From Flagellimonas sp. CMM7 (GTDB lineage Bacteria > Bacteroidota > Bacteroidia > Flavobacteriales > Flavobacteriaceae), in assembly GCF_021390195.1 (NCBI RefSeq), contig NZ_CP090003.1, positions 2,618,501-2,682,500 of the forward strand: a stretch of 64,000 nucleotides of DNA. The letters run 5' to 3'. Position 1 is the stretch's first letter, and the number at the start of each line of letters is the position of its first letter. The position numbers and the translations under genes are program-made. Below the pieces are notes generated by a model that ran no database searches, had not been told where the DNA came from, and worked only from the letters and a program-made list of their open reading frames with translations. Shown piece by piece: positions 1 through 64,000 of this stretch.

Positions 1-70
1 ACCTGAAGTAGTTCAACGAAAATGTTAATGTTATTATCGAAACAATTTATTTTTCACATTTTTTTGCTGT

Positions 71-78
71 TATATTTG
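71..78 (+). promoter_or_regulatory. -7 promoter element for the first operon
   Basis: TATATTTG matches the Bacteroidota TAnnTTTG -7 consensus and lies 24 bases before the GTG start of the first gene. No clear -33 element is seen. It probably drives the HEXXH protein, the PLP enzyme and the GH73 lipoprotein together, since these genes are tightly spaced. Confidence 0.5.
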
Positions 79-102
79 TAGGAATCTTATGATAGTTTTA
101 GT

Positions 103-432
103 GTGATATTAGTATTTAAACACTTTTTTTATCGAAATTATGTAGGCCTATCCCTTTGGCCTTTCATCATCTTAAAAGAGGATGCCCTCAAAAAAGATGA
201 AGCACTCATTAACCATGAACGTATACATCTTAAGCAGCAGCGAGAGCTACTTATTCTTCCGTTCTATATCCTTTACATTTCAGAATGGTTGTTAAGAACA
301 TTACTTTATCTTGATAGTTACAGAGCATATCAAAATATAAGTTTTGAGCGTGAAGCATATGCCAATGAAGAGGATAAAGATTATCTTTCGCGTAGAAAAA
401 CCTTTGGTTTTTTGGACTATTTGACGCGATAA
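103..432 (+). CDS. small HEXXH zinc-metallopeptidase-like protein
   Basis: A 109-residue protein with H38-E39-R-I-H42, the gluzincin zinc motif, inside a helix, followed about 40 residues later by F-E-R-E84-A-Y, which fits the Glu third ligand of M48/M56-type peptidases. A hydrophobic stretch (about 51-69) between them could be membrane-associated. It is much shorter than M48 or M56 enzymes, so it is a minimal peptidase core or a relict. The start is GTG; an ATG fourteen bases upstream is out of frame and stops after five codons. It sits nine bases before the PLP-enzyme gene and is probably co-transcribed. Function unknown; the peptidase call rests only on the motif. Confidence 0.7.
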   Translation: MILVFKHFFYRNYVGLSLWPFIILKEDALKKDEALINHERIHLKQQRELLILPFYILYISEWLLRTLLYLDSYRAYQNISFEREAYANEEDKDYLSRRKTFGFLDYLTR

Positions 433-441
433 ATACACAGC

Positions 442-1347
442 TTGTTAATCCCTAATCAAAAAGTACACTTACCTCTTCTTGAGGAAAAAGACGTGACCCT
501 TTATATCAAAAGGGAGGATACCATACACCCCTTTATTTCTGGAAATAAGTACCGAAAGTTAAAATACAATGTACTTGAGGTAAAAAAACAAGAGCACACC
601 ATGCTGCTTACATTTGGCGGGGCATTTTCCAACCATATTGCAGCTACGGCGTTTGCAGGTAAAGAGGCAGGCCTGAAAACCGTTGGTGTTATTCGTGGTG
701 AAGAACTTAGAGATAACTGGCAAGAAAATCCCACTTTGAAATTAGCTAAGGACCATGGAATGGAGTTTTATTTTGTATCACGAAGTGACTATAGGATTAA
801 GAACACCTCGGATTTTTATGAAAGACTAAAAACCCTTTTTGGCAACTTTTATCTATTGCCAGAAGGAGGAACCAACACTTTGGCGGTAAAGGGCTGTGAA
901 GAAATTTTGACCGAATCAGATTCCGAATTCGATTTTGTTTGCAGTTGTGTGGGAACTGGAGGGACAATAGCTGGGCTCATAAATTCGGTAAGGCCCCATC
1001 AAACTGTTTTGGGTTTTCCAGCGTTAAAGGGTGATTTTCTAAAGCAAGATATTCTTAAATTTGCCCGTAACAAAAATTGGGAGCTAGTTCCCAATTACCA
1101 TTTTGGAGGCTATGCCAAGGTAGATGAACACTTGATTGATTTCATCAATACCTTTAAAAAAGAGACCCAAATCCCATTAGATCCCATGTACACGGGAAAA
1201 ATGCTTTTTGGTATTTTGGACAAGGTAAAGCAGGGTTTTTTTAAACCGGGCATCAGAATTTTGGCCATTCATAGTGGAGGATTACAAGGTATAAAAGGCA
1301 TGAACCTTGTACTGAAAAAGAAAAATTTACCATTATTGGATATATGA
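442..1347 (+). CDS. 1-aminocyclopropane-1-carboxylate deaminase/D-cysteine desulfhydrase family PLP enzyme
   Basis: Fold-type II PLP enzyme. The Schiff-base lysine is K36 in S-G-N-K-Y-R-K-L; the phosphate-binding G-T-G-G-T turn is near residue 170, and the F-G-G-A-F-S-N-H and E-G-G-T-N segments are typical of this family. Members deaminate ACC to 2-oxobutyrate and ammonia, or cleave D-cysteine to pyruvate, sulfide and ammonia; bacterial homologues outside plant-associated species more often act on D-cysteine, which is my preferred guess. At 301 residues it is slightly shorter than characterised enzymes, with a short N-terminus from a TTG start. The stop overlaps the next gene's ATG by four bases (ATGA), implying translational coupling. 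Confidence 0.85.
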   Translation: MLIPNQKVHLPLLEEKDVTLYIKREDTIHPFISGNKYRKLKYNVLEVKKQEHTMLLTFGGAFSNHIAATAFAGKEAGLKTVGVIRGEELRDNWQENPTLKLAKDHGMEFYFVSRSDYRIKNTSDFYERLKTLFGNFYLLPEGGTNTLAVKGCEEILTESDSEFDFVCSCVGTGGTIAGLINSVRPHQTVLGFPALKGDFLKQDILKFARNKNWELVPNYHFGGYAKVDEHLIDFINTFKKETQIPLDPMYTGKMLFGILDKVKQGFFKPGIRILAIHSGGLQGIKGMNLVLKKKNLPLLDI

Positions 1348-2195
1348 TCAGGCGAGTAGGATATGTAGTAGTTTTGGCATTATTGGTTGCAAGTTGTGGG
1401 TCAAAAAAACGAACCGCATCAAAACAGACAAAAACGGTGGTTAAGAATGAACCAATCCGTAACCCCAATAAAGGGATTCCCAAAGATGGACCCAAAGAAA
1501 CTGAGCTATACCCATTGCCTACAAATCCAGGAAGATTTGTAAAATTCCCTGTGGCCAACACGCAGGAGTATATTGAAACGTTTGCCGAGATGGCCCAGTA
1601 CGAAATGCGTGCTTTTGGTATTCCGGCAAGTATTACCTTGGCGCAAGGTATTTTAGAGAGTGGTTCGGGTAAAGGTGAACTTACCAAAAAAACCAATAAT
1701 CACTTTGGTATTAAATGCCATACCGGGTGGGACGGTGAATTTGATTTTCATGATGATGATGCCAAGGGCGAATGTTTTAGAAAATACAACCACCCTATGT
1801 ATTCGTTCAGGGATCACAGCATTTTCCTTTCTTCCCGTTCCCGTTATAAATTCTTGTTCAACTATAGAAGGAACGATTACAAAAAATGGGCATATGGACT
1901 CCGACAAGCAGGGTATGCCACAGACCGTAAGTACCCACAGAAGCTTATTGCTCTTATTGAACGCTACAATTTAGATTCCTATGATGAAGATGTGGTTCGT
2001 GGAGGGCTAGAAACAGTTCGGAAACCTAAAAAATATGAAGTGTTTACCCATGTGGTGGAAAAAGGGGAAACGCTCTATGCTATCTCCCGAAAATATACCA
2101 TTTCAGTGGACGAACTCAAACAAATCAATAATTTGAATACCAATACATTGTCCATAGGACAGGTACTCAATATTCGAAAAGAAAAAACAAAATAA
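1344..2195 (+). CDS. GH73-type N-acetylglucosaminidase lipoprotein with LysM domain
   Basis: A 283-residue peptidoglycan hydrolase. The N-terminus is a lipoprotein signal with lipobox L-V-A-S-C18. The glucosaminidase domain spans about 75-220, with the likely catalytic Glu105 in Q-G-I-L-E-S-G-S-G and the N-N-H-F-G-I-K-C segment typical of FlgJ/GH73 enzymes. A single LysM spans about 236-280 (G-E-T-L-Y-A-I-S, ending in I-G-Q-V-L-N-I) and should bind peptidoglycan. It probably acts in the periplasm, tethered to a membrane, in wall turnover or division. Translationally coupled to the PLP enzyme upstream, with no obvious functional link. Confidence 0.9.
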   Translation: MIRRVGYVVVLALLVASCGSKKRTASKQTKTVVKNEPIRNPNKGIPKDGPKETELYPLPTNPGRFVKFPVANTQEYIETFAEMAQYEMRAFGIPASITLAQGILESGSGKGELTKKTNNHFGIKCHTGWDGEFDFHDDDAKGECFRKYNHPMYSFRDHSIFLSSRSRYKFLFNYRRNDYKKWAYGLRQAGYATDRKYPQKLIALIERYNLDSYDEDVVRGGLETVRKPKKYEVFTHVVEKGETLYAISRKYTISVDELKQINNLNTNTLSIGQVLNIRKEKTK

Positions 2196-2207
2196 TTTGT
2201 TACATCA

Positions 2208-2225
2208 AGCACAGTCGAGATGTCT
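2208..2225. repeat. REP-like dispersed repeat copy
   Basis: The 18 bases here are the exact reverse complement of 8150-8167 (core CATCTCGACTGTGCT). A second short segment at 2253-2271 (CTCAGGATGAC) resembles the other arm of the repeat copies near 5.75 kb. It lies between the GH73 gene and hemL. Confidence 0.6.
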
Positions 2226-2304
2226 TATGCTTTGAATCGTTTTTTTTGCCCATCGATAAACTCAGGATGACAATTTGTACTGATAACTAAATAGAATACA
2301 TTCC

Positions 2305-3582
2305 ATGCTATACCAACGAAGTAGCGCCTTGTTTGCCGAGGCCAAAAAATATATCCCTGGCGGGGTAAATTCCCCAGTAAGAGCATTTAAAGCGGTCGGA
2401 GGCGATCCTATATTTGTAAAAGAAGCAAAAGGCGCTTATTTGTATGATGAAGACGGCAATCAGCTTATCGACTATATCGCTTCTTGGGGGCCACTTGTTT
2501 TGGGCCACGCCTACGAGCCCGTAATCAATGCAGTGGTAGAGAAAGCTAAAAAGGGAACTTCCTTTGGAATGCCTACAGAAATTGAAACGGAACTGGCCAA
2601 ATTGGCCGTTTCCATGGTGCCAAACATAGATAAGATTCGTTTTGTAAATAGCGGTACGGAAGCTTGTATGAGTGCAGTACGACTTGCCCGTGGCTATACC
2701 GGAAAAGATAAGATTATCAAGTTTGCAGGTTGCTACCATGGCCATTCCGATTCATTTTTGATTCAGGCTGGGAGTGGTGCGGTTACTTTTGGTAGCCCCA
2801 ATAGTCCCGGGGTAACACAGGGAACAGCCAAGGATACGCTATTGGCTGATTATAACGATTTGGAAGGAGTAAAAGCATTGACCGTTGCTAACAAAGGAGA
2901 AATTGCAGCGATTATTTTAGAACCCGTAGCTGGGAATATGGGTTGTATCATTCCTAGCGATGAATTTATCCAGGGATTACGAAAATTGTGTACGGAGGAA
3001 GGCATTTTGTTATTGTTTGATGAGGTGATGACCGGTTTCCGATTGGGAAAAGGTGGTGCGCAGGAAGCTTTGGGAATAGATGCTGATATTGTGATGTTTG
3101 GAAAGGTAATAGGAGGGGGACTTCCCGTTGGAGCGTTTGCCGCAAAAGCAGAGATTATGAGCCATTTGGCCCCAGATGGACCGGTATACCAAGCGGGAAC
3201 CTTGAGCGGAAACCCATTGGCCATGAGCGCTGGACTTGCCATGCTTACCGAATTGAACAATAATCCCGAAGTCTTTACCAGCCTAGCTGAGAAAACCGAA
3301 TACTTGCACAAAGGTATTGCCAGTGTATTGAATGAAAAAGGCGTAACAAATCAAATTAACCGATATGGTAGCATGATTTCGGTACATTTTTGCGAAGAAC
3401 CTGTGGTTGATTTTGCTTCCTCTGCAAAAGGAAACAATGATACCTTTAAAAAATACTTTCATGGTATGTTGAATCAAGGGATATATTTACCTCCCTCTGC
3501 TTTTGAAAGCTATTTTTTAAACGACGCCATCAGCTATACTGATTTGGATAAAACCATTGAAGCGGTAAAAACAATATTCTAG
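2305..3582 (+). CDS. hemL: glutamate-1-semialdehyde 2,1-aminomutase
   Basis: Converts glutamate-1-semialdehyde to 5-aminolevulinate, the second step of the C5 route to tetrapyrroles. Full length at 425 residues. It begins with the family signature R-S-x-x-[22 protein letters not shown] is near 115, D239-E240 is the PLP ring-binding aspartate region, and K267 in M-F-G-K-V-I-G-G-G is the Schiff-base lysine. Monocistronic as far as can be seen, facing the MFS gene convergently. Sequence context gives no sign of co-regulation with the heme-uptake locus at 9.4-15.7 kb. Confidence 0.97.
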
Positions 3583-3642
3583 AACACGTGAACTTTTCCC
3601 TCTGTCATCTGGGATCAGAGTTGAAGGAAAGATGAGTTAGAT

Positions 3643-4803
3643 TCATTTTCTGAACAATCCCCACAACCCTAAAATAGGACCCAGAGCCAAAACTGTAAAA
3701 AGATATTGTGCGGGGATAACATCCTGAAGCGCGCTAATCACCTGTAAGCTAACAATGGTGATTGCAAAACCAATACAATTGACAATGGTCAGTGTGGTGC
3801 CTTTAATTTCTACCGGGGCACTTTGCGCCACCATGGTAGAAAAGAGAGGTGAATCTGCAATGACCACCATACCCCAAAACAATAAGAATGCTATAAAAAT
3901 GGGAGTGGAGGCGTAAAACAACAGCAATGGAGATACCAAACAGCAAATCCCAGAGAGGAATAGGGAAGTGGCCGCAATACGTTTAGTGCCCTTACGCTGC
4001 GAAATATATCCTCCAAATACGCAGGCCAATCCACCAATCGCAATGACCCAAAATGACCAGAACGAAACACGAAATAGATTATGCCCCTGCCATTCTGCAT
4101 GTAGCCCAAGCAAAAACGGAACAAATGCCCAAAACGTGTAGAGTTCCCACATATGTCCAAAATACCCAAGAGCAGCAGCCCTAAAATCCTTCTTTTTAAA
4201 AACAGAAAAACAAGCTGTAAAATTGAGATGTTGGCTGGGTTTTCGGTAGGGGCCATTGGGTACTAAAATGACCATAAGGAGACCGCCCAAAACAGCAAGT
4301 GCAGAGGTGGCATAGATTACATATTGCCAAGGAAATACAGCAGAAAGCCATTTTAGAAAATGGGGCAGGGCAGTACCCAATACCAAAGCACCTACCAAAT
4401 AGCCAAGTGATTTGCCCAAACCCTTGTTAAAATAATCTGCGGCAATTTTCATTCCTACGGGATAGATGCCCGCTAAAAAGAGGCCAGTTAAAAAACGGGA
4501 TAGTAATATATGTGTGTCTCCAGGGCCATCCCAAACTATGCCCAAATTACTTAAAGCGCCCAAAGCGGCACTCCATAAAAATACCTTGGAAGGTGAAAAA
4601 CGATCGGTTATGGTCAATAGGGCAAATAACAAAGTCCCCAGGATAAACCCAAACTGAACCGCTGAGGTGATATTGCCCAAACTGCCACCCATCTCAAGTT
4701 CAGCGATAAGATTGGTCATTACCCCGTTCCCTGCAAACCAGAGTGATGTGCAAAAAAATTGCGCAATTACAATAACAGGTAGAATATGTTTGGGTGGTTT
4801 CAC
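3643..4803 (-). CDS. MFS transporter
   Basis: A 386-residue inner-membrane protein with about twelve hydrophobic segments, organised as two six-helix halves. It starts with a short cytoplasmic tail and a first helix containing Q-F-F-C-T-S-L-W-F-A-G-N, typical of the CynX/NIMT-like or ACS-like bacterial MFS permeases. A basic loop follows helix 6 (N-G-P-Y-R-K-P). Substrate cannot be read from sequence. It faces hemL convergently and is followed at its 5' side by another minus-strand membrane protein gene 68 bases away; an operon is possible. Confidence 0.85.
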   Translation of the reverse strand: MKPPKHILPVIVIAQFFCTSLWFAGNGVMTNLIAELEMGGSLGNITSAVQFGFILGTLLFALLTITDRFSPSKVFLWSAALGALSNLGIVWDGPGDTHILLSRFLTGLFLAGIYPVGMKIAADYFNKGLGKSLGYLVGALVLGTALPHFLKWLSAVFPWQYVIYATSALAVLGGLLMVILVPNGPYRKPSQHLNFTACFSVFKKKDFRAAALGYFGHMWELYTFWAFVPFLLGLHAEWQGHNLFRVSFWSFWVIAIGGLACVFGGYISQRKGTKRIAATSLFLSGICCLVSPLLLFYASTPIFIAFLLFWGMVVIADSPLFSTMVAQSAPVEIKGTTLTIVNCIGFAITIVSLQVISALQDVIPAQYLFTVLALGPILGLWGLFRK

Positions 4804-4871
4804 GAGGTCAATTTCTAATAACTGTCGCGCAGTTTAGGACAGCTTTACGAAAATAGGGTTATTTGTGAGTT

Positions 4872-5603
4872 TTATCCTTGAATTATATGCCGCAAAAAAG
4901 TTTCAATAGCTTCTGAACGACCCAAAGGTTCTAAAAAACAAGTGTATACATTTACAAAAACTGCCAAATAGGTCGCTGGGTGTTTCAGTTTTTCATATTT
5001 CCAGGCTGCCAAAAGAATAAGTGAAATAATAATCGCCTGAGTCAAATATACGGGCGACATAATATCCACATTGGGCCAATCCTCAAGATGAATCAAAACC
5101 TGGGTGTTTTGAACTCCGCGGCCTAAAGCGGGCATCATAATTATGAAAACAGTTGTTATTAGCCACCAGGCATGGTCCTCCAAACTTTTCCGTTTGATGA
5201 TGCTCATGATAATGGCATAGCCAAAGGCGATGATCATCACTATTTCCACTGCAGCAACTCCCATAAAGAACCAAGGTTCAAAGGGTCCAAAGGCATCTCG
5301 TAATTCAGCGGAACGGTCGGCATTGACAATATCTCGGTATAACATGCTAAAGGCGGTTATACAAACTCCACCTGCCAAGAACATACCGATGATACCATTA
5401 GTTCGGTGCTTTTCCAACTGGCCGTGAGTTGCGTAGTAGGGTTGTAGTATCAGGTAGAGGTACCAGATGGTACCGCTCCAATAGTGTACATGTACCGACC
5501 ATGCATTTTCGGTGAAGTCGCCCCAATAATCTCTGAAAATTCCAAATTGCATCAACACCATAGGGATAAGCATCCACAGGTGGAGGGTTTTGTATTTGTT
5601 CAT
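4872..5603 (-). CDS. seven-helix membrane protein of unknown function
   Basis: About 243 residues from the ATG chosen here; a TTG two codons upstream could also start it. Seven hydrophobic segments are visible. Histidines at helix edges (W-S-V-H-V-H-Y-W, L-E-K-H-R-T-N-G, D-H-A-W-W) resemble the pattern of DUF2306-like or cytochrome b561-like proteins, where histidines may bind heme or quinone, but I do not recognise the family with certainty. No enzymatic motif. The upstream MFS transporter gene lies in the same orientation. Confidence 0.7.
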   Translation of the reverse strand: MNKYKTLHLWMLIPMVLMQFGIFRDYWGDFTENAWSVHVHYWSGTIWYLYLILQPYYATHGQLEKHRTNGIIGMFLAGGVCITAFSMLYRDIVNADRSAELRDAFGPFEPWFFMGVAAVEIVMIIAFGYAIIMSIIKRKSLEDHAWWLITTVFIIMMPALGRGVQNTQVLIHLEDWPNVDIMSPVYLTQAIIISLILLAAWKYEKLKHPATYLAVFVNVYTCFLEPLGRSEAIETFLRHIIQG

Positions 5604-5739
5604 AACCAATATTCTTTTGGTGGGGGGACTTTTGGAAAATGAAGGGGAGTTTGTTGATTACAAGATAGTTAAAATTTGTTTTGGAAGTTATCGAAACAGT
5701 ATAACTGGCGGTTAACTATGCTTTTATGGATGCTACATA

Positions 5740-5840
5740 CTTCGACAGGCTCAGGGTGACAAGTTCAGTATGACACTATAAATGAAGATTGCTAAGGAAT
5801 GTTTTGTGAGTTTAAGTTGTCATACTGAGCCTGTCGAAGG
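5740..5840. repeat. inverted pair of REP-like repeats
   Basis: CTTCGACAGGCTCAGGGTGAC at 5740-5760 pairs with its near-perfect reverse complement at 5819-5839 (19 of 21 positions), giving a long hairpin around a 58-base loop. This sequence type is a common dispersed intergenic repeat of Bacteroidota. Confidence 0.75.
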
Positions 5841-5874
5841 GCGAGAACTCTTTAGAACGTGGATTGGGAAAAGA

Positions 5875-5896
5875 TCTCGACTGCGCTCGATGTGAC
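5875..5896. repeat. REP-like dispersed repeat copy
   Basis: TCTCGACTGCGCTCGATGTGAC shares the CATCTCGACTG(C/T)GCTC theme with the copies at 2208-2225 and 8150-8170 and contains the internal palindrome TCGA..TCGA. It is directly upstream of the TetR control region. Confidence 0.65.
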
Positions 5897-5921
5897 AATT
5901 TGGTTAAAGAATGTTAAAAGA

Positions 5922-5939
5922 TTACCGAACGTTTGGTAA
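5922..5939 (+). promoter_or_regulatory. TetR operator overlapping the -33 region
   Basis: TTACCGAACGTTTGGTAA is an 18-base palindrome with one mismatch per arm. It matches the perfect palindrome at 6549-6568 before the alpha/beta hydrolase gene. It contains TTTG at 5932-5935, which is 19 bases before the -7 element, so a bound repressor would block the promoter. The regulator that binds is inferred to be the adjacent TetR protein. Confidence 0.8.
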
Positions 5940-5954
5940 AATTGAAAATAGTGT

Positions 5955-5962
5955 TATATTTG
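5955..5962 (+). promoter_or_regulatory. -7 promoter element of the tetR gene
   Basis: TATATTTG fits TAnnTTTG, with TTTG 19 bases upstream. Only four bases separate it from the ATG, so transcription should begin at or within a base or two of the start codon and the mRNA is probably leaderless. Confidence 0.7.
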
Positions 5963-5966
5963 TCCC

Positions 5967-6530
5967 ATGAGAATGGCAAAAGTATCAGATCTAGAAATTT
6001 TGAACGGCTTAATGTCCGTGTTCCGAGCAAAGGGATATGACGGAGCCAGTTTAAATGAATTGGCAGAAGCTACAGGTCTAAAGAAAGCTAGTCTCTATCA
6101 TCGGTATCCTGGTGGTAAAAAGGAGATGACGTCAGCTGTGCTGGACTTTATGGAATCTTGGATTGACAACAAAGTCTATGCTGTATTGTCCGACGATAAA
6201 ATACCCGCTGTACAGCGCTTGGATGAAGCATTGATGAACATAAAAACGGTCTATAACAATGGCAAGGAAGTGTGTTTATATCGCTCCCTATCCATGGATA
6301 CCGGAATGGCGCTATTTGGCGAGAAAATAGAAAGGGGAATCAACCAATGGTTGTCATCATTTATTAGCTTGGGTATGGCCGTGAGTTTGGACAAAACCAC
6401 TGCAACGCAATTTGCAAAACAGACTTTTATAGATATTCAAGGGAGTTTGGTGCTGTCCAAAGCTATGGATACTACGGAGCCTTTTGAAACGGCCATCAGC
6501 CAAATTAAAGAACGTTATACGAATACATAA
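5967..6530 (+). CDS. TetR/AcrR family transcriptional regulator
   Basis: A 187-residue repressor. The N-terminal helix-turn-helix is within about 8-55 (G-Y-D-G-A-S-L-N-E-L-A, then T-G-L-K-K-A-S-L-Y-H-R-Y-P). The remaining helical part is a ligand-binding and dimer domain, resembling the LmrA/YxaF type. Palindromes flank the gene: one at its own promoter and one before the alpha/beta hydrolase, so autoregulation and control of the hydrolase are inferred. A second in-frame ATG two codons in could also be used; the predicted transcription start falls very close to the first ATG. The ligand is unknown, perhaps a substrate of the hydrolase. Confidence 0.92.
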   Translation: MRMAKVSDLEILNGLMSVFRAKGYDGASLNELAEATGLKKASLYHRYPGGKKEMTSAVLDFMESWIDNKVYAVLSDDKIPAVQRLDEALMNIKTVYNNGKEVCLYRSLSMDTGMALFGEKIERGINQWLSSFISLGMAVSLDKTTATQFAKQTFIDIQGSLVLSKAMDTTEPFETAISQIKERYTNT

Positions 6531-6548
6531 AAAAATTTGAACTGCGAA

Positions 6549-6568
6549 ATTACCGAACGTTCGGTAAT
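6549..6568 (+). promoter_or_regulatory. TetR operator before the alpha/beta hydrolase gene
   Basis: ATTACCGAACGTTCGGTAAT is a perfect 20-base palindrome, 26 bases before the hydrolase ATG. It is the same sequence type as the site before tetR. TTTG at 6536-6539 may be the -33 element; the -7 is weak (TAATTATT near 6565). Confidence 0.85.
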
Positions 6569-6594
6569 TATTAACATTTATTAAACTTAAAACA

Positions 6595-7560
6595 ATGAAA
6601 ACAAGAAAAATCACAGTAACACTTTTTACGTTGGCACTCGTATTTGCCATGAACCTTAACGGACAGAACAAAAGAAAGTCCGTAATCAAAGATGATTATC
6701 CAACTACCTTTCATACGGCCAAGGTTGATGGATTGGATATTTTTTATCGCGAAGCGGGACCTAAAGATGCCCCAACATTACTTTTGTTGCACGGGTACCC
6801 TACGTCTTCGCATATGTTTCGTAACCTAATCGAAGACCTATCTTCTGACTATCATTTAATTGCACCTGATTATCCTGGGTATGGACGTAGTTCCCAACCC
6901 ACTATGGCGGATTTTGAGTACTCTTTTGACAATTTTGCCGAAATTATAGATGAATTGTTGGTGCAACTGAAAGTGGAACGTTATAGCTTGTACTTGATGG
7001 ACTATGGTGCACCTGTTGGGTACCGTATCTTTGAAAAACACCCAGAACGTGTTGATGCATTCATCGTACAAAATGGAAATGCCTATACGGAAGGATTGAC
7101 AGACTTTTGGGACCCGCTTCGCAAACTTTGGGCAGACAATTCGGAAGCAAATAAAAAACCTTTGGAAGGATTCCACCAAATAGGAGGTCTAAAATGGCAG
7201 TACTTACACGGCGTACAAGACAGCACTAAAATTAGCCCTGATAATTGGAATCATGATTTACAACATTTAACACGTCCAGAGAATAACGAGATCCAGTTGG
7301 CCATGTTCTATGATTACCGGACCAATGTGGAGAAATATCCAGGATGGCAAAAACTCTTCAGAAAGTATCAAGTGCCTACCTTGATTGTTTGGGGAAAGAA
7401 CGATCACATCTTTCCACCTTCAGGAGCACATCCTTATAAAAGAGATTTGAAGAATGTGGAATTCCATTTGTTGGATACTGGTCACTTTGCTTTGGAAGAA
7501 AAGGGTGATGAGATTGCAAACTATATCTACAATTTTTTAAAGAAGAATAAAATACAGTAA
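6595..7560 (+). CDS. secreted alpha/beta hydrolase, epoxide hydrolase/haloalkane dehalogenase-like
   Basis: A 321-residue enzyme with a cleavable signal (about 1-24, ending in N-G-Q-N). The oxyanion motif is H66-G-Y-P69. The nucleophile is D136 in L-M-D136-Y-G-A-P, an aspartate as in epoxide hydrolases and haloalkane dehalogenases rather than the serine of esterases. The acid is D270 (W-G-K-N-D) and the base H297 (D-T-G-H-F). The Asp nucleophile predicts an alkyl-enzyme ester mechanism on an epoxide or halide, but substrate is not evident. A TetR operator palindrome just upstream implies induction through the neighbouring repressor. A terminator-like hairpin follows. Confidence 0.9.
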   Translation: MKTRKITVTLFTLALVFAMNLNGQNKRKSVIKDDYPTTFHTAKVDGLDIFYREAGPKDAPTLLLLHGYPTSSHMFRNLIEDLSSDYHLIAPDYPGYGRSSQPTMADFEYSFDNFAEIIDELLVQLKVERYSLYLMDYGAPVGYRIFEKHPERVDAFIVQNGNAYTEGLTDFWDPLRKLWADNSEANKKPLEGFHQIGGLKWQYLHGVQDSTKISPDNWNHDLQHLTRPENNEIQLAMFYDYRTNVEKYPGWQKLFRKYQVPTLIVWGKNDHIFPPSGAHPYKRDLKNVEFHLLDTGHFALEEKGDEIANYIYNFLKKNKIQ

Positions 7561-7564
7561 TGAC

Positions 7565-7610
7565 CACATTGCCTGCAGCATTTTTTAGGATGCTGTGGGT
7601 AGTGTTTTTT
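7565..7610 (+). terminator. intrinsic terminator after the hydrolase gene
   Basis: Stem with CAGCAT at 7576-7581 and ATGCTG at 7590-7595, extended by imperfect pairing on both sides and followed by a run of six T. Confidence 0.55.
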
Positions 7611-7648
7611 CGTTTATTACGACTCAACAACAAACAACAAAGCATACC

Positions 7649-8070
7649 ATGGAACAAGAAGAGATAAAGTTGCCTATACCACCATTTACTCTGGAGACTG
7701 CCAAACAAAAAATTCAACTTGCTGAAGACGGTTGGAACAGTCAAGACCCAGTAAAAGTTTCTGAAGCTTACACGATTGATAGTGAGTGGCGCAACCGTTA
7801 CCAATTTGTAAATGGGAGAGAGGAGATTCGGCATTTTTGACAGACAAATGGCAAAATGAGCATCATTACAAGCTTAAAAAAGAATATTGGGCGCACACTG
7901 ATGATCGCATAGCCGTTCGTTTTGAATATGAATATCAAAATAAGGATGGTGATTGGTTTAGAGCGTATGGCAATGAAAACTGGGAGTTTAATGAAAAGGG
8001 ATTGATGAAGAAACGTTATGCCAGTATCAATGATGTTGCCATAACGGAAGAAGAACGAAAGTTGAAGTAA
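7649..8070 (+). pseudogene. DUF1348 (SnoaL/NTF2-like) gene with a one-base frameshift
   Basis: The first frame gives a DUF1348 N-terminus ([30 protein letters not shown]) and stops at 7840. A second frame continues without loss of family sequence ([30 protein letters not shown]) to 8070. One extra T in the run of five T at 7834-7838 would restore a single reading frame of about 140 codons, the usual family length. So this is either a real inactivating slip in a homopolymer or a sequencing error. Members are small cone-shaped proteins of unknown function. It follows the TetR-controlled hydrolase, behind a possible terminator. Confidence 0.88.
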
Positions 8071-8096
8071 TTATCTTCTGATTATCTATTGTCGGT

Positions 8097-8170
8097 TCGA
8101 GATGTCACCCTTAGTTTACCGAAGGACCAGTTTTAGAAACTGGATTGCAAGACATCTCGACTGTGCTCAA
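8097..8170. repeat. inverted REP-like repeat
   Basis: TCGAGATGTC at 8097-8106 pairs perfectly with GACATCTCGA at 8151-8160. The right arm extends into the 18 bases that also occur, inverted, at 2208-2225. Lies between converging genes. Confidence 0.7.
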
Positions 8171-8182
8171 TATGATTTTAGG

Positions 8183-9247
8183 TTATGAGCCTAGAGAAAC
8201 AGCAGAAATCTCAACTTTATCTTTTTTTCCTTTTAATGGAATACTTCCCATGGCGGTATAAGCAAAGTCATTTGAAGTTAATTGCCCCTTAAGACTTTCG
8301 GAAAGCAACAATGCACTTTCCAAAGCATTACATTGCCCTTGAATTCTAGCTGCAGTGTTGATGGTATCTCCATGATAAGCGATTTCCTTTTTGTATTTAC
8401 CTACTTCTGTAACAGTGACCAAACCTGCATGCAGACCTGCTTTAAAAAACGGTCGGCAGCCATATTTTTTTTGGTAGTGATCACTCTTTTTATGAAGTAA
8501 TTTGGTAAAGTTATAATACGCTCTAAGGCAATTTTCATTTTGTAATCCCTGTTTCAATTTCCATGTAAGTACGGCTTCGTCTCCAACATATTGGTAAATT
8601 TCAGCTTCATTTTCTACCGCTATACCCAAATCGTTAAAGCAGTCTTGTACCAGCATACTATATTTAACATGTCCCAATCGTTCCGCATGTGCTGTTGAGG
8701 ACTGTAGATCCAGAAACATAAAAATGCGTTCTTCTTCTCGGGGAGTATAGAACTTGCCACGCAGTAATCTGGCCAGATTACCTTCACCCAGCATTAAATT
8801 TACTTGGCGAAATATGGCCAAAAGCAAATCCACAACAATTACGTAAAAATAAATAGCCACACTACCCGTATCAAAAGCAAAAGTGATAATGTCAATGGGA
8901 ACACCAAAGTATAGTTCGTAAACCCCATAGGCTATAATGATGAGCAATACAATAAATAGGATGGAATATAAAGCGTTAATTAACAGAAGTCTTCCAATAG
9001 AGACATGCTTGTAAACACGTTCCTCCATTAATATTTGGGCAACCGCAGAACCTACTCCCATTATTGGGCCAAGAGTGAATGCGATCATTAAGCCAGAAAT
9101 GAAATCAAATTTTAAGGTTCCCAGCTCCTCTGTTCCCACTCCCCTAACAATATTTAGAAAAACAAAGGCAGAGGTCCAACCAATTAGGTAAAACCTAATG
9201 ATACGCCATCTACGTTTGTTAATCAATTTGAATAAGAAAGAAATCAC
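8183..9247 (-). CDS. membrane-bound class III adenylate/guanylate cyclase
   Basis: A 354-residue protein with an N-terminal membrane domain of about four helices (residues 18-145) and a C-terminal class III cyclase catalytic domain (about 170-345). Metal-binding aspartates are D180 (F-L-D-L-Q-S-S-T) and D223 (Y-V-G-D-E-A); D294 sits in G-D-T-I-N-T-A-A-R, where Asp favours adenine, and N297/R301 are the transition-state pair. All key residues are present, so it is probably an active adenylate cyclase; guanylate is less likely. Starts at GTG. No cAMP-binding regulator lies nearby, so the downstream target is unknown. Same domain order occurs widely in marine Flavobacteriaceae. Confidence 0.9.
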   Translation of the reverse strand: MISFLFKLINKRRWRIIRFYLIGWTSAFVFLNIVRGVGTEELGTLKFDFISGLMIAFTLGPIMGVGSAVAQILMEERVYKHVSIGRLLLINALYSILFIVLLIIIAYGVYELYFGVPIDIITFAFDTGSVAIYFYVIVVDLLLAIFRQVNLMLGEGNLARLLRGKFYTPREEERIFMFLDLQSSTAHAERLGHVKYSMLVQDCFNDLGIAVENEAEIYQYVGDEAVLTWKLKQGLQNENCLRAYYNFTKLLHKKSDHYQKKYGCRPFFKAGLHAGLVTVTEVGKYKKEIAYHGDTINTAARIQGQCNALESALLLSESLKGQLTSNDFAYTAMGSIPLKGKKDKVEISAVSLGS

Positions 9248-9302
9248 AGCTTTAAAGGTATCCTTTTTGGATAAATTTTATAAGCTCTAACTGCCAAAAA
9301 AG

Positions 9303-9327
9303 AAAAGTGGGGCAACGCCCCACTTTT
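9303..9327 (-). terminator. terminator of the receptor-HmuY-DoxX operon
   Basis: Perfect ten-base stem AAAAGTGGGG/CCCCACTTTT with loop CAACG, 41 bases beyond the DoxX stop on the minus strand. Confidence 0.85.
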
Positions 9328-9367
9328 CGCAACAAACTAACTGAAACCTAACCAAACTAAATCGGTT

Positions 9368-9802
9368 TTATCCAAAGCAAATGTTTCCATTTTGCTTTTC
9401 TTTTAAAACCAAAGCAATATTGATGGCAAAAAGTCCACCTGTTTGCAGTAGCTCACCCATTTCATCTGCTTCCAGAAAAACATGAAATAAAAAGATGTGC
9501 AGGGTAATGGGCAGCAAAAATATTGCCCCAATAAAGCTGGTTCCTTGGAATAGTATCAGCAATCCAAAGATTAGCTCTGCAATTCCTAAAACCTGCCAAA
9601 AGTATCCCGTCTGTTTTGCGCCACTGATGTACAAAATCTTTTGAAGAGTGCTTTCCTTTTCAGGTGCTTTGAATTTCTCCGCCTTTTCAACTACTTCAAT
9701 GGGTGAAGGGATGGGTTTTTGGAATTTTTGAATTCCACCGTAGACCATCATTCCGCCCAAAATCAGTCGAAAGATTATGAAAATGATGTTTTCAATGTTC
9801 AT
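9368..9802 (-). CDS. DoxX family membrane protein
   Basis: A 144-residue, four-helix protein. It begins with F-R-L-I-L-G-G-M-M-V-Y-G-G-I-Q-K-F, the usual first helix of DoxX-like proteins, where the loop then gives P-I-P-S-P. The remaining helices carry A-E-L-I-F-G-L-L-I-L and L-F-H-V-F-L-E-A-D-E-M. DoxX-type proteins often pair with redox or oxidative-stress systems, but no reaction is assigned. It is the last gene of the heme-uptake operon, 18 bases after hmuY and before a strong terminator. Confidence 0.85.
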   Translation of the reverse strand: MNIENIIFIIFRLILGGMMVYGGIQKFQKPIPSPIEVVEKAEKFKAPEKESTLQKILYISGAKQTGYFWQVLGIAELIFGLLILFQGTSFIGAIFLLPITLHIFLFHVFLEADEMGELLQTGGLFAINIALVLKEKQNGNICFG

Positions 9803-9820
9803 TTTTCTATGTTGTTTGGA

Positions 9821-11350
9821 TTACAGTCGCTCATATGTGAACTGACCATTACCTCTTTCACCTTCTGAACTTACAAAAGCGGTAAAGTTGATTTTATAAT
9901 AGTTCCCTCCAGCATCTTTTAGGACATAGTATCGATCATCCTTGAGTACTCCTGCAAAGGCATTTCTCCAGCCACTACCTATTACTGTGCGATCATCATA
10001 AACAAGTGAAGATTCGTCCACATCTCCTCTTGCAAAGTCTGCATATGTGGGTACATCGAAATCGGTTCTTTCATCTGTATCGGGATCGATTTCATAAAGA
10101 GTTACTTGATAAAGCCCTACATCACCTAGGGTATTGTGCACAGCATAGTCAGAGTAAGTCAATCCAAAACCATTTTCATAGTAAGAAAAAACTCCACTAA
10201 AGTTGACGTCCCATTTGTCCTTTTGTGGTTCCACGTTAACACTTTGACCATTGGTTAGACTAAATGCAGATAAGAGATAGCTGTCGTTTTTGGAAATTGT
10301 CACCTCAGACATATTGGTTGTTTCGTTCAAAGGAGCATATTGTATGGTGTACCCGTTACTGTCGCTTAGAACCCTTACTTTCATAAAACCACGGTGATCA
10401 CCGGTCGTAATAATGCTTCCCGGTTCTGCCGACTCTGTTGGGATTTCATTGCCCAGTCCTACGATATACACATAGTTTTCTTCTGCAGTAGTTGAAATTG
10501 CCGCAAAAGCTGTCCCTTCGAGCCCTCCCTGCCTGTTATCTGTAAAAACAAGATTTTCGGCGACATTGCCGTATTGCGTATATCCTACAGGCAACCCTGC
10601 AATCAATTCGGCAACTGTGTTTACGGTAACTGTAGTAGGCTGGAACATTGCGTTTACAGTATTCAATTCTAACGGAGCAGTTAGATCACTGCTTTCAGTA
10701 ACAGAGAGTAAATCGGTAATACCAGATAGTTCAGCTGCGGATACGAGTAATGACGAATTAAGGTATACCCTATTTTCAGAACCATTGTAAAGCGCTATTT
10801 CCCAAGTGTCTCTTTTCACTGCGGTTTGGACACCGGTACTAAAATCGAAATACACTTGGTTAGGTAGATTAGATCCACCAGTTTCCAAATCTATAATTCC
10901 ACTTAAAGCGGCAATTGGAGAAAAGCTTACCATAGCTGATGACACCGAGCCCTGAAGCCAATCGGTATTGTCAAAGCCATCAAAAGAAAATGAAACCGAT
11001 TTAGTACTTCCCTCAATGGCATTTGATAATTTGTTGAAGGTAACAGTTGCATTTAGATCACCAACTGCAACGGGAACAGCTATTGTACCCGAATCGCCCG
11101 ATGGCGAGGTTGTAAAATCTGTGCCATATGTTGCGTTGTCCCCAGCATAAGAAATGTTGATTGTTCCGGCCTGCGTTGCCGCTCTTGAAAAGGTAATGGT
11201 GATGTCTTTACTCGTATCTTCCTCGGTTGTGCTGATGGTTGCACTACTGAAAGCTACAGTAAAATCTATGAGGTCTTCCGAGTCATCATTGTTACACGAG
11301 CTCAATACCAATAAAAATAGCGCTGTGCATAAAAAGGTAATCTTCTTCAT
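9821..11350 (-). CDS. hmuY: HmuY family heme-binding lipoprotein
   Basis: A 509-residue surface lipoprotein; signal with lipobox L-S-S-C19 followed by acidic N-N-D-D-S-E-D, a surface-export-like signal in Bacteroidota. Residues about 25-145 resemble a Calx-beta-like Ig domain (E-E-D-T-S-K-D-I-T-I, Y-G-T-D-F). The rest fits HmuY: F-D-F-S-T-G near 170, K-R-D-T-W-E-I-A-L-Y-N-G-S, and a second W-D-V-N-F-S block, ending with Y-Y-K-I-N-F-T-A-F. HmuY proteins capture heme and hand it to a TonB receptor; the receptor gene is five bases upstream. It is much longer than the P. gingivalis protein because of the added N-terminal domain. Heme ligands cannot be assigned by eye. Confidence 0.9.
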   Translation of the reverse strand: MKKITFLCTALFLLVLSSCNNDDSEDLIDFTVAFSSATISTTEEDTSKDITITFSRAATQAGTINISYAGDNATYGTDFTTSPSGDSGTIAVPVAVGDLNATVTFNKLSNAIEGSTKSVSFSFDGFDNTDWLQGSVSSAMVSFSPIAALSGIIDLETGGSNLPNQVYFDFSTGVQTAVKRDTWEIALYNGSENRVYLNSSLLVSAAELSGITDLLSVTESSDLTAPLELNTVNAMFQPTTVTVNTVAELIAGLPVGYTQYGNVAENLVFTDNRQGGLEGTAFAAISTTAEENYVYIVGLGNEIPTESAEPGSIITTGDHRGFMKVRVLSDSNGYTIQYAPLNETTNMSEVTISKNDSYLLSAFSLTNGQSVNVEPQKDKWDVNFSGVFSYYENGFGLTYSDYAVHNTLGDVGLYQVTLYEIDPDTDERTDFDVPTYADFARGDVDESSLVYDDRTVIGSGWRNAFAGVLKDDRYYVLKDAGGNYYKINFTAFVSSEGERGNGQFTYERL

Positions 11351-11355
11351 GGTTT

Positions 11356-13524
11356 TTAGTTAAAGTTTAAATTGTATAAAAGTTTTAAAAAATAAGATCT
11401 TCCGTTACCGAATAATCTGCTAGCCGTAGTTGACGAATTATGTGTTCCAGAAGGAACATCGGAGGCATTTACGGTAACAATATTGAAGATGTTTCGTGCA
11501 CCAAGGGTGATTTCCAAATACTTGGTAAGGTCGGTTCTAAATGAGGCATCCATCCAAGTAAAATCATCTGTTTGGCCGACGACCAAACCGTCAGCTCCTT
11601 CTAAAATCACTTGAGTTCTGCCTGTGTATTTTAATTGAGTTGAAATTGTTGTCTTAAGTCTTGGAATGGTATATCCCAAAGAGGATTGTAGGTTAAAGCT
11701 CCATAGGTAATCACTATTGCTTGTTGAGGACTCATTGATTGCAGTGGATTCACCCATATAAGTGGCGCCAAGACCAACTTGCCAGTTTTTTACCTTGAGA
11801 CTGTTCTCCCATGAAAACCCCAAGATTTTGGAATAATCCACATTGGCAAAAGTGAACAGGCTTCGGTCATTTTCATCGGGTACTACGACACTGGCAATTT
11901 TGTCTTGAATGTCGAAATAATACGATTTGATAGCGGACTTTAGGAATCCTGTCTGGGTAACTTTAAACTTGTTCTCCAGATTTACGAAAACTGATATGCC
12001 GTCTTCGGGCTGAAGGTTAGGATTTCCCTGAACGTTGTGGTTAGCGTCAACGAAATAGAAGAAAAGCTCCTCAAAGTTGGGGGCTCGAAAGGCAGAACCG
12101 AAGATGGCTTTCAATTTAAAAGTATCGGTTAAGTCGTATGTGGAGGACAAAGACCAGATCAATTTATTTCCAAACTGCGAATTGTTCGTAAATCGTGCTC
12201 CCGGATAAATAGAAAGGTTATCGGTAAGATTAAAGTCAACTACACCAAAGAAATCATAGTTCTTCAAAGTGTTTTCTACAACATCATTTGAATATTCACC
12301 TGTAGCAATGGCATCAAAACCTGACTGGCAAGTGAACTCATAACCTAGTTGAAGATTAAAGAAATCCGATTTGGGGACCATGTTGCTTACAAATCCTTTG
12401 GAGTACCATATTTCGCTGGATTGACTTAAATTGTCTGTAATAAAAGACTCAATGCCTTGTTGTAATATGTTATAGACGTACTGCTGGAAGTAGCGCTTTT
12501 GGTTTTGTTGGGAAAAGAAAAAATTATAGGTGGTCTGCCCTTTTATCGGCCCCGATATGTTTAGGTTGTTTACGAATCTATCTGTTTCATAAATTTCGTC
12601 CAAAGCGGTGGGATTTACCAATCCTGTTGCTGTATCTAGCCGTCCAGTAACGTTGCGGTCGAAAACGGTCACGACTTCATCATAATATTGTAGTTTGTAA
12701 AAAATATTGTGTTTGCCAAGATTGAGATTAACATTACCGTAGGTAGTAATTTGTTCCTTGGGATTCCATTCCGTTCCTCTAAGCCCGTCATTGACGACTG
12801 TATTATCTTGAATGTTCACATAGTTTTCACCTCTGAAATCATTATAAAATCCAGCGTAGTCGTTTCTAGACGCTCCAATTGAGTACCCTAATTTGTCATT
12901 GACCTGATTGCTGACCTTGAAATTTTGAATGTGCCTGCCCTCATCGAATAAGGAGTATTCTGGACCAACGGTTTCTTCTTGAGCAGAAAGCTGTATTTGC
13001 CATGCGTAATCCCCTTCAAGGCCGCGTTTGGTGACAATATTGATTACCCCTGCAACAGCGTTGTCACCATAAAGCACTCCCATGGAACCTTCTACAATCT
13101 CAATACGCTCAACATCCTCTAGGTTTATTTGTGTGATATCGATATTGTTGCCAATACCATTATCGCTTGTCATGGGTATGCCATCAACTAATATTTTTAC
13201 ATATTGCCCATCAAGTCCAAACATACTTACAGTAGACCTTCCCGAAGAGGCATCTGGGGTAATTGTAATGTTGAGGTTATAGTTTAGTACATCAGCCAGA
13301 TTGTTCCCAGCAACTTTGGCAATGTCCTTTTTATCCAGAACACCTACTGCAAATAGTTTTTTACTTAAGGACATTACTTTGCTTTCTCCAGTGACAACTA
13401 CCTCTTTCAGATTTTGAACACTTTTAATGGTTTCAACTTTCACACTATCAGCTTGTTGTGAATGACTTACGAAGCACAGTATGGTAGCGAAACAAATGGC
13501 AAAACAGTCCTTATTTAGACTCAT
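11356..13524 (-). CDS. hmuR: TonB-dependent heme receptor, HmuR-like
   Basis: A 722-residue outer-membrane receptor with a signal peptide (about 1-22), a plug (residues 35-170 with V-D-G-I-P-M, V-E-R-I-E-I-V-E-G and I-N-I-V-T-K-R-G) and a beta-barrel. Between about 475 and 500 it has F-R-A-P and N-P-N-L boxes with a histidine between them (D-A-N-H-N-V-Q-G-N-P-N-L), the arrangement typical of heme receptors. It takes heme from HmuY, encoded next in the operon, using TonB energy. The -7 element at 13542-13549 and an iron-box-like palindrome overlapping the -33 region suggest iron control. No carboxypeptidase-type N-terminal domain is present. Confidence 0.93.
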   Translation of the reverse strand: MSLNKDCFAICFATILCFVSHSQQADSVKVETIKSVQNLKEVVVTGESKVMSLSKKLFAVGVLDKKDIAKVAGNNLADVLNYNLNITITPDASSGRSTVSMFGLDGQYVKILVDGIPMTSDNGIGNNIDITQINLEDVERIEIVEGSMGVLYGDNAVAGVINIVTKRGLEGDYAWQIQLSAQEETVGPEYSLFDEGRHIQNFKVSNQVNDKLGYSIGASRNDYAGFYNDFRGENYVNIQDNTVVNDGLRGTEWNPKEQITTYGNVNLNLGKHNIFYKLQYYDEVVTVFDRNVTGRLDTATGLVNPTALDEIYETDRFVNNLNISGPIKGQTTYNFFFSQQNQKRYFQQYVYNILQQGIESFITDNLSQSSEIWYSKGFVSNMVPKSDFFNLQLGYEFTCQSGFDAIATGEYSNDVVENTLKNYDFFGVVDFNLTDNLSIYPGARFTNNSQFGNKLIWSLSSTYDLTDTFKLKAIFGSAFRAPNFEELFFYFVDANHNVQGNPNLQPEDGISVFVNLENKFKVTQTGFLKSAIKSYYFDIQDKIASVVVPDENDRSLFTFANVDYSKILGFSWENSLKVKNWQVGLGATYMGESTAINESSTSNSDYLWSFNLQSSLGYTIPRLKTTISTQLKYTGRTQVILEGADGLVVGQTDDFTWMDASFRTDLTKYLEITLGARNIFNIVTVNASDVPSGTHNSSTTASRLFGNGRSYFLKLLYNLNFN

Positions 13525-13541
13525 TATTAATAATTTTGATG

Positions 13542-13549
13542 CAAATATA
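13542..13549 (-). promoter_or_regulatory. -7 element of the heme receptor operon
   Basis: On the minus strand TATATTTG, 17 bases before the receptor ATG. The palindrome at 13559-13577 sits over the expected -33 position. Confidence 0.65.
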
Positions 13550-13558
13550 TATTTTATT

Positions 13559-13577
13559 TTTATTCAGTCTAAATAAA
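13559..13577. promoter_or_regulatory. iron-box-like 19-base palindrome between divergent heme operons
   Basis: TTTATTCAGTCTAAATAAA has nine-base arms with one mismatch around a central T. A second half (TTATTTAGACT, 13511-13521) repeats the right arm inverted and lies in the first receptor codons. Size and symmetry resemble DtxR/IdeR or Fur sites. The placement between the two promoters suggests one metal-dependent regulator controls both operons; identity of the regulator is inference. Confidence 0.6.
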
Positions 13578-13582
13578 AGTTA

Positions 13583-13590
13583 TAAATTTG
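13583..13590 (+). promoter_or_regulatory. -7 element of the DUF6607 operon
   Basis: TAAATTTG fits TAnnTTTG and precedes the ATG at 13627 by 36 bases. It rules out the earlier in-frame TTG at 13588 as the start. Confidence 0.65.
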
Positions 13591-13626
13591 CCTCTCATTT
13601 TAAAAACAGACCTAATTCGTATTATC

Positions 13627-14526
13627 ATGAAAAAATCAACAATCTTTTTGATGCTTTTGGTTGGAGGTGTCACCATATTATCAGCTCAGAAAAAAAAGGA
13701 ATTGGACAAGCAAGCCATTAAGGATATGTGTGGATGTTATGACATTACCTTTAAGTACACCGAAACTTTTGCACCCGAAATTGACTATGAGAAAAAAATG
13801 GATTATTCAGCCGGCGCATTAGAACTGGCTTTGCCTATTGTGGATGAAAAGAACAAAATATCTATCCAACATTTGTTGGTGATCAATGATACCATGATTA
13901 TTAAACATTGGCGACAGGATTGGGAATATGAAAACCAGGATGTTTTTTACTTCGATAAAGAAAATAATTGGGTTTTTAAGAAATTACCCAAGAATCAGGT
14001 AAAAGGACAATGGACCCAAAAAGTATATCAAGTGGATGATAGCCCAAGATATTCCGGTTCTGCCACTTGGATACATGCGGATGGAAAACACTACTGGGAA
14101 AACACAGCAGATGCCCCGCTACCTAGACGCGAATACTCAAAAAGAAGTGATTATAATGTGATGAAAAGGGGTAACCGACATGAGATAACTTCTTTTGGCT
14201 GGATTCACGAACAGGACAATGACAAAATTATTCGTGAAAATGGTAAGGAAGATGTGCTATTGGCCCAAGAAAAGGGAATGAACATATATACCAAGGTATC
14301 TGATTCAAAATGCCAAGCTGCTATTGACTGGTGGGAAAAACATAAAGACTTTTGGGGGATTGTACGCTCGTCTTGGGATGAGGTATATAGTAGAGAAGGT
14401 AATCTAACACTGCATAAAAAAGTAGATAAAAAACCTTTGTTCATGCACTTTTACCCATTGGAGAAAAAGGGAGCGAATAGTGTTCAAGTTTCCAAGTTGA
14501 TTTCCAAATTTGTGGATGATAAGTAA
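13627..14526 (+). CDS. DUF6607 family secreted protein
   Basis: A 299-residue protein with a signal peptide (about 1-20, M-K-K-S-T-I-F-L to L-S-A-Q). The mature part contains D-M-C-G-C-Y-D-I-T-F-K-Y near its start, and W-R-Q-D-W-E-Y-E-N and R-R-E-Y-S-K-R-S-D-Y, which I recall as typical of the DUF6607 family. Function unknown. The fold is likely beta-rich, lipocalin-like at a guess, given alternating Trp/Tyr strands. Start chosen at ATG 13627 because the upstream in-frame codons overlap the -7 element. Divergent from the heme receptor and sharing its control region, so a role in heme or iron handling is inferred. Confidence 0.85.
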   Translation: MKKSTIFLMLLVGGVTILSAQKKKELDKQAIKDMCGCYDITFKYTETFAPEIDYEKKMDYSAGALELALPIVDEKNKISIQHLLVINDTMIIKHWRQDWEYENQDVFYFDKENNWVFKKLPKNQVKGQWTQKVYQVDDSPRYSGSATWIHADGKHYWENTADAPLPRREYSKRSDYNVMKRGNRHEITSFGWIHEQDNDKIIRENGKEDVLLAQEKGMNIYTKVSDSKCQAAIDWWEKHKDFWGIVRSSWDEVYSREGNLTLHKKVDKKPLFMHFYPLEKKGANSVQVSKLISKFVDDK

Positions 14527-15106
14527 ACAGGTAATGAACAGAGCAAATAAGACAAGGTTCCAAATAGGGGTCATGCTATGCATGGCCTTTTTGTTTTTTG
14601 GATTTTCACCTTCCAAAATTTTACCACGACTTTGGCAAAAACTTAATGCCGCGGTACAGACGACTTTTGAAGTAAACGATTTCTCTCTAGAGGAGATAAA
14701 AGTAAATAGCGGACTGATTGACAGAACTACGATAACATTAAACGGAGAAAACCTGTTTAGGATAATTCAAAAAGAGGCGCTAGTTGGTTATGCTTATTTA
14801 GGGGAAGCACCCAGTATGAAGAGCACCTTTGATTATGTAGTGTTGTTCAACAAAGATTTGAGCATAAAGAAAACAAAGGTGCTGATTTATCGAGAAGATT
14901 ATGGTCGACAGATCGGGAGTCAGCGTTGGTTAAGACAATTCATTGATAAAAAAGTGGGTGAGTCGATAACCTATGGCTCGGACATTGATGCCATTTCTGG
15001 AGCAACAATTTCGGCAAAATCTATGACCAAAGCTTTGAATGATGTTTTGACCAGCATGGAAGTTTTGAGAGACGAAAATATACTGAACCAGTTGAACCAT
15101 AAATAA
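14516..15106 (+). CDS. FMN-binding domain protein, RnfG/NqrC-like
   Basis: About 196 residues. An N-terminal hydrophobic helix (M-L-C-M-A-F-L-F-F-G-F) anchors or exports it. The FMN-binding domain ends in D-A-I-S-G-A-T-I-S-A-K-S near 157-168; the S-G-A-T-(S/I) motif is where Rnf/Nqr-type domains bind FMN covalently through a threonine. It therefore probably carries electrons on the periplasmic side. Starts considered are ATG 14516, which overlaps the DUF6607 gene by 11 bases, or ATG 14534. Second gene of the heme-linked plus-strand operon; I infer it passes electrons with the next gene's membrane protein. Confidence 0.88.
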   Translation: MISKQVMNRANKTRFQIGVMLCMAFLFFGFSPSKILPRLWQKLNAAVQTTFEVNDFSLEEIKVNSGLIDRTTITLNGENLFRIIQKEALVGYAYLGEAPSMKSTFDYVVLFNKDLSIKKTKVLIYREDYGRQIGSQRWLRQFIDKKVGESITYGSDIDAISGATISAKSMTKALNDVLTSMEVLRDENILNQLNHK

Positions 15107-15161
15107 TTCAAAGGGAACTCGCTGCCGCGGGAGTTTTTAAATTTTCTGCAAATTGGATTCG

Positions 15162-15656
15162 ATGAATATTAAGGGAATAATACAACGTTTTTCCAAAGAA
15201 ATAAGGTGCTTAATATTCGCGTATCTTATGATAACATCAATAGGGTTTATTTCTGCCATACGATTTGTAGGTGTTACCACAAATAATACACCAGTAGGAA
15301 TTGAGGAAAATTATTTAGGAAACGAGGATGACCTGAAAGCACAGGAATTAAAGTTTGCCAAAAGCGAAAAACAGATTCTCAATATAGTCCACTCCCATAT
15401 ACTTTCTATGGGGATGCTTTTTTTTATTCTAGCATTTTTGGTAGCCACAACACCCGTGCACGGCCTTTTGAGAAAGTTCCTTCTTTACGAACCGCTACTG
15501 TCAGTTCTGCTGACTTTTGGTGGAATTTATTTTTTGTGGAAGAAAGTGTTGTGGATGAAATATGTGATCATGGTTTCCGGTATGCTAATGACAACTTCCT
15601 ATGTTTTGTCCGTTGCAATAATCTGTTTTTGGCTTCTAAAAAAACAATTGAAGTAA
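15162..15656 (+). CDS. four-helix membrane protein with transmembrane histidines
   Basis: About 164 residues with a first helix near 15-37, a periplasmic loop (N-N-T-P-V-G-I-E-E-N-Y), then three helices. H-S-H-I-L-S-M-G-M and P-V-H-G-L-L lie in or next to helices, a layout compatible with heme b ligation, but no known cytochrome family is certain. Last gene of the operon with the DUF6607 and FMN-binding genes, 55 bases after the latter; the ATG is preferred over a TTG three codons upstream. A role as electron donor to the FMN-binding protein is inference from context. Confidence 0.75.
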   Translation: MNIKGIIQRFSKEIRCLIFAYLMITSIGFISAIRFVGVTTNNTPVGIEENYLGNEDDLKAQELKFAKSEKQILNIVHSHILSMGMLFFILAFLVATTPVHGLLRKFLLYEPLLSVLLTFGGIYFLWKKVLWMKYVIMVSGMLMTTSYVLSVAIICFWLLKKQLK

Positions 15657-15671
15657 TCTGATGTTTACGTT

Positions 15672-16082
15672 TTAGTAATCACTTTCGACCAACCGTTTGG
15701 AAATCCACCAATAATTCCCAGCAGGATCAATTATTCCACCTTGCCGGTCTTCATAAGGCATATCTTCCGGTTCAAATACAACTTCTGCGCCATGGGCCAG
15801 TGCATTTTTATATACTGTATCCACATCTTCCACATATAAATAGAAAGCGGTACGCATTCCTTCAAACTGGCCTCTTGCTTGGCTGAGCATAAAACAACTA
15901 TCTCCTATTTTAAGAATAACATTACTAAGATCACCGTTGGTTTCGTTGATGGATCTACTTATTTCTTCAGCATAAAACGCTTTTTGCAAAAAATCGATCA
16001 ACCCTAATGGATCTGATACGAACAAGTATGAATTTACATTGCTAAAACCTTCAGGGGTATATGTGTTGAATACTGTTTTCAT
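15672..16082 (-). CDS. VOC family (glyoxalase/bleomycin-resistance-like) protein
   Basis: A 136-residue PhnB-type member of the vicinal oxygen chelate fold. Visible are the S-Y-L-F-V-S-D-P first strand, G-D-S-C-F-M-L-S-Q-A, the central Y-L-Y-V-E-D-V-D-T-V-Y-K and the C-terminal Y-E-D-R-Q-G-G-I-I-D-P-A-G-N-Y-W-W-I. The metal ligands are not all conserved, as is common in PhnB-like proteins, so catalysis is uncertain. Convergent with the membrane-protein gene and divergent from an AraC regulator 68 bases away, which may control it. Confidence 0.85.
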   Translation of the reverse strand: MKTVFNTYTPEGFSNVNSYLFVSDPLGLIDFLQKAFYAEEISRSINETNGDLSNVILKIGDSCFMLSQARGQFEGMRTAFYLYVEDVDTVYKNALAHGAEVVFEPEDMPYEDRQGGIIDPAGNYWWISKRLVESDY

Positions 16083-16150
16083 AGCTTACGATTAAAAATG
16101 TTAAGGGTTTACAACAAAATAAGTACTTTTAATTTATATCAATAAGACGA

Positions 16151-17008
16151 ATGAACAGGGATATATTAGATATCAATGATTTTACCATTTTGATAGAAGA
16201 GGCAACTTCTACAGAGGTTACCACAGATTCGTGTTTATTTGATGAACCTGTTATTGCGGTTGCTTTTTATGGGTCCGGTAATGTAGATTTAACTGTTAAG
16301 TATGGAAATCAGCAAAAAGACTTTAATCATACCAAAGGATTGACGCTTTCATTCTATGCTGATGAAAAAGTGGAATTTAGGCACACAGTTTCTGCAGGTA
16401 AGCCTTTGGAATGCATTGTTATTGCCACTTCTCCAAGAAACCTTAAAAAATTACCAAACAATGAAGGTGAACTTTTTACCGAGCTGTTGGGACAATTGGT
16501 AAAGCCTTTTGATCATTATGTAGAAGGCCCGCGCTTTTTTATGACACCAGAAATGCAACATATTGTCGATGGTATTTTTAGCAATAGATATGAAGGTAAG
16601 GCCAAGATGATGTTTTTCCGTAGCCAGATAACCGCTTTATTATCACATTTTTTTTGGCAATTATCCATGTTAAAGGATGAAGGGATTAAAAGTGTTGAGC
16701 GTGAAAAACTGTATGAGGCTAAAGAAATATTATCCCAGAATTTGGATACTCCGCCCTCACTTACTGAACTTTCGCGCCAGATTGGGCTGAATACCTTTAA
16801 ACTGAAAAAGGACTTTAAAGAACTTTTTGGGGTGCCCGTGTTCAAATACCTGCAAAATGAGCGTATGACAAAGGCCCACAATCTTATCAGAAACAAAGAA
16901 GCCACGGTACAAGAAGCCGCATGGCATGTGGGGTACGATAGCTTAGGCTCTTTTTCTAACGCTTTCGCTAAAAAATTTGGCTTCCGCCCAAGCGAAATAA
17001 AGTCATAA
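16151..17008 (+). CDS. AraC family transcriptional regulator
   Basis: A 285-residue regulator. The N-terminal half is beta-rich and does not match a standard cupin closely; the C-terminal AraC domain (about 190-285) has two helix-turn-helix units, with S-L-T-E-L-S-R-Q-I-G-L-N-T-F-K-L and the second ending in G-Y-D-S-L-G-S-F-S-N-A-F-A-K-K-F-G-F-R-P-S. It resembles PchR-type regulators with a short sensor. It precedes the DUF5367-DUF1772-NmrA genes and lies divergent to the VOC gene, both candidate targets. Confidence 0.9.
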   Translation: MNRDILDINDFTILIEEATSTEVTTDSCLFDEPVIAVAFYGSGNVDLTVKYGNQQKDFNHTKGLTLSFYADEKVEFRHTVSAGKPLECIVIATSPRNLKKLPNNEGELFTELLGQLVKPFDHYVEGPRFFMTPEMQHIVDGIFSNRYEGKAKMMFFRSQITALLSHFFWQLSMLKDEGIKSVEREKLYEAKEILSQNLDTPPSLTELSRQIGLNTFKLKKDFKELFGVPVFKYLQNERMTKAHNLIRNKEATVQEAAWHVGYDSLGSFSNAFAKKFGFRPSEIKS

Positions 17009-17064
17009 TACTTTTCGAACAAATCTTTCTCCTTTTTGAATAAATCACCCCACCGTGGCTGTTC

Positions 17065-17072
17065 TAGTTTTG
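17065..17072 (+). promoter_or_regulatory. -7 element of the DUF5367-DUF1772-NmrA operon
   Basis: TAGTTTTG fits TAnnTTTG and lies 24 bases before the first ATG; TTTG at 17035-17038 is a loosely spaced -33 candidate. Confidence 0.5.
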
Positions 17073-17096
17073 CGCTATAATTAAAACCGAACAGTT

Positions 17097-17495
17097 ATGA
17101 AGATTTTTAGAGCAATTGGAATAGGAGCATTGATTTGGATTCTTGGGGTAAGTTCATACGCCTTGTCATTTTATGTTCCAATTATGGAAAATGTAGAACA
17201 ACAAGCGAATATCGTATTATTTGTGGTAGTTATGCCATTGGTTTGGGCGGGCTGCTGGATGTATTATAAACAAGATAGCTGGACCCATGGTTATAAAGTA
17301 GGACAGGCACTTTTTTTAACCAGCGCCGCTTTAGATGCCCTAATCACCGTTCCTTTTCTTATCATGCCCAATGGGGGTAGTTACTATGACTTTTATACTG
17401 ATGCTGGATTCTGGGTGATAGCCTTTGAGTTCATCGTCGTAGCCGTATTGTATTGGTACGCTAAAGTTTATGTGCAAAAACAAGAAACAATATAG
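17097..17495 (+). CDS. DUF5367 family membrane protein
   Basis: A 132-residue four-helix protein (helices near 7-27, 38-56, 68-88, 101-124). The opening I-G-I-G-A-L-I-W-I-L-G-V-S-S-Y and the middle D-A-L-I-T-V-P-F fit the DUF5367 family, of unknown function. First gene of a three-gene operon with a DUF1772 protein and an NmrA oxidoreductase, behind an AraC gene. Confidence 0.8.
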   Translation: MKIFRAIGIGALIWILGVSSYALSFYVPIMENVEQQANIVLFVVVMPLVWAGCWMYYKQDSWTHGYKVGQALFLTSAALDALITVPFLIMPNGGSYYDFYTDAGFWVIAFEFIVVAVLYWYAKVYVQKQETI

Positions 17496-17514
17496 TCAAT
17501 CAGAAACATGAATT

Positions 17515-18006
17515 ATGGAAATTTCAATGAGTAATCTTACACTTTTTGCAACTACTTTATGTTTTGGCCTTGTCGCAGGACTTTGCTTTACATGGGGGAA
17601 TGCGGTTACCCCGGGGATTGGACAATTGGACGATTTAGGTTATTTGCAGTCGTTTCAAAGAATGAATCGCAGCATAGAAAACCCCTTGTTTTTTGCAATT
17701 TTTATCGGTTCATTTTTTATTGGTATCGCTACCATATTTGCCAATAAAGGTATTTCACCATCACACTTTTGGTTGATACTTATTGCGGTGATTATCTACT
17801 TTTTGGGAGTGGTTTTGGTAACCATAACGGGCAATGTACCCCTAAACGAGCTGTTGGACAAGACCAATTTGACCGATAGTGGTATTGAAGATTTGAAGGC
17901 ACTTCGTGAAAGGTTTGAAAACCCATGGAACCGCTTTCATACCATTCGAATTATTACCGCAACCATCTCATTTGCTATGTTGATCATAGCAGGAATAAAC
18001 AAGTAA
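17515..18006 (+). CDS. DUF1772 (anthrone oxygenase-like) membrane protein
   Basis: A 163-residue four-helix protein. It has A-G-L-C-F-T-W-G-N-A-V-T-P-G near the start, the R-M-N-R-S-I-E-N-P cytoplasmic segment and N-V-P-L-N-E-L, then the E-R-F-E-N-P-W-N-R-F-H-T-I-R block, which are typical of DUF1772. Some fungal members are cofactor-free anthrone oxygenases; most bacterial ones are uncharacterised. Middle gene of the operon, so it may act with the NmrA-type reductase on a small aromatic or toxic compound, but that is a guess. Confidence 0.85.
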   Translation: MEISMSNLTLFATTLCFGLVAGLCFTWGNAVTPGIGQLDDLGYLQSFQRMNRSIENPLFFAIFIGSFFIGIATIFANKGISPSHFWLILIAVIIYFLGVVLVTITGNVPLNELLDKTNLTDSGIEDLKALRERFENPWNRFHTIRIITATISFAMLIIAGINK

Positions 18007-18041
18007 ATCATAATTAAAATAAATATCAAAAATTAAATATC

Positions 18042-18878
18042 ATGAAAAACAACATTTTAGTATTAGGAGGGAAAGGAAAAACGGGAAGACGTATTGTAGA
18101 ACGATTAACTAAAAAAGGACACAATGTACGCATTGGTTCACGAGTTGAAAACCCTGCCTTTGACTGGAACAAGCCAGCTGGTTGGCCAGCAGTATTGGAA
18201 AATATAGAAAGCGTGTACATTACCTATCAACCAGATTTAGCTGTGCCAGGCGCAAAAGAAGCTATTGAGGCATTAACCAAAGTGGCTAAAGAGCAAGGTG
18301 TAAAGAAATTGGTGCTTCTTTCAGGTAAGGGAGAAGTTGAAGCTGAACGTTGCGAAAAATTGGTAATGAATTGTGGCTTGGATTATACCATTATACGTGC
18401 TAGTTGGTTCAACCAAAATTTTAGTGAAAGTTTCTTTTTGGATCCTATTTTAGCTGGTCATGTGGCACTTCCACAGGCCGAAGTGAAGGTTCCTTATATA
18501 GATGCAAATGATATTGCTGATGTAGCTGTGGAGGCTTTGTTGAATGAGCAGCACAATGGAGAAATTTATGAACTGACAGGTTCTAGGTTCTTAACTTTCA
18601 AAGAAGTGGTACATGAGATTGCAGAAGCCACTGGAAGGGATATCCAATTCACAGCTATTTCTTTACCGGAATATAATAAAATGATGGAAGAGCATGGAAT
18701 TCCTACAGATTACATCTGGTTGATTAATTATTTGTTTACTGAAGTTTTGGGGAATGATGATAACCAAGTAATTACTCATGGTATCGAACAAGTATTGGGT
18801 AGAAAACCTAAAGATTTTTCAGATTATGTAAGGGAGACAGCTGCAACAGGAATATGGAATCAAACAGTCGATGCATAA
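18042..18878 (+). CDS. NmrA-like NAD(P)-binding oxidoreductase
   Basis: A 278-residue atypical SDR. The dinucleotide motif is G-G-K-G-K-T-G-R-R near residue 8-16. The usual N-terminal extended strand and V-K-K-L-V-L-L-S-G segment follow, then D-Y-T-I-I-R-A-S-W-F-N-Q-N-F, and Y-I-D-A-N-D-I-A-D-V-A in the middle, typical of NmrA/QOR2-like reductases. No canonical Y-x-x-x-K catalytic pair is seen, so it may be a sensor or quinone reductase. Last gene of the AraC-linked operon, followed by a strong terminator. Confidence 0.88.
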   Translation: MKNNILVLGGKGKTGRRIVERLTKKGHNVRIGSRVENPAFDWNKPAGWPAVLENIESVYITYQPDLAVPGAKEAIEALTKVAKEQGVKKLVLLSGKGEVEAERCEKLVMNCGLDYTIIRASWFNQNFSESFFLDPILAGHVALPQAEVKVPYIDANDIADVAVEALLNEQHNGEIYELTGSRFLTFKEVVHEIAEATGRDIQFTAISLPEYNKMMEEHGIPTDYIWLINYLFTEVLGNDDNQVITHGIEQVLGRKPKDFSDYVRETAATGIWNQTVDA

Positions 18879-18897
18879 ACCCTAACGCTAGAAACTT

Positions 18898-18927
18898 AAA
18901 GGCAGACCAAATAGGTCTGCCTTTTTT
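18898..18927 (+). terminator. terminator of the NmrA operon
   Basis: Eight-base stem GGCAGACC/GGTCTGCC around AAATA, followed by six T. Upstream A residues would let it also act on the minus strand, where the DUF3307 gene ends at the same spot. Confidence 0.88.
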
Positions 18928-19651
18928 ATATGATTTCAATCAAATAGGTGTATGTCACTCCAGATAGGATGGCCAGCCCAAAACTTAATAAAGTGCCTAT
19001 TAGCACATATTCGGTAAGTTTTCGGTTTTTCCCCTTGTTTAAATCTCCAAACCGGAAGACAGATTTAGCGGCGATTAATAATCCAATGGCGGCCCATTGG
19101 CCAATCATAATAAAGCCAAAGACAAAAAGCCGTTCCAACATGCCAATATACTTTCCGGCATTTTTTAAAGACCCACCTTCCTCTGGGTCATCATCCTTTA
19201 TAATTTCAGCGATGTAAGGAGCCAATAGCATTCGCATAATAATTCCTGAAACGTAGGTGACAAATACCAGAAAGGTAATCAACAGGAGATTTTCTTGTCC
19301 AAATAGGCTTTTGAGGTCTATTTCAAAAGGGGTTGTCCAATAGACCAAAGCTACTATAACAGATAAATGTAATATTTGATCAAGGACAAAGAGCCAGCGG
19401 TAATTTTTTTCATTGGTAAAACTTAGTTTGCCCAAGTCAATAAAATAATGGGTTACTATAATGATGGCCACCATTCCTATATGCTGAAATTGTAATAACA
19501 CCAGAAGGACAAGTAAGTGCACTCCAATATGCCAATACAGGTATTTGGATTTCCACTTTTTTTCGAGCTTATCGTCTACCCAATGGCTGGGCTGCAGCAT
19601 AAAATCACCAATAAAATGAGCCAATAAAAGTTTTAACGTAAGTAGAATCAT
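18926..19651 (-). CDS. DUF3307 family membrane protein
   Basis: A 241-residue multi-helix protein starting L-K-L-L-L-A-H-F-I-G-D-F-M-L-Q-P-S-H-W, the DUF3307 hallmark with conserved His and Asp; H-I-G-V-H-L and I-V-T-H-Y-F-I-D-L-G follow. Function unknown; the charged residues within helices suggest an enzyme. Its ATG overlaps the SatD stop by four bases, so the two are translated together. Conserved SatD-DUF3307 pairing occurs in other bacteria, which supports a shared function. Confidence 0.88.
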   Translation of the reverse strand: MILLTLKLLLAHFIGDFMLQPSHWVDDKLEKKWKSKYLYWHIGVHLLVLLVLLQFQHIGMVAIIIVTHYFIDLGKLSFTNEKNYRWLFVLDQILHLSVIVALVYWTTPFEIDLKSLFGQENLLLITFLVFVTYVSGIIMRMLLAPYIAEIIKDDDPEEGGSLKNAGKYIGMLERLFVFGFIMIGQWAAIGLLIAAKSVFRFGDLNKGKNRKLTEYVLIGTLLSFGLAILSGVTYTYLIEII

Positions 19652-20256
19652 AACTTTGAGAGATGGGTTTTATAAAATTGAATCATTTTTTGTACTTCAT
19701 CAAAACCTGCCCGTATTAGCGCCTCACTAATATTACTTTGTGATTTTTCCAATACTGAAGCCAACTCTTTTTGATTTGCTTTTGGGTGTGTCATTGCAGT
19801 TTTCACTATTCTCGAAGTTGCTGGTAACCAATTATCCATACTGAGCGCTGCAAGTTGTAAGATTAGATTGATCGTAGTATCAAATGTTTCTGAGTTGGAT
19901 TTTAATGCTAAGGTCTGCTTTTTTAAGTTTTCAAAACACTCCCCTGAATTTATAAAGGCAGAACCGTTGGATTCTGTTATTTTTTCTGAGTTATAATCTT
20001 TTTCCCCTAGACCTATGGCCATGCGAACATCTATTCCTTTTTTCTGTTTTACGTTTGCCTTAATATAGATAGCGGCTTCCAAGGCTTTTTCTGGTAAAAT
20101 TTCCAATTGAAAACTATCGCCGCGGTAAATTTCCCAGTGTGTTGGCTCCTTTCCGTAAGTGTTCAAGGCTGTTTTTAGGTAAGGTAGCCAGACTTCTGGT
20201 GTTGCTTTTCTAGAGTTGATGATATCTCCGGTAATGATAGCGGTTGTTATGTCCAT
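19648..20256 (-). CDS. SatD family regulator-like protein
   Basis: A 202-residue protein beginning I-T-G-D-I-I-N-S-R and containing R-G-D-S-F-Q near 45, both SatD features. A C-terminal helical segment (A-N-Q-K-E-L-A-S-V-L-E-K-S-Q-S-N-I-S-E-A-L) looks like a helix-turn-helix, so it probably binds DNA. Three palindromes at 20266-20341 lie just upstream and cover its promoter, so autorepression is likely. Coupled to the DUF3307 membrane-protein gene. The signal sensed is unknown; SatD in streptococci was named for acid tolerance. Confidence 0.88.
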   Translation of the reverse strand: MDITTAIITGDIINSRKATPEVWLPYLKTALNTYGKEPTHWEIYRGDSFQLEILPEKALEAAIYIKANVKQKKGIDVRMAIGLGEKDYNSEKITESNGSAFINSGECFENLKKQTLALKSNSETFDTTINLILQLAALSMDNWLPATSRIVKTAMTHPKANQKELASVLEKSQSNISEALIRAGFDEVQKMIQFYKTHLSKL

Positions 20257-20265
20257 ATATACAAA

Positions 20266-20341
20266 TATCGGTAAAATAGCCGATAATTAAAAATATCGGT
20301 AAAATAACCGATAATGTAGAATATCGTTTAAATAACCGATA
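20266..20341 (-). promoter_or_regulatory. three operator-like palindromes at 28-base spacing before satD
   Basis: Repeats at 20266-20285, 20294-20313 and 20322-20341 share the form TATCGGT..ACCGATA; the middle one has perfect seven-base arms, the outer ones carry one or two changes. They repeat every 28 bases. The nearest copy is nine bases from the SatD ATG and overlaps a near-match -7 (GATATTTG on the minus strand); the others reach the -33 region. Binding by the SatD helix-turn-helix is inferred. Confidence 0.8.
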
Positions 20342-20423
20342 ATGAAAGGATAGCAGTATAATAATAGTAGCAAGCCCCTTTCCAATATATGGGAAGAGGC
20401 CTTTAACTTTTTCAATTTTAAAT

Positions 20424-21239
20424 TCACTCTCGATATTTTGGGACTAATTTTCCTTCTACCCAACTCAATTCTCTGGTTTCCATCGCAGTTTTTGTCCATC
20501 GAGAGGCTTCATCTAAACTTTCGTTACGTTCTTTCTTGAAGATAATTTTTTCTGGAATACCGCCCTCATCAAAAGGGAAAATAAATTTTTCTGAATAATA
20601 GAATACACCGGCATCTGAAATTTGTGACAATGCCGCAACCTTGGTAAGCTCATCGTTTTGGACAAAAAGGTAAATGCCTCCTCCTTCCATACCACATGCT
20701 TCTGCATAATAATCAACAAATAAGATTCCATCTAGATCAGGAATACCTTTGTCATCCATGACTTTAATGTCAATATTGGTGTTGACCAATGGAATCTTTT
20801 TTTCAATATAAGTTCCATTTTTTATGTTTCTTATATTTAAGAAGATAGACTTACCTTCTTTGGAATAGGCAAAGAAATAGTTCTGATTATTCAATACTTT
20901 TTTCTCAAAAGATAATAGACCTGCCAAGACATAACCAGTTACATCATCATGGTACTGCACTTTGTAAAAAGGAGAGTCAAAACCTCTATAGGGCCATGAG
21001 AATTCTGTTTTTTCTATGATTTTTACCCATTCTCCAATCTTCAATAGTTCCAATACTTCAGATTCAACATCTGGCGCAGCTCGTAACTTAACATCATTGC
21101 CAAACAGATATACCTGTTCACCAGGTTCAAAATCACATTCTCCCAGTGGACAGTTGTATCCATTTTGCGCTGTAATTAAAGAAATAGTAAATAGGGTGGT
21201 TAGGGCCGTAATGTAAAAAACTGCTTTCATCTTTTTCAA
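20424..21239 (-). CDS. secreted SH3-domain-like protein
   Basis: A 271-residue protein with a signal peptide (about 1-24, ending T-A-Q-N). Mature residues 40-110 contain V-K-L-R-A-A-P-D-V-E-S-E-V-L-E-L and G-E-W-V-K-I-I-E-K, a bacterial SH3 domain pattern, with a cysteine pair (N-C-P-L-G-E-C-D) just before. The remainder has C-G-M-E-G-G-G-I-Y-L-F and is unassigned. SH3b domains often bind cell wall or exported partners. No neighbour relation is evident. Confidence 0.75.
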   Translation of the reverse strand: MKKMKAVFYITALTTLFTISLITAQNGYNCPLGECDFEPGEQVYLFGNDVKLRAAPDVESEVLELLKIGEWVKIIEKTEFSWPYRGFDSPFYKVQYHDDVTGYVLAGLLSFEKKVLNNQNYFFAYSKEGKSIFLNIRNIKNGTYIEKKIPLVNTNIDIKVMDDKGIPDLDGILFVDYYAEACGMEGGGIYLFVQNDELTKVAALSQISDAGVFYYSEKFIFPFDEGGIPEKIIFKKERNESLDEASRWTKTAMETRELSWVEGKLVPKYRE

Positions 21240-21355
21240 TTTTAAGGATTAAACAGTTTTTAGGAAGGTTAAAATATATACGGTACAAAATAGCAAAATG
21301 GTTTACCACAATAGGCTTAAGAACAATTATAGACGCGGAGATTTTGTGTTCAAAG

Positions 21356-21392
21356 AAAAAAAGAAGCCACGTACATGGCTGACGTGACTTCT
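21356..21392 (-). terminator. terminator of the Spy-like protein gene
   Basis: Eleven-base stem AGAAGCCACGT/ACGTGACTTCT with one wobble pair, followed on the minus strand by six T. Confidence 0.8.
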
Positions 21393-21409
21393 AAAATCAA
21401 CAAAAAACA

Positions 21410-21856
21410 TTATCCTCTTCTTCCTTTCCCCTGCATTTTCTTTTTGCCATACATTGCCTTCTTTAACTTTAATTTTTTCCACGTTTGGTACTGCTCATCC
21501 GATAGTACCTTCTTCATTTTTTGATGCTGAGCAATTTGATAATCCAATCTTGCATTCTCTATTTCAAATTGTTCATCTGCGGAAGGTCTTTTCCATTCTC
21601 CGCTTTCTTTTTTTGCCTTAATCTCTTCACGTTTGGATTTTCGCATTTCAGCTTCTTCCAAACTAATTTCCATGACCTGTTTTTGCTGCCCTTGACTTAG
21701 GTCTAATGCTAAAGTCAATTTTTTGGTGTGTAGTGTTGCAATTTGGGCCGCGGTCATATCAGCCCTTACACTTTTTCCTTTTCTATTGCCCTCATGTTTT
21801 TGTGCGGTTGCACTCAATGTGGTCATTATGACCACTAATACTACTAATCGTTTCAT
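21410..21856 (-). CDS. Spy/CpxP-like (DUF4890-type) periplasmic protein
   Basis: A 148-residue basic protein with a signal peptide (about 1-18, ending T-A-Q-K). The helical body has L-T-L-A-L-D-L-S-Q-G-Q-Q-K-Q-V-M-E-I and V-L-S-D-E-Q-Y-Q-T-W-K-K-L, two LTxxQ-like motifs seen in Spy-type chaperones and metal-stress proteins. It ends in a lysine-rich tail. Flavobacterial versions are often annotated DUF4890. Probably a periplasmic stress chaperone; the ligand is unknown. Confidence 0.8.
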   Translation of the reverse strand: MKRLVVLVVIMTTLSATAQKHEGNRKGKSVRADMTAAQIATLHTKKLTLALDLSQGQQKQVMEISLEEAEMRKSKREEIKAKKESGEWKRPSADEQFEIENARLDYQIAQHQKMKKVLSDEQYQTWKKLKLKKAMYGKKKMQGKGRRG

Positions 21857-21961
21857 ATGTTTAAACTTTTAATGATTTGGTAATTGGACATAGGTTATGA
21901 CCAATGGTTTAATAACCAATACATCATTTATAAAGTTTTTAACAATAAAATTTGGAGGGAC

Positions 21962-22153
21962 CTACTCTTCTATTTCTAAGGGGTTTTCTTGGGGCTTTTC
22001 AAGTTTGTTGGCGTCTTCAAAGTCGGCTTCAACAAACTCTTCAGAATTTAACTGAGTTTGGAACTCATCTTCCTGTTGTATACCATTATAGATAAAAGCG
22101 GCAACTACAAAACAGGACAAATAGATAAGACTTTTGATTTTGTAGGTCATCAT
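21962..22153 (-). CDS. small acidic membrane-anchored protein
   Basis: About 63 residues. It starts with two methionines and a hydrophobic helix (L-I-Y-L-S-C-F-V-V-A-A-F-I-Y), then an acidic tail (E-E-F-V-E-A-D-F-E-D-A-N-K). Start chosen at the ATG pair rather than an earlier frame extension. It has no recognisable domain. Composition and the signal-anchor layout support it as a real small gene. Confidence 0.5.
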   Translation of the reverse strand: MMTYKIKSLIYLSCFVVAAFIYNGIQQEDEFQTQLNSEEFVEADFEDANKLEKPQENPLEIEE

Positions 22154-22325
22154 AATAAGATTTGGGATTACTAAATTAGGGAAACCATTTAGCAATCTTT
22201 ATGATATGTTGTGAAACGATCTTTTCTAGATGTGAAACGGTCAAAAAGTATGGTATACCCGACAAAATGCACGGTTTGCCATAAAAAGACCAATTACAAT
22301 GGTAAATTCTTACAGAATTTAAGCC

Positions 22326-24824
22326 TTAGCTTGGGTCAAGAATAGCATCAATACGCTCTAACGCATCTTGTAAGTGGTATCTGCTCATTTGATCCGAAAT
22401 ACGACTCATACCATTCCTGATGTCTCTTTTCAAGTTGTTTAATTCAGCTCTTGCCACAGAACGAATATCAGACTGGCTGGTGTTAACTACCGTAGATTTA
22501 CGGTAACCACCAAAATCTGAAAGCTTTTTCTGGTTTTCAGCCGTCATAAGATATGCCAAACGATCAATATGTGCTTTTTGAAGATTTCTTCTATAGGTAT
22601 CAATGGATTTTCCACTTCTTGTCTCAGACCAAATGCCTTTACGCAAATCGCTCATCATATCTAACAAACGATATGCTTTATTTCCATTTATAGCTTCATT
22701 TTCAATAATACGAGCCATTTTGCCTAAATGAAGAATAGTATTCAAATAACGCACTTGTGTTGAACGAATCCGTTCTATGGAACCAGAGTATTGAATTTTA
22801 TTAAAAATATCTTGGTCTATTAACCATTCTGGTGTTTTGAACAATTGCTCTTGCAAGAAGGTCATACAGTTTTTTTGATGTTCCTTATCCACATGGGTAT
22901 AAACAGCACCTTCTTGATCGGAGGTTTTATGATATTCATAAACCCCACCAATATTATTGGAAACGTGGCCCATATATCTTCTGTATTGACCAACTACTTG
23001 ACCATAAAGCGTTTCCAAATCATCATAATTCTTTCCATCTTCTGTGGTCCATTCGGCCAAATTTGGGACTATCCTTTTTAAGTTTTCTATACCATAAAGA
23101 CTTGCTTTAATAGCATCATCTCCTAAGTCTTCAGTTTGCGAACTTGGGTCATGGATATCACCTATTTGTTGATGCCCAAAACGATAATTGGGGTCATTTT
23201 CATGAGCTAGAATCCAATTGCGTAAAATTGGTTTTTCTTCTTCTGCAGATACACCCAAAATAGGTTTGTAGCCCCAACGGATGGCATGTTTGTCATAGAT
23301 GCCAATATTGGGCATAAGGGCAACTCCTTCATCCCCCGGTTGGGCTATATAGTTAAATCGGGCATAGTCCATAATGGAAGGAGCCGTTCCAAATTTTTGG
23401 GTAAATTTCTTTGAACGAAGAGAGTCTACGGAATAGGCAGCGCTGCTTCCCATGTTATGCGGTAATCCAAGGGTATGACCTACTTCATGCGAGGAAACAA
23501 AGCGAATTAATCTACCCATTATTTCGTCTTTAAAAGCTACGTTACGCGCTTCTGGATTAATGGCTGCGGTTTGCACAAAGTACCAATTACGCAACAAGGT
23601 CATTACATTATGGTACCAGTTAATATCAGATTCCAGTATCTCACCACTACGAGGATCGCTTACATGGGGGCCATTTGCATTTGGAATGGGAGATGCCAAA
23701 TAACGAACCACAGAGTATCGTATATCTTCTGGTGACCACTCAGGATCTTCTTCTTTTGTTGGTGGGTCCTTGGCTAAGATTGCATTTTTAAACCCAGCTG
23801 CTTCAAAAGCGATTTGCCAATCTTCAATACCTTGTTTTATAAAGGGGATCCATTTTTTAGGCGTGGCGCGATCTACATAATATACAATAGGTTTTTTGGG
23901 TTCTACCAATTCACCAGCTTTGTACTTTTCAATATCTTCATCTTTTACTTCCAATTTCCAACGATCTAGATAGCGCACGGTCTTACTTTCTTGAGCATCC
24001 AGCCCATAATCTACTTGACCTCTGGCAAACCAACCTACACGTTCATCAAAATAGCGACGTTTCATGGGTTCTTCTGGCAAAAGAATCATGGAGTTATTTA
24101 TTTCTATGGAAATGGAACCTAAACTTTGGTTGCTGGGTGATGCTTTGGCCAGATAGGTTTTCACATGGCGTGCTTCCAAGTTTAATGGGTAACTTTTTAT
24201 AGATTCCACATAACTTCTTTCTGCGTCCAAGCGACTGACCTTATATCGTTTTCTGTAAAATTCTGGCATACCAATAGCATTAACATCTTTGGTAAACATA
24301 GGGTCAACCTCAATAACAGTGGCCGGGTTCAAAGAGTCCTTCTTATTTAATGCTTTGATGTTAAATGCAAAGAGCACAGGCTCAAAATTGGAATTGACAA
24401 CGGCTTCATGAACAGGTAAAGAATCGGCAGCCACATTTCCATAAGAAACCACACGTAGCAAAACTTTTTTAGGCTTCTTTTCCCACCGGAGTACCTGGGT
24501 ATTGATTTTTCCCCCGCCAAAACCAATTCCAGTTGCTGTTTTTGAAATTCTGCTCACCATTAGCATTTCGCGATTAAATAATGAATCAGGAATCTCATAA
24601 TAATGTTTGTCATCTACCTGATGAACTTGAAAAAGACCTTCATCTGTCTTTGCTTCTTTGGTAATTACCTTGTCATAAGGTTGAATGTCACCTTTTTTAG
24701 GTTTGGCCTCGGCTTTTTTTTCAGTGTTTTTCTTCTTCTTTTTAAAAAGTTGGGCTTCTGTGGTCTGAAAAGTGCTAACCAAAAAAATAAGTACGAAGAC
24801 TTTTGGGAGTAATTTTTGAATCAT
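22326..24824 (-). CDS. large zinc-dependent metalloprotease (DUF5117/DUF4953 type)
   Basis: An 832-residue exported protease. A signal peptide (about 1-24) precedes a lysine-rich linker. The zinc site H-E-V-G-H-T-L-G-L-P-H lies near residue 443, the metzincin-type extended motif; downstream S-I-M-D-Y-A-R-F-N-Y contains the Met-turn. The N-terminal half (residues 55-330) fits DUF5117/DUF5118 with H-Y-Y-E-I-P-D-S-L-F-N-R. Proteins like this are widespread in Bacteroidota with unknown substrates. Single gene with no obvious operon partner. Confidence 0.9.
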   Translation of the reverse strand: MIQKLLPKVFVLIFLVSTFQTTEAQLFKKKKKNTEKKAEAKPKKGDIQPYDKVITKEAKTDEGLFQVHQVDDKHYYEIPDSLFNREMLMVSRISKTATGIGFGGGKINTQVLRWEKKPKKVLLRVVSYGNVAADSLPVHEAVVNSNFEPVLFAFNIKALNKKDSLNPATVIEVDPMFTKDVNAIGMPEFYRKRYKVSRLDAERSYVESIKSYPLNLEARHVKTYLAKASPSNQSLGSISIEINNSMILLPEEPMKRRYFDERVGWFARGQVDYGLDAQESKTVRYLDRWKLEVKDEDIEKYKAGELVEPKKPIVYYVDRATPKKWIPFIKQGIEDWQIAFEAAGFKNAILAKDPPTKEEDPEWSPEDIRYSVVRYLASPIPNANGPHVSDPRSGEILESDINWYHNVMTLLRNWYFVQTAAINPEARNVAFKDEIMGRLIRFVSSHEVGHTLGLPHNMGSSAAYSVDSLRSKKFTQKFGTAPSIMDYARFNYIAQPGDEGVALMPNIGIYDKHAIRWGYKPILGVSAEEEKPILRNWILAHENDPNYRFGHQQIGDIHDPSSQTEDLGDDAIKASLYGIENLKRIVPNLAEWTTEDGKNYDDLETLYGQVVGQYRRYMGHVSNNIGGVYEYHKTSDQEGAVYTHVDKEHQKNCMTFLQEQLFKTPEWLIDQDIFNKIQYSGSIERIRSTQVRYLNTILHLGKMARIIENEAINGNKAYRLLDMMSDLRKGIWSETRSGKSIDTYRRNLQKAHIDRLAYLMTAENQKKLSDFGGYRKSTVVNTSQSDIRSVARAELNNLKRDIRNGMSRISDQMSRYHLQDALERIDAILDPS

Positions 24825-25090
24825 TTTAAGTCAGTTTGATATGCTCAAGGCGATCAAAGAACCTAAAAAACGCGAAAACAGACTGTTAAATAATTATTAA
24901 CTCTCATTTTTTTTCTAAAGATGACCAACCTCTGGGAGTATTGCATTTTACTGATGTTTTCCGTTGAAATCCCACCTATAGCTGGGCTGAGAGAAAATAA
25001 ATTTTACCTAAAAAAAACAAAAAGCTGTAACAATTTAAAATTTGGATAGTCTTATAAGCATATTACATCAATCAAAAAATTCAATCAAAA

Positions 25091-25822
25091 ATGAACAAGT
25101 TATTAATGATTTACGGATGTGTACTCTTAGGTAGTCCCGCCGTAGCAGAAGACCAACAAAGTACTACTACTATTGTAGAAACCAAAACAGAAACAGTTAG
25201 TACGTTTGAGAACAATTTTACAGTATTGAATATCAATACTGAGTTAAGTGAGACATCTTCAAGATTTTATGGTATAACAAATGAAGAGTTCTTTGAGCTG
25301 AATTTAAACGAAATTGAGTTTGTAGAAGAAGAATCGGAAATTGATTTAGGTTTTAATACCTCCGATTACCTTCCAGAGGATTTTAATCCTTATGAAACTT
25401 ATTTTGATTTGAATTCTATTATATACATCGAAGACGAAACCAATTTGAACCTAAATTTTGATGCTGGCGACTATTTACCAGCAGGTTTTAATCCTTACGC
25501 TGAAAATGTAGATGTGCATTCTATCAATTATATTGAAGATGAGGACTTAGATTTGGGTTTTAACGCGTCTGATTATCTTCCTGAAGGATTCTCACCTTAT
25601 GAAGTGTATATAGATTTGAATGCCGTTCCTTACATTGAGGAAGAAGTTGATTTAAACTTGGGCTTGAATAGAGAATATTCTTTACCAGAAGGTTTTGATC
25701 CTTATACAGATTTAATAGAAGTTACGTCGATCAACTATGTTGAAGATGAAGAAATACACCTAGGTTTTGATACTGCCGAGTATCTACCGGAAAACTTTGA
25801 CCCGTATACAAGGGCAAACTAA
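25091..25822 (+). CDS. secreted acidic five-repeat protein
   Basis: A 243-residue protein with a signal peptide (about 1-20). Five tandem units of about 34-37 residues share the pattern Y-I-E-D-E..L-G-F-[ND]-x-x-[DE]-Y-L-P-x-x-F-[ND]-P-Y and cover residues 70-243. Strongly acidic; no cysteine pattern and no known domain. The gene at 26180 encodes two more units of the same repeat, so the two are paralogues. Aspartate/glutamate clusters could bind calcium, but no EF-hand loop is present. Function unknown. A terminator hairpin follows at 25873. Confidence 0.88.
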   Translation: MNKLLMIYGCVLLGSPAVAEDQQSTTTIVETKTETVSTFENNFTVLNINTELSETSSRFYGITNEEFFELNLNEIEFVEEESEIDLGFNTSDYLPEDFNPYETYFDLNSIIYIEDETNLNLNFDAGDYLPAGFNPYAENVDVHSINYIEDEDLDLGFNASDYLPEGFSPYEVYIDLNAVPYIEEEVDLNLGLNREYSLPEGFDPYTDLIEVTSINYVEDEEIHLGFDTAEYLPENFDPYTRAN

Positions 25823-25872
25823 GTAAGATGTTTTAGTTTTCATTTTACAAATTTTTGAGTTAGTTAGTTATG

Positions 25873-25897
25873 AAAAGCCCTCACCAGAGGGCTTTTT
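25873..25897 (+). terminator. terminator of the five-repeat protein gene
   Basis: Perfect stem AAAAGCCCTC/GAGGGCTTTT with four-base loop ACCA, then T. Confidence 0.88.
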
Positions 25898-26148
25898 GTA
25901 TGGAGGTTGCTTTCTTTTGCCTAGTAAATTCATCGATTAAAAGTGCTTAACAAAAAAATAACATTAAAATCGATGAAGTGTAAATGTTAATAAAATGGTT
26001 TTAAAGCTATCAATCTGATAATATTTGAAGCTTTGGACTAACACTTTGCTAATTCCTGAAAGTGGGAATTGATAATTCGATGACACTACTGTTTTTGCGG
26101 GTTCGTTAACAAAAAACTAATTATAATAATCATCATTTTTTGTGGTTT

Positions 26149-26156
26149 TATCTTTG
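26149..26156 (+). promoter_or_regulatory. -7 element of the two-repeat protein gene
   Basis: TATCTTTG fits TAnnTTTG and lies 23 bases before the ATG at 26180. A clear -33 element was not seen. Confidence 0.5.
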
Positions 26157-26179
26157 TTGTAAATTAAAAAACGACAGTT

Positions 26180-26482
26180 ATGAAATACAATAATTATATA
26201 TTGACAGCACTTGGGTTTGCCTTATTGACATTTAATGCAAATGCCAAATCATTAGCCACAATGGATGAAGATTTTGATATAAGCAAAGTTATTTTCATTG
26301 AAGAGGACCAGGATTGGGAACTAGGTTTTGATACCGCTAAATACCTTCCTGAAAACTTTGATCCTTACAGTGGTAATTTTTCAGTAAAAGCTATCAATTT
26401 TGTGGATGAATGTGATGAAATAGAATTAGGGTTTGAAACAGCTGGTTACTTGCCAGAAGATTTTGATGCCTATACAAAGTAA
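26180..26482 (+). CDS. secreted acidic two-repeat protein, paralogue of the five-repeat protein
   Basis: A 100-residue protein with a signal peptide ending N-A-N-A-K near 23. Two units carry L-G-F-D-T-A-K-Y-L-P-E-N-F-D-P-Y and L-G-F-E-T-A-G-Y-L-P-E-D-F-D-A-Y, matching the five-unit protein 0.4 kb upstream. The same 18 bases (TTTTTGAGTTAGTTAGTT) follow both stop codons, suggesting local duplication. A single cysteine lies in the second unit. Function unknown. Confidence 0.88.
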   Translation: MKYNNYILTALGFALLTFNANAKSLATMDEDFDISKVIFIEEDQDWELGFDTAKYLPENFDPYSGNFSVKAINFVDECDEIELGFETAGYLPEDFDAYTK

Positions 26483-26522
26483 GTTAGTTTCTTACTATTT
26501 TTTTTGAGTTAGTTAGTTTGTC

Positions 26523-26551
26523 AAGAGCCTTTCCAATTTGGGGAGGCTCTT
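26523..26551. terminator. terminator between the two-repeat gene and the transporter
   Basis: Stem AAGAGCCTTTCC/GGGGAGGCTCTT with wobble pairs, between converging genes; it can serve both directions. Confidence 0.7.
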
Positions 26552-26556
26552 CTATT

Positions 26557-27981
26557 TTAGAATAATAGTGGTATCACAAACTGAAAGACCAGAATTAAAA
26601 GTGCTACGGAGATAAGGTTCAGAATAATGCCTACTTTGGCCATTTGAGGAACCTTTACATACCCGCTAGCAAAGACTATTGCATTGGGCGGTGTGGCCAT
26701 GGGCAACATAAAGGCACAACTACTCGCAATGGTAACTGGAATTAATAAATAAAGTATCGGAATTTCAAGACCAATGGCTATTCCTGCCACAACAGGTGCC
26801 AAGACAGCAACCAGTGCCACATTGCTCATGAGCTCTGTCATAAATAGCATCAACAGAATTAAAAGTGATGCAGTCAAAAGAATACTGATATCACTACTGG
26901 CAATTGCGGTTGCCACCATATCTACAATCCCACTGGATGACATTCCTTTTGCCAATGCAAGTCCTCCTCCAAACAGTATTAAAATACCCCAAGCAAGTTG
27001 AGAGGTATCCCTCCATTGGATTATAAAATCTCCTTTTTTCAAGTTATAAGGAACAGCAAAAAGAGTTATTGCGGCAAAAATACTGATCATTGTATCTGTA
27101 AGACCAAGACCAGGGAATAAGTTATTGATCAATGTCCTAAAAATCCATAAGAAGACGGTAATACCAAAAATGACCAAGACCATTTTTTCTTTTTTAGAAG
27201 TTGGGCCTAACTTTTGAAGTTCATCATGGATTACTTCCTTGGATGCATTAAATTTTAAATCCCGGTTTGGAAACATCCATTTTACCAAGACCAAATAACT
27301 GATGCCAATCATGATTATGGAAAAAGGCAACCCAAGTGTCATCCATTTTAAAAAAGAAATCTGGGTATTATATTCATTTTCCAAAAGCCCAATGAGGATA
27401 GAATTTGGCGGAGTGCCGATCACGGTTGCTATTCCTCCCGCGTTTGCGGAGAAAGCAATGCCCAACATAACACTTAAAGCAAAATTCTGATCGTTTTTAG
27501 TAAAACCATCTTCATCATCAACCAACAAATTGATTACAGAAAGAGCAATGGGCAGCATTACCACGGTACTGGCCGTATTGCTTATCCACATGCTCAATGA
27601 TGCTGTGGCAATCATAAAACCAAGAATCACTTTATTTGGTGTGGTGCCTGTTAAACGTATAATATTTAATGCTATGCGCTTGTGTAGGTTTACTTTTTCA
27701 AGCGCCAAAGCCATTACAAACCCGCCAAAGAATAGAAAAACAATGGGACTTCCATAATTGGCACCTACTTCGGCAATGGGTAATATTTTGAGTAATGGAA
27801 AAAGCAATAAAGGTAAAAGTGCGGTCACTGAAATGGAAACAGCTTCAGTTATCCACCAAATTAACATCCAGACCGCTACTGCAATAACAGGGTCACCTTT
27901 TTGAGAGACAATGTCAAACGGTAAATTGCTTAAAATAAGAAAGACAATGGGGCCAGCAATAAGGCCTACTTTTTTACTCAA
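26557..27981 (-). CDS. DASS (SLC13) family sodium/anion symporter
   Basis: A 474-residue transporter with about twelve helices. Hallmarks are the two SNT-type sodium/substrate motifs: W-I-S-N-T-A-S near 135 and E-L-M-S-N-V-A near 385. They are matched by P-L-L-L-F-P-L-L near the start, and M-A-T-P-P-N-A-I near the end. Members take up dicarboxylates, citrate or sulfate with sodium. Substrate is not assignable. It starts with TTG, the only start near the first helix. Single gene between two terminators. Confidence 0.9.
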   Translation of the reverse strand: MSKKVGLIAGPIVFLILSNLPFDIVSQKGDPVIAVAVWMLIWWITEAVSISVTALLPLLLFPLLKILPIAEVGANYGSPIVFLFFGGFVMALALEKVNLHKRIALNIIRLTGTTPNKVILGFMIATASLSMWISNTASTVVMLPIALSVINLLVDDEDGFTKNDQNFALSVMLGIAFSANAGGIATVIGTPPNSILIGLLENEYNTQISFLKWMTLGLPFSIIMIGISYLVLVKWMFPNRDLKFNASKEVIHDELQKLGPTSKKEKMVLVIFGITVFLWIFRTLINNLFPGLGLTDTMISIFAAITLFAVPYNLKKGDFIIQWRDTSQLAWGILILFGGGLALAKGMSSSGIVDMVATAIASSDISILLTASLLILLMLFMTELMSNVALVAVLAPVVAGIAIGLEIPILYLLIPVTIASSCAFMLPMATPPNAIVFASGYVKVPQMAKVGIILNLISVALLILVFQFVIPLLF

Positions 27982-28028
27982 CTCAAAAAGTTTTAATCAG
28001 GCCTAAACTAAGACTTTTTACTAGAACA

Positions 28029-28059
28029 AAAAAAACCAGAAAAAGTTTCTGGTTTTTTT
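28029..28059 (-). terminator. terminator of the ABM lipoprotein gene
   Basis: Fourteen-base perfect stem, mostly AAACCAGAAA/TTTCTGGTTT, with a three-base loop and flanking A/T runs. Positioned 39 bases after the lipoprotein stop. Confidence 0.8.
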
Positions 28060-28097
28060 AAAACTATAAATGATTAAAATTTCCACGGAACGTTTAA

Positions 28098-28523
28098 TTA
28101 TTTTACAACAGAATAAACCCGAATTTCCGGTTCTGCAGCTAATAATGGCGCTAACTCACCAACAATATCCTTGGAAAACAGCTCAGTTGATAAATAAGCT
28201 TTGGCACTCTCTACTGTTTCAAAACCATGCAAGACTTGAACATCGTTTTCCCTTATTAAAAGTTGCTTTGATACAGCTCCTTTTATGGATTCCAAAAAAG
28301 GGTTTTTGTATTTTGAATAAACTCCTGAGGCAGCGTCTCTATTTTTTTCTTCAATGGTCAATGTGATTTCTAAAAATGCATTGGTACCCATTAGAACTAT
28401 TTTCTCTTTTTCATTTGTATTCATCGCTAGTGTATCTTCTGCAGGCGATGGTTCTTGTTTTACTTTTGAATTACATCCGGCAATGAGTATCATTACTGCT
28501 ACTGTTTTTAAAATTGTTTTCAT
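28098..28523 (-). CDS. lipoprotein with an ABM (dimeric alpha/beta barrel)-like domain
   Basis: A 141-residue lipoprotein with lipobox I-A-G-C17 and a Ser/Glu/Pro-rich linker. The C-terminal ~95 residues (F-L-E-I-T-L-T-I-E-E, G-V-Y-S-K-Y-K-N-P-F-L, V-Q-V-L-H-G-F-E-T-V-E-S-A-K-A-Y) look like the ABM or antibiotic biosynthesis monooxygenase fold. Exported membrane-tethered versions are unusual; a monooxygenase function is not shown. Upstream (5') lies the AraC gene of the amine-oxidase operon. Confidence 0.75.
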   Translation of the reverse strand: MKTILKTVAVMILIAGCNSKVKQEPSPAEDTLAMNTNEKEKIVLMGTNAFLEITLTIEEKNRDAASGVYSKYKNPFLESIKGAVSKQLLIRENDVQVLHGFETVESAKAYLSTELFSKDIVGELAPLLAAEPEIRVYSVVK

Positions 28524-28636
28524 ATGAAGTTGTTTTTAGTACTTCAAAGATATTGTCGAGCTATATGCCGAAATAGTTCAAAACATACTTTAAGTGGTAA
28601 AAACGGGAGAAAGAAAAACGTGAAGTTTTCGCAGTA

Positions 28637-29506
28637 CTATTGTCTATATCTACTAGGAGATTCTAAAACGTGTCTTTTAAAATATTTTATAAAGTACGAA
28701 GGATCATCAAAGCCAACGCGATACGCCACTTCTCCTATTTGTAAGGAAGTAAATCTTAGTAACCGCTTTGCCTCTAAAATTACTCGTTCTGATATGATTT
28801 GAGATGGGGGTTTATTTGCAATGGTCTTGGTAATTGTGGTCAATGTTTTAGAAGAAATATGAAGTAAATTGGCATAATTACTTACTGAAAAACCATTCTT
28901 ATAATTTTCTTCTATAAGTTCTTTGAACTTAAAAAATTGAAGCTCATAAGGACTGGTAAATTCCAATTTCCCGTTTAAGTCTTCCAGATGAGCACGTTCA
29001 AGGTTTATTAATAGACATTTCAGTAAAAACCGAACAATATCTTCAAAGCCAAAACGGCTTCTTTTATCAAGTTCATTTAAAATCAAAGCCATATGATTTT
29101 TAGCCGTTTCTGTAGCTTCAAAATCCATGGCATAACATGGACTTTGCTGTGCTTTAAAGATGTTGTATTTCAAAAAAATGTCAACATCGGTATGCATAAA
29201 AAAACTCTCATTAAAATGAATAAGCCAACCAGGAACATCTAGATTATCATCAAAATAGTGGATTTGATCTTTGGAGATAAATAGAATGGTATTTTCATTG
29301 ATATCATACGTTTTAAAATCTACCGTATGTGTTCCTCCTTTGTTAAAAAACCATATGATCTGATAATAGCTATGTGAATGCGGAGTAGCTGCTTTTTCAA
29401 CATTTTTGATTCGGTACTCTTTAAGATCATATACCTCAAACTGCAGTTTTTTTGGATTTGCTTTATGCAGATGGTATTGCGCTATTTTTGTTGAATTATC
29501 CTTCAC
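28637..29506 (-). CDS. AraC family regulator with cupin sensor domain
   Basis: A 289-residue regulator. The N-terminal cupin-like domain has H-S-H-S-Y-Y-Q-I-I-W-F-F near 43 and D-Q-I-H-Y-F-D-D. The C-terminal AraC domain (about 190-289) ends with E-V-A-Y-R-V-G-F-D-D-P-S-Y-F-I-K-Y-F-K-R and S-P-S-R-Y-R-Q. Third gene in the SDR-amine oxidase operon, 27 bases after the oxidase gene, so it probably regulates that operon in response to its substrate. Confidence 0.92.
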   Translation of the reverse strand: MKDNSTKIAQYHLHKANPKKLQFEVYDLKEYRIKNVEKAATPHSHSYYQIIWFFNKGGTHTVDFKTYDINENTILFISKDQIHYFDDNLDVPGWLIHFNESFFMHTDVDIFLKYNIFKAQQSPCYAMDFEATETAKNHMALILNELDKRSRFGFEDIVRFLLKCLLINLERAHLEDLNGKLEFTSPYELQFFKFKELIEENYKNGFSVSNYANLLHISSKTLTTITKTIANKPPSQIISERVILEAKRLLRFTSLQIGEVAYRVGFDDPSYFIKYFKRHVLESPSRYRQ

Positions 29507-29533
29507 GTGTATAAAGTGCTATTTCCTCTAAAA

Positions 29534-30589
29534 TTAAACCAATTCTTTGTGTAATAATTTATTAGCCGTGTTTAATCCACTATGGACGGCACCATCTAAG
29601 TAGCCGCCATACACAGGAGATGTTTCAGTACCAGAGAGTAACAATTTTCCATTGCAATGCCATTGGTTATAGAGCCCATGCCCATATTGGGGACTCATAT
29701 ATACGGACTTTAAGTTTTCACAAGATGTTCGTCGGTCTTTTGACCAGTCCTTTTCAAAATACGCTATATGGTTTTTAACCTCTTCGCCCAAATATTTTTC
29801 CAGATAACTTAAAATTCTTTCTTTTCTTACTTCCGGCCTAGTATCCCTTAATCCTTCATTTACAAAACCCATGAGCGCAAAGGTATTCTCCTGATGGTTA
29901 CAATGATCATACAATTCTATAACGGGCCCTACTTGCCCTATAACGGTGCCTGAAAAGTCATTTTCTTTCCAAAATGGTTTGTTGAACAACATACCTATTT
30001 TAATGGCATTGCTCATCCAGGTATGGGTAGATTTCATTGTTTGAAGCAGATTCTCTGGTAACTCTGGGCTAAAATCGATTCCTGATGCCAGTTTGGGTGG
30101 TATGGTAATGATAACTTTCTCTGCAGAATATGTTTTATCCTCAGTTGTTAAGGTAAGAACATCTTGGTCTTCACTAATATTAGTAACTATTGAATTGAGA
30201 TGAATTTTACCGTCTAATACGCTAGCAAGCTTGTTGATGATAGCAATGGAACCACCAACAATTCGATATGCCGATGGTCCATTATGTTGACTTTCAAAAT
30301 AGTGCGCGGGAGCCATGGTATTGTACACCAGTACACTTTTACCCTTACTATACTGTTCAAACCTGCTAACGGATAAAGCATCTAGCAGTTTAGCTAAATT
30401 GACGTGGTGGTCTTGAAACCAGGTTGCTCCCAAATCGATACCATCTTTGGTGTGGATTCTACCTCCAATTCTATCTCTTGCCTCTAAAATGATAAAATCC
30501 TTCTCACCATTTTTAATTAGTGAATAAGCTGTGGTCAAACCAGATAACCCAGCTCCTACAATGATATATTTTGAATGTATTGTTTTCAA
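29534..30589 (-). CDS. flavin monoamine oxidase family protein
   Basis: A 351-residue FAD oxidase. The FAD motif is I-I-V-G-A-G-L-S-G-L near residue 10 with the E-A-R-D-R-I-G-G-R segment at 36-44; the G-A-T-W-F motif follows. The C-terminal segment L-L-S-G-T-E-T-S-P-V-Y-G-G-Y-L-D-G-A closes the FAD site as in monoamine oxidases. Shorter than eukaryotic MAO (about 520), typical for bacteria. It may oxidise an amine to an aldehyde that the co-transcribed SDR then handles; substrate is unknown. Confidence 0.9.
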   Translation of the reverse strand: MKTIHSKYIIVGAGLSGLTTAYSLIKNGEKDFIILEARDRIGGRIHTKDGIDLGATWFQDHHVNLAKLLDALSVSRFEQYSKGKSVLVYNTMAPAHYFESQHNGPSAYRIVGGSIAIINKLASVLDGKIHLNSIVTNISEDQDVLTLTTEDKTYSAEKVIITIPPKLASGIDFSPELPENLLQTMKSTHTWMSNAIKIGMLFNKPFWKENDFSGTVIGQVGPVIELYDHCNHQENTFALMGFVNEGLRDTRPEVRKERILSYLEKYLGEEVKNHIAYFEKDWSKDRRTSCENLKSVYMSPQYGHGLYNQWHCNGKLLLSGTETSPVYGGYLDGAVHSGLNTANKLLHKELV

Positions 30590-30599
30590 AAAGACAAAT

Positions 30600-31349
30600 T
30601 TAATTTCTTCCAGACATTACACCACCATCGATATCCCAAATAGCACCAGTGACCCAAGAAGCTTTGTCAGAAAGTAGGAATGAAATGGTATTGGCCACAT
30701 CTTCTGCACGACCATTTCTACCAATTGGATGGAATGCATGAAAATTTTGAAGTGCATCATTTGCCTCCTGCTTGCCTCCGAACACACTGTCATAGACCGG
30801 TGTTTCAACTACTGCTGGCGATACTGCATTTACACGAATTTTGTGATCAGCCAACTCCATGGCCAAATGTTGTGTTAAACTATGCAATCCTGCCTTTTGC
30901 ATAGAATATGCTGAGGAAGGAGTTGCTTTCACAGATTGTTTGGCCCACATAGAACCTACATTTACGATAGCACCACCTTCGGTTGCCGCCATTTTTTTCG
31001 CAGCAGCTTGGGTGATGAAAAAGAAACCTCTATTTAAATCTAAGTATGAATCATAATCGGATTCAGTATGGTCTAAAAACGCCTTTGGTCCAAAAATACC
31101 TGAAGCGTTTACCAAATAATCTAGATTGTCCCAGCTAGCAATATCACTTTGTAAAGCATCTACTTGGGCTGTATTGGTAATATCTACCCTATGGGTTATC
31201 AAGTCGTCATTGGTTTCACTTTTAAAGGAATTCAATTTAGTGTCATTAGTACCAACTACGTGAACTTTAACACCTTGGCTTAAAAGGTTTTGTGCGGTTG
31301 CTTTCCCGATTCCGCTGCTGCCTCCTATAATTAATGCTCTTTTCTTCAT
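30600..31349 (-). CDS. SDR family oxidoreductase
   Basis: A 249-residue classical SDR. G-G-S-S-G-I-G near 10, N-A-S-G near 83, catalytic Ser in V-G-S-M-W and Y-S-M-Q-K for the catalytic Tyr/Lys, with N-A-V-S-P following. NAD(P)H use is expected; the substrate is unknown. First gene of the SDR-amine oxidase-AraC operon, with ten bases to the next gene and a good promoter. Confidence 0.92.
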
Positions 31350-31377
31350 TTTAATTTGATTTTTAATAATTATGACG

Positions 31378-31385
31378 CAAAGTTA
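31378..31385 (-). promoter_or_regulatory. -7 element of the SDR-amine oxidase operon
   Basis: TAACTTTG on the minus strand, 28 bases before the SDR ATG. Confidence 0.55.
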
Positions 31386-31459
31386 TATCACCCTCATGGG
31401 GCGTTTAAGCCATAAAAAGAGAACAAATGGTAATTTTGGGAAGCAGTTTATCATTCATA

Positions 31460-31489
31460 AAAAAACCTTCCGGTTAAGGAAGGTTTTTT
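31460..31489 (-). terminator. terminator of the TonB receptor gene
   Basis: Perfect twelve-base stem AAAAAACCTTCC/GGAAGGTTTTTT with loop GGTTAA, 38 bases after the receptor stop. Confidence 0.9.
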
Positions 31490-31527
31490 GATAAACTAAA
31501 CTTGACTAATTCAAAACCTATATCGGA

Positions 31528-34500
31528 CTATAGGCTTAATCTTAAACGAGCAAAAAGAAAACGGCCGCTATATCCAAATTGAGATGTTCTTCTTGAATAT
31601 ACAAACTGGTCACCCGAAGTACCACCTTCTCTATTTTCATCTGGGTAAACATCAAAAAGGTTATTGGCCCCGACAGTTAGTGATAGGTTTTCCGTAAATG
31701 TCTTGGTTATAGTAAGGTCGGTCACCAATTTTCCTGCGTAAATAGCATCATCGCTAACGGTGGTACCAGAAACACGGGCATCCCCATTAAAATCATCAGG
31801 ATCGGTGACTTCTCCGAAGTATACATTTCTTAGTAGAAAATCCCAAGAATTTAATGAGACGAGATTGGTTAGATTCAATTTTGTTCTGGGTTGTGCCAAG
31901 GTCAAAAATGCCTCTTCTTGACCATCAAAGAAAGACCCGCTCAATCCCGCATTTTCTATAAGTTCTGGTACAAAAATGTTTTCAACTTCTGTTTTGTTGA
32001 ACGTAGCTGCCAAATCATTTTTTAATATAGCATCGCCCAAATTGGTTTTGTGGGAAAGGACAATATCCAAACCTGAAGATTTGGTATCAATCGCATTTAC
32101 AAAGAACCTAGCGCTAGTGGCGCCAGCAGATTCAAAAATTGCTGTAAGTTCAGGATCACCGCCATTCCCAAAGCTTCCGCTATACACAATACGATCGTCA
32201 ATATAAATTAGATATCCATCAACCGTAATTGAAAAGTCTCCGAAATTACCTGTTAGTCCAGCACTAAAACTATTGGAAGTTTCTTCTCTTAACTTATCAA
32301 TTCCAATAAGAGTAGCTGCTCTACTGTCATTGGTAAAAGTCCCTTGCTCAAAAGGAACGTTATCGACGAACACGGTGCTTGTTCTGCTAAAAAATTGTTG
32401 GTGCAAAGAAGGTGCCCTAAAACCAGAGCTGCTTGCCGCTCTTAACGCCAGATTTTCTGTAAGTTTTAATCTTGTGGCCAATTTATAGTTGAAGGTGCTC
32501 CCAAAATCTGAGTAGTTTTCATATCTACCTGCTAAACTTAGCAACCAGTTTTCGGTAAAATCTGCTTCAAAATCAGCATAAAGAGAAATATTGTTCCTGA
32601 ATTTTTCTGTTGCGTTACCAGGATCATATCCACGAAAAACTTGAGAACCTCCACCTAATGGTGAACCTGTAAAGTTATTTCTTACCAATTGATCGTCTGG
32701 TGTAACACTGTTTACGGGATTTCCGTTGATATCATAACTGGTATAAGAAGACTCTTCCCCTGCTATAATCTCGTACTTTTCAACCTTGTATTCCGCACCA
32801 AAAGCAACGTTAAATCCTTCGAAAATATCTTCGTGGAACCTACTGAAATCCAGGTTAGTTGTGTTCTGTGTAAATCCTAATCCACCTGCATCAAAGCTAC
32901 GTGGAGTTGCAACCCCGAGTGTTCCGTTACTTGAATTTCCTACGGTAATATCAAATGTATTTCTACCGTATGTATTTGAAAAGTCAACATCCCATTCATT
33001 TACCTTTCCTTTAATCCCCATAGCAATGGATTGATCTATTATATCTGTTCCAATGTTAGGTAAGAACCCATTGGGAAATGCCGGAGTGTTTGCACGTCCA
33101 TCACCTTGCGCAGGTCTTCTGTAGAACCCAGAAGCCAGCCCTTGACGATAACTTATGCCTCCAAAACCATAAACCTCTGTAGTTTCTGAAACAGGGATAG
33201 AAAGGTTTGCAAAGAATTTCCCTTCTCTTAGTCTTGATGTGCCTACTTTAAACCTGAAATCTTCTCTTGTAAGTCCACGTGCAGATAGTTCAGCCTCATC
33301 AGCGTCAAAACCTAATAGTCCACGAAAGGTGTCAATATCAGTTGCATCGTTTAGATCAAGACCTGCAATTTGATCCTTCACTCCTTGGTCTAGATAACCA
33401 ATGCCCTGTGCAGCATTTGCATAATCTTGTAAGCTCATATCAGCTACCGTTCCTCCTCCAGCAGCAAAAACGCGTTCTGCACCATGAAATCCTTGAAAAA
33501 TATCTCCTGCATAATCTTTGTTTCTTAATGCAGGTTCTCTGGTGGATAACGAACCAGTAAAATTAATATAGCCGCGATCTCCAATAGGAAGCCCAAAATT
33601 GGCATCTAACTGAAACTTTTCTCCATCACTTCCTCCTTCAAATTGATTACTGTTTTCACTAAAATTTGCTCCAGAGGTCAACGAAAGGTCTAGCTTACCG
33701 GTCGATTTTTTAAGCACTATATTGATGACGCCGGCAATGGCATCTGAACCATATTGAGCGGCCGCTCCATCTCTAAGCACCTCAATACGCTGTATGGCAG
33801 CTATTGGAATTGCGTTCATGTCAGTTCCCACGCTTCCTGCCCCAACGGTTCCGTTAACATTTATTAGAGCGGTGTTATGTCTTCTTTTTCCATTGATCAA
33901 TACCAATACTTGGTCTGGACCTAAACCACGAAGCGAAGCGGGATCTATATGATCTGTACCATCTGATACAGTCTGTGATTGAGAAGTGAAAGAAGGTGCA
34001 ACATAGTTCAATATTTCATTTACACTAACCTGTGGTCCTTGATTAGCAATGGTGGCTACATCAATTACATCTACTGGAACAGTAGTTTCAGTCGCTGTTC
34101 TATTAGGGTTTCTAGACCCTACTACGACCACATCATCCAATTGAGCGGCGTCTTCCGCAAGAACTATGTTGATGGTAGATTGCCCGTTCAATGGGACTTC
34201 AGTTGTCTTAAAACCAAGGTATGAGACGACCAGAACAGCATTTTCATCATCAACTTCCAGTATAAAATTTCCATCAAAATCCGCTTGTGAACCATTTGTG
34301 GTTCCTTTGACCAAGACATTTGCTCCGGGCAATGGGTTGCCGTCACCGTCTTTAACCGACCCATTTACCTGCCGCTGGTCATTTATAGGGTCGATAGCGC
34401 TTTTGTCCAACGATAGTTTTTTGAGAACAATTTGATTTCCATTTATGGAATAGTCTAAACTTTCTTGTTCCGATAGCCTATCCAAAACAGTGAATATCTT

Positions 34501-34776
34501 TTCATCTGATGCAGTCAATGAAGTTTTTTTATCATCGTTGATTTCATTCACGTTATAGAAGAAATTGTAGCCAGATTGTTTTTTTATCTCATTTAAAATA
34601 TCCTTTAAAGGAACATTTTCAAATTCAAAATGGACTTTCCTCTGTGAGTAAGCGTCACTAGCAGTGAGCTGACAAATAATAAATAAAGTGAGAAAAAAAC
34701 TTAACTTCATTTTTAAGGTCAATTTTGTGCTGGCCACCAAGAAAAAAGGTGACTTGAAAACCATGCTTTTTTTCAT
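31528..34776 (-). CDS. TonB-dependent receptor with STN and carboxypeptidase-regulatory-like domains
   Basis: A 1082-residue outer-membrane receptor. A long signal region (to about 45) is followed by an STN domain (about 50-115, F-E-N-V-P-L-K-D-I-L), the part contacting a FecR anti-sigma factor. A CarboxypepD_reg-like domain (about 140-215, G-A-N-V-L-V-K-G-T) precedes the plug (V-L-V-L-I-N-G-K-R-R, V-E-V-L-R-D-G-A-A-A-Q-Y-G-S-D-A) and barrel, which ends in a hydrophobic R-L-R-L-S-L. FecR and a sigma factor lie upstream, so receptor occupancy should control transcription. No SusD gene is adjacent, so this is not a glycan SusCD pair; the plug resembles siderophore/other small-ligand receptors. 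Ligand unknown. Confidence 0.92.
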   Translation of the reverse strand: MKKSMVFKSPFFLVASTKLTLKMKLSFFLTLFIICQLTASDAYSQRKVHFEFENVPLKDILNEIKKQSGYNFFYNVNEINDDKKTSLTASDEKIFTVLDRLSEQESLDYSINGNQIVLKKLSLDKSAIDPINDQRQVNGSVKDGDGNPLPGANVLVKGTTNGSQADFDGNFILEVDDENAVLVVSYLGFKTTEVPLNGQSTINIVLAEDAAQLDDVVVVGSRNPNRTATETTVPVDVIDVATIANQGPQVSVNEILNYVAPSFTSQSQTVSDGTDHIDPASLRGLGPDQVLVLINGKRRHNTALINVNGTVGAGSVGTDMNAIPIAAIQRIEVLRDGAAAQYGSDAIAGVINIVLKKSTGKLDLSLTSGANFSENSNQFEGGSDGEKFQLDANFGLPIGDRGYINFTGSLSTREPALRNKDYAGDIFQGFHGAERVFAAGGGTVADMSLQDYANAAQGIGYLDQGVKDQIAGLDLNDATDIDTFRGLLGFDADEAELSARGLTREDFRFKVGTSRLREGKFFANLSIPVSETTEVYGFGGISYRQGLASGFYRRPAQGDGRANTPAFPNGFLPNIGTDIIDQSIAMGIKGKVNEWDVDFSNTYGRNTFDITVGNSSNGTLGVATPRSFDAGGLGFTQNTTNLDFSRFHEDIFEGFNVAFGAEYKVEKYEIIAGEESSYTSYDINGNPVNSVTPDDQLVRNNFTGSPLGGGSQVFRGYDPGNATEKFRNNISLYADFEADFTENWLLSLAGRYENYSDFGSTFNYKLATRLKLTENLALRAASSSGFRAPSLHQQFFSRTSTVFVDNVPFEQGTFTNDSRAATLIGIDKLREETSNSFSAGLTGNFGDFSITVDGYLIYIDDRIVYSGSFGNGGDPELTAIFESAGATSARFFVNAIDTKSSGLDIVLSHKTNLGDAILKNDLAATFNKTEVENIFVPELIENAGLSGSFFDGQEEAFLTLAQPRTKLNLTNLVSLNSWDFLLRNVYFGEVTDPDDFNGDARVSGTTVSDDAIYAGKLVTDLTITKTFTENLSLTVGANNLFDVYPDENREGGTSGDQFVYSRRTSQFGYSGRFLFARLRLSL

Positions 34777-34855
34777 AATTTTGAGTGTTTGATTGTTAGT
34801 AATAATTCTTGTTAGCGATCTACAATTGGGGGAGGTGCTGCAACACCTTCCCTTT

Positions 34856-36004
34856 CTATTTTGATATGGTGATTATGTTGTTTTCTATTTCATAAGTAAA
34901 AGGTGTGCTAGAAGCTATTGTATTTAAAATAGTTTCAATACGTTCGTTCTGAAACTCTCCCATGAATATCTCATTGTTCAAGCTTTCTGCATTATTGATT
35001 ATTGAAACATTATGTGCCCTTTCAAGTTTTCGCAGTATTTGTTCAAATGACAGATTGTCTATGATCAATCTATTTTCCATCCAACTCGTGAAGGTGCGCA
35101 CGTCGACCTTCTGTTTTGTCAAAGTGCCGTTCTCTTTGGCAAATGCTGCCTGATAACTTGGACTAAGAAGGATTTTTGTGTCAGGATTGGAGTTCTCATA
35201 AACATTAACGGAACCCTCTACCAATGTGGTGGAGATTTCACCATCCGATTTATAGGCAGATACGTTGAACTGCGTTCCCAAAACCTTAATATCTAGGTTT
35301 TCCGCATTAACAATAAAAGGTCTTTTTTCATCTTTGGTGACATCAAAAAATGCTTCACCTTCCAAATAAACCATACGATTTTGAGCGGATGTATTTAAGT
35401 TTTTTGGAAACCGTAACCTAGATCCGGAATTTAGCCAAACCTTTGTTCCATCAGAAAGTGTTATCCTGAATTTTTGACCATAAGGGATATAAACTTCGTT
35501 GAAAACTATATTATCATCAGATGGATTTGCTATTTGACTAAAATCCAAACCTGTTGATTCTTTTTCTGCTATGACATTACCTTTTTTGTCTGTAAGTACC
35601 TTCCTGTTATCCGCAGCTATTACTTGTTGCGTTCCATCTGCAAGGGTAATCACAATTTGATTGGCTAGACTATTTGTCAGCGTTGATTCAGAATCACCTT
35701 TATTGTTAAATTGGGAGACGTATATAAAGCTTACAGTAGCTAAGAGGCCTATAAAAAGAGCTGCATAACGAACCAAGTGAAGCTTTTTCCTTCTTACGAC
35801 TCTGCCCTTGTCCACAGCAATCATGAATTCCTTAAAAGCATCTTTTCCATCAAAGTGATGGTGCAAATTATTTTCCGACCTATTTTTTATCTCTTTTTTA
35901 AAAGCGCTTAGGTTTTCCTTATTGGCTAGCACCCACTTTTTTAATCGTTTTCTTTCGTTAGCGGAAATAGTTCGGTTTAAAAATTTCTCAATTAAATCTT
36001 GCAT
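34856..36004 (-). CDS. fecR: FecR family anti-sigma factor
   Basis: A 382-residue inner-membrane regulator. An N-terminal cytoplasmic helical part (about 1-75) binds sigma, one helix (about 80-100, A-A-L-F-I-G-L-L-A-T) spans the membrane, the FecR domain has S-D-G-T-K-V-W-L-N-S-G-S-R-L-R-F near 190, and DUF4974 closes the C-terminus (L-S-F-E-Q-I-L-R-K-L). It transmits the receptor's STN signal to the sigma factor encoded divergently. 79 bases upstream of the receptor gene in the same direction. Confidence 0.93.
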   Translation of the reverse strand: MQDLIEKFLNRTISANERKRLKKWVLANKENLSAFKKEIKNRSENNLHHHFDGKDAFKEFMIAVDKGRVVRRKKLHLVRYAALFIGLLATVSFIYVSQFNNKGDSESTLTNSLANQIVITLADGTQQVIAADNRKVLTDKKGNVIAEKESTGLDFSQIANPSDDNIVFNEVYIPYGQKFRITLSDGTKVWLNSGSRLRFPKNLNTSAQNRMVYLEGEAFFDVTKDEKRPFIVNAENLDIKVLGTQFNVSAYKSDGEISTTLVEGSVNVYENSNPDTKILLSPSYQAAFAKENGTLTKQKVDVRTFTSWMENRLIIDNLSFEQILRKLERAHNVSIINNAESLNNEIFMGEFQNERIETILNTIASSTPFTYEIENNIITISK

Positions 36005-36092
36005 TTTTGATAGTCTTACATCTCTATGATACGAATTTGATAAAAAACCCCTACTTTTTTTATAAATTTTATACTTTAGCCTATATTTTTTT

Positions 36093-36641
36093 ATGATGAA
36101 CGAAAAAATACTGGTAGCAAATTTGAAGAAGGGCGACGTAGATGCCTATGAGTATTTGTTCAATGAATACTATGATTGGCTGTGTAATTATATCTTTAAA
36201 CTAAGCGGTAATAGAAGCCTTTCCAAGGACATTGTTCAAGAGACAATGATTAAGATTTGGGAAAAGAAACATCAGATAACTATTCGAGAATCGCTTAAGG
36301 CATATCTCTTTAAATCATGTCATAATCAATTTTTACTTCAACTAAGAAAGGACAAAAAGAAACCGGATCTTTTAGATAGGATTCGATGGGAGACGATTTA
36401 CGATAGCTATTTTGAACTTAAGGAAGATGATGATCTTATAAGAGCTAGCTATAACAAACTGGAAGAACTCATTGACAAGCTGCCGCCAAAATGCAAGGAG
36501 ATTTTTATCATGAACAAGTTGGAGCGCAGAAAGTATAGGGAAATTGCGGAGGATATGGGCATTTCCATCAAAACTGTGGAGAACCAAATGTCCAAGGCCT
36601 TACGGATAATTAGAGAGAATGCTTCGGTTCTTTTGTTTTGA
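36093..36641 (+). CDS. FecI-like ECF RNA polymerase sigma factor
   Basis: A 182-residue sigma-70 family protein. Region 2 (about 25-90) has Y-D-W-L-C-N-Y and K-D-I-V-Q-E-T-M-I-K-I-W-E-K; region 4 (about 125-180) has L-P-P-K-C-K-E-I-F and Y-R-E-I-A-E-D-M-G-I-S-I-K-T-V-E-N-Q. Typical Bacteroidota sigma. Divergent from fecR with 88 bases between. It should direct transcription of fecR-receptor when the receptor is occupied. Confidence 0.94.
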   Translation: MMNEKILVANLKKGDVDAYEYLFNEYYDWLCNYIFKLSGNRSLSKDIVQETMIKIWEKKHQITIRESLKAYLFKSCHNQFLLQLRKDKKKPDLLDRIRWETIYDSYFELKEDDDLIRASYNKLEELIDKLPPKCKEIFIMNKLERRKYREIAEDMGISIKTVENQMSKALRIIRENASVLLF

Positions 36642-36699
36642 TATTATCTAATTACCAATTCTCTTTTTCAAGTAGTGTTAATCACACAAAATGTATTGC

Positions 36700-37596
36700 T
36701 TACACCGCTGCGGGTGTTACTATGCCATCTTTAGAACGACCTAGCTTAATATTTACCAATATCTCATGCAAAGTTTCAGTGGCAAGCCCATGAAGCACAA
36801 GACGATATGCGGCGGTATATGTGGAAGTTGGTACCATGGGGTGCTTGTTGTTAACTAGCCCTAAATGTCCTGGTGTTCCCAATATTTGGGTGGTATAAAT
36901 TGCAACGGTCTCGTCTAATTGCAAGGAATTTGAAGCTCTTACAAAATCATTTGCAGTGAGAAAGAGTTGGTAAAAGGGGGTAAACAATTCTATTGCAGAT
37001 CTAAGGTCAAGGACGTTTGTCCATTTCTTTGGAAATTCAATATGCTTAAACTGATTTTCAGAAACCATACTTAGATTTAATGTATCCTGCTTTTGTAGTA
37101 CCAATCCTTTTTCTTTCAATTCACTGTTTAGCTTAATTACAAAATTGTACAGGTTTAAATCATGATTTAGGAAAAGATCATCTTTAACGTCATTAAAATC
37201 ATAAGGTTTTAAAGGACTTGTGGTAACTTGAATTCCGTCTACATTTTTGGCAACAAACTCCAATATTTCGCTTCCTGCATGAAAATGACGAAAAATCAAT
37301 AGATTGGCATCAGGGCTAACAAAACGTTTTAATCCCCATGCCAAAATTCTATGGAGGGCCTTGGAAGAATTAAAGAATTTTGGAAAGAAAAACTTAAAAA
37401 TGTGGATGAAGAACATTGATATTTTTGACCAAAATTTAATGAACGGAAGCAGATATCTGGTTGATCTGCTGTTATTGTCCCGCATTAGGGCCTGCTTGGT
37501 CAAATTATTAATTGGGATACTACTGTCCAGATACATTGCCAGCCAAGGATTGGGGTCTCTGGTATCATGATTTTTTATGTCAAATTGATTATCCAT
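36700..37596 (-). CDS. DUF6999-like protein, partner of the ketosynthase fusion
   Basis: A 298-residue, mostly helical protein which I recognise only loosely as DUF6999. A hydrophobic helix (I-S-M-F-F-I-H-I-F-K-F-F) lies near 60-72. Spaced acidic and histidine residues occur in predicted helices: R-H-F-H-A-G-S-E near 103, L-N-H-D-L near 143, L-D-E-T near 228 and L-H-G-L-A-T-E-T-L-H-E near 272-282, compatible with a metal site, but this is inference. Ten bases after the ketosynthase fusion gene on the same strand, so they form a transcriptional and probably functional pair. No characterised homologue is known to me. Confidence 0.8.
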   Translation of the reverse strand: MDNQFDIKNHDTRDPNPWLAMYLDSSIPINNLTKQALMRDNNSRSTRYLLPFIKFWSKISMFFIHIFKFFFPKFFNSSKALHRILAWGLKRFVSPDANLLIFRHFHAGSEILEFVAKNVDGIQVTTSPLKPYDFNDVKDDLFLNHDLNLYNFVIKLNSELKEKGLVLQKQDTLNLSMVSENQFKHIEFPKKWTNVLDLRSAIELFTPFYQLFLTANDFVRASNSLQLDETVAIYTTQILGTPGHLGLVNNKHPMVPTSTYTAAYRLVLHGLATETLHEILVNIKLGRSKDGIVTPAAV

Positions 37597-37605
37597 GTCT
37601 GTAAA

Positions 37606-39453
37606 TTAGTAATTACCCAGCTCTTTTAACTGTAAATGATATAATAGTGCTGTAGTTTTTGCTGTTTTGGCAATTTGCCTTGCCAGTTCCATATTCATTA
37701 ATGGGTGATTCAAGGCCTCTTCTAAATGATGAAAATGGTTTTCATCTGCCACACCATGATAGGTTAAAAATGAAACCTGGTTGTCTTCAAGTTTAAGTTG
37801 GTCCTGAATTAGGTTTCCCCAATACCCAGCAAGCCGTTTTCCAATGCCTTCTATAATAAACATTGCCCCTAACAGGTCAATAGGATTTGGACTACTTGCC
37901 CTCTGAAACATGAAGGAGGACAAAGCCGCACTTCCAATATTTTTTTCTCCAAGCTGAATTTTTTCCAAGGACTCTCCAAGTGCCACATAGTTTTTTTCCA
38001 AGAGCTGAAAGTCTTTGTGTTCAGTAGCCGTATGTTTTATAAAAGCAGACCTAAGCTCAAATATGGAAATATCAATATTGGATGCTGCTCTAGAAATCCA
38101 TTGAGAGCCATCAATAACCTGTTGTCTTAGATCAAACAAAAGTAATTTGTAGTTTTCAATACTAAGAGTTCCTTGATGAATCTGCTTAACAATGGGAATT
38201 TCCAATAGTTTGTTTTCAAAATCAATCCAAATTTGAGTCAATTGTCTAACCAACCATTCCGATGTTGGATTCCTGTTTATATTAAGACCTGGAGCCTCTA
38301 CTTTTCTAATTGAATATTTGGGAGCTATTTTTTTTGAGCTCCCAACTACTTTGAGTTTCATGAAAGAAGTTATAAACCTGCCGCTTTCCGGAACCATACA
38401 TATAACGGTATCGCCCTCCTTCAAATTACCAGAGTACATCAATTCTTCAAGCATTATAAACATGGATGCTGAACCCGTATTGCCTTTACTGGTTAAGTTG
38501 CTAAACCATTTTTCTTCTGGAATGTTGGCCCCACCCTTTTTTAAAAGATCTATTATGGGCTGTTTAAAATAAAGGGACGAGTAATGGCAGCAAAACCAAT
38601 CAATTTCCTCCGTAATTATTTTCCCTTGATCAATTAAGTTAAAATAGTGAGATACGCCCACTTCAATAACTTTGTTTAAAAGTCTGGTATTTTGTTTTAA
38701 ATTAATTGCACCATCTTTTGAAGCAGTCTCATAGTCAGGATAATCTAGCCATCCGTTTACATGATTATCATTACCCATGGAACCAACATACATACATAGT
38801 GGGTTCTCATTTGCGTAGGATTTTATGTCTACCCATTCTATCTGTAAAGAAAGCCCTTTGGTATTTGGTTTATTTTCCAGAACCATTGCACCGGCACCAT
38901 CGGATAGCATCCATCTTAAAAAATCAGTATCAAAAGGGATGGATTTTTGTTCTTGCCCTTCAAATCTTGATGCTTTAAAAAGCCTACTGGCAAACTCACT
39001 TCCAACGCAAAGTGCATTTTCTTTTTCATTTGCTTTAATTTGAGAATAAGCACTTTTAATGGCCATCATTCCACTTGCGCATACACTTTGAAAACTTGCT
39101 AGCTCACAATGGGCAGTATCGAGTTCTGCATGCACCAAACTGGCAAAACCTGGTACAGGGAGGTCACCTTGGGTAGTACCTGCGGAAATCATTTGCACAT
39201 CTTGATTAAGTACGCTACTTTTTTTAAGAGCGGCTTTACATGCCATTGCGGCTAATTGGGCATTGGAGTGGGTGCTTTTCTGATTTTCATCCAAGGCATA
39301 GTACCTATTCTCAATTCCATTCTGACTTAGGATTCTTGATTTGACCCTACTTGCCTTACCATGTATTTTCCCCAGATAATCTTCCATTTCTTTATTGGAA
39401 ATTGGATTGTTTGGCAGATAAACTCCTAGGGCATTGATATAAACCTCCTCCAT
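37606..39453 (-). CDS. StlD/DarB-type ketosynthase fused to heme-oxygenase-like metal oxidase domain
   Basis: A 615-residue two-domain protein. Residues 1-370 are a KAS III-like ketosynthase with an intact Cys-His-Asn triad: C125 (Q-S-V-C-A-S-G), H290 (F-C-C-H-Y-S-S) and N325 (S-K-G-N-T-G-S). StlD/DarB enzymes condense acyl chains into cyclohexanedione or dialkylresorcinol products. Residues about 400-610 are a TenA/PqqC/heme-oxygenase-like helical domain: H474/E478 in K-H-T-A-T-E-H-K, E535 in I-I-E-G-I-G, H566, D570 and H573 in Y-H-G-V-A-D-E-N-H. Those are candidate metal ligands as in non-heme diiron oxidases such as UndA-type enzymes. I infer that the ketosynthase product or a fatty acyl thioester is oxidised or decarboxylated by the C-terminal domain. 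No dialkylresorcinol aromatase or acyl carrier gene lies beside it. Confidence 0.87.
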   Translation of the reverse strand: MEEVYINALGVYLPNNPISNKEMEDYLGKIHGKASRVKSRILSQNGIENRYYALDENQKSTHSNAQLAAMACKAALKKSSVLNQDVQMISAGTTQGDLPVPGFASLVHAELDTAHCELASFQSVCASGMMAIKSAYSQIKANEKENALCVGSEFASRLFKASRFEGQEQKSIPFDTDFLRWMLSDGAGAMVLENKPNTKGLSLQIEWVDIKSYANENPLCMYVGSMGNDNHVNGWLDYPDYETASKDGAINLKQNTRLLNKVIEVGVSHYFNLIDQGKIITEEIDWFCCHYSSLYFKQPIIDLLKKGGANIPEEKWFSNLTSKGNTGSASMFIMLEELMYSGNLKEGDTVICMVPESGRFITSFMKLKVVGSSKKIAPKYSIRKVEAPGLNINRNPTSEWLVRQLTQIWIDFENKLLEIPIVKQIHQGTLSIENYKLLLFDLRQQVIDGSQWISRAASNIDISIFELRSAFIKHTATEHKDFQLLEKNYVALGESLEKIQLGEKNIGSAALSSFMFQRASSPNPIDLLGAMFIIEGIGKRLAGYWGNLIQDQLKLEDNQVSFLTYHGVADENHFHHLEEALNHPLMNMELARQIAKTAKTTALLYHLQLKELGNY

Positions 39454-39594
39454 AAATTTGATGATGAATCTTATGACAAGATAGAGCTATTGCATAAAAC
39501 AAAAAGAGTTTGTTCAGTAGTCTTCACAATTCTACTGCTACCTTCTGTAATTGATGGTCTTTTTGTCTTTTAGCAAATATGAAGCAAAATTATT

Positions 39595-40683
39595 TCATCG
39601 TAATTCTAAAAAATCTATAGCGTTTTTATAATAAATCTTGTGGAGAATTTCTTTTGAAAGTTGTAATCCTTGTGTTTTTTGGCCACGTATAACCAAAGAG
39701 TCGGAACTGCTTAGATAGCGCCATAACTTATTATAGCTTTCATCAAGATTCATTTCCTCTTCTTTGAGTTCATCTGGGGACATTATATTTTCGGGAGTAG
39801 CATTGCCATAATCTGAACCGAATAGTATTCTGTCTTGATACTTTTCAAAAAACGCCCTTACTTTTTTAGAGTCTTGGTTGGCTAAATCCCCAAATCTGGC
39901 AGCAGGTTCCACATACATATTTGAAAACCTGTCAAGGCGTTCACTAACCATCTCAACATCGTGGGACATACTTCCTAAATGGGCACACAGAATTTTTAAA
40001 TCTGGATTGTTTTCAATCCATTTGTCCCTTGCACTGATAATGGTTTCGTACGAAGGTATTTCGGGAAACTTGTAGGCGTGGTATTGTGGATTGTTTTTAT
40101 AATATCCGTAGTGCGGGTTGTTAGGATCTAATGGCCTCCAGGCTTGTTCTGGTTCCCCTATATGTGCCATTACTGGGATATTTTTTTGCTTCAGAAAATC
40201 CCAAATGGGTTGCAAGCGCGAATCATCTATTTGAATGTAATGTCCAGAGCTGTCTTTGGTCACCATCCCAAAGTTCTTCCAAACCTTGACCATTCTTGCA
40301 CCAGAATCGATTTCTCTTTTTAATTGTTGGATTGCTTGTTCCACAAAATCGGGAGAATCTATTCCTACACCGATTAATGAGGAGCAGAGAAAAAACAAAT
40401 CAGGATGTTTTTGGGCGTGAGTCAAATAAGAATCCCAGCTTCTAACGATTCCCGTGGAGTCTTTAATGGAAACATCGACTAGAACAGATTGCATATTCCA
40501 TTTTTGATGTAGTACAGGAAGGTATTCTCTGGAATACTTATAGTGTGAATGCACATCAATTTTTTTAATGGATTGTTTATCATTTACAAGTTCTGAAGTT
40601 TCTTTTGAAGCATCATTTTCAGAATTCGTTTTACAGGAAGAAACTATAATTAAAGAAGTTAAAAGCCAAACACCAATTTTCAT
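39595..40683 (-). CDS. amidohydrolase family lipoprotein
   Basis: A 362-residue exported amidohydrolase (amidohydro_2 type). Lipobox I-V-S-S-C17. Metal-binding I-D-V-H-S-H near 45, P-V-M-A-H-I-G-E near 175, C-A-H-L-G-S near 240, and a late D (F-G-S-D-Y-G-N) near 295 give a TIM-barrel binuclear or mononuclear site. Surface-tethered periplasmic versions are found in Bacteroidota; substrate unknown. Not obviously in an operon with the ketosynthase pair, which ends 141 bases away. Confidence 0.88.
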   Translation of the reverse strand: MKIGVWLLTSLIIVSSCKTNSENDASKETSELVNDKQSIKKIDVHSHYKYSREYLPVLHQKWNMQSVLVDVSIKDSTGIVRSWDSYLTHAQKHPDLFFLCSSLIGVGIDSPDFVEQAIQQLKREIDSGARMVKVWKNFGMVTKDSSGHYIQIDDSRLQPIWDFLKQKNIPVMAHIGEPEQAWRPLDPNNPHYGYYKNNPQYHAYKFPEIPSYETIISARDKWIENNPDLKILCAHLGSMSHDVEMVSERLDRFSNMYVEPAARFGDLANQDSKKVRAFFEKYQDRILFGSDYGNATPENIMSPDELKEEEMNLDESYNKLWRYLSSSDSLVIRGQKTQGLQLSKEILHKIYYKNAIDFLELR

Positions 40684-40755
40684 GACAAGATGGTTTATTT
40701 GCCTTTAAATTAATGAATTATGGCGCTTGTTTTCCTTTTTGTAAAGAAAATGGAA

Positions 40756-42447
40756 CTAATTCTTAATTCTGGAAATTAAGCCAGCATCTGTTTTTTGTAC
40801 TTCAAAGAGTCCCAGTTTTGCCAAATTTTTAGAGCTCTTATCCCATTTTTTACCACTGAGACCTGCTTTTTCCTTAAGCTCTATCAAAGGCATTTCACCG
40901 ATAGGTTTAAGAATGTCCATGATAGTTTTTTCTTCTTCCGTAAGTTCCACAGCTTTTTTTTCTGGACGCATTTGCGGAAAGAACAATACCTCTTGTATGG
41001 ATGAATTATTGGTCATCAACATGACCAAACGATCTATTCCTATTCCAATACCTGAAGTGGGAGGCATTCCGTATTCAAGCGCACGCAAAAAATCCTGATC
41101 AATGAACATGGCTTCGTCATCTCCTTTTTCAGAAAGTTTCAATTGATCTTCAAAACGTTCACGTTGATCAATGGGGTCGTTTAACTCAGAGTAAGCGTTT
41201 GCCAGTTCCTTGCCATTTACCATGAGTTCAAAACGCTCGGTAAGTGCCGGATTGGTGCGGTGTTCTTTGGTCAATGGACTCATTTCTTTAGGATAGTCTG
41301 TGATAAAAGTGGGTTGCACATAAAAGTGTTCACATTTCTCTCCAAAAATCTCATCTATTAGTTTACCCACACCCATGGTTTCATCAACCTCTAGCCCTAG
41401 TTTTTGAGCAACTTCTCTCAGCTGAACTTCATTCATGCCAGCTACATCATAACCGGTATGTATTTTAATGGCTTCCAAAATAGGAACACGGGCATAAGGC
41501 GCTTTAAATTCAATTTCATTTTCCCCAACAGTAATTTTAGTACTTCCATTGGCGTCAATGGCTATTTTTTCCAATAACTGCTCTGTGGTATCCATCATCC
41601 AGTTATAGTCTTTATATGCCACATAGAGCTCCATTACGGTAAACTCAGGATTATGGGTACGATCCATTCCTTCATTTCTGAAATCTTTGGAAAATTCATA
41701 CACCCCATCAAAACCACCAACAATCAATCTTTTAAGATATAGTTCATTGGCAATTCTCAAATACAAGGGAATATTCAATGCATTGTGATGCGTTAAAAAT
41801 GGCCGCGCCGCAGCTCCACCGGGAATGGGTTGCAAAATAGGGGTCTCTACCTCTAAATACCCTTTTTCATTGTAAAACTCACGAATACTGTTTGTGATTT
41901 TTGTACGCTTGATGAAAGTCTCCTTAACAGATGGGTTTACCACCAAATCCACATAACGCTGGCGATAACGCATTTCAGGATCATTGAACTCATCATATAC
42001 GTTACCATCGGCATCTTTTTTAGGCAAAGGCAATGGTCTCAACGCTTTGCTCAATAAGCTAAATTTTTTGACCATAACGGTCTTCTCTCCTACTTGTGTG
42101 GTAAAAAGCTCACCTTCAACACCAATAATATCACCAATGTCCAATAACTTTTTGTAGACATCGTTGTAAAGGGTTTTGTCTTCCCCAGGACAGATTTCAT
42201 CTCTATTGAAATAAACTTGAATTCGCCCTTCACTATCTTGCAATTCAGCAAAGGAAGCTTTGCCTTGAATTCTTCTGGACATCAATCTACCGGAAATCAC
42301 TACCTGTTTACTTTCTTCAAAGTCACTTTTGATGCTCTTAGAAGTAGCATCAACTGGATATAACGCAGCAGGGTAGGGGTTAATTCCCATTTCCCTGAGC
42401 TTAGATAATTTTTCCCTTCGAACGATTTCCTGTTCCGATAGTTGCAT
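40756..42447 (-). CDS. lysS: lysyl-tRNA synthetase, class II
   Basis: Charges tRNA-Lys. N-terminal OB-fold (about 50-160) followed by class II motifs: motif 2 with [14 protein letters not shown] near 250 and motif 3 with G-I-G-I-G-I-D-R-L near 465. A C-terminal extension of about 65 residues after F-F-P-Q-M-R-P, helix-rich and lysine-rich, is a Bacteroidota feature. 563 residues. Its -7 promoter element is embedded in the terminator of the preceding gene. Confidence 0.97.
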
Positions 42448-42458
42448 AGTCTATAAAA

Positions 42459-42494
42459 AATTAAAGCGCAAAATTACACTTTTGCGCTTTAATT
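42459..42494 (-). terminator. terminator of the thioredoxin-like gene, containing the lysS -7 element
   Basis: Fifteen-base perfect stem AATTAAAGCGCAAAA with its complement around loop TTACAC. The minus-strand TAATTTTG (complement of 42469-42476) straddles loop and stem, fits TAnnTTTG, and is 21 bases before the lysS ATG. Confidence 0.88.
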
Positions 42495-42496
42495 CC

Positions 42497-43054
42497 TTAC
42501 TTGCTCTTGCTTAATGTGGCATAATTAGGGGTGTATGGTTTCCCGCTTACGATTTGAACCATGTCTTCTTCCAAAGATTCAATGGGAGTTTCCACTATTC
42601 TATTTACTTCTTTACCGTCTTTAAAGAAAACCATTGTGGGCACTTTTATGATATTTAGACCTTTTTCTTCCCCAGTTGGACTGGTCTTTACAAACCCCTT
42701 CCTACGATCAAGAGCGATGATTTCCAATTTGCTCATTGGAAAGTTGGCAGTTTCTAATATTTTAATGATTCTAGGTACTTCTCTCTTGCTATCACCGCAC
42801 CATGTGCCTAGGAACAATTTAATTTGATGGCGCTTTAGTGGTTTTTTAATAGCCTTGATCAAAGTTTCATCAACATCATAAGATTGATGGCCTTGTTGGA
42901 ACCAAGCTTGATACGTTTCTGAATTTAGACCATCAAGGTTAATTTTTCCCAACAAGAATTTTTTGCCATTTTCTAAGGTAATTTCCTTGTTAAATTCTTG
43001 GGAGAAAATCAGAGAGGAACTAATAAATAATGCCGTTACTAAAATTGATTTCAT
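42497..43054 (-). CDS. thioredoxin-fold protein with single-cysteine C-G-D-S site
   Basis: A 185-residue protein with a signal peptide (about 1-19, ending I-F-S-Q-E). The thioredoxin fold has L-G-T-W-C-G-D-S-K-R-E-V-P near 82-94, the C-G-D-S position normally C-x-x-C, so only the first cysteine is present; cis-Pro follows in K-V-P-T-M-V. Flavobacterial relatives with C-G-D-S are common. It probably acts as a reductase accessory or a non-redox chaperone in the periplasm. Confidence 0.88.
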   Translation of the reverse strand: MKSILVTALFISSSLIFSQEFNKEITLENGKKFLLGKINLDGLNSETYQAWFQQGHQSYDVDETLIKAIKKPLKRHQIKLFLGTWCGDSKREVPRIIKILETANFPMSKLEIIALDRRKGFVKTSPTGEEKGLNIIKVPTMVFFKDGKEVNRIVETPIESLEEDMVQIVSGKPYTPNYATLSKSK

Positions 43055-43171
43055 AATTCTCGGTTTTTAAGTTTAGAACCGAAAATTCAATAAAATCAAT
43101 TGGCAATTGGGTTTTGTATAGATGGAAATTGGGACTAGACCCTAGGTGGATTTTTTAAAATATGGGTATTT

Positions 43172-44206
43172 TCATTCAATATCCTTTCGTGATTCAAGAT
43201 TAAGCTTTTTGTAGATACTGTTGATATGGGTTTTTACCGTGCTTAAACTTATAAAAAGTGAAGAAGCAATTTCCTTGTTGGTTTTTCCTTTACGCATTGC
43301 ATCAAAAATTTTGAGTTCTTGAGATGTCAAAATCTTTGGAGCCAATTTGTCAATTTTTCTTTTACGGTTTTTTATAACATGGTAACCCGATTGGAGAATT
43401 AATAGGCCCAACAAGAGGTATGCAAAATAACTTATAGGTAAGTTGTTTCCATCTTTCGATTCCTTTTCAATTATAAGTTTATCTGCTCGGTGTTCATTTT
43501 CATATTGTTTTGTAAATGATGCATTGGGATATTTATTTAGAAGTCGAATCCAAAGTTTGGAGTAATAGGTATTCGATTCTAGATCTACCATATAGTAATC
43601 ATGTGTCTCATTCTTTCTATCCGATAAAAAGTCATAGATATACAATTCAGCCAATGGTTCATCCGACTTTTCTGCAAAATCCTGTAATATATTGAACCAT
43701 TTTTTTGAATTAAGGGAAGTACTCGATTCGCTAGTGTAATCCATGAATTCAAATATCATTTCTTCTTTTAGCGCATCAATATCCAGAAAAATGGATGACT
43801 TGGAATTGGTTGAAGTAATAGTGCATAATGCTTGGTTCTCGAATGATGTGGGAAACTGAAGGGTATCTTTATTGTTTGCAATAAAAAGCACACTTTCACT
43901 ATTGTCGCATTGTCCTAAAAAATGGTTGGCTTTTAGCTCATCTGAACATCCGTCCAAATGAAGTTGGTATACTCGGTTGTCTGCCAAAAGATTATTTCCT
44001 TCAAATTGAAAATACCCTAAGGAGTCCACTAAAGTTTTTTGGATGATTTGATCTAGATAGATCCGTGAGGATTTTCTATAATCTTCTATCAATGATAGAT
44101 ATATTACCCTGCCTTCATTTTCTTTGGATACTTGCCCTGAGAAATGATATTGCCCCAGCCCGGTAAAAGCGTTTAGAAGAATAAAAAGAAATATGAAAAT
44201 CCGCAT
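43172..44206 (-). CDS. membrane-anchored LuxR-type regulator
   Basis: A 344-residue protein with a signal peptide (1-18), an exported N-terminal domain (about 20-245; two cysteines in D-G-C-S-D-E and G-Q-C-D-N), one transmembrane helix (about 252-270, F-A-Y-L-L-L-G-L-L-I-L), and a cytoplasmic LuxR helix-turn-helix (about 285-344, L-T-S-Q-E-L-K-I-F-D-A, T-N-K-E-I-A-S-S-L-F-I-S-L-S-T-V-K-T-H). This arrangement passes an outside signal directly to a DNA-binding domain. The signal and targets are unknown; it is divergent from the Pmp3/lipoprotein pair. Confidence 0.85.
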   Translation of the reverse strand: MRIFIFLFILLNAFTGLGQYHFSGQVSKENEGRVIYLSLIEDYRKSSRIYLDQIIQKTLVDSLGYFQFEGNNLLADNRVYQLHLDGCSDELKANHFLGQCDNSESVLFIANNKDTLQFPTSFENQALCTITSTNSKSSIFLDIDALKEEMIFEFMDYTSESSTSLNSKKWFNILQDFAEKSDEPLAELYIYDFLSDRKNETHDYYMVDLESNTYYSKLWIRLLNKYPNASFTKQYENEHRADKLIIEKESKDGNNLPISYFAYLLLGLLILQSGYHVIKNRKRKIDKLAPKILTSQELKIFDAMRKGKTNKEIASSLFISLSTVKTHINSIYKKLNLESRKDIE

Positions 44207-44208
44207 GT

Positions 44209-44216
44209 TACTTTTG
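44209..44216 (+). promoter_or_regulatory. -7 element before the Pmp3/YqaE gene
   Basis: TACTTTTG fits TAnnTTTG and lies just upstream of the LuxR gene start, 82 bases before the Pmp3-like ATG. Confidence 0.45.
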
Positions 44217-44298
44217 TAAAGTGGTTAAATTTAATGGTTTTGTGTAACAAATCCAGCAAATAGGATACCTATAAGTATCATCAATCAAAATCAAATCA

Positions 44299-44454
44299 AT
44301 GAGTTTTTGGAGAGTTTTATTGGCTATTATTTTCCCCCCTTTGTCGGTCATCGGAAAAGGTTGTGGTTCTTTTGTTATTGTATTACTTTTAACCCTCTGT
44401 GGATGGGTGCCGGGCATTATTGGAGCACTTGTCATACTAAACAACACTAACTAA
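44299..44454 (+). CDS. Pmp3/YqaE family small membrane protein
   Basis: A 51-residue protein. It has P-P-L-S-V near residue 13-17, a G-C-G-S-F turn, then L-L-L-T-L-C-G-W-V-P-G-I-I-G-A-L, the conserved second-helix signature of Pmp3 (UPF0057). Two membrane helices. Members affect membrane potential and salt stress. Ten bases before a lipoprotein gene, so probably co-transcribed. Confidence 0.88.
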   Translation: MSFWRVLLAIIFPPLSVIGKGCGSFVIVLLLTLCGWVPGIIGALVILNNTN

Positions 44455-44464
44455 AAGTAACCAC

Positions 44465-45205
44465 ATGAAAAGAATCCAAATCATGTTATGGACAGTTGTA
44501 ATTGTCCTAACCTCGTCATGCAATTTTACAGAAGAAATTTTTTTAAAGGAAGATGGTTCAGGAAAATTGTCTATCAATTTTGACGGATCAGAGCTTATGG
44601 AAATGGCGGGCGAAGAAATGATGAAGAGCAATGAAAAAGCTATTGATTCCTTAATTTCATTTAAAGATATGTTGGAGGAAAAAAAGGATAGTATAGCTGC
44701 TTTATCACCAGAAGAACAGGCCAAATTAAGGAGATTGGAACCTTTTAATATGCATATGGTGATGAATCCTGAAGAAAAGTTGATGAAGTTTGACTTATTC
44801 AGTGAATTCAAAAATGTAAATGAGGTCAATGATGCATTTAATGCTTTTCAAGGAGCAAGTGCATTGGGTCCAAATAGTGGAGAAGGAAAACCATCCCCAA
44901 TGGGTATGCAGGAACCTACCACGGAAGTCAAATATGCTTTTTCAAAGAATACTTTTTCAAGAAAAGCTAAAATCCTTGACGAAGAATTGTTTCAACAAGG
45001 ATTGGACAGTCTGGCAGGGGCCGAAATGTTTCTTTCAGGATCTACCTATACCTTAAAATATCATTTTCCGAGAAAGGTGAAATCCACAAATATTGAGGGC
45101 GCCACTTTTAGTGCCGATGGTAAGACACTTTTCTATGAAGTTGGGTTTATGGATTTGATGAAAGATCCATCTTCGTTAGACCTAGAGGTAGAGTTGGAGA
45201 ACTAG
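44465..45205 (+). CDS. lipoprotein of unknown function
   Basis: A 246-residue lipoprotein with lipobox L-T-S-S-C19. It opens with F-T-E-E-I-F-L-K-E-D-G-S-G-K-L-S-I-N-F-D-G and has a helical, Met/Glu/Lys-rich section near 45-85 and Y-H-F-P-R-K-V-K-S late. Similar lipoproteins occur in many Flavobacteriaceae with no assigned role. Follows the Pmp3 gene in an apparent operon. Confidence 0.8.
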   Translation: MKRIQIMLWTVVIVLTSSCNFTEEIFLKEDGSGKLSINFDGSELMEMAGEEMMKSNEKAIDSLISFKDMLEEKKDSIAALSPEEQAKLRRLEPFNMHMVMNPEEKLMKFDLFSEFKNVNEVNDAFNAFQGASALGPNSGEGKPSPMGMQEPTTEVKYAFSKNTFSRKAKILDEELFQQGLDSLAGAEMFLSGSTYTLKYHFPRKVKSTNIEGATFSADGKTLFYEVGFMDLMKDPSSLDLEVELEN

Positions 45206-45225
45206 GTTACAGCTAAAGGTCTTTG

Positions 45226-45233
45226 TATCTTTG
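45226..45233 (+). promoter_or_regulatory. -7 element of lipB, predicted leaderless
   Basis: TATCTTTG fits TAnnTTTG and is four bases before the lipB ATG, the same geometry as the tetR promoter at 5955. Confidence 0.6.
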
Positions 45234-45237
45234 CGGG

Positions 45238-45954
45238 ATGAACAAGAAAGTTATCTTGCAGGATTTAGGTTTAAAAGATTACAAGGAAACTTGGGATTAC
45301 CAAGAAGCTCTTTTTAAGGGAATAGTTGATGTAAAAATCAAAAATAGAAGAGAGCAGACCAATATTGAAACGCCTAATTACTTTCTTTATGTAGAGCATC
45401 CGCATGTATATACCTTGGGCAAAAGCGGAGATATGAATAACCTCTTGGTCAATGAAGCTCAGCTCAAAGAAAAAGAAGCCACTTTTTATAAAATTAATAG
45501 GGGAGGAGACATTACCTATCATGGTCCAGGGCAAATAGTGGGCTATCCTATATTGGATTTAGATAATTTCTTTACGGATATTCACAAATATCTTCGCTTT
45601 TTAGAAGAAATAGTGATTTTGACCTTAGCAGAATATGGATTAAAAGCTGAGCGTTCTGATGGCGAAACGGGGGTGTGGTTGGATGTTGGAACACCCTTTG
45701 CACGAAAAATTTGTGCTATGGGTGTGCGAGCCAGTAGATGGGTCACTATGCATGGCTTTGCTTTAAATGTAAATACAGATTTAGGTTATTTTGATTTAAT
45801 GATTCCCTGTGGAATAAAAGACAAAGCCGTTACTTCTTTAAACGTTGAATTGGGCCAAAAAGAAGTAGATGTGGAAGAAGTAAAACAAAAACTCCTCAGA
45901 CACTTTGAGGAGCTTTTTGAGGCAAAGTTGGTAAAAGAAAAAAACCCGGTGTAG
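45238..45954 (+). CDS. lipB: lipoyl(octanoyl) transferase
   Basis: Transfers octanoate from acyl carrier protein to lipoate-dependent enzymes. The R-G-G-D-I-T-Y-H-G-P-G-Q family signature lies near 82-93, R-K-I-C-A-M-G-V-R near 158 carries the catalytic lysine, and the catalytic cysteine is in I-P-C-G near 190. About 238 residues from the ATG chosen; the longer TTG-led frame is less likely because the -7 element overlaps it. Single gene, followed by a terminator overlapping its stop. Confidence 0.96.
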   Translation: MNKKVILQDLGLKDYKETWDYQEALFKGIVDVKIKNRREQTNIETPNYFLYVEHPHVYTLGKSGDMNNLLVNEAQLKEKEATFYKINRGGDITYHGPGQIVGYPILDLDNFFTDIHKYLRFLEEIVILTLAEYGLKAERSDGETGVWLDVGTPFARKICAMGVRASRWVTMHGFALNVNTDLGYFDLMIPCGIKDKAVTSLNVELGQKEVDVEEVKQKLLRHFEELFEAKLVKEKNPV

Positions 45955-45967
45955 AGCCGAGGTTTTG
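45941..45967. terminator. terminator after lipB
   Basis: Stem AAAACCCGG/CCGAGGTTTT with one bulge around the lipB stop codon. The gene on the opposite strand also ends here. Confidence 0.65.
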
Positions 45968-45974
45968 ATGATTA

Positions 45975-46514
45975 TCAATAGTCTAGATCAAAATAATCCA
46001 TTACTTCCTCATAAGGCATTTTAGAGAAATCAGGATGACTGTTCTTTTCAGTTACGGTAGCAGGAATGATTACGTATCTAAACGAATCAAATCTGTTAAA
46101 AACTACGTCACTACCAGTTTCATTATACCCTTCAAAAAAAATGTTGCCTATGCCAAAAGTAAAGTTGTAGATTATCCCTGAAACAGTATCTGGTAGATTT
46201 ACAATAAAAGTGTCTTGACGTCCATAGGCTAATATGGCGGAAGAATCAATAACATCTTGTGTAAATCTTGGGTCATCTACTCCGAAGCCATCCGAAAATG
46301 ACTGTGGATCGTTAGAAAATCCTGAAGGAATCCATTCTGAAGCCATAACATTGGCATTGCCATCTTCACCATCAGCTCCATTTATCCCATCAATACCAGC
46401 TGGACCTTGTGGTCCAACAGCTCCGTCCATGCCATCTTCTGCACTACAAGAAATTAATACAATAGCTAATAGAGATAATATTGAATACTTAGAAAATCGC
46501 TTTAAATTTTTCAT
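45975..46514 (-). CDS. lipoprotein with short collagen-like segment
   Basis: A 179-residue lipoprotein with lipobox L-I-S-C23. Immediately after it are about seven Gly-x-x triplets (G-P-Q-G-P-A-G-I-D-G-I-N-G-A-D-G), a collagen-like stalk, followed by a globular region. Such stalk-plus-head lipoproteins are common on flavobacterial surfaces; function unknown. Confidence 0.85.
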   Translation of the reverse strand: MKNLKRFSKYSILSLLAIVLISCSAEDGMDGAVGPQGPAGIDGINGADGEDGNANVMASEWIPSGFSNDPQSFSDGFGVDDPRFTQDVIDSSAILAYGRQDTFIVNLPDTVSGIIYNFTFGIGNIFFEGYNETGSDVVFNRFDSFRYVIIPATVTEKNSHPDFSKMPYEEVMDYFDLDY

Positions 46515-46582
46515 GATTATGAGTTTTAAATTATTTGTTTGCTTATTAGCAAGGTCAATAGAAAAAGGTCAACATTTTATTC

Positions 46583-48415
46583 TTAAAATGGTGTTACCAA
46601 TATCTCTACCCTTCTGTTTTTTGCTCTGTTTTCATCACTATCATTAGCGACAATAGGTCTGGATTCCCCATAGCCTTTTTCTTTCCATTTGAACTCCGGG
46701 CTATCCAAAACAGTTTTTAATTCCGCCATTACACTGGCTGCCCGGTTCTTCGATAGGGTTTTATTATTGGCCTCATTGCCAACATCGTCAGTATGGCCTT
46801 CAACGATTATGGTGCCTTTCGTTAAATTTTTCATTTGTAAGGCAAGCTCCCGTATGGCTTTTTTGCCTTCTTCCTTCAGCGTATGGGAACCGGTTTCAAA
46901 CAAGACCGCGCTATCCAAGTTTAATCTAAGAGCGCCGCCAATGGCTGCGACAGCATCAATATCTGCACCTGGCACATCGCTCCATGTATCCAAATCTGTG
47001 AACCGAACATACTTGATAACCTCACCCGGATTTACAAAATCTTTGATATCTACAAATGCTGTCCCTCCTTTTATTTGCCCTACGGTAATCCAGTTTTTTC
47101 CGTCAGAAGAGATTTCTAGGTTGGTAGGTTCTATAATACCTATTTCGAATACATAGATATCGGGTCCGTTGACGTCAATGATAGCATTGTCAACGAATTC
47201 AAGAATCAATACTCCATTTACGCCTAAGCTACATACAGTTTGTGTATAGTTAGAACTGTAAGTTCCATAGTTTGGCTCCCCCAGACTTTTCTTTGATGAC
47301 ACTGCCTTTTTGGCCCCTTTACCCGGCTTAAATAAAACATCATTATCAGCAAAGGAAAGCTCGCCCAAAGGAAGAAATACAAATTCCCCTTTTTCAGAGA
47401 GGTATGTTTGGCCAACACCAGTGTTACTGCCATACCAACCTGGATTTTTTTTGTAAAATTCATTCTCGGCATTTTTAGCACTTTTAATAAACTTTTGGGC
47501 TTGTTTTTTTCGACTTTCAACAAGGGGTGCCATGCTATGTTGAAAACTTTCAGTTGCATTGCCACTGGTCAAATGATTTTCAACTTTTTTAAGTGAACTT
47601 CCTTCTAACAGCTCTTTTGCTTCAGTGGTAGATTTAAGTTTAGCCCATCTGGGGGTTTCCTTCATCATCTTTACTTCATCATCTGTAACATTCAACAGTT
47701 GGGCCAGTTGCTTCTCATCCATTTTTAAGGATTCTAAAAAGAGTTCTTTGTTTTCAACGGCGGTGTTTACAATTTTTCCAAATTCGGTCTGTTGGATTAA
47801 GTGTTCTACATAGCTTGGTTCTGCCATACCATCAGCTCTAAGAACTTCTTTGGGTATCTTATTAATGGCGTAACGAATCCTGGCATCAAGGCTATCTTTT
47901 CTTTTTTGCACATTATCGGTTTTTTGAAATAAATCATATAGGTCTGATATATCGTGACCTCGCCGTTCTTTTTCTTGTAATTTGTCAAGAAATGAATGGG
48001 CGTTTTTAATTAGTAATTCTGCCTCTTCACCATTTGCATTTTTCTCTTTTTCAAGAGCTATCATTTTTGTCCTTAGGTCAATTAGACGGTCAGCCTCATT
48101 CTCATCAAGGTCAAAGACCATTAAAATCATTGACTTTAGTGAGTTCATATCCATTTTCTCAAGGGCTGATTTTTCTTTCTTTCCAGCTTCTTTATTTTCC
48201 TCTTGGGAAGGGATTTTATGGGACTTATTAAAATTTTCTTCACTCAGATTTTCATAAGATGTAATTTCTTCATCAGTTTTACCCAAGTATTTAAGGGAGT
48301 CTGATGCTGCTTTAGGTTTTTCTATTGTTCCATCTTTGAAATCCTTGGTTTCGTTTTTACAGGAAAAAACTAGAACAAAAAGGGCAAATAAATATGAGTG
48401 GGTCAGTTTTTTCAT
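46583..48415 (-). CDS. OmpA family peptidoglycan-anchored lipoprotein
   Basis: About 610 residues from the ATG chosen. Lipobox V-F-S-C; a helical acidic N-terminal half (residues 20-300), then a middle domain with S-D-G-K-N-W-I-T-V-G-Q and V-R-F-T-D-L-D-T-W, which looks like an Ig/sialidase-type cell-surface domain, and a C-terminal OmpA peptidoglycan-binding domain (about 490-610) with I-V-E-G-H-T-D-D-V-G and R-A-K-N-R-R-V-E-I. Last gene of the envelope operon starting at 51715, seven bases after the 695-residue gene. Confidence 0.88.
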   Translation of the reverse strand: MKKLTHSYLFALFVLVFSCKNETKDFKDGTIEKPKAASDSLKYLGKTDEEITSYENLSEENFNKSHKIPSQEENKEAGKKEKSALEKMDMNSLKSMILMVFDLDENEADRLIDLRTKMIALEKEKNANGEEAELLIKNAHSFLDKLQEKERRGHDISDLYDLFQKTDNVQKRKDSLDARIRYAINKIPKEVLRADGMAEPSYVEHLIQQTEFGKIVNTAVENKELFLESLKMDEKQLAQLLNVTDDEVKMMKETPRWAKLKSTTEAKELLEGSSLKKVENHLTSGNATESFQHSMAPLVESRKKQAQKFIKSAKNAENEFYKKNPGWYGSNTGVGQTYLSEKGEFVFLPLGELSFADNDVLFKPGKGAKKAVSSKKSLGEPNYGTYSSNYTQTVCSLGVNGVLILEFVDNAIIDVNGPDIYVFEIGIIEPTNLEISSDGKNWITVGQIKGGTAFVDIKDFVNPGEVIKYVRFTDLDTWSDVPGADIDAVAAIGGALRLNLDSAVLFETGSHTLKEEGKKAIRELALQMKNLTKGTIIVEGHTDDVGNEANNKTLSKNRAASVMAELKTVLDSPEFKWKEKGYGESRPIVANDSDENRAKNRRVEILVTPF

Positions 48416-48422
48416 GATATGA

Positions 48423-50510
48423 TTATTTATAAGAGGCATAGCGTGCTTTCATGAACTCATAATAGATAAAGCCATACTTGCTGTACCAATCTTCTTCGCC
48501 TAAAAGTTTTTCGCAATGATCTATTTTTAATAAGGTCCCATACGACTTTTTAATAAGTTCATTGTACTTATTGCCATAGGTTCTGTCAAATTTCTCAATG
48601 GACTTTATCACTTTGGCGCGTTCGGTTTGCCATGCCAGGCCAGAGACGGCATGAACCCCTGAAAAGTTATCACCAAAGGAAATGCCAAAATCGGTGACCT
48701 TTTTGGTGTGTTGCCCTATTTTTAAAAGCTTTTCAATCGTATACCTATCGTTATGTAGATCTGCATAGGCCTTGGCCAAACATTGGCAGCCAGGACTATT
48801 GTCTTTACTGCCGGGGGAAGTACCTGGACTAGTTTGAGGCCCTCCATTATTGTTCCTACGGGGAGGTTTGTTTTCATCAGGTGGGGAATCTGCACCCTGA
48901 GATTCTTTGGGTTGACCTTTATCATCGATGTTCAATCGTATTTGCTCCATGATATAGTCGGTGTCATCAACCCGTTCGGGGTCAATCTGCTTTGGTGCCT
49001 GCGGATAATCCCCTGGGTTTTTGAGTTGTCCGTTTTCATCGTATTTAGGCAACCTTGGTTGGGAACTTTGACTTGATTCCCCAGTAAATGGGTTTTCAGG
49101 TTCTGGCTGCCAGTTTGGATCGTATTGCTGAGGAGCATCAGGGTAGTCCCCTGGATTTTTGAGTTGTCCATTTTCATCATATTTGGGCAATCTTGGTTGG
49201 GAACTCTGACTTGATTCCCCAGTAAATGGATTCTCGGGCTCTGGCTGCCAGTTTGGATCGTATTGCTGGGGAGCATCAGGGTAGTCCCCTGGATTTTTGA
49301 GTTGTCCGTTTTCATCATATTTGGGCAATCTTGGTTGGGAACTTTGACTTGATTCACCGGTAAAGGGGTTGTCAATTTTGTCATCACTGATTTCGTGGTT
49401 GGTGGATGATACGAGTTTTGTTCCTCCTTCGCTGGAGTTGTTGGTTGAACTATTCCGCTGTCCGTTAAAGCCTTCAGACTCCGTATTGAATTCCCCTGTT
49501 TGATGGTTGTCAGGATTTTTCTTGTCAGAATTCATGGAAGGATCTTTGGCATCACCATTGCCCGTATTTTCGCTGTTCTGTGCAATAGCCGTGCAACTCG
49601 AGGGTAATGAGGGCTGCCCTGCCGGGTCCATATTTGGTTCATGGTCAATGTCATCGGGACCGAGTAGGTCTAGACCCCTACCACTTTGTTGATTCCCATA
49701 TTGTTTGCCCAGAGCTTGGGTTAGTTTGCCCGCTATACCACGTGCAATGTTATGTAATTGTTTGTCTTGAAGAATGGCCCCAATGCTCCTAACCCTGGAA
49801 ACCCTGCCCGCATAAACTTGGGATACCGTTGCCAGCATAAGAATCAAAATCAAGGCCTTTCCATTCCTTTTTTTGAATAGGATCAATACCAATAGTATTA
49901 TAATTATTGCTAGCCCTATGATGATGTACACCAGAAGATTTGACCCATTTTTACTTTTGTCTGTTTCACTGATGGCATTATCGGTGTTTTTCGGCTGTTC
50001 GATATTTTCTTTGGAACCAATATCCACAAATAGGTTGCTTCTGGGAAAAAGCTCTCTTCCTGCGGATACAGAAACAATAAAGGGAATACCTTTTTGGGCA
50101 GCAGAAACTATTATTCCGAATTCCATGGCAGTTTTAAATGAGCTATTGAACTCCCCATTTTGGGTGGTTCCTTCCCTTTGGATATCTTCCCAGTTTTTTT
50201 TCACAATCTTTACATCTAGCCTTTTGCCTTCCTCAGTCAGTACCTGAACCATTGCCGGACGTAAAATATATCCAAGTTTTTTGATGGCAATTCTACTTTC
50301 TGTGCCGTCTGTGATACCTTTAAAATACTTGACCACATAATTCTCTCCTTCTTCGGGTACGGGAAGTTCTTCTTTTACAACCGGTATGTCATGCGCATCA
50401 TCTATGGATGGAGGAATAAATCCTTCTTTCTTTTGCCCGCTGGCAAGACCTACAGCCAATAGAAAGGTAAACAGCAGCAGTTTGTCGATAAGGTTGAAGA
50501 TGTTTTTCAT
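48423..50510 (-). CDS. membrane protein with near-identical 46-residue tandem repeats
   Basis: A 695-residue protein. A signal peptide (1-24) precedes an exported domain; helices lie at about 196-215 and 222-238. A low-complexity Asn/Ser/Gly region follows, then three near-identical units opening N-P-F-T-G-E-S-S-Q-S-S-Q-P-R-L-P (46 residues; the third diverges after about 30). A cysteine-containing C-terminal domain (C-Q-C-L-A-K-A-Y) ends the protein. No family recognised. DNA units are 138 bases at about 48,950-49,370. Overlaps no neighbour; five bases separate it from the lipoprotein gene at 50516. Probably an envelope scaffold. Confidence 0.85.
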   Translation of the reverse strand: MKNIFNLIDKLLLFTFLLAVGLASGQKKEGFIPPSIDDAHDIPVVKEELPVPEEGENYVVKYFKGITDGTESRIAIKKLGYILRPAMVQVLTEEGKRLDVKIVKKNWEDIQREGTTQNGEFNSSFKTAMEFGIIVSAAQKGIPFIVSVSAGRELFPRSNLFVDIGSKENIEQPKNTDNAISETDKSKNGSNLLVYIIIGLAIIIILLVLILFKKRNGKALILILMLATVSQVYAGRVSRVRSIGAILQDKQLHNIARGIAGKLTQALGKQYGNQQSGRGLDLLGPDDIDHEPNMDPAGQPSLPSSCTAIAQNSENTGNGDAKDPSMNSDKKNPDNHQTGEFNTESEGFNGQRNSSTNNSSEGGTKLVSSTNHEISDDKIDNPFTGESSQSSQPRLPKYDENGQLKNPGDYPDAPQQYDPNWQPEPENPFTGESSQSSQPRLPKYDENGQLKNPGDYPDAPQQYDPNWQPEPENPFTGESSQSSQPRLPKYDENGQLKNPGDYPQAPKQIDPERVDDTDYIMEQIRLNIDDKGQPKESQGADSPPDENKPPRRNNNGGPQTSPGTSPGSKDNSPGCQCLAKAYADLHNDRYTIEKLLKIGQHTKKVTDFGISFGDNFSGVHAVSGLAWQTERAKVIKSIEKFDRTYGNKYNELIKKSYGTLLKIDHCEKLLGEEDWYSKYGFIYYEFMKARYASYK
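48980..49372. repeat. three in-frame 138-base tandem repeats
   Basis: Near-identical units encoding N-P-F-T-G-E-S-S-Q-S-S-Q-P-R-L-P-K-Y and the following D-E-N-G-Q-L-K-N-P-G-D-Y. High nucleotide identity implies recent expansion or gene conversion; this will vary in copy number between isolates and is prone to misassembly. Confidence 0.8.
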
Positions 50511-50515
50511 AACTT

Positions 50516-51154
50516 TTACTTTCTATGCTTCTTCAATAAATAATTGGCCAGCCCGACCATTTTTTGGGTAAGCGCTTCGTGCTGTTCTTGGGTACGGTCC
50601 GTTGCCGCGTTTCTAGTGCCATAAGCAATTAAAAAAGCGTTGTCATAGTTTTCGTTTAAAATAATGACACGCCCTTGGCGCAGTTGGGTGGCAATGTAAC
50701 TGTCTTTGGTGTCGGCTTCTACGATATACATTTTGGTGATCTTTTCAAGTCCATCTTTTTTGCGTTTTAAATAACCATTAATTTCATTTTTGATATCAAC
50801 TTTGGTCATTTTGGTGGTTCCCATAGAGATGCCTGTATCACCACCGGCTCCTGTACCAAATCCTTTTAAGCTGAAATAGCAATTTCCTGTTTCGGCAAAA
50901 CTTGGTTTTTTGGCGTAGTCTGGTATACTGAGATTCGACTCTGGCACTTTCATGGCTTTTGCCAACTCCGCAGCATCCATTCCACAGGTATAATCGATTA
51001 GTAAGGAGCTGTAATCCGCACTGGGCAAAGATTCGGTAACATCATCCTTTTTTTCAGTGCTTTTTTCGCCTTGCTGGGCGGTATCTTTCTTTGGTGCCTC
51101 ACCACATGAAATGAATAAGAGGGTAAGGCCAAGCAATAGTGTATACGTTTTCAT
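50516..51154 (-). CDS. lipoprotein of the envelope operon
   Basis: A 212-residue lipoprotein with lipobox L-F-I-S-C17 and a Lys/Glu-rich linker. The mature part has two cysteines (Y-T-C-G-M-D and G-N-C-Y-F) that could pair, and a C-terminal helical segment. No known domain. Third gene of the five-gene operon, co-oriented with the secreted 123-residue protein. Confidence 0.8.
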   Translation of the reverse strand: MKTYTLLLGLTLLFISCGEAPKKDTAQQGEKSTEKKDDVTESLPSADYSSLLIDYTCGMDAAELAKAMKVPESNLSIPDYAKKPSFAETGNCYFSLKGFGTGAGGDTGISMGTTKMTKVDIKNEINGYLKRKKDGLEKITKMYIVEADTKDSYIATQLRQGRVIILNENYDNAFLIAYGTRNAATDRTQEQHEALTQKMVGLANYLLKKHRK

Positions 51155-51200
51155 ATGATTTCTTTTGAATGCGATTTATATTGGGAAATGGTTAAGAATT

Positions 51201-51572
51201 TTACTTGTCCTTTTTAGCAGATTTTACCATGGCTTCCTTCAGCATTTTGTTGAAAACAAGTTTGGCAGAATCCTTTTTTACGGGATCCAATGTCAAATCG
51301 TACAATTTGTACTGTTCTCGTAAATGTTGTTTCATCTCGGGGGCTAAATTGGAAAGTTCAACTAGTTCCATGAATTTGCTGATATCATTGAATTGTTCAG
51401 CTCCATCCAGTTCCATCATCCCAAATATTGGAGCTAGAACCTCGACCTGTTTGTCCAAAAGATTCATTTGCTTGACAGTATCTTTTTGCTGTCCATTGTT
51501 TTTTTGTTGGGCGAAGCCTGCTTGTGTTATAAGTAATAGGGTCGCGGTAAAAATTATAGTTTTGACTGTCAT
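51201..51572 (-). CDS. secreted helical protein of the envelope operon
   Basis: A 123-residue protein with a signal peptide (1-21, ending G-F-A-Q). The body is helical with M-K-Q-H-L-R-E-Q-Y-K-L-Y; no recognised family. Its ATG overlaps the stop of a 48-residue ORF upstream by four bases, indicating translational coupling. Confidence 0.78.
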   Translation of the reverse strand: MTVKTIIFTATLLLITQAGFAQQKNNGQQKDTVKQMNLLDKQVEVLAPIFGMMELDGAEQFNDISKFMELVELSNLAPEMKQHLREQYKLYDLTLDPVKKDSAKLVFNKMLKEAMVKSAKKDK

Positions 51573-51715
51573 TGTTTCTTGAACTTTGTTTTTGTAATCA
51601 ATCTGTTGTTGTCCACAATTTTCAATTCGTAATCCCCATCATCTAGGCGGGTTACGTTAAGGGATATTTCACCCTTGGGCATTTTAGGTAGATTGCCTAT
51701 CAATTTTTTCTTCAT
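51569..51715 (-). CDS. small 48-residue protein heading the envelope operon
   Basis: The frame begins M-K-K-K-L-I-G-N-L-P-K-M-P-K-G-E-I and contains L-D-D-G-D-Y-E-L-K-I-V; lysine-rich, no transmembrane helix. It ends in the ATGA overlap with the next gene, and a good -7 element (51757-51764) is 41 bases before its start. That position and coupling favour a real small gene over a leader artefact. Function unknown. Confidence 0.6.
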   Translation of the reverse strand: MKKKLIGNLPKMPKGEISLNVTRLDDGDYELKIVDNNRLITKTKFKKQ

Positions 51716-51756
51716 GTTTGAGTCAATCGGTATATGGTATGCCTAGCCGGTCAAAT

Positions 51757-51764
51757 CAAAAGTA
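51757..51764 (-). promoter_or_regulatory. -7 element of the envelope operon
   Basis: TACTTTTG on the minus strand, about 41 bases before the 48-residue ORF. Confidence 0.5.
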
Positions 51765-51889
51765 AAAGGATAGTTTTATGATGGTTAGCACGGATGTAAC
51801 AAGTGCTTTGTTATATGTAACATGGACTTAATAATCTAAATATCAGATTATTGTGGTAGGATAATTCAAATATTTTGAAAATAGTTGTG

Positions 51890-54817
51890 TTAAGAAGCCT
51901 TGTAATCCGAAGGAGAAACCCCAAATTGTTTTTTAAAACATTTGGTGAAATGGGAGTGATTATTGAAACCTACCCGGTAACCAATTTCTGAGACATTGAC
52001 ATCTGATTTTTTGAGAAGGTCAGCAGCTAGTTTCAAACGTTGGTCTCTAATGAATTCAGTAGTTGTCTGGCCTGTAAGCGCTTTCAGTTTTCGGTGCAGT
52101 TGCATGCGGCTCATACCAAGCGCTTTTGCAAAGGCTTCAGTACTGAAATCAGATGAAGGTAGTTGCTTGTCCAGTACTTCTTGGAGGGAATTTAAAAAAC
52201 GTTCATCGTATGAACTGATTGAAATTTCCTTTGGGGTCAGAATAACCTCTTTACTAAAACGCTTTTGAAGCATTTCTCTGCTTTCCAAAAGATTATTTAT
52301 CGATTGCTTAAGAATTTTGTTATTGAATGGTTTGGTCAAGTACACATCAGCTCCAGTCTCGAGTCCTGTTAAACGGTTTTCGTCTCCCGTCTTTGCAGTC
52401 AGCATGATAATCGGAATATGTGAAGTCGCATGATGTGTCTTGCAATTTTGGGTCAGTTTAAGGCCATTATCTTCGGGCATCATCAAATCGGTAATGATAA
52501 GGTCGGGCACATTCTCCAGGGCTCTCTTAAACCCAGTCTTACCGTTCTTTGCTGTAATTACCCGAAAAGAGGTATCAAAAAGTGAAGAAATATAGGTGCG
52601 TATATCAGCATTGTCGTCAACCATCAATAACATAGGTTGTTCTCCATTCAAAATATTTTTTTTCGGTTCAATTTCATTGGATATACCAGTAAATGATTCA
52701 GTAGTATTGACAATTTCTTGATTTTGAACATGAACTCGTATTTCAGATGCTTGAAAGGTAGCTTCATCAATGGGAAGTTCTACAAAAAAAGTAACGGAAT
52801 CTAATTCGCTTTCAGCTCGGATGGTGCCCCGGTGCAATTCTACCAATTCTTTGGTCAGTGCCAGGCCTATACCCGTACCCGTTTCTTTACTATGTGTTCT
52901 ATGAAAGCGGTTGAAGATTTGTTTCAGTTCTTCAGTCGATATGTTTGTGTCTGTATTTCTTATGGTTAAGCTCAAATGATGACTATCCAATTTGGCACGA
53001 AATGAAATGCGAGCTTTTTCAGGACTGTACTTTAGTGCATTGCCCAAAAGATTGACTACTACTTTTTGTAAAACCTCTTGGTCGTACCAATATACCCCGT
53101 CGTTTCCTATAATAACAGCATCGAGTTGTTGTTCTTTTTGATGCGCCCTAAATAAAAACGACTCCGATATTGTTTTCAGGAAGGTTGGTAAATCTCCCTT
53201 TGAAACCTTCAGTGCATAATGGCCAGATTCCAATTTGGATAAATCAAGAATTTGGCCGACCAAAGTCTCTAAACGATCAGTATTCTTTTTAGCAAGTAAT
53301 AGGTTTTGTTGTTGGGTTGCTGTTAGTACGGAATTTTCAAGTTGTGCTTCTAATGGCCCTTTTATTAAAGTCAAAGGGGTTCGCAATTCATGGGAAATGT
53401 TGGCAAAGAAATTAGACTTTGCAGAAGCCAACTCCCTAAGTTTTTTGTTGGTCTTTTGACGGTTACTATACCTATATGATATAGAGACTAAAAAAGCACT
53501 AATTATGGTTATCAGCGCCAAATAAATGATGTTGTTCTTGCTAAGAATTTCATTGTTAAGTTGTTCTATTTCTAATTGTTCGTTACTCTTTACAAGTTCA
53601 TATTGATTTTCTAAAAAAGCGATATTGTTTTTTTTTAATTCCAAATCAGCTTTAATTTCATTTAGCTCTTCCATTAAGGCATAGGCTCTATGAAAATCAC
53701 CATCTTTTGAATGGGATGCTGCCAGTTTGTCTAACAATAGAAGTTTTCTTGCTTTAAATAGATTTTTGTTATCGATTATCTTTAAAGCTTTTTCTCCGCT
53801 CTTAATGGCATTATTAAATTCACCGTTTTCATAGTAAAAATGAGTGAGATAAGTATAAGGCAAGCAAAGGAAAGCACTATCTTTTCGCGTTTCAAATATG
53901 TTTTTTGATTTTTCTAAATACTTCCGAGACAAATCTATTTTTTCTGTCTTTAGATATGCAAAACCCATAGTACCATATAACACACCTTCTTGATAAGAAC
54001 CTGATTCTGAATAATATGGCAGTAGTTTCAAATAACCCTCAAGGGCTAACGCTGGATTGTTCATATTGAACAATTCAATGTGTGAAAGTTTAAGGGCGTA
54101 GAATTTTAGTTGTCGGATTGATTTTGTTTTTTCGACAACCTTTAAGGCTCTCTGATAATAGATTTTTGCTTTTTCAGGATAGTTCAAATGCTCGTAAATC
54201 CATCCAATATTTGATAGAGCCAAACCCCTTGTGTTTGATTCTTTGAGCTCCGGTAATACATCTATTTCTAGCAAAAGATTTAAAGCTTCGGAATACTTTT
54301 CCTTTTTGATGTAATAAGATGCTACCCTTCTATGGAAAAGTGCTTTAAAGTAGACGTTGTCAACATTAAAGAGAATATTGTCAATTTCCTTTTGTTTTGC
54401 CTGTATTGTAATGTCAGTTTCCTTTTTTTGAAATGCATAGAAGAGTCCGACATTACCTAAAAATAGCCCTTTGGCGTTGTCGAGTTTCTCCGAAGTTGTT
54501 ACAAGATTTTGATAAGCTAAAATGGCCTCTTCTATATTGCCGTTTCCATACTCAATTTCACCTCGTAGAAATAATGAAAAGAGAATATCGGAATTTAACT
54601 CTTTGTCCGTTGCATATTCTTGGTACTCAAGAACAAAATTTAGCTTTTCCTCAAAATCCAATAAGGTGTCCAAATAGTTGTATATTCTAACTTCCTTAAG
54701 TTGGGCTTGATTATTTGAACCTTGCTGAGTGACTAGCGAATCGAGATTCGTTTTGCTCTGTGCTTCGAGCAAAGTGTTGAACACTAAAAACAATACTAAA
54801 AGGCAAGCCCTTATCAT
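51890..54817 (-). CDS. TPR hybrid histidine kinase/response regulator with AraC DNA-binding domain
   Basis: About 975 residues. A signal peptide and tetratricopeptide repeats (about 40-420, several 34-residue helix pairs) form the exported sensor. One helix (about 432-452) crosses the membrane, followed by HisKA (S-H-E-L-R-T-P-L-T-L-I-K near 482), HATPase (N-R-F-H-R-T-H, G-T-G-I-G-L-A-L), a receiver with D-L-M-M-P near 775, and an AraC helix-turn-helix (about 890-975). A single polypeptide thus senses, phosphorelays and binds DNA. TPR sensors are less common than beta-propeller ones in Bacteroidota hybrid regulators. Situated between two envelope gene groups on the same strand, so it probably controls one or both. 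Start at ATG 54817 is chosen for the signal peptide. Confidence 0.92.
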   Translation of the reverse strand: MIRACLLVLFLVFNTLLEAQSKTNLDSLVTQQGSNNQAQLKEVRIYNYLDTLLDFEEKLNFVLEYQEYATDKELNSDILFSLFLRGEIEYGNGNIEEAILAYQNLVTTSEKLDNAKGLFLGNVGLFYAFQKKETDITIQAKQKEIDNILFNVDNVYFKALFHRRVASYYIKKEKYSEALNLLLEIDVLPELKESNTRGLALSNIGWIYEHLNYPEKAKIYYQRALKVVEKTKSIRQLKFYALKLSHIELFNMNNPALALEGYLKLLPYYSESGSYQEGVLYGTMGFAYLKTEKIDLSRKYLEKSKNIFETRKDSAFLCLPYTYLTHFYYENGEFNNAIKSGEKALKIIDNKNLFKARKLLLLDKLAASHSKDGDFHRAYALMEELNEIKADLELKKNNIAFLENQYELVKSNEQLEIEQLNNEILSKNNIIYLALITIISAFLVSISYRYSNRQKTNKKLRELASAKSNFFANISHELRTPLTLIKGPLEAQLENSVLTATQQQNLLLAKKNTDRLETLVGQILDLSKLESGHYALKVSKGDLPTFLKTISESFLFRAHQKEQQLDAVIIGNDGVYWYDQEVLQKVVVNLLGNALKYSPEKARISFRAKLDSHHLSLTIRNTDTNISTEELKQIFNRFHRTHSKETGTGIGLALTKELVELHRGTIRAESELDSVTFFVELPIDEATFQASEIRVHVQNQEIVNTTESFTGISNEIEPKKNILNGEQPMLLMVDDNADIRTYISSLFDTSFRVITAKNGKTGFKRALENVPDLIITDLMMPEDNGLKLTQNCKTHHATSHIPIIMLTAKTGDENRLTGLETGADVYLTKPFNNKILKQSINNLLESREMLQKRFSKEVILTPKEISISSYDERFLNSLQEVLDKQLPSSDFSTEAFAKALGMSRMQLHRKLKALTGQTTTEFIRDQRLKLAADLLKKSDVNVSEIGYRVGFNNHSHFTKCFKKQFGVSPSDYKAS

Positions 54818-54890
54818 TTTAGTGGGAGGGAAGAACTCTTGATATAGGATGTTTTGTCTCGATATTTGCACCGATTTTTAAAAGTTGTTA

Positions 54891-55589
54891 CTACTTGGAA
54901 AAAGAAGCCAGTTCCATTCGGCTGCTCAACTTCCCTTTTTTATTGAAAGTTTCTTGCTTTACAATGCCTATGTCTTTTGCCAACCAAACCTTATCGGTAA
55001 ATGTCATTTTGGCCATCATAGCTTTTGAACTTATGGTTGAGGCTAGTACATAACAATCAAAGGTGCCTGCTGGAGTGGTTACCGATTCTTTACCAATTAC
55101 TTTTCTGTCAGTAGTTTTAACTTCCGTATTCATTTTTATACCACTCATGCTCATCGCAACTATTAACTCGCCATCGGCAAGCTCTTGATCGACGGATAGG
55201 TTGTTGGGTATTTCAACATTGGTTCCGGAGATGTCCATTTCGGCATTCATTTGTTCCAGTTGCCCCTTAAGTTGAGGGGACAATAAGCTGTTGAAATCTA
55301 TAGAGATGCCATCACCAGTGCAGGTGACTTCATATTCCAGTTCCATCTGGTCTTTTGGTTTGGTGCCACCGGCTTTTACGTTCATGGTTGCAACGGTATT
55401 GCCGCCACTATTTTCCACTTTAATTACCTTGTACTCCGTAGTGCCGCTGGGTTTATCCTTTTTATCGTAGAGGTTATAGCTGAATTTGGCCCCCGCTGTC
55501 ATTGGGTAGAACGTGCTACAATTGTCTTGGGCATTGGTAAAGTTTAGGCCAATTACACATAACAGACCAAAAAGAAATTGCTTTTTCAT
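54891..55589 (-). CDS. TapB/DUF3108-like secreted protein
   Basis: A 232-residue protein with a signal peptide (1-20, ending T-N-A-Q-D). The mature part includes Y-P-M-T-A-G-A-K-F-S-Y and S-V-T-T-P-A-G-T-F-D-C-Y, typical of the DUF3108/TapB-like beta-barrel fold. It may bind lipid. Eight bases after the OmpA gene upstream, thus co-transcribed. Confidence 0.8.
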   Translation of the reverse strand: MKKQFLFGLLCVIGLNFTNAQDNCSTFYPMTAGAKFSYNLYDKKDKPSGTTEYKVIKVENSGGNTVATMNVKAGGTKPKDQMELEYEVTCTGDGISIDFNSLLSPQLKGQLEQMNAEMDISGTNVEIPNNLSVDQELADGELIVAMSMSGIKMNTEVKTTDRKVIGKESVTTPAGTFDCYVLASTISSKAMMAKMTFTDKVWLAKDIGIVKQETFNKKGKLSSRMELASFSK

Positions 55590-55597
55590 AATAGTGC

Positions 55598-56908
55598 TTA
55601 TTGTTTTATAAATTCAACTCTTCTGTTCTGGGCTTTCCCATCAGCGGTATTGTTGTCACCAACAGGTTCAGATTCTCCCTTGCCTTCAAAAAGCAGTCTG
55701 TCCGAAGAAATCCCATAAACCGATACGAGTGCATTTTTAACAGCTTCTGCCCTTTTCTTTGATAGGGTAAGATTGTTTTCATCCGAACCATCCGAATCGG
55801 TATGACCAACTATTTTTAAGGCCATACTTTCCTCTTGTTGCAGTACTTGGGATACTTGTCGGATAATGCCCATAGACTGTGGTTGTATATTTGCCAAACC
55901 TGATTCGAACAAGATTCCGTTTGTAGAGATTTTCCCTTCGGATATCAATTTTCTTCTTAGGTCCACTCCACCTTCGGCAACCTTTAAATTTGAAATGAAT
56001 AAGCGTTCTTTACTATCTTTGAATCCTCTAGGCTCAAATTTTAGCGTTGTAATCTTTCCTTCGGATACCAATCTCGGAACATCGATATATTTATTTTCAT
56101 TCACCCAAAGCCTGAAACGTTTTCCATTTACCGCTACGGAAATATGGACTTTCTGTAAAACATCTTTTCTGATGTCGGCAGTAACTGTATTGTTCACCGT
56201 GTTCTTGCCCTCAATATTGTTCCAAATTCGAATACCTATGGGAACGTACTGACAAAATGGGAGGTAGGCATAAATAGCGTTCCTGCCGTAACCAAATTTG
56301 TCGCTCTCATCCAAAATGAAGTGTAATATGGCCTGGGACGAAGTTTGTTTGTCGAGACCATTGGCCAAAAGGTCAAATTCTATGGTATAATCTTGCGGTA
56401 ATGTGGGAACATCGGGGATATAATATGAACTGGGTTTCATTTCGAACCATTTTCCATCTTCAGTGCTTATTTTTACAACCTCACCACTACCATTGGTGTT
56501 CCATTTTGCGGGGAAGTCACCAATAAAATCATTGCTGAAATCATCGAAGAAAAGCTGTTTGTCTCCAGGGACGTAATCAAATTTACTATATACCTGTATG
56601 GTTTTCGGTCCAGTGTTACCAACATTTTCAGTACCAGAGTTACTTTCATTGGTATTTCCTGACTTATTTTGACCGCTAGGGGTTTCAGGAGCTTTTGGAG
56701 CTTGTTTTCCGCCAGAACCTGGTTCTAAAATACTGTCCAATGCCTGATCTGTTTTTTTTGAGGTTTCGTTTTCCACGCGGCGTTCCACCGTCCGTTCTGC
56801 GGCCCTTTCAGCTTTTTTTGCCAACTTTTTGAAAAATTGGGCGTTGGTGTTTGTGCTAAAAGCTATAGCGAAAATCAATATGATTTTGCTTACTAAAGAG
56901 GTTTTCAT
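55598..56908 (-). CDS. OmpA family protein
   Basis: A 436-residue protein. A signal peptide (1-23), a coiled-coil basic segment (about 25-60), a Gly/Pro/Asn-rich linker, a beta-sandwich/concanavalin-like domain (about 105-310) with A-V-N-G-K-R-F-R-L-W, and a C-terminal OmpA domain (about 330-436) with I-V-G-H-T-D-S-D-G-S and R-R-V-E-F. It anchors to peptidoglycan. Partner of the TapB-like gene. Confidence 0.9.
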   Translation of the reverse strand: MKTSLVSKIILIFAIAFSTNTNAQFFKKLAKKAERAAERTVERRVENETSKKTDQALDSILEPGSGGKQAPKAPETPSGQNKSGNTNESNSGTENVGNTGPKTIQVYSKFDYVPGDKQLFFDDFSNDFIGDFPAKWNTNGSGEVVKISTEDGKWFEMKPSSYYIPDVPTLPQDYTIEFDLLANGLDKQTSSQAILHFILDESDKFGYGRNAIYAYLPFCQYVPIGIRIWNNIEGKNTVNNTVTADIRKDVLQKVHISVAVNGKRFRLWVNENKYIDVPRLVSEGKITTLKFEPRGFKDSKERLFISNLKVAEGGVDLRRKLISEGKISTNGILFESGLANIQPQSMGIIRQVSQVLQQEESMALKIVGHTDSDGSDENNLTLSKKRAEAVKNALVSVYGISSDRLLFEGKGESEPVGDNNTADGKAQNRRVEFIKQ

Positions 56909-57039
56909 TTAATATAGTGTTTTGATTATGTGTTCGTTAAGGTAAAATAATGTCTTTGAATCTACAAAAAGGACTTTATGGAAAAGTGCAAGATGTATAT
57001 TCTGCATCAACTAATGTATAAATTGTAGTAAAGAAGCTG

Positions 57040-59496
57040 TTAATTCATCTTGTACAGAATTAAAGAATTCTCTTGATCCTTGGCCACTAATTCCAACTTT
57101 TTGTCATTGTCCATATCCACTAAGTCTATCAAAGAGTTTCCAAAAACAGGGAAATTGGGAATGGCTTTCGCTTGGCTGTCAAATAAATATATCTTTTGAT
57201 TTTGAATGTCCGTTACGCTAACGTAGATTTTGTCATAGATATAAAAGATTTTGGGTTTAGAATAAACCCCTAAATCCAATTCCACTTTTTTTCCTCTTAT
57301 ACTTAAGACATTGTCATCCATAAAGGTTAAGGTCTTGCTGGTAGTATACATTCCATGATCTTTACTAAGATTGAAATTAGTACTGGTAAGTTTTCCCTTT
57401 GTGTCAATTTGATGCAGCACTCCTTTTTTGTTTGTAGTGGAAAACTTGTCCTTGTATAAAAAGACCTCATTGTCGGAAAAATCAATTTTTTGAGATACCT
57501 TAATGCGATCACCGCCTGATCTATGAAGGATTTTAAGGGTTTTATCTTCTAATTGAAATATCAAATAATCTTTGTTGGAAACCCTGAAGTGTTTTGGAGC
57601 TTTTAAAATGGCGCTCTGTGCTTTGGTATAGGTGAATCCGTCAACTACCTGGGCTTTGTTGTTGTACATAAAAACTTTTTCACCCTGGGTAATTATAAAG
57701 CGATAATCTTTTTTTCCTTCATAATCGAATACGGCTAAAGGATTCAAATTTCCGCCTTCAAATGTTTTATTAAAGGGAGGTACTTCGTCTCCGTTTCTAT
57801 CAATAATCAAGAACTGGTTATTAGTGCAAAAAGCGAGTTGTAAACGTCCATTTTTGTAGATGTCAACCTGTTGTATGCGACCTTGTATTCTTCCTTCCAA
57901 TTGTTTTTTCCAAAGCACTTTCCCATCAGTTGAAATCAGATATAAAAAGTTGTTTTGGTCTTGAACAACAATTTCTTTTTTATTGGTTCTGTGATTTTTT
58001 ACGAACTGGGGATCAATTGCCAAGTCAGTATCCAATTCCAAAGTAAACAAAGGCGTTACGGTATTGCTTTTTACTGTTTTTTCAATTTTGGAGACCAGAA
58101 AGTTGACATGTGCAAAATCAGTATCGGCTACCACTTGGGCTGCAAAAGTATGGTCCGAAAAATCTCCTTTCTTAATAGGATTAAAAAGTTCAGCAGCAAA
58201 CTCTTGCTCAGCAAAGAAATCTATTCCTGAAGAATTGGAAACAAATAAAATACTGGACTCATTGGCCAGTGGAGCTTTTGCGGTTGTATAAATAGGAGCA
58301 TTACTAAACGATGTTGCATTCCTGTAATTGCTTATTATAGTTTGTAAGGATTCTTTATTTTCTGAAAAAACAAAAGTATTTTCCAGAATAGTACAAAAGT
58401 TGGATGCAAAATCTTTTAATAAAGGGGCAAACCCTTCGGATAACAGATTCTTGTGATTCAAAACCAAAATTTCACTTCCCTGATAGGTAGAAGATGAAGT
58501 TTTATCGGCATTCAAGAATTCTGATAAACTTTCGGTTCCAAAGGAATTCAGTAGGGCTACTTTGTTATTGTTTAAATAGATGATGCCAACTTCTTCAACA
58601 GTGTTGAAAAGCGTGTCAATTGGTTTTACTCTATCCAAATAGACATTTTGGTTTTTAGCAAAAATCTGATAGTCATCAAAAGTATAAGAAAGTACAGCCT
58701 GTGCATTTAATGGAGCAAAGAGCGGTGTTTTGTTGGTTAAAGGAGTTGTCCCCTTAAATAAATTGATGAAGTTTTTTGTAGAATCCGTGGCAATAGCTAC
58801 TCCGTTAAAATTGATGTTATCAGAATTGGCCGAAAAATCTACGGAAACCCAGTCAGAAAAAGATTTTACACCATCATGGTTTTCCTTTAGTAGAGAAGAG
58901 AGTATGGAGGATGGCTCATTCAAGTTAAAGAATAGAGTTGCTGATTTACTAGGTCCAGCAGTATCGTACAATCTTTTTAATGAGGGATTGACCTTTGTAC
59001 TGTTGGCGCGAGCCATATTTTCTATAAGCATTAGTGAAGAGCTCATAATAATGGTATCATCCTCGAACATGCTATAGACTTCATTGCCCTCTATGGTATA
59101 CTTGGTTATGCTTTTGTTTTGGTAAGCAAGTGTCTCAACCGTTTTATCAGTGATGTCTTCCAGATTGATGAAATCGGCACTTTTATCGGAAACAAGAACA
59201 AATTCATAATTCTCTTTGCCAATTTCATAAAAAGCCAAAACACAAGTAGCTTCCGTACTAACATGCTCTAACCCCTTTGTCTTTTTAAGAATTTGCTCAT
59301 GAATTGGAAAATTGTTCGTTTTTTCAAGAAACGTGTTGTTTTTAAGCTCGCTCTTGAAATTGGATAAATTATTGATTTTTACAATAAGTGAAGAATTTGG
59401 TGGCAAGTATCCTAATAATGAATCTGTAATTATCACCTCGGTCTGGCAAGAAATGAAGAAAAGGATGAGTATGGGTAGCAGTACTTTGGATTTCAT
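57040..59496 (-). CDS. large lipoprotein with possible beta-propeller
   Basis: About 818 residues from the ATG chosen. Lipobox F-F-I-S-C. Residues 20-500 resemble DUF3352-like surface proteins (P-P-N-S-S-L-I-V-K-I-N-N-L). The C-terminal ~280 residues show repeated blades with D-x-D-G-K-V-L-W-K and I-D-R-N-G-D, i.e. a PQQ-like or WD-like beta-propeller, without clear catalytic residues. It may bind another envelope protein. 29 bases downstream of rnhB in the same direction. Confidence 0.8.
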   Translation of the reverse strand: MKSKVLLPILILFFISCQTEVIITDSLLGYLPPNSSLIVKINNLSNFKSELKNNTFLEKTNNFPIHEQILKKTKGLEHVSTEATCVLAFYEIGKENYEFVLVSDKSADFINLEDITDKTVETLAYQNKSITKYTIEGNEVYSMFEDDTIIMSSSLMLIENMARANSTKVNPSLKRLYDTAGPSKSATLFFNLNEPSSILSSLLKENHDGVKSFSDWVSVDFSANSDNINFNGVAIATDSTKNFINLFKGTTPLTNKTPLFAPLNAQAVLSYTFDDYQIFAKNQNVYLDRVKPIDTLFNTVEEVGIIYLNNNKVALLNSFGTESLSEFLNADKTSSSTYQGSEILVLNHKNLLSEGFAPLLKDFASNFCTILENTFVFSENKESLQTIISNYRNATSFSNAPIYTTAKAPLANESSILFVSNSSGIDFFAEQEFAAELFNPIKKGDFSDHTFAAQVVADTDFAHVNFLVSKIEKTVKSNTVTPLFTLELDTDLAIDPQFVKNHRTNKKEIVVQDQNNFLYLISTDGKVLWKKQLEGRIQGRIQQVDIYKNGRLQLAFCTNNQFLIIDRNGDEVPPFNKTFEGGNLNPLAVFDYEGKKDYRFIITQGEKVFMYNNKAQVVDGFTYTKAQSAILKAPKHFRVSNKDYLIFQLEDKTLKILHRSGGDRIKVSQKIDFSDNEVFLYKDKFSTTNKKGVLHQIDTKGKLTSTNFNLSKDHGMYTTSKTLTFMDDNVLSIRGKKVELDLGVYSKPKIFYIYDKIYVSVTDIQNQKIYLFDSQAKAIPNFPVFGNSLIDLVDMDNDKKLELVAKDQENSLILYKMN

Positions 59497-59525
59497 TTTC
59501 AAAGTTTCCAACAAATTTATGATTT

Positions 59526-60122
59526 TTAAATATCCAGTGTTAGCTGTTCCGGAAGTTGTCTAAAGCTTTTTCTGTGATATTTGGTAAGTCCATGTTCTCT
59601 AATGGCTTCGCGGTGTTCTTTTGTAGGGTATCCTTTGTTTTTTTTCCAATTGTACATAGGAAATTCTTCATGTATCCCAGCCATGTAATCATCTCTATAA
59701 GTCTTGGCCAGTATGGATGCTGCGGCAATACTCATAAATTTGCCGTCTCCCTTGATAATACACTCATGTTGAACAGAAGGGTAGGGTTTAAATCGGTTGC
59801 CATCAACAATAATAAAACTTGGAATCTGTGATAATGTGTCCAAAGCCCTGTGCATTGCCAATATGGATGCGTTTAAAATATTGATGCTATCTATTTCATT
59901 TTCAAAGACATGACATACAGAAAAAGAGACTGCTTCTTTTTCAAGAATAGGCCTTAAGAGTTCTCTTTTTGATTTTGATAGTTGTTTGGAGTCGTTTAAT
60001 ATTTCGTTTGAGAAACCTTTGGGAAGAATTATTGCCCCTGCAGTGACCGGTCCGGCCAAACAGCCTCTTCCAGCTTCATCTGTCCCCGCTTCATCTGGGT
60101 ATTTGTAAATGTCTTTGAGCAT
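59526..60122 (-). CDS. rnhB: ribonuclease HII
   Basis: Removes ribonucleotides and RNA from RNA-DNA hybrids. D15-E16[10 protein letters not shown] is the family signature (canonical G-R-G-P-L-A-G-P-V; the Pro is Cys here). Further acidic residues are in V-D-G-N-R near 107. 198 residues, full length. Also precedes the propeller lipoprotein gene. Confidence 0.95.
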
Positions 60123-60295
60123 TTTCTATAGGAGCAAATATTTGGCAATCTAAAATAAAGAATGAAATCTAAAGCAGAAAAATCAAATTTAAACCTTGAA
60201 GTTTTTTGCCAATGAATTCTCTTTTTTGTCATTAAAGTGTTTTAACAAGAACTTTTAAGCTGCAAACTTTCACATTTCTTTAGAAACAAAACATA

Positions 60296-60303
60296 TACCT
60301 TTG
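60296..60303 (+). promoter_or_regulatory. -7 element of the porin gene
   Basis: TACCTTTG fits TAnnTTTG, 18 bases before the porin ATG. Confidence 0.5.
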
Positions 60304-60321
60304 TTCGACGAATAACATGGA

Positions 60322-62313
60322 ATGAGATTTTTATTTTTTGCCCTACTCTTTTTTCTGGGTCAATTACTGTTTGCACAACAAGATTCTTTACCCCCATTAG
60401 AGAAAACAGACTCTATAGCTAAAGGAAAGCCCAAATTCATAAAACAAAAAGAAGAAGAAGAGGAAGAAGAGCGAACGGTTTCTATTGTTGATTATAAGAT
60501 TATTTCTTACGCAAGGGATACCACTTCGTTAGATACTACCCTTACTATTTTAAAAGAATACAAATACAATTTTTTAAGAAAGGATGATTTTGAGTTGATG
60601 CCTTTTTCCAATATTGGTCAACCCTATAATGCCCTTGGAAGAACCTTTTCCAATACTTCTTTCTATCCGCATTTGGGCGCGATGGCAAAACACTTTAATT
60701 ATTTTGAAAAAGAAGATATAGATTACTATAGCGTTGCAACTCCAATGACAGAGCTTATGTTTAAAACTACATTGGAGCAGGGACAATTATTAGACGCTTT
60801 GCTAACCTTCAATCTGTCCGAAAGATTTAATTTTTCATTGGCCTACAAAGGATTTAGGTCTTTGGGAAAATATCGTTTTGACCAAGCTCAGTCGGGAAAT
60901 TTCAGAACAACGTTCAATTATCGCAACAAAAGGGATAACTATAATGTAAGAGGACATATAGCAGCTCAAGCAATTGAAACTGAAGAAAATGGAGGATTGC
61001 TTAATAGAGAACAATTTGAGAATGATCCAGAAGGTGATTTTACAGATAGGTCACGGATTGATGTTCAGTATCAAGATGCAAACAATCGGGTGTTGGGTAA
61101 GCGCTACTTTTTAGATCATCAATTAAAACTGTTGAATATAAAAAGAGATTCTACGGATAATGAACCCACAACACTTACCATTGGTCATGAATTTAATTAT
61201 GAAACTAAACTATATGAGTTTATTCAGTCATCCCAAACAGATGCTTTTGGCCTAGACCCGTTTGTAACTCCTATAGAAGATAAGGCTCGGTTAAAAACAA
61301 TGTTCAATAAAGTGTCCACAAAATTTTCAAATAAAACTTTGGGCAATGCAACAGGTAGCATTAGCCTTTACAATTACAACTATTTTTTTAATAGCATTTT
61401 GGTGACCGAAGCAGGTACAATTCAAAATCAATTAAAAGGAGAAGAAATTGCTGTAGGGGGCGGCTATTCTAAAAAATTCGGTCGCCTGTTTCTAGAAGGA
61501 AATATTAATTACAGTGTCTCTGGAGAGCTTACAGGGAATGCATTCAATGCAGCGGTGGAATATCAAATAAATGATAATAATCAAATATCTGGTTTTATTA
61601 GTGCCTCCTCCCGAATGCCCAACTTTAATTTTTTGTTGTATCAGAGCGATTATCAAAATTTTAATTGGCAGAACACGGCTGTTTTTGAAAACATCCAGAC
61701 ACAGAGCATCGGATTTGGTTTTGATTCAAAGTGGTTAGGCTCAATTGAGGCTGAATATAGTGCCATTGATAATTATACATACTTTGAGTCCATTGCAACA
61801 CAAGAACAGATAGATAATGCTCAAGAGACCGCCTTTGTAAAACCGTTTCAGGAAGCCACAACGATAAATCATTTACGGGTGAAGTACACCAAGGAATTCA
61901 AGTGGAGAAATTGGGCTCTCAACAATACTGTGCTCTATCAAGATGTTACCCAAGATAAACAAGTGCTTAATGTACCACAGTTGGTGACAAGAAACACACT
62001 TTACTTCTCAACAGATGCATTCAAAAAGGCAATGTTCTTGCAGACTGGGATAACCTTTAAATATTTTACCTCCTACAATATGAATGCCTACAATCCATTG
62101 TTGGGAGAGTTTTACATTCAGAACAGAGAAGAACTTGGAGGCTTTCCAATGTTGGACTTTTTTATCAATGCCAAAGTGAGGCAAACTAGAATATATTTAA
62201 AGGCTGAGCATTTTAATTCATCCTTCTCCGAGCCTAACTTTTATTCGGCGCCAAACTACCCCTTTCGAGACTTTGTTATTCGTTTTGGATTGGTATGGAA
62301 TTTCTTTTCTTAA
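60322..62313 (+). CDS. putative porin
   Basis: A 663-residue outer-membrane barrel with a signal peptide (1-18), a Glu/Lys-rich acidic linker (about 45-52), and long alternating strands ending in L-V-W-N-F-F-S, with a terminal aromatic residue typical of outer-membrane barrels. It matches the Bacteroidota putative-porin family (formerly DUF4289). Solute unknown. Single gene before the rRNA operon. Confidence 0.88.
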   Translation: MRFLFFALLFFLGQLLFAQQDSLPPLEKTDSIAKGKPKFIKQKEEEEEEERTVSIVDYKIISYARDTTSLDTTLTILKEYKYNFLRKDDFELMPFSNIGQPYNALGRTFSNTSFYPHLGAMAKHFNYFEKEDIDYYSVATPMTELMFKTTLEQGQLLDALLTFNLSERFNFSLAYKGFRSLGKYRFDQAQSGNFRTTFNYRNKRDNYNVRGHIAAQAIETEENGGLLNREQFENDPEGDFTDRSRIDVQYQDANNRVLGKRYFLDHQLKLLNIKRDSTDNEPTTLTIGHEFNYETKLYEFIQSSQTDAFGLDPFVTPIEDKARLKTMFNKVSTKFSNKTLGNATGSISLYNYNYFFNSILVTEAGTIQNQLKGEEIAVGGGYSKKFGRLFLEGNINYSVSGELTGNAFNAAVEYQINDNNQISGFISASSRMPNFNFLLYQSDYQNFNWQNTAVFENIQTQSIGFGFDSKWLGSIEAEYSAIDNYTYFESIATQEQIDNAQETAFVKPFQEATTINHLRVKYTKEFKWRNWALNNTVLYQDVTQDKQVLNVPQLVTRNTLYFSTDAFKKAMFLQTGITFKYFTSYNMNAYNPLLGEFYIQNREELGGFPMLDFFINAKVRQTRIYLKAEHFNSSFSEPNFYSAPNYPFRDFVIRFGLVWNFFS

Positions 62314-62402
62314 AATTATCATAACATTGAAATAATTTGAAGCTGAAAAACAGTGGATTACAATTTTATTTATTTTTTTAGAGAAAAATAGATGGAAACT
62401 AC

Positions 62403-62433
62403 TTGCGGAGGAAAAATAAGGTGTTTATATTTG
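62403..62433 (+). promoter_or_regulatory. rRNA operon promoter
   Basis: TTG at 62403 and TATATTTG at 62426-62433, spacer 20. The strongest-looking promoter in the window. Confidence 0.75.
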
Positions 62434-62515
62434 CACCCGCTTAGCTGATAAGGCTGGGTTTGAAAAGAGGGAAAATAGGCCTGGTAGGGTCGTTTTTTTT
62501 CTTTTGGATTGAAGA

Positions 62516-62527
62516 AGTTCATTTACA
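62516..62527 (+). promoter_or_regulatory. boxA-like antitermination element
   Basis: AGTTCATTTACA, followed by TATTG, resembles the AGTTC(T/A)TTGACATATTG leader element common before Bacteroidota rRNA genes; one position differs from the version I recall. Confidence 0.55.
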
Positions 62528-62622
62528 TATTGTATAGACAGCGTAAAAGAGAATAACAAAGAACCATTTTGATGTCAAGGACTTGGTAGTTGTTTGGGAG
62601 TTGAATAGATATTTAACGATAG

Positions 62623-64000
<1,378 letters not shown>

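Follow-up and report, generated by a model that had tools for sequence, protein, structure and literature searches.

The ketosynthase (KS) studied here is joined in a single polypeptide to a predicted heme-oxygenase-like dimetal oxidase (HDO) domain, and the adjacent gene encodes a DUF6999 protein. Together these may form a compact biosynthetic module with three activities on two polypeptides, acting in the order KS, HDO, DUF6999, a reading to which we assign a probability of about 0.4. The window, which is the whole stretch of DNA analysed, covers 64,000 nucleotides of Flagellimonas sp. CMM7. The observations behind the reading are the fusion, its conserved residues, its linkage to DUF6999, a natural three-gene version of the set, and a genome without DarA-like or BtrH_N matches. 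The original prediction, in which one polypeptide condenses and then oxidises an acyl chain, is partly supported. If the reading is true, the two proteins would suffice, as a minimal route, to turn fatty-acid intermediates into an oxidised lipid, the HDO superfamily would gain a reaction and DUF6999 would gain its first role. The gene pair is widely spread, under database names such as "beta-ketoacyl-ACP synthase III" and "DUF6999 family protein."

The fusion gene occupies positions 37606..39453 of the minus strand and was defined by its open reading frame, by Pfam and NCBIfam domains and by an AlphaFold2 model. The frame starts with ATG, contains no internal stop and encodes 615 amino acids. 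The gene and its two-half domain order were found as originally predicted. The StlD/DarB-like KS domain (residues 1-370) lies at 38344..39453 and the predicted HDO domain (residues 375-615) at 37606..38331, both on the minus strand. The N-terminal half matched ACP_syn_III_C at 45 bits (cut-off 26.6), with Thiolase_N, ACP_syn_III and ketoacyl-synt also above their Pfam cut-offs. The C-terminal half matched Haem_oxygenas_2 (PF14518) at 31 bits when the whole protein was scored and at 33 bits when the HDO domain was scored alone (cut-off 28.9). The AlphaFold2 model had a mean pLDDT of 87.5 and a pTM of 0.62, and the matches listed from a fold search with the whole model were KS-type folds that reached up to residue 376.

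Conservation was assessed in an alignment of 126 sequences, composed of the window protein, its 120 best-listed database relatives, four divergent fusions, and the separate KS and HDO proteins of a Pseudoalteromonas joined end to end. The KAS III-type triad of the original prediction (C125, H290, N325) is intact and identical in all 126. The five metal ligands named there (E478, E535, H566, D570, H573) are likewise identical in 126/126; that list was incomplete, as it missed H474 (126/126) and D448 (Asp in 124, Glu in 2). Within the HDO domain, H474, H566 and H573 are the only positions that are His in every sequence, and E413, D448, E478, E486, E535 and D570 are the positions that are always Asp or Glu, E413 and E486 being invariant too. 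E466 is Glu or Asp in 123 of the 126, Pro in two and Lys in one. Much of this conservation reflects kinship, because 120 of the 126 sequences are relatives of at least 67% identity. The five divergent sequences, which extend down to 36% identity in the C-terminal domain for the split Pseudoalteromonas protein, keep the same residues.

The KS domain has the KAS III fold and Cys-His-Asn triad that characterise the StlD/DarB family. It is closest to StlD, the Photorhabdus ketosynthase of PDB entries 5gk0-5gk2, and this supports the earlier assignment of the domain to the ring-building type. DarB and StlD form alkyl cyclohexanediones from two acyl thioesters. The NCBIfam model NF005293 (StlD/DarB family beta-ketosynthase) gave 432.2 bits, under its curated cut-off of 450, so the fusion KS is placed as a sister subfamily of StlD/DarB and not as a member; the DarB model gave 394 bits, far under its cut-off of 550. 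Among the matches listed in the protein search, one Zobellia entry bears the StlD/DarB family name. In a KS tree of 59 sequences, one 100/100 branch groups the fused KSs with the split Pseudoalteromonas KS and those of Paenibacillus, and the unfused KSs of Bacteroidota fall outside it. The same branch includes one long-branched KS from a Streptomyces plasmid. Support for its join with a Desulfuromonas KS (L016) was weak (85/64), and a long-branch effect was flagged there as possible. Forks deeper within the fused-KS branch were also weak and the fused label requires two changes, and the tree is compatible with one fusion event, with repeated fusion and with loss. The genes around the Streptomyces KS (sp. 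NBC_00008, L046:7706-17113) encode acyl carrier proteins, FabF, FabG, a P450 and a protein of aromatic-ring hydroxylase type. They may form a cluster, which could point to the product class.

The original prediction had also stated that the window does not hold a standard flexirubin or dialkylresorcinol cluster. That identity was rejected, since searches of the window's own genome at E up to 0.001 matched neither a DarA-like protein nor BtrH_N. DarA aromatises the ring formed by a DarB/StlD-type ketosynthase in dialkylresorcinol pathways. The query for the DarA-like search was the product of L015:845-1783, which is labelled DarA-like by its position; it had no Pfam match, and its counterpart at L017 had no NCBIfam or Pfam match. 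NCBIfam models for DarG and DarH matched genes beside the related KSs at both of these loci, and for this reason the BtrH_N genes beside such KSs are regarded as DarH. The phylum sample held 22 genomes with an unfused KS only, in addition to one (G182) with both fused and unfused KSs. The search for DarA-like and BtrH_N genes covered 17 genomes: 13 of the 14 known fusion genomes (all except G589) and four of the 22. All four unfused-KS genomes had both genes near the KS. Both were absent from 12 of the 13 fusion genomes searched; in the thirteenth, G182, they lie at its second, unfused KS.

The HDO domain was predicted from PF14518, a profile match to PDB entry 3dde and conservation. The original label for this domain, TenA/PqqC-like, was loose: in the profile search 3dde was the one significant PDB relative (E 5e-8), and 2gm7, a TenA homologue, reached only E 0.53. 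The likely metal ligands, judged from conserved sequence, are H474, E478, E535, H566, D570 and H573, with D448 as a further candidate. H474 and E478 lie on a predicted helix at 465-491, E535 lies on one at 525-553, and H566-x3-D570-x2-H573 spans a predicted helix at 557-569, the following turn and the helix at 571-581. D448 is on the predicted helix that precedes 465-491. The candidate ligands therefore fall on three core helices plus one helix before them. In the excerpts of a 2026 review (PMC13108848), the HDO site consists of three His and three carboxylates, all carried by three core helices; in a quarter of HDOs, by estimate, an auxiliary helix adds a fourth carboxylate. Three His and three carboxylates were found in the fusion from conservation and predicted helices rather than from coordinates, and H474/E478, E535 and H566-x3-D570-x2-H573 together with D448 would fit the ligand count given in those excerpts. 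A similar arrangement is reported for AetD, which uses D76/H79, E140 and an H-x3-E-x2-H motif (PMC11611611, excerpted text).

The order of the ligands is less usual. The excerpted text of PMC11363339 gives the order E-H-E-H-(D/E)-H and predicts E-H-X-H-(D/E)-H in some 85% of the HDO groups that it analysed. The last four candidate ligands of the fusion (E535, H566, D570, H573) fit that order, whereas the first two, H474-x3-E478, read H-E and are reversed. E466 could be the first Glu of the published motif, though it is Pro in two and Lys in one of the 126 sequences. This H-E order on the first core helix appears, from the alignment, to be an unusual point, and it weighs against the module. On auxiliary helix 2, SznF and RohS have a further glutamate ligand, E189 and E93 respectively (excerpts of PMC11611611), and D448 would sit, by spacing only, at the place of this fourth carboxylate.

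The DUF6999 gene (PF22523; 36700..37596, minus strand; 298 amino acids) begins 9 nucleotides past the fusion stop codon on the same strand. The match to PF22523 was 394 bits across profile positions 1-275, with a cut-off of 27. The protein is predicted to be all-helical (pLDDT 85.4, pTM 0.85). No 19-residue stretch in the window protein exceeded a mean hydropathy of 1.6, and so a membrane span is not indicated. Thirteen residues were identical in all sequences of a 242-member alignment from which the divergent copies of G219, G254, G280 and G317 were left out: D40, K68, R103, H104, N118, H145, D146, D197, N223, D228, N250, H269 and E274. Because three His and several Asp and Glu residues lie on different helices, a metal site is suggested in this protein as well. 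Neither sequence nor fold searches gave a solved relative. A protein database search returned 2595 relatives at E up to 0.001. The control genome, Caulobacter vibrioides, contains a DUF6999 gene above the cut-off.

In the protein database, the fusion is a family of at least 120 clusters and not a rarity. The search with the fusion protein scored 7999 candidates, 6908 of them at E up to 0.001, a number that does not count fusions because unfused KSs fall within the length window of the search. The 120 best-listed relatives are 593-626 amino acids long, with 67-98% identity and 96-100% query coverage, and 112 of them carry a precomputed PF14518 domain. Organism names, available for a minority of entries, are mostly of Bacteroidota (Flagellimonas, Zobellia, Aquimarina, Marivirga, Catalinimonas, Pedobacter and others). 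Among the matches listed from a search with the Pseudoalteromonas protein were gammaproteobacterial names such as Vibrio, Rheinheimera, Halomonas and Endozoicomonas. Thus the parts of the module are widespread and, as far as we searched, unstudied.

The original prediction proposed counting how often the two domains and the neighbouring gene co-occur, and left that gene unnamed; the count showed the gene, DUF6999, to be the most constant feature of the locus. In the phylum sample, a full-length fusion was present in 4 of 296 genomes and DUF6999 above its cut-off in 5 of 296, namely the four fusion genomes and G219. In the genus sample, each was present in 10 of 71 genomes, the same ten, with 11 copies of each and every pair adjacent on one strand. 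In the order sample, the fusion (E up to 1e-100) and DUF6999 were each found in 4 of 395 genomes, again the same four. These samples overlap, and their union comprises 14 distinct genomes with 15 fusion copies; DUF6999 adjoins the fusion in 14/14 genomes and in all 15 copies. The presence of the fusion is patchy. One genome of the same genus (G298) contains two full fusion-DUF6999 pairs (L058, L061).

The three parts also occur as separate genes. On a plasmid of Pseudoalteromonas sp. THAF3 (L045), KS (14995-16095), HDO (16098-16778) and DUF6999 (16771-17613) are consecutive genes on the same strand, with KS and HDO 2 nucleotides apart and HDO and DUF6999 overlapping by 8. The HDO product is 36% identical to the C-terminal domain of the fusion and keeps all six core ligands; it has no PF14518 match, and the other nine of the ten members of the domain alignment do match. 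This arrangement supports the view that KS, HDO and DUF6999 act together, and it also shows that fusion is not essential. A hydrophobic, His-rich gene of 185 amino acids (L045:14436-14993) ends 1 nucleotide before the THAF3 KS. In G182, whose host is unrelated to THAF3, a fatty acid hydroxylase gene (L047:12273-12998) ends 3 nucleotides before the fusion.

Several loci weigh against the module. In G219 (L050:1404-5201), the DUF6999-like gene is divergent and overlaps a KS gene that lacks an HDO domain. A flavin-containing monooxygenase gene comes next, as though, judged from gene content, another oxidase had replaced HDO; the HDO is therefore not a fixed part everywhere. Paenibacillus has stand-alone KSs that are 50-53% identical to the fused KS (L010-L014), with no DUF6999 in the four genomes searched and no convincing HDO in the five loci. 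A metagenome-assembled genome has a fusion at 52% identity (L009) and is one of eight genomes searched in which no DUF6999 match was found, so DUF6999 may be dispensable or this assembly may be incomplete.

A larger gene cluster in the window was rejected on the ORFs scanned. Nineteen ORFs of the window were put to Pfam, the two of the module and 17 others, a set that left out small ORFs such as carrier proteins. Among the 17 there were matches to FecR, a TonB receptor, an ECF sigma factor, regulators of the LuxR and AraC types, amidohydrolase, lysyl-tRNA synthetase, a thioredoxin-like protein, SDR, amine oxidase, a sulfate symporter, lipoate ligase and an OmpA-like protein; one ORF had a collagen-like match under the cut-off. 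ORFs beside the module were not counted as parts of it because they differ between relatives. The ECF sigma factor, FecR and TonB receptor genes adjoin the module at 31528-36641, and the same three genes, recognised from ORF length and N-terminal sequence, accompany it in four of five Flagellimonas/Allomuricauda loci (L004, L006, L007 and L008, not L005).

In the proposed pathway, the KS, given its family and intact triad, would condense two acyl thioesters from ordinary fatty-acid metabolism, and the product would most likely be a ring-closed 2,5-dialkyl-cyclohexane-1,3-dione or a related beta-dicarbonyl. The HDO domain, given its fold family and invariant candidate ligands, would bind two metal ions, probably iron, activate O2 and oxidise the KS product, whether by aromatisation, hydroxylation or C-C cleavage. 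The oxidation that a separate DarA-type protein carries out in dialkylresorcinol pathways would thereby fall to this domain. With a domain of O2-activating type fused to the KS and no DarA-like match, oxidation of the KS product by HDO is the simplest reading. DUF6999, a predicted soluble all-helical protein with H104, H145, D146, D228, H269 and E274 invariant, may then act on that substrate or its product and could be a second metal enzyme. A more specific version, in which HDO replaces the DarA-type protein and, with DUF6999, makes alkylated cyclic lipids of a new class (resorcinol, hydroxyquinone or ring-cleaved) through a reversed-motif H-E-E-H-D-H site with a fourth carboxylate, is tentative and on the doubtful side.

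Ring closure is not assured, because both NCBIfam cut-offs for the StlD/DarB type were missed, which weighs against the module. A KS behaving like OleA or PqsD could join acyl chains head-to-head or to a small acceptor with no ring formed, and HDO could then cleave or decarboxylate the beta-keto product in the manner of UndA to give an alkene or unsaturated ketone; we consider this unlikely. Another improbable reading starts from acylation of an amino acid or amine by the KS, or from a KS-made keto group that undergoes amination later; HDO would then be an N-oxygenase of SznF/RohS type yielding an N-hydroxy lipid, oxime or similar product. The position of D448, Asp or Glu in 126/126 and at the place of SznF E189 and RohS E93 (PMC11611611, excerpts), speaks for such an enzyme, as does the listing of SznF as a 3H/4C N-oxygenase in the excerpted review (PMC13108848), but the match of D448 is by spacing and not by measured structure. 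Moreover, the housekeeping lysyl-tRNA synthetase is the only aminotransferase or amino-acid-activating gene among the 19 scanned ORFs, and the Pseudoalteromonas gene list contains neither kind. A metal-free HDO domain with a structural or substrate-channelling role, which would leave only the KS catalytic, would account for the reversed first-helix motif and for the Pseudoalteromonas HDO without a PF14518 match, and metal-free members of the fold exist (excerpts of PMC13108848; PqqC, PMC11363339). Nevertheless, six candidate ligands are identical in 126/126 sequences, including the split protein at 36% domain identity, and this explanation is very improbable.

The component families of the module are known, but as far as we searched the open-licence literature, neither their combination nor the partner, nor possibly the metal motif, has been described. 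The original prediction knew no characterised enzyme of this domain order, and none was found among the matches listed from open-licence PubMed Central, where titles and abstract openings did not describe a KS-HDO fusion. No open-licence PubMed Central paper mentions "DUF6999," and none combines "dialkylresorcinol" with "heme oxygenase-like." The excerpts of the HDO review, which put the functionally validated members at about a dozen, contain no mention of ketosynthase, polyketide, fusion, fused or Bacteroid (PMC13108848).

Compared with known systems, the protein shares each part with a different relative. The StlD sequence stops at fusion residue 370, where the link to HDO starts. The unfused DarB-like KSs of Bacteroidota, of the flexirubin/dialkylresorcinol type, are 38-43% identical to the fused KS and have DarA-like and BtrH_N genes close by in 5 of 5 tested (of 23 in the phylum sample), whereas the fusion has neither. 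The protein of 3dde, of heme-oxygenase-like fold and unknown function, aligns identical residues with all six of H474, E478, E535, H566, D570 and H573. However, it is a 239-residue chain without a ketosynthase, and it has a further His four residues past the Glu where the fusion family has Phe or Tyr. Lastly, with the HDO superfamily (UndA, BesC, SznF, CADD, AetD and FlcD), as described in the excerpted literature, the fusion shares PF14518 and three His with at least three carboxylates on matching helices, and it differs in the H-E order on its first core helix, in the ketosynthase in front and in DUF6999 as its partner.
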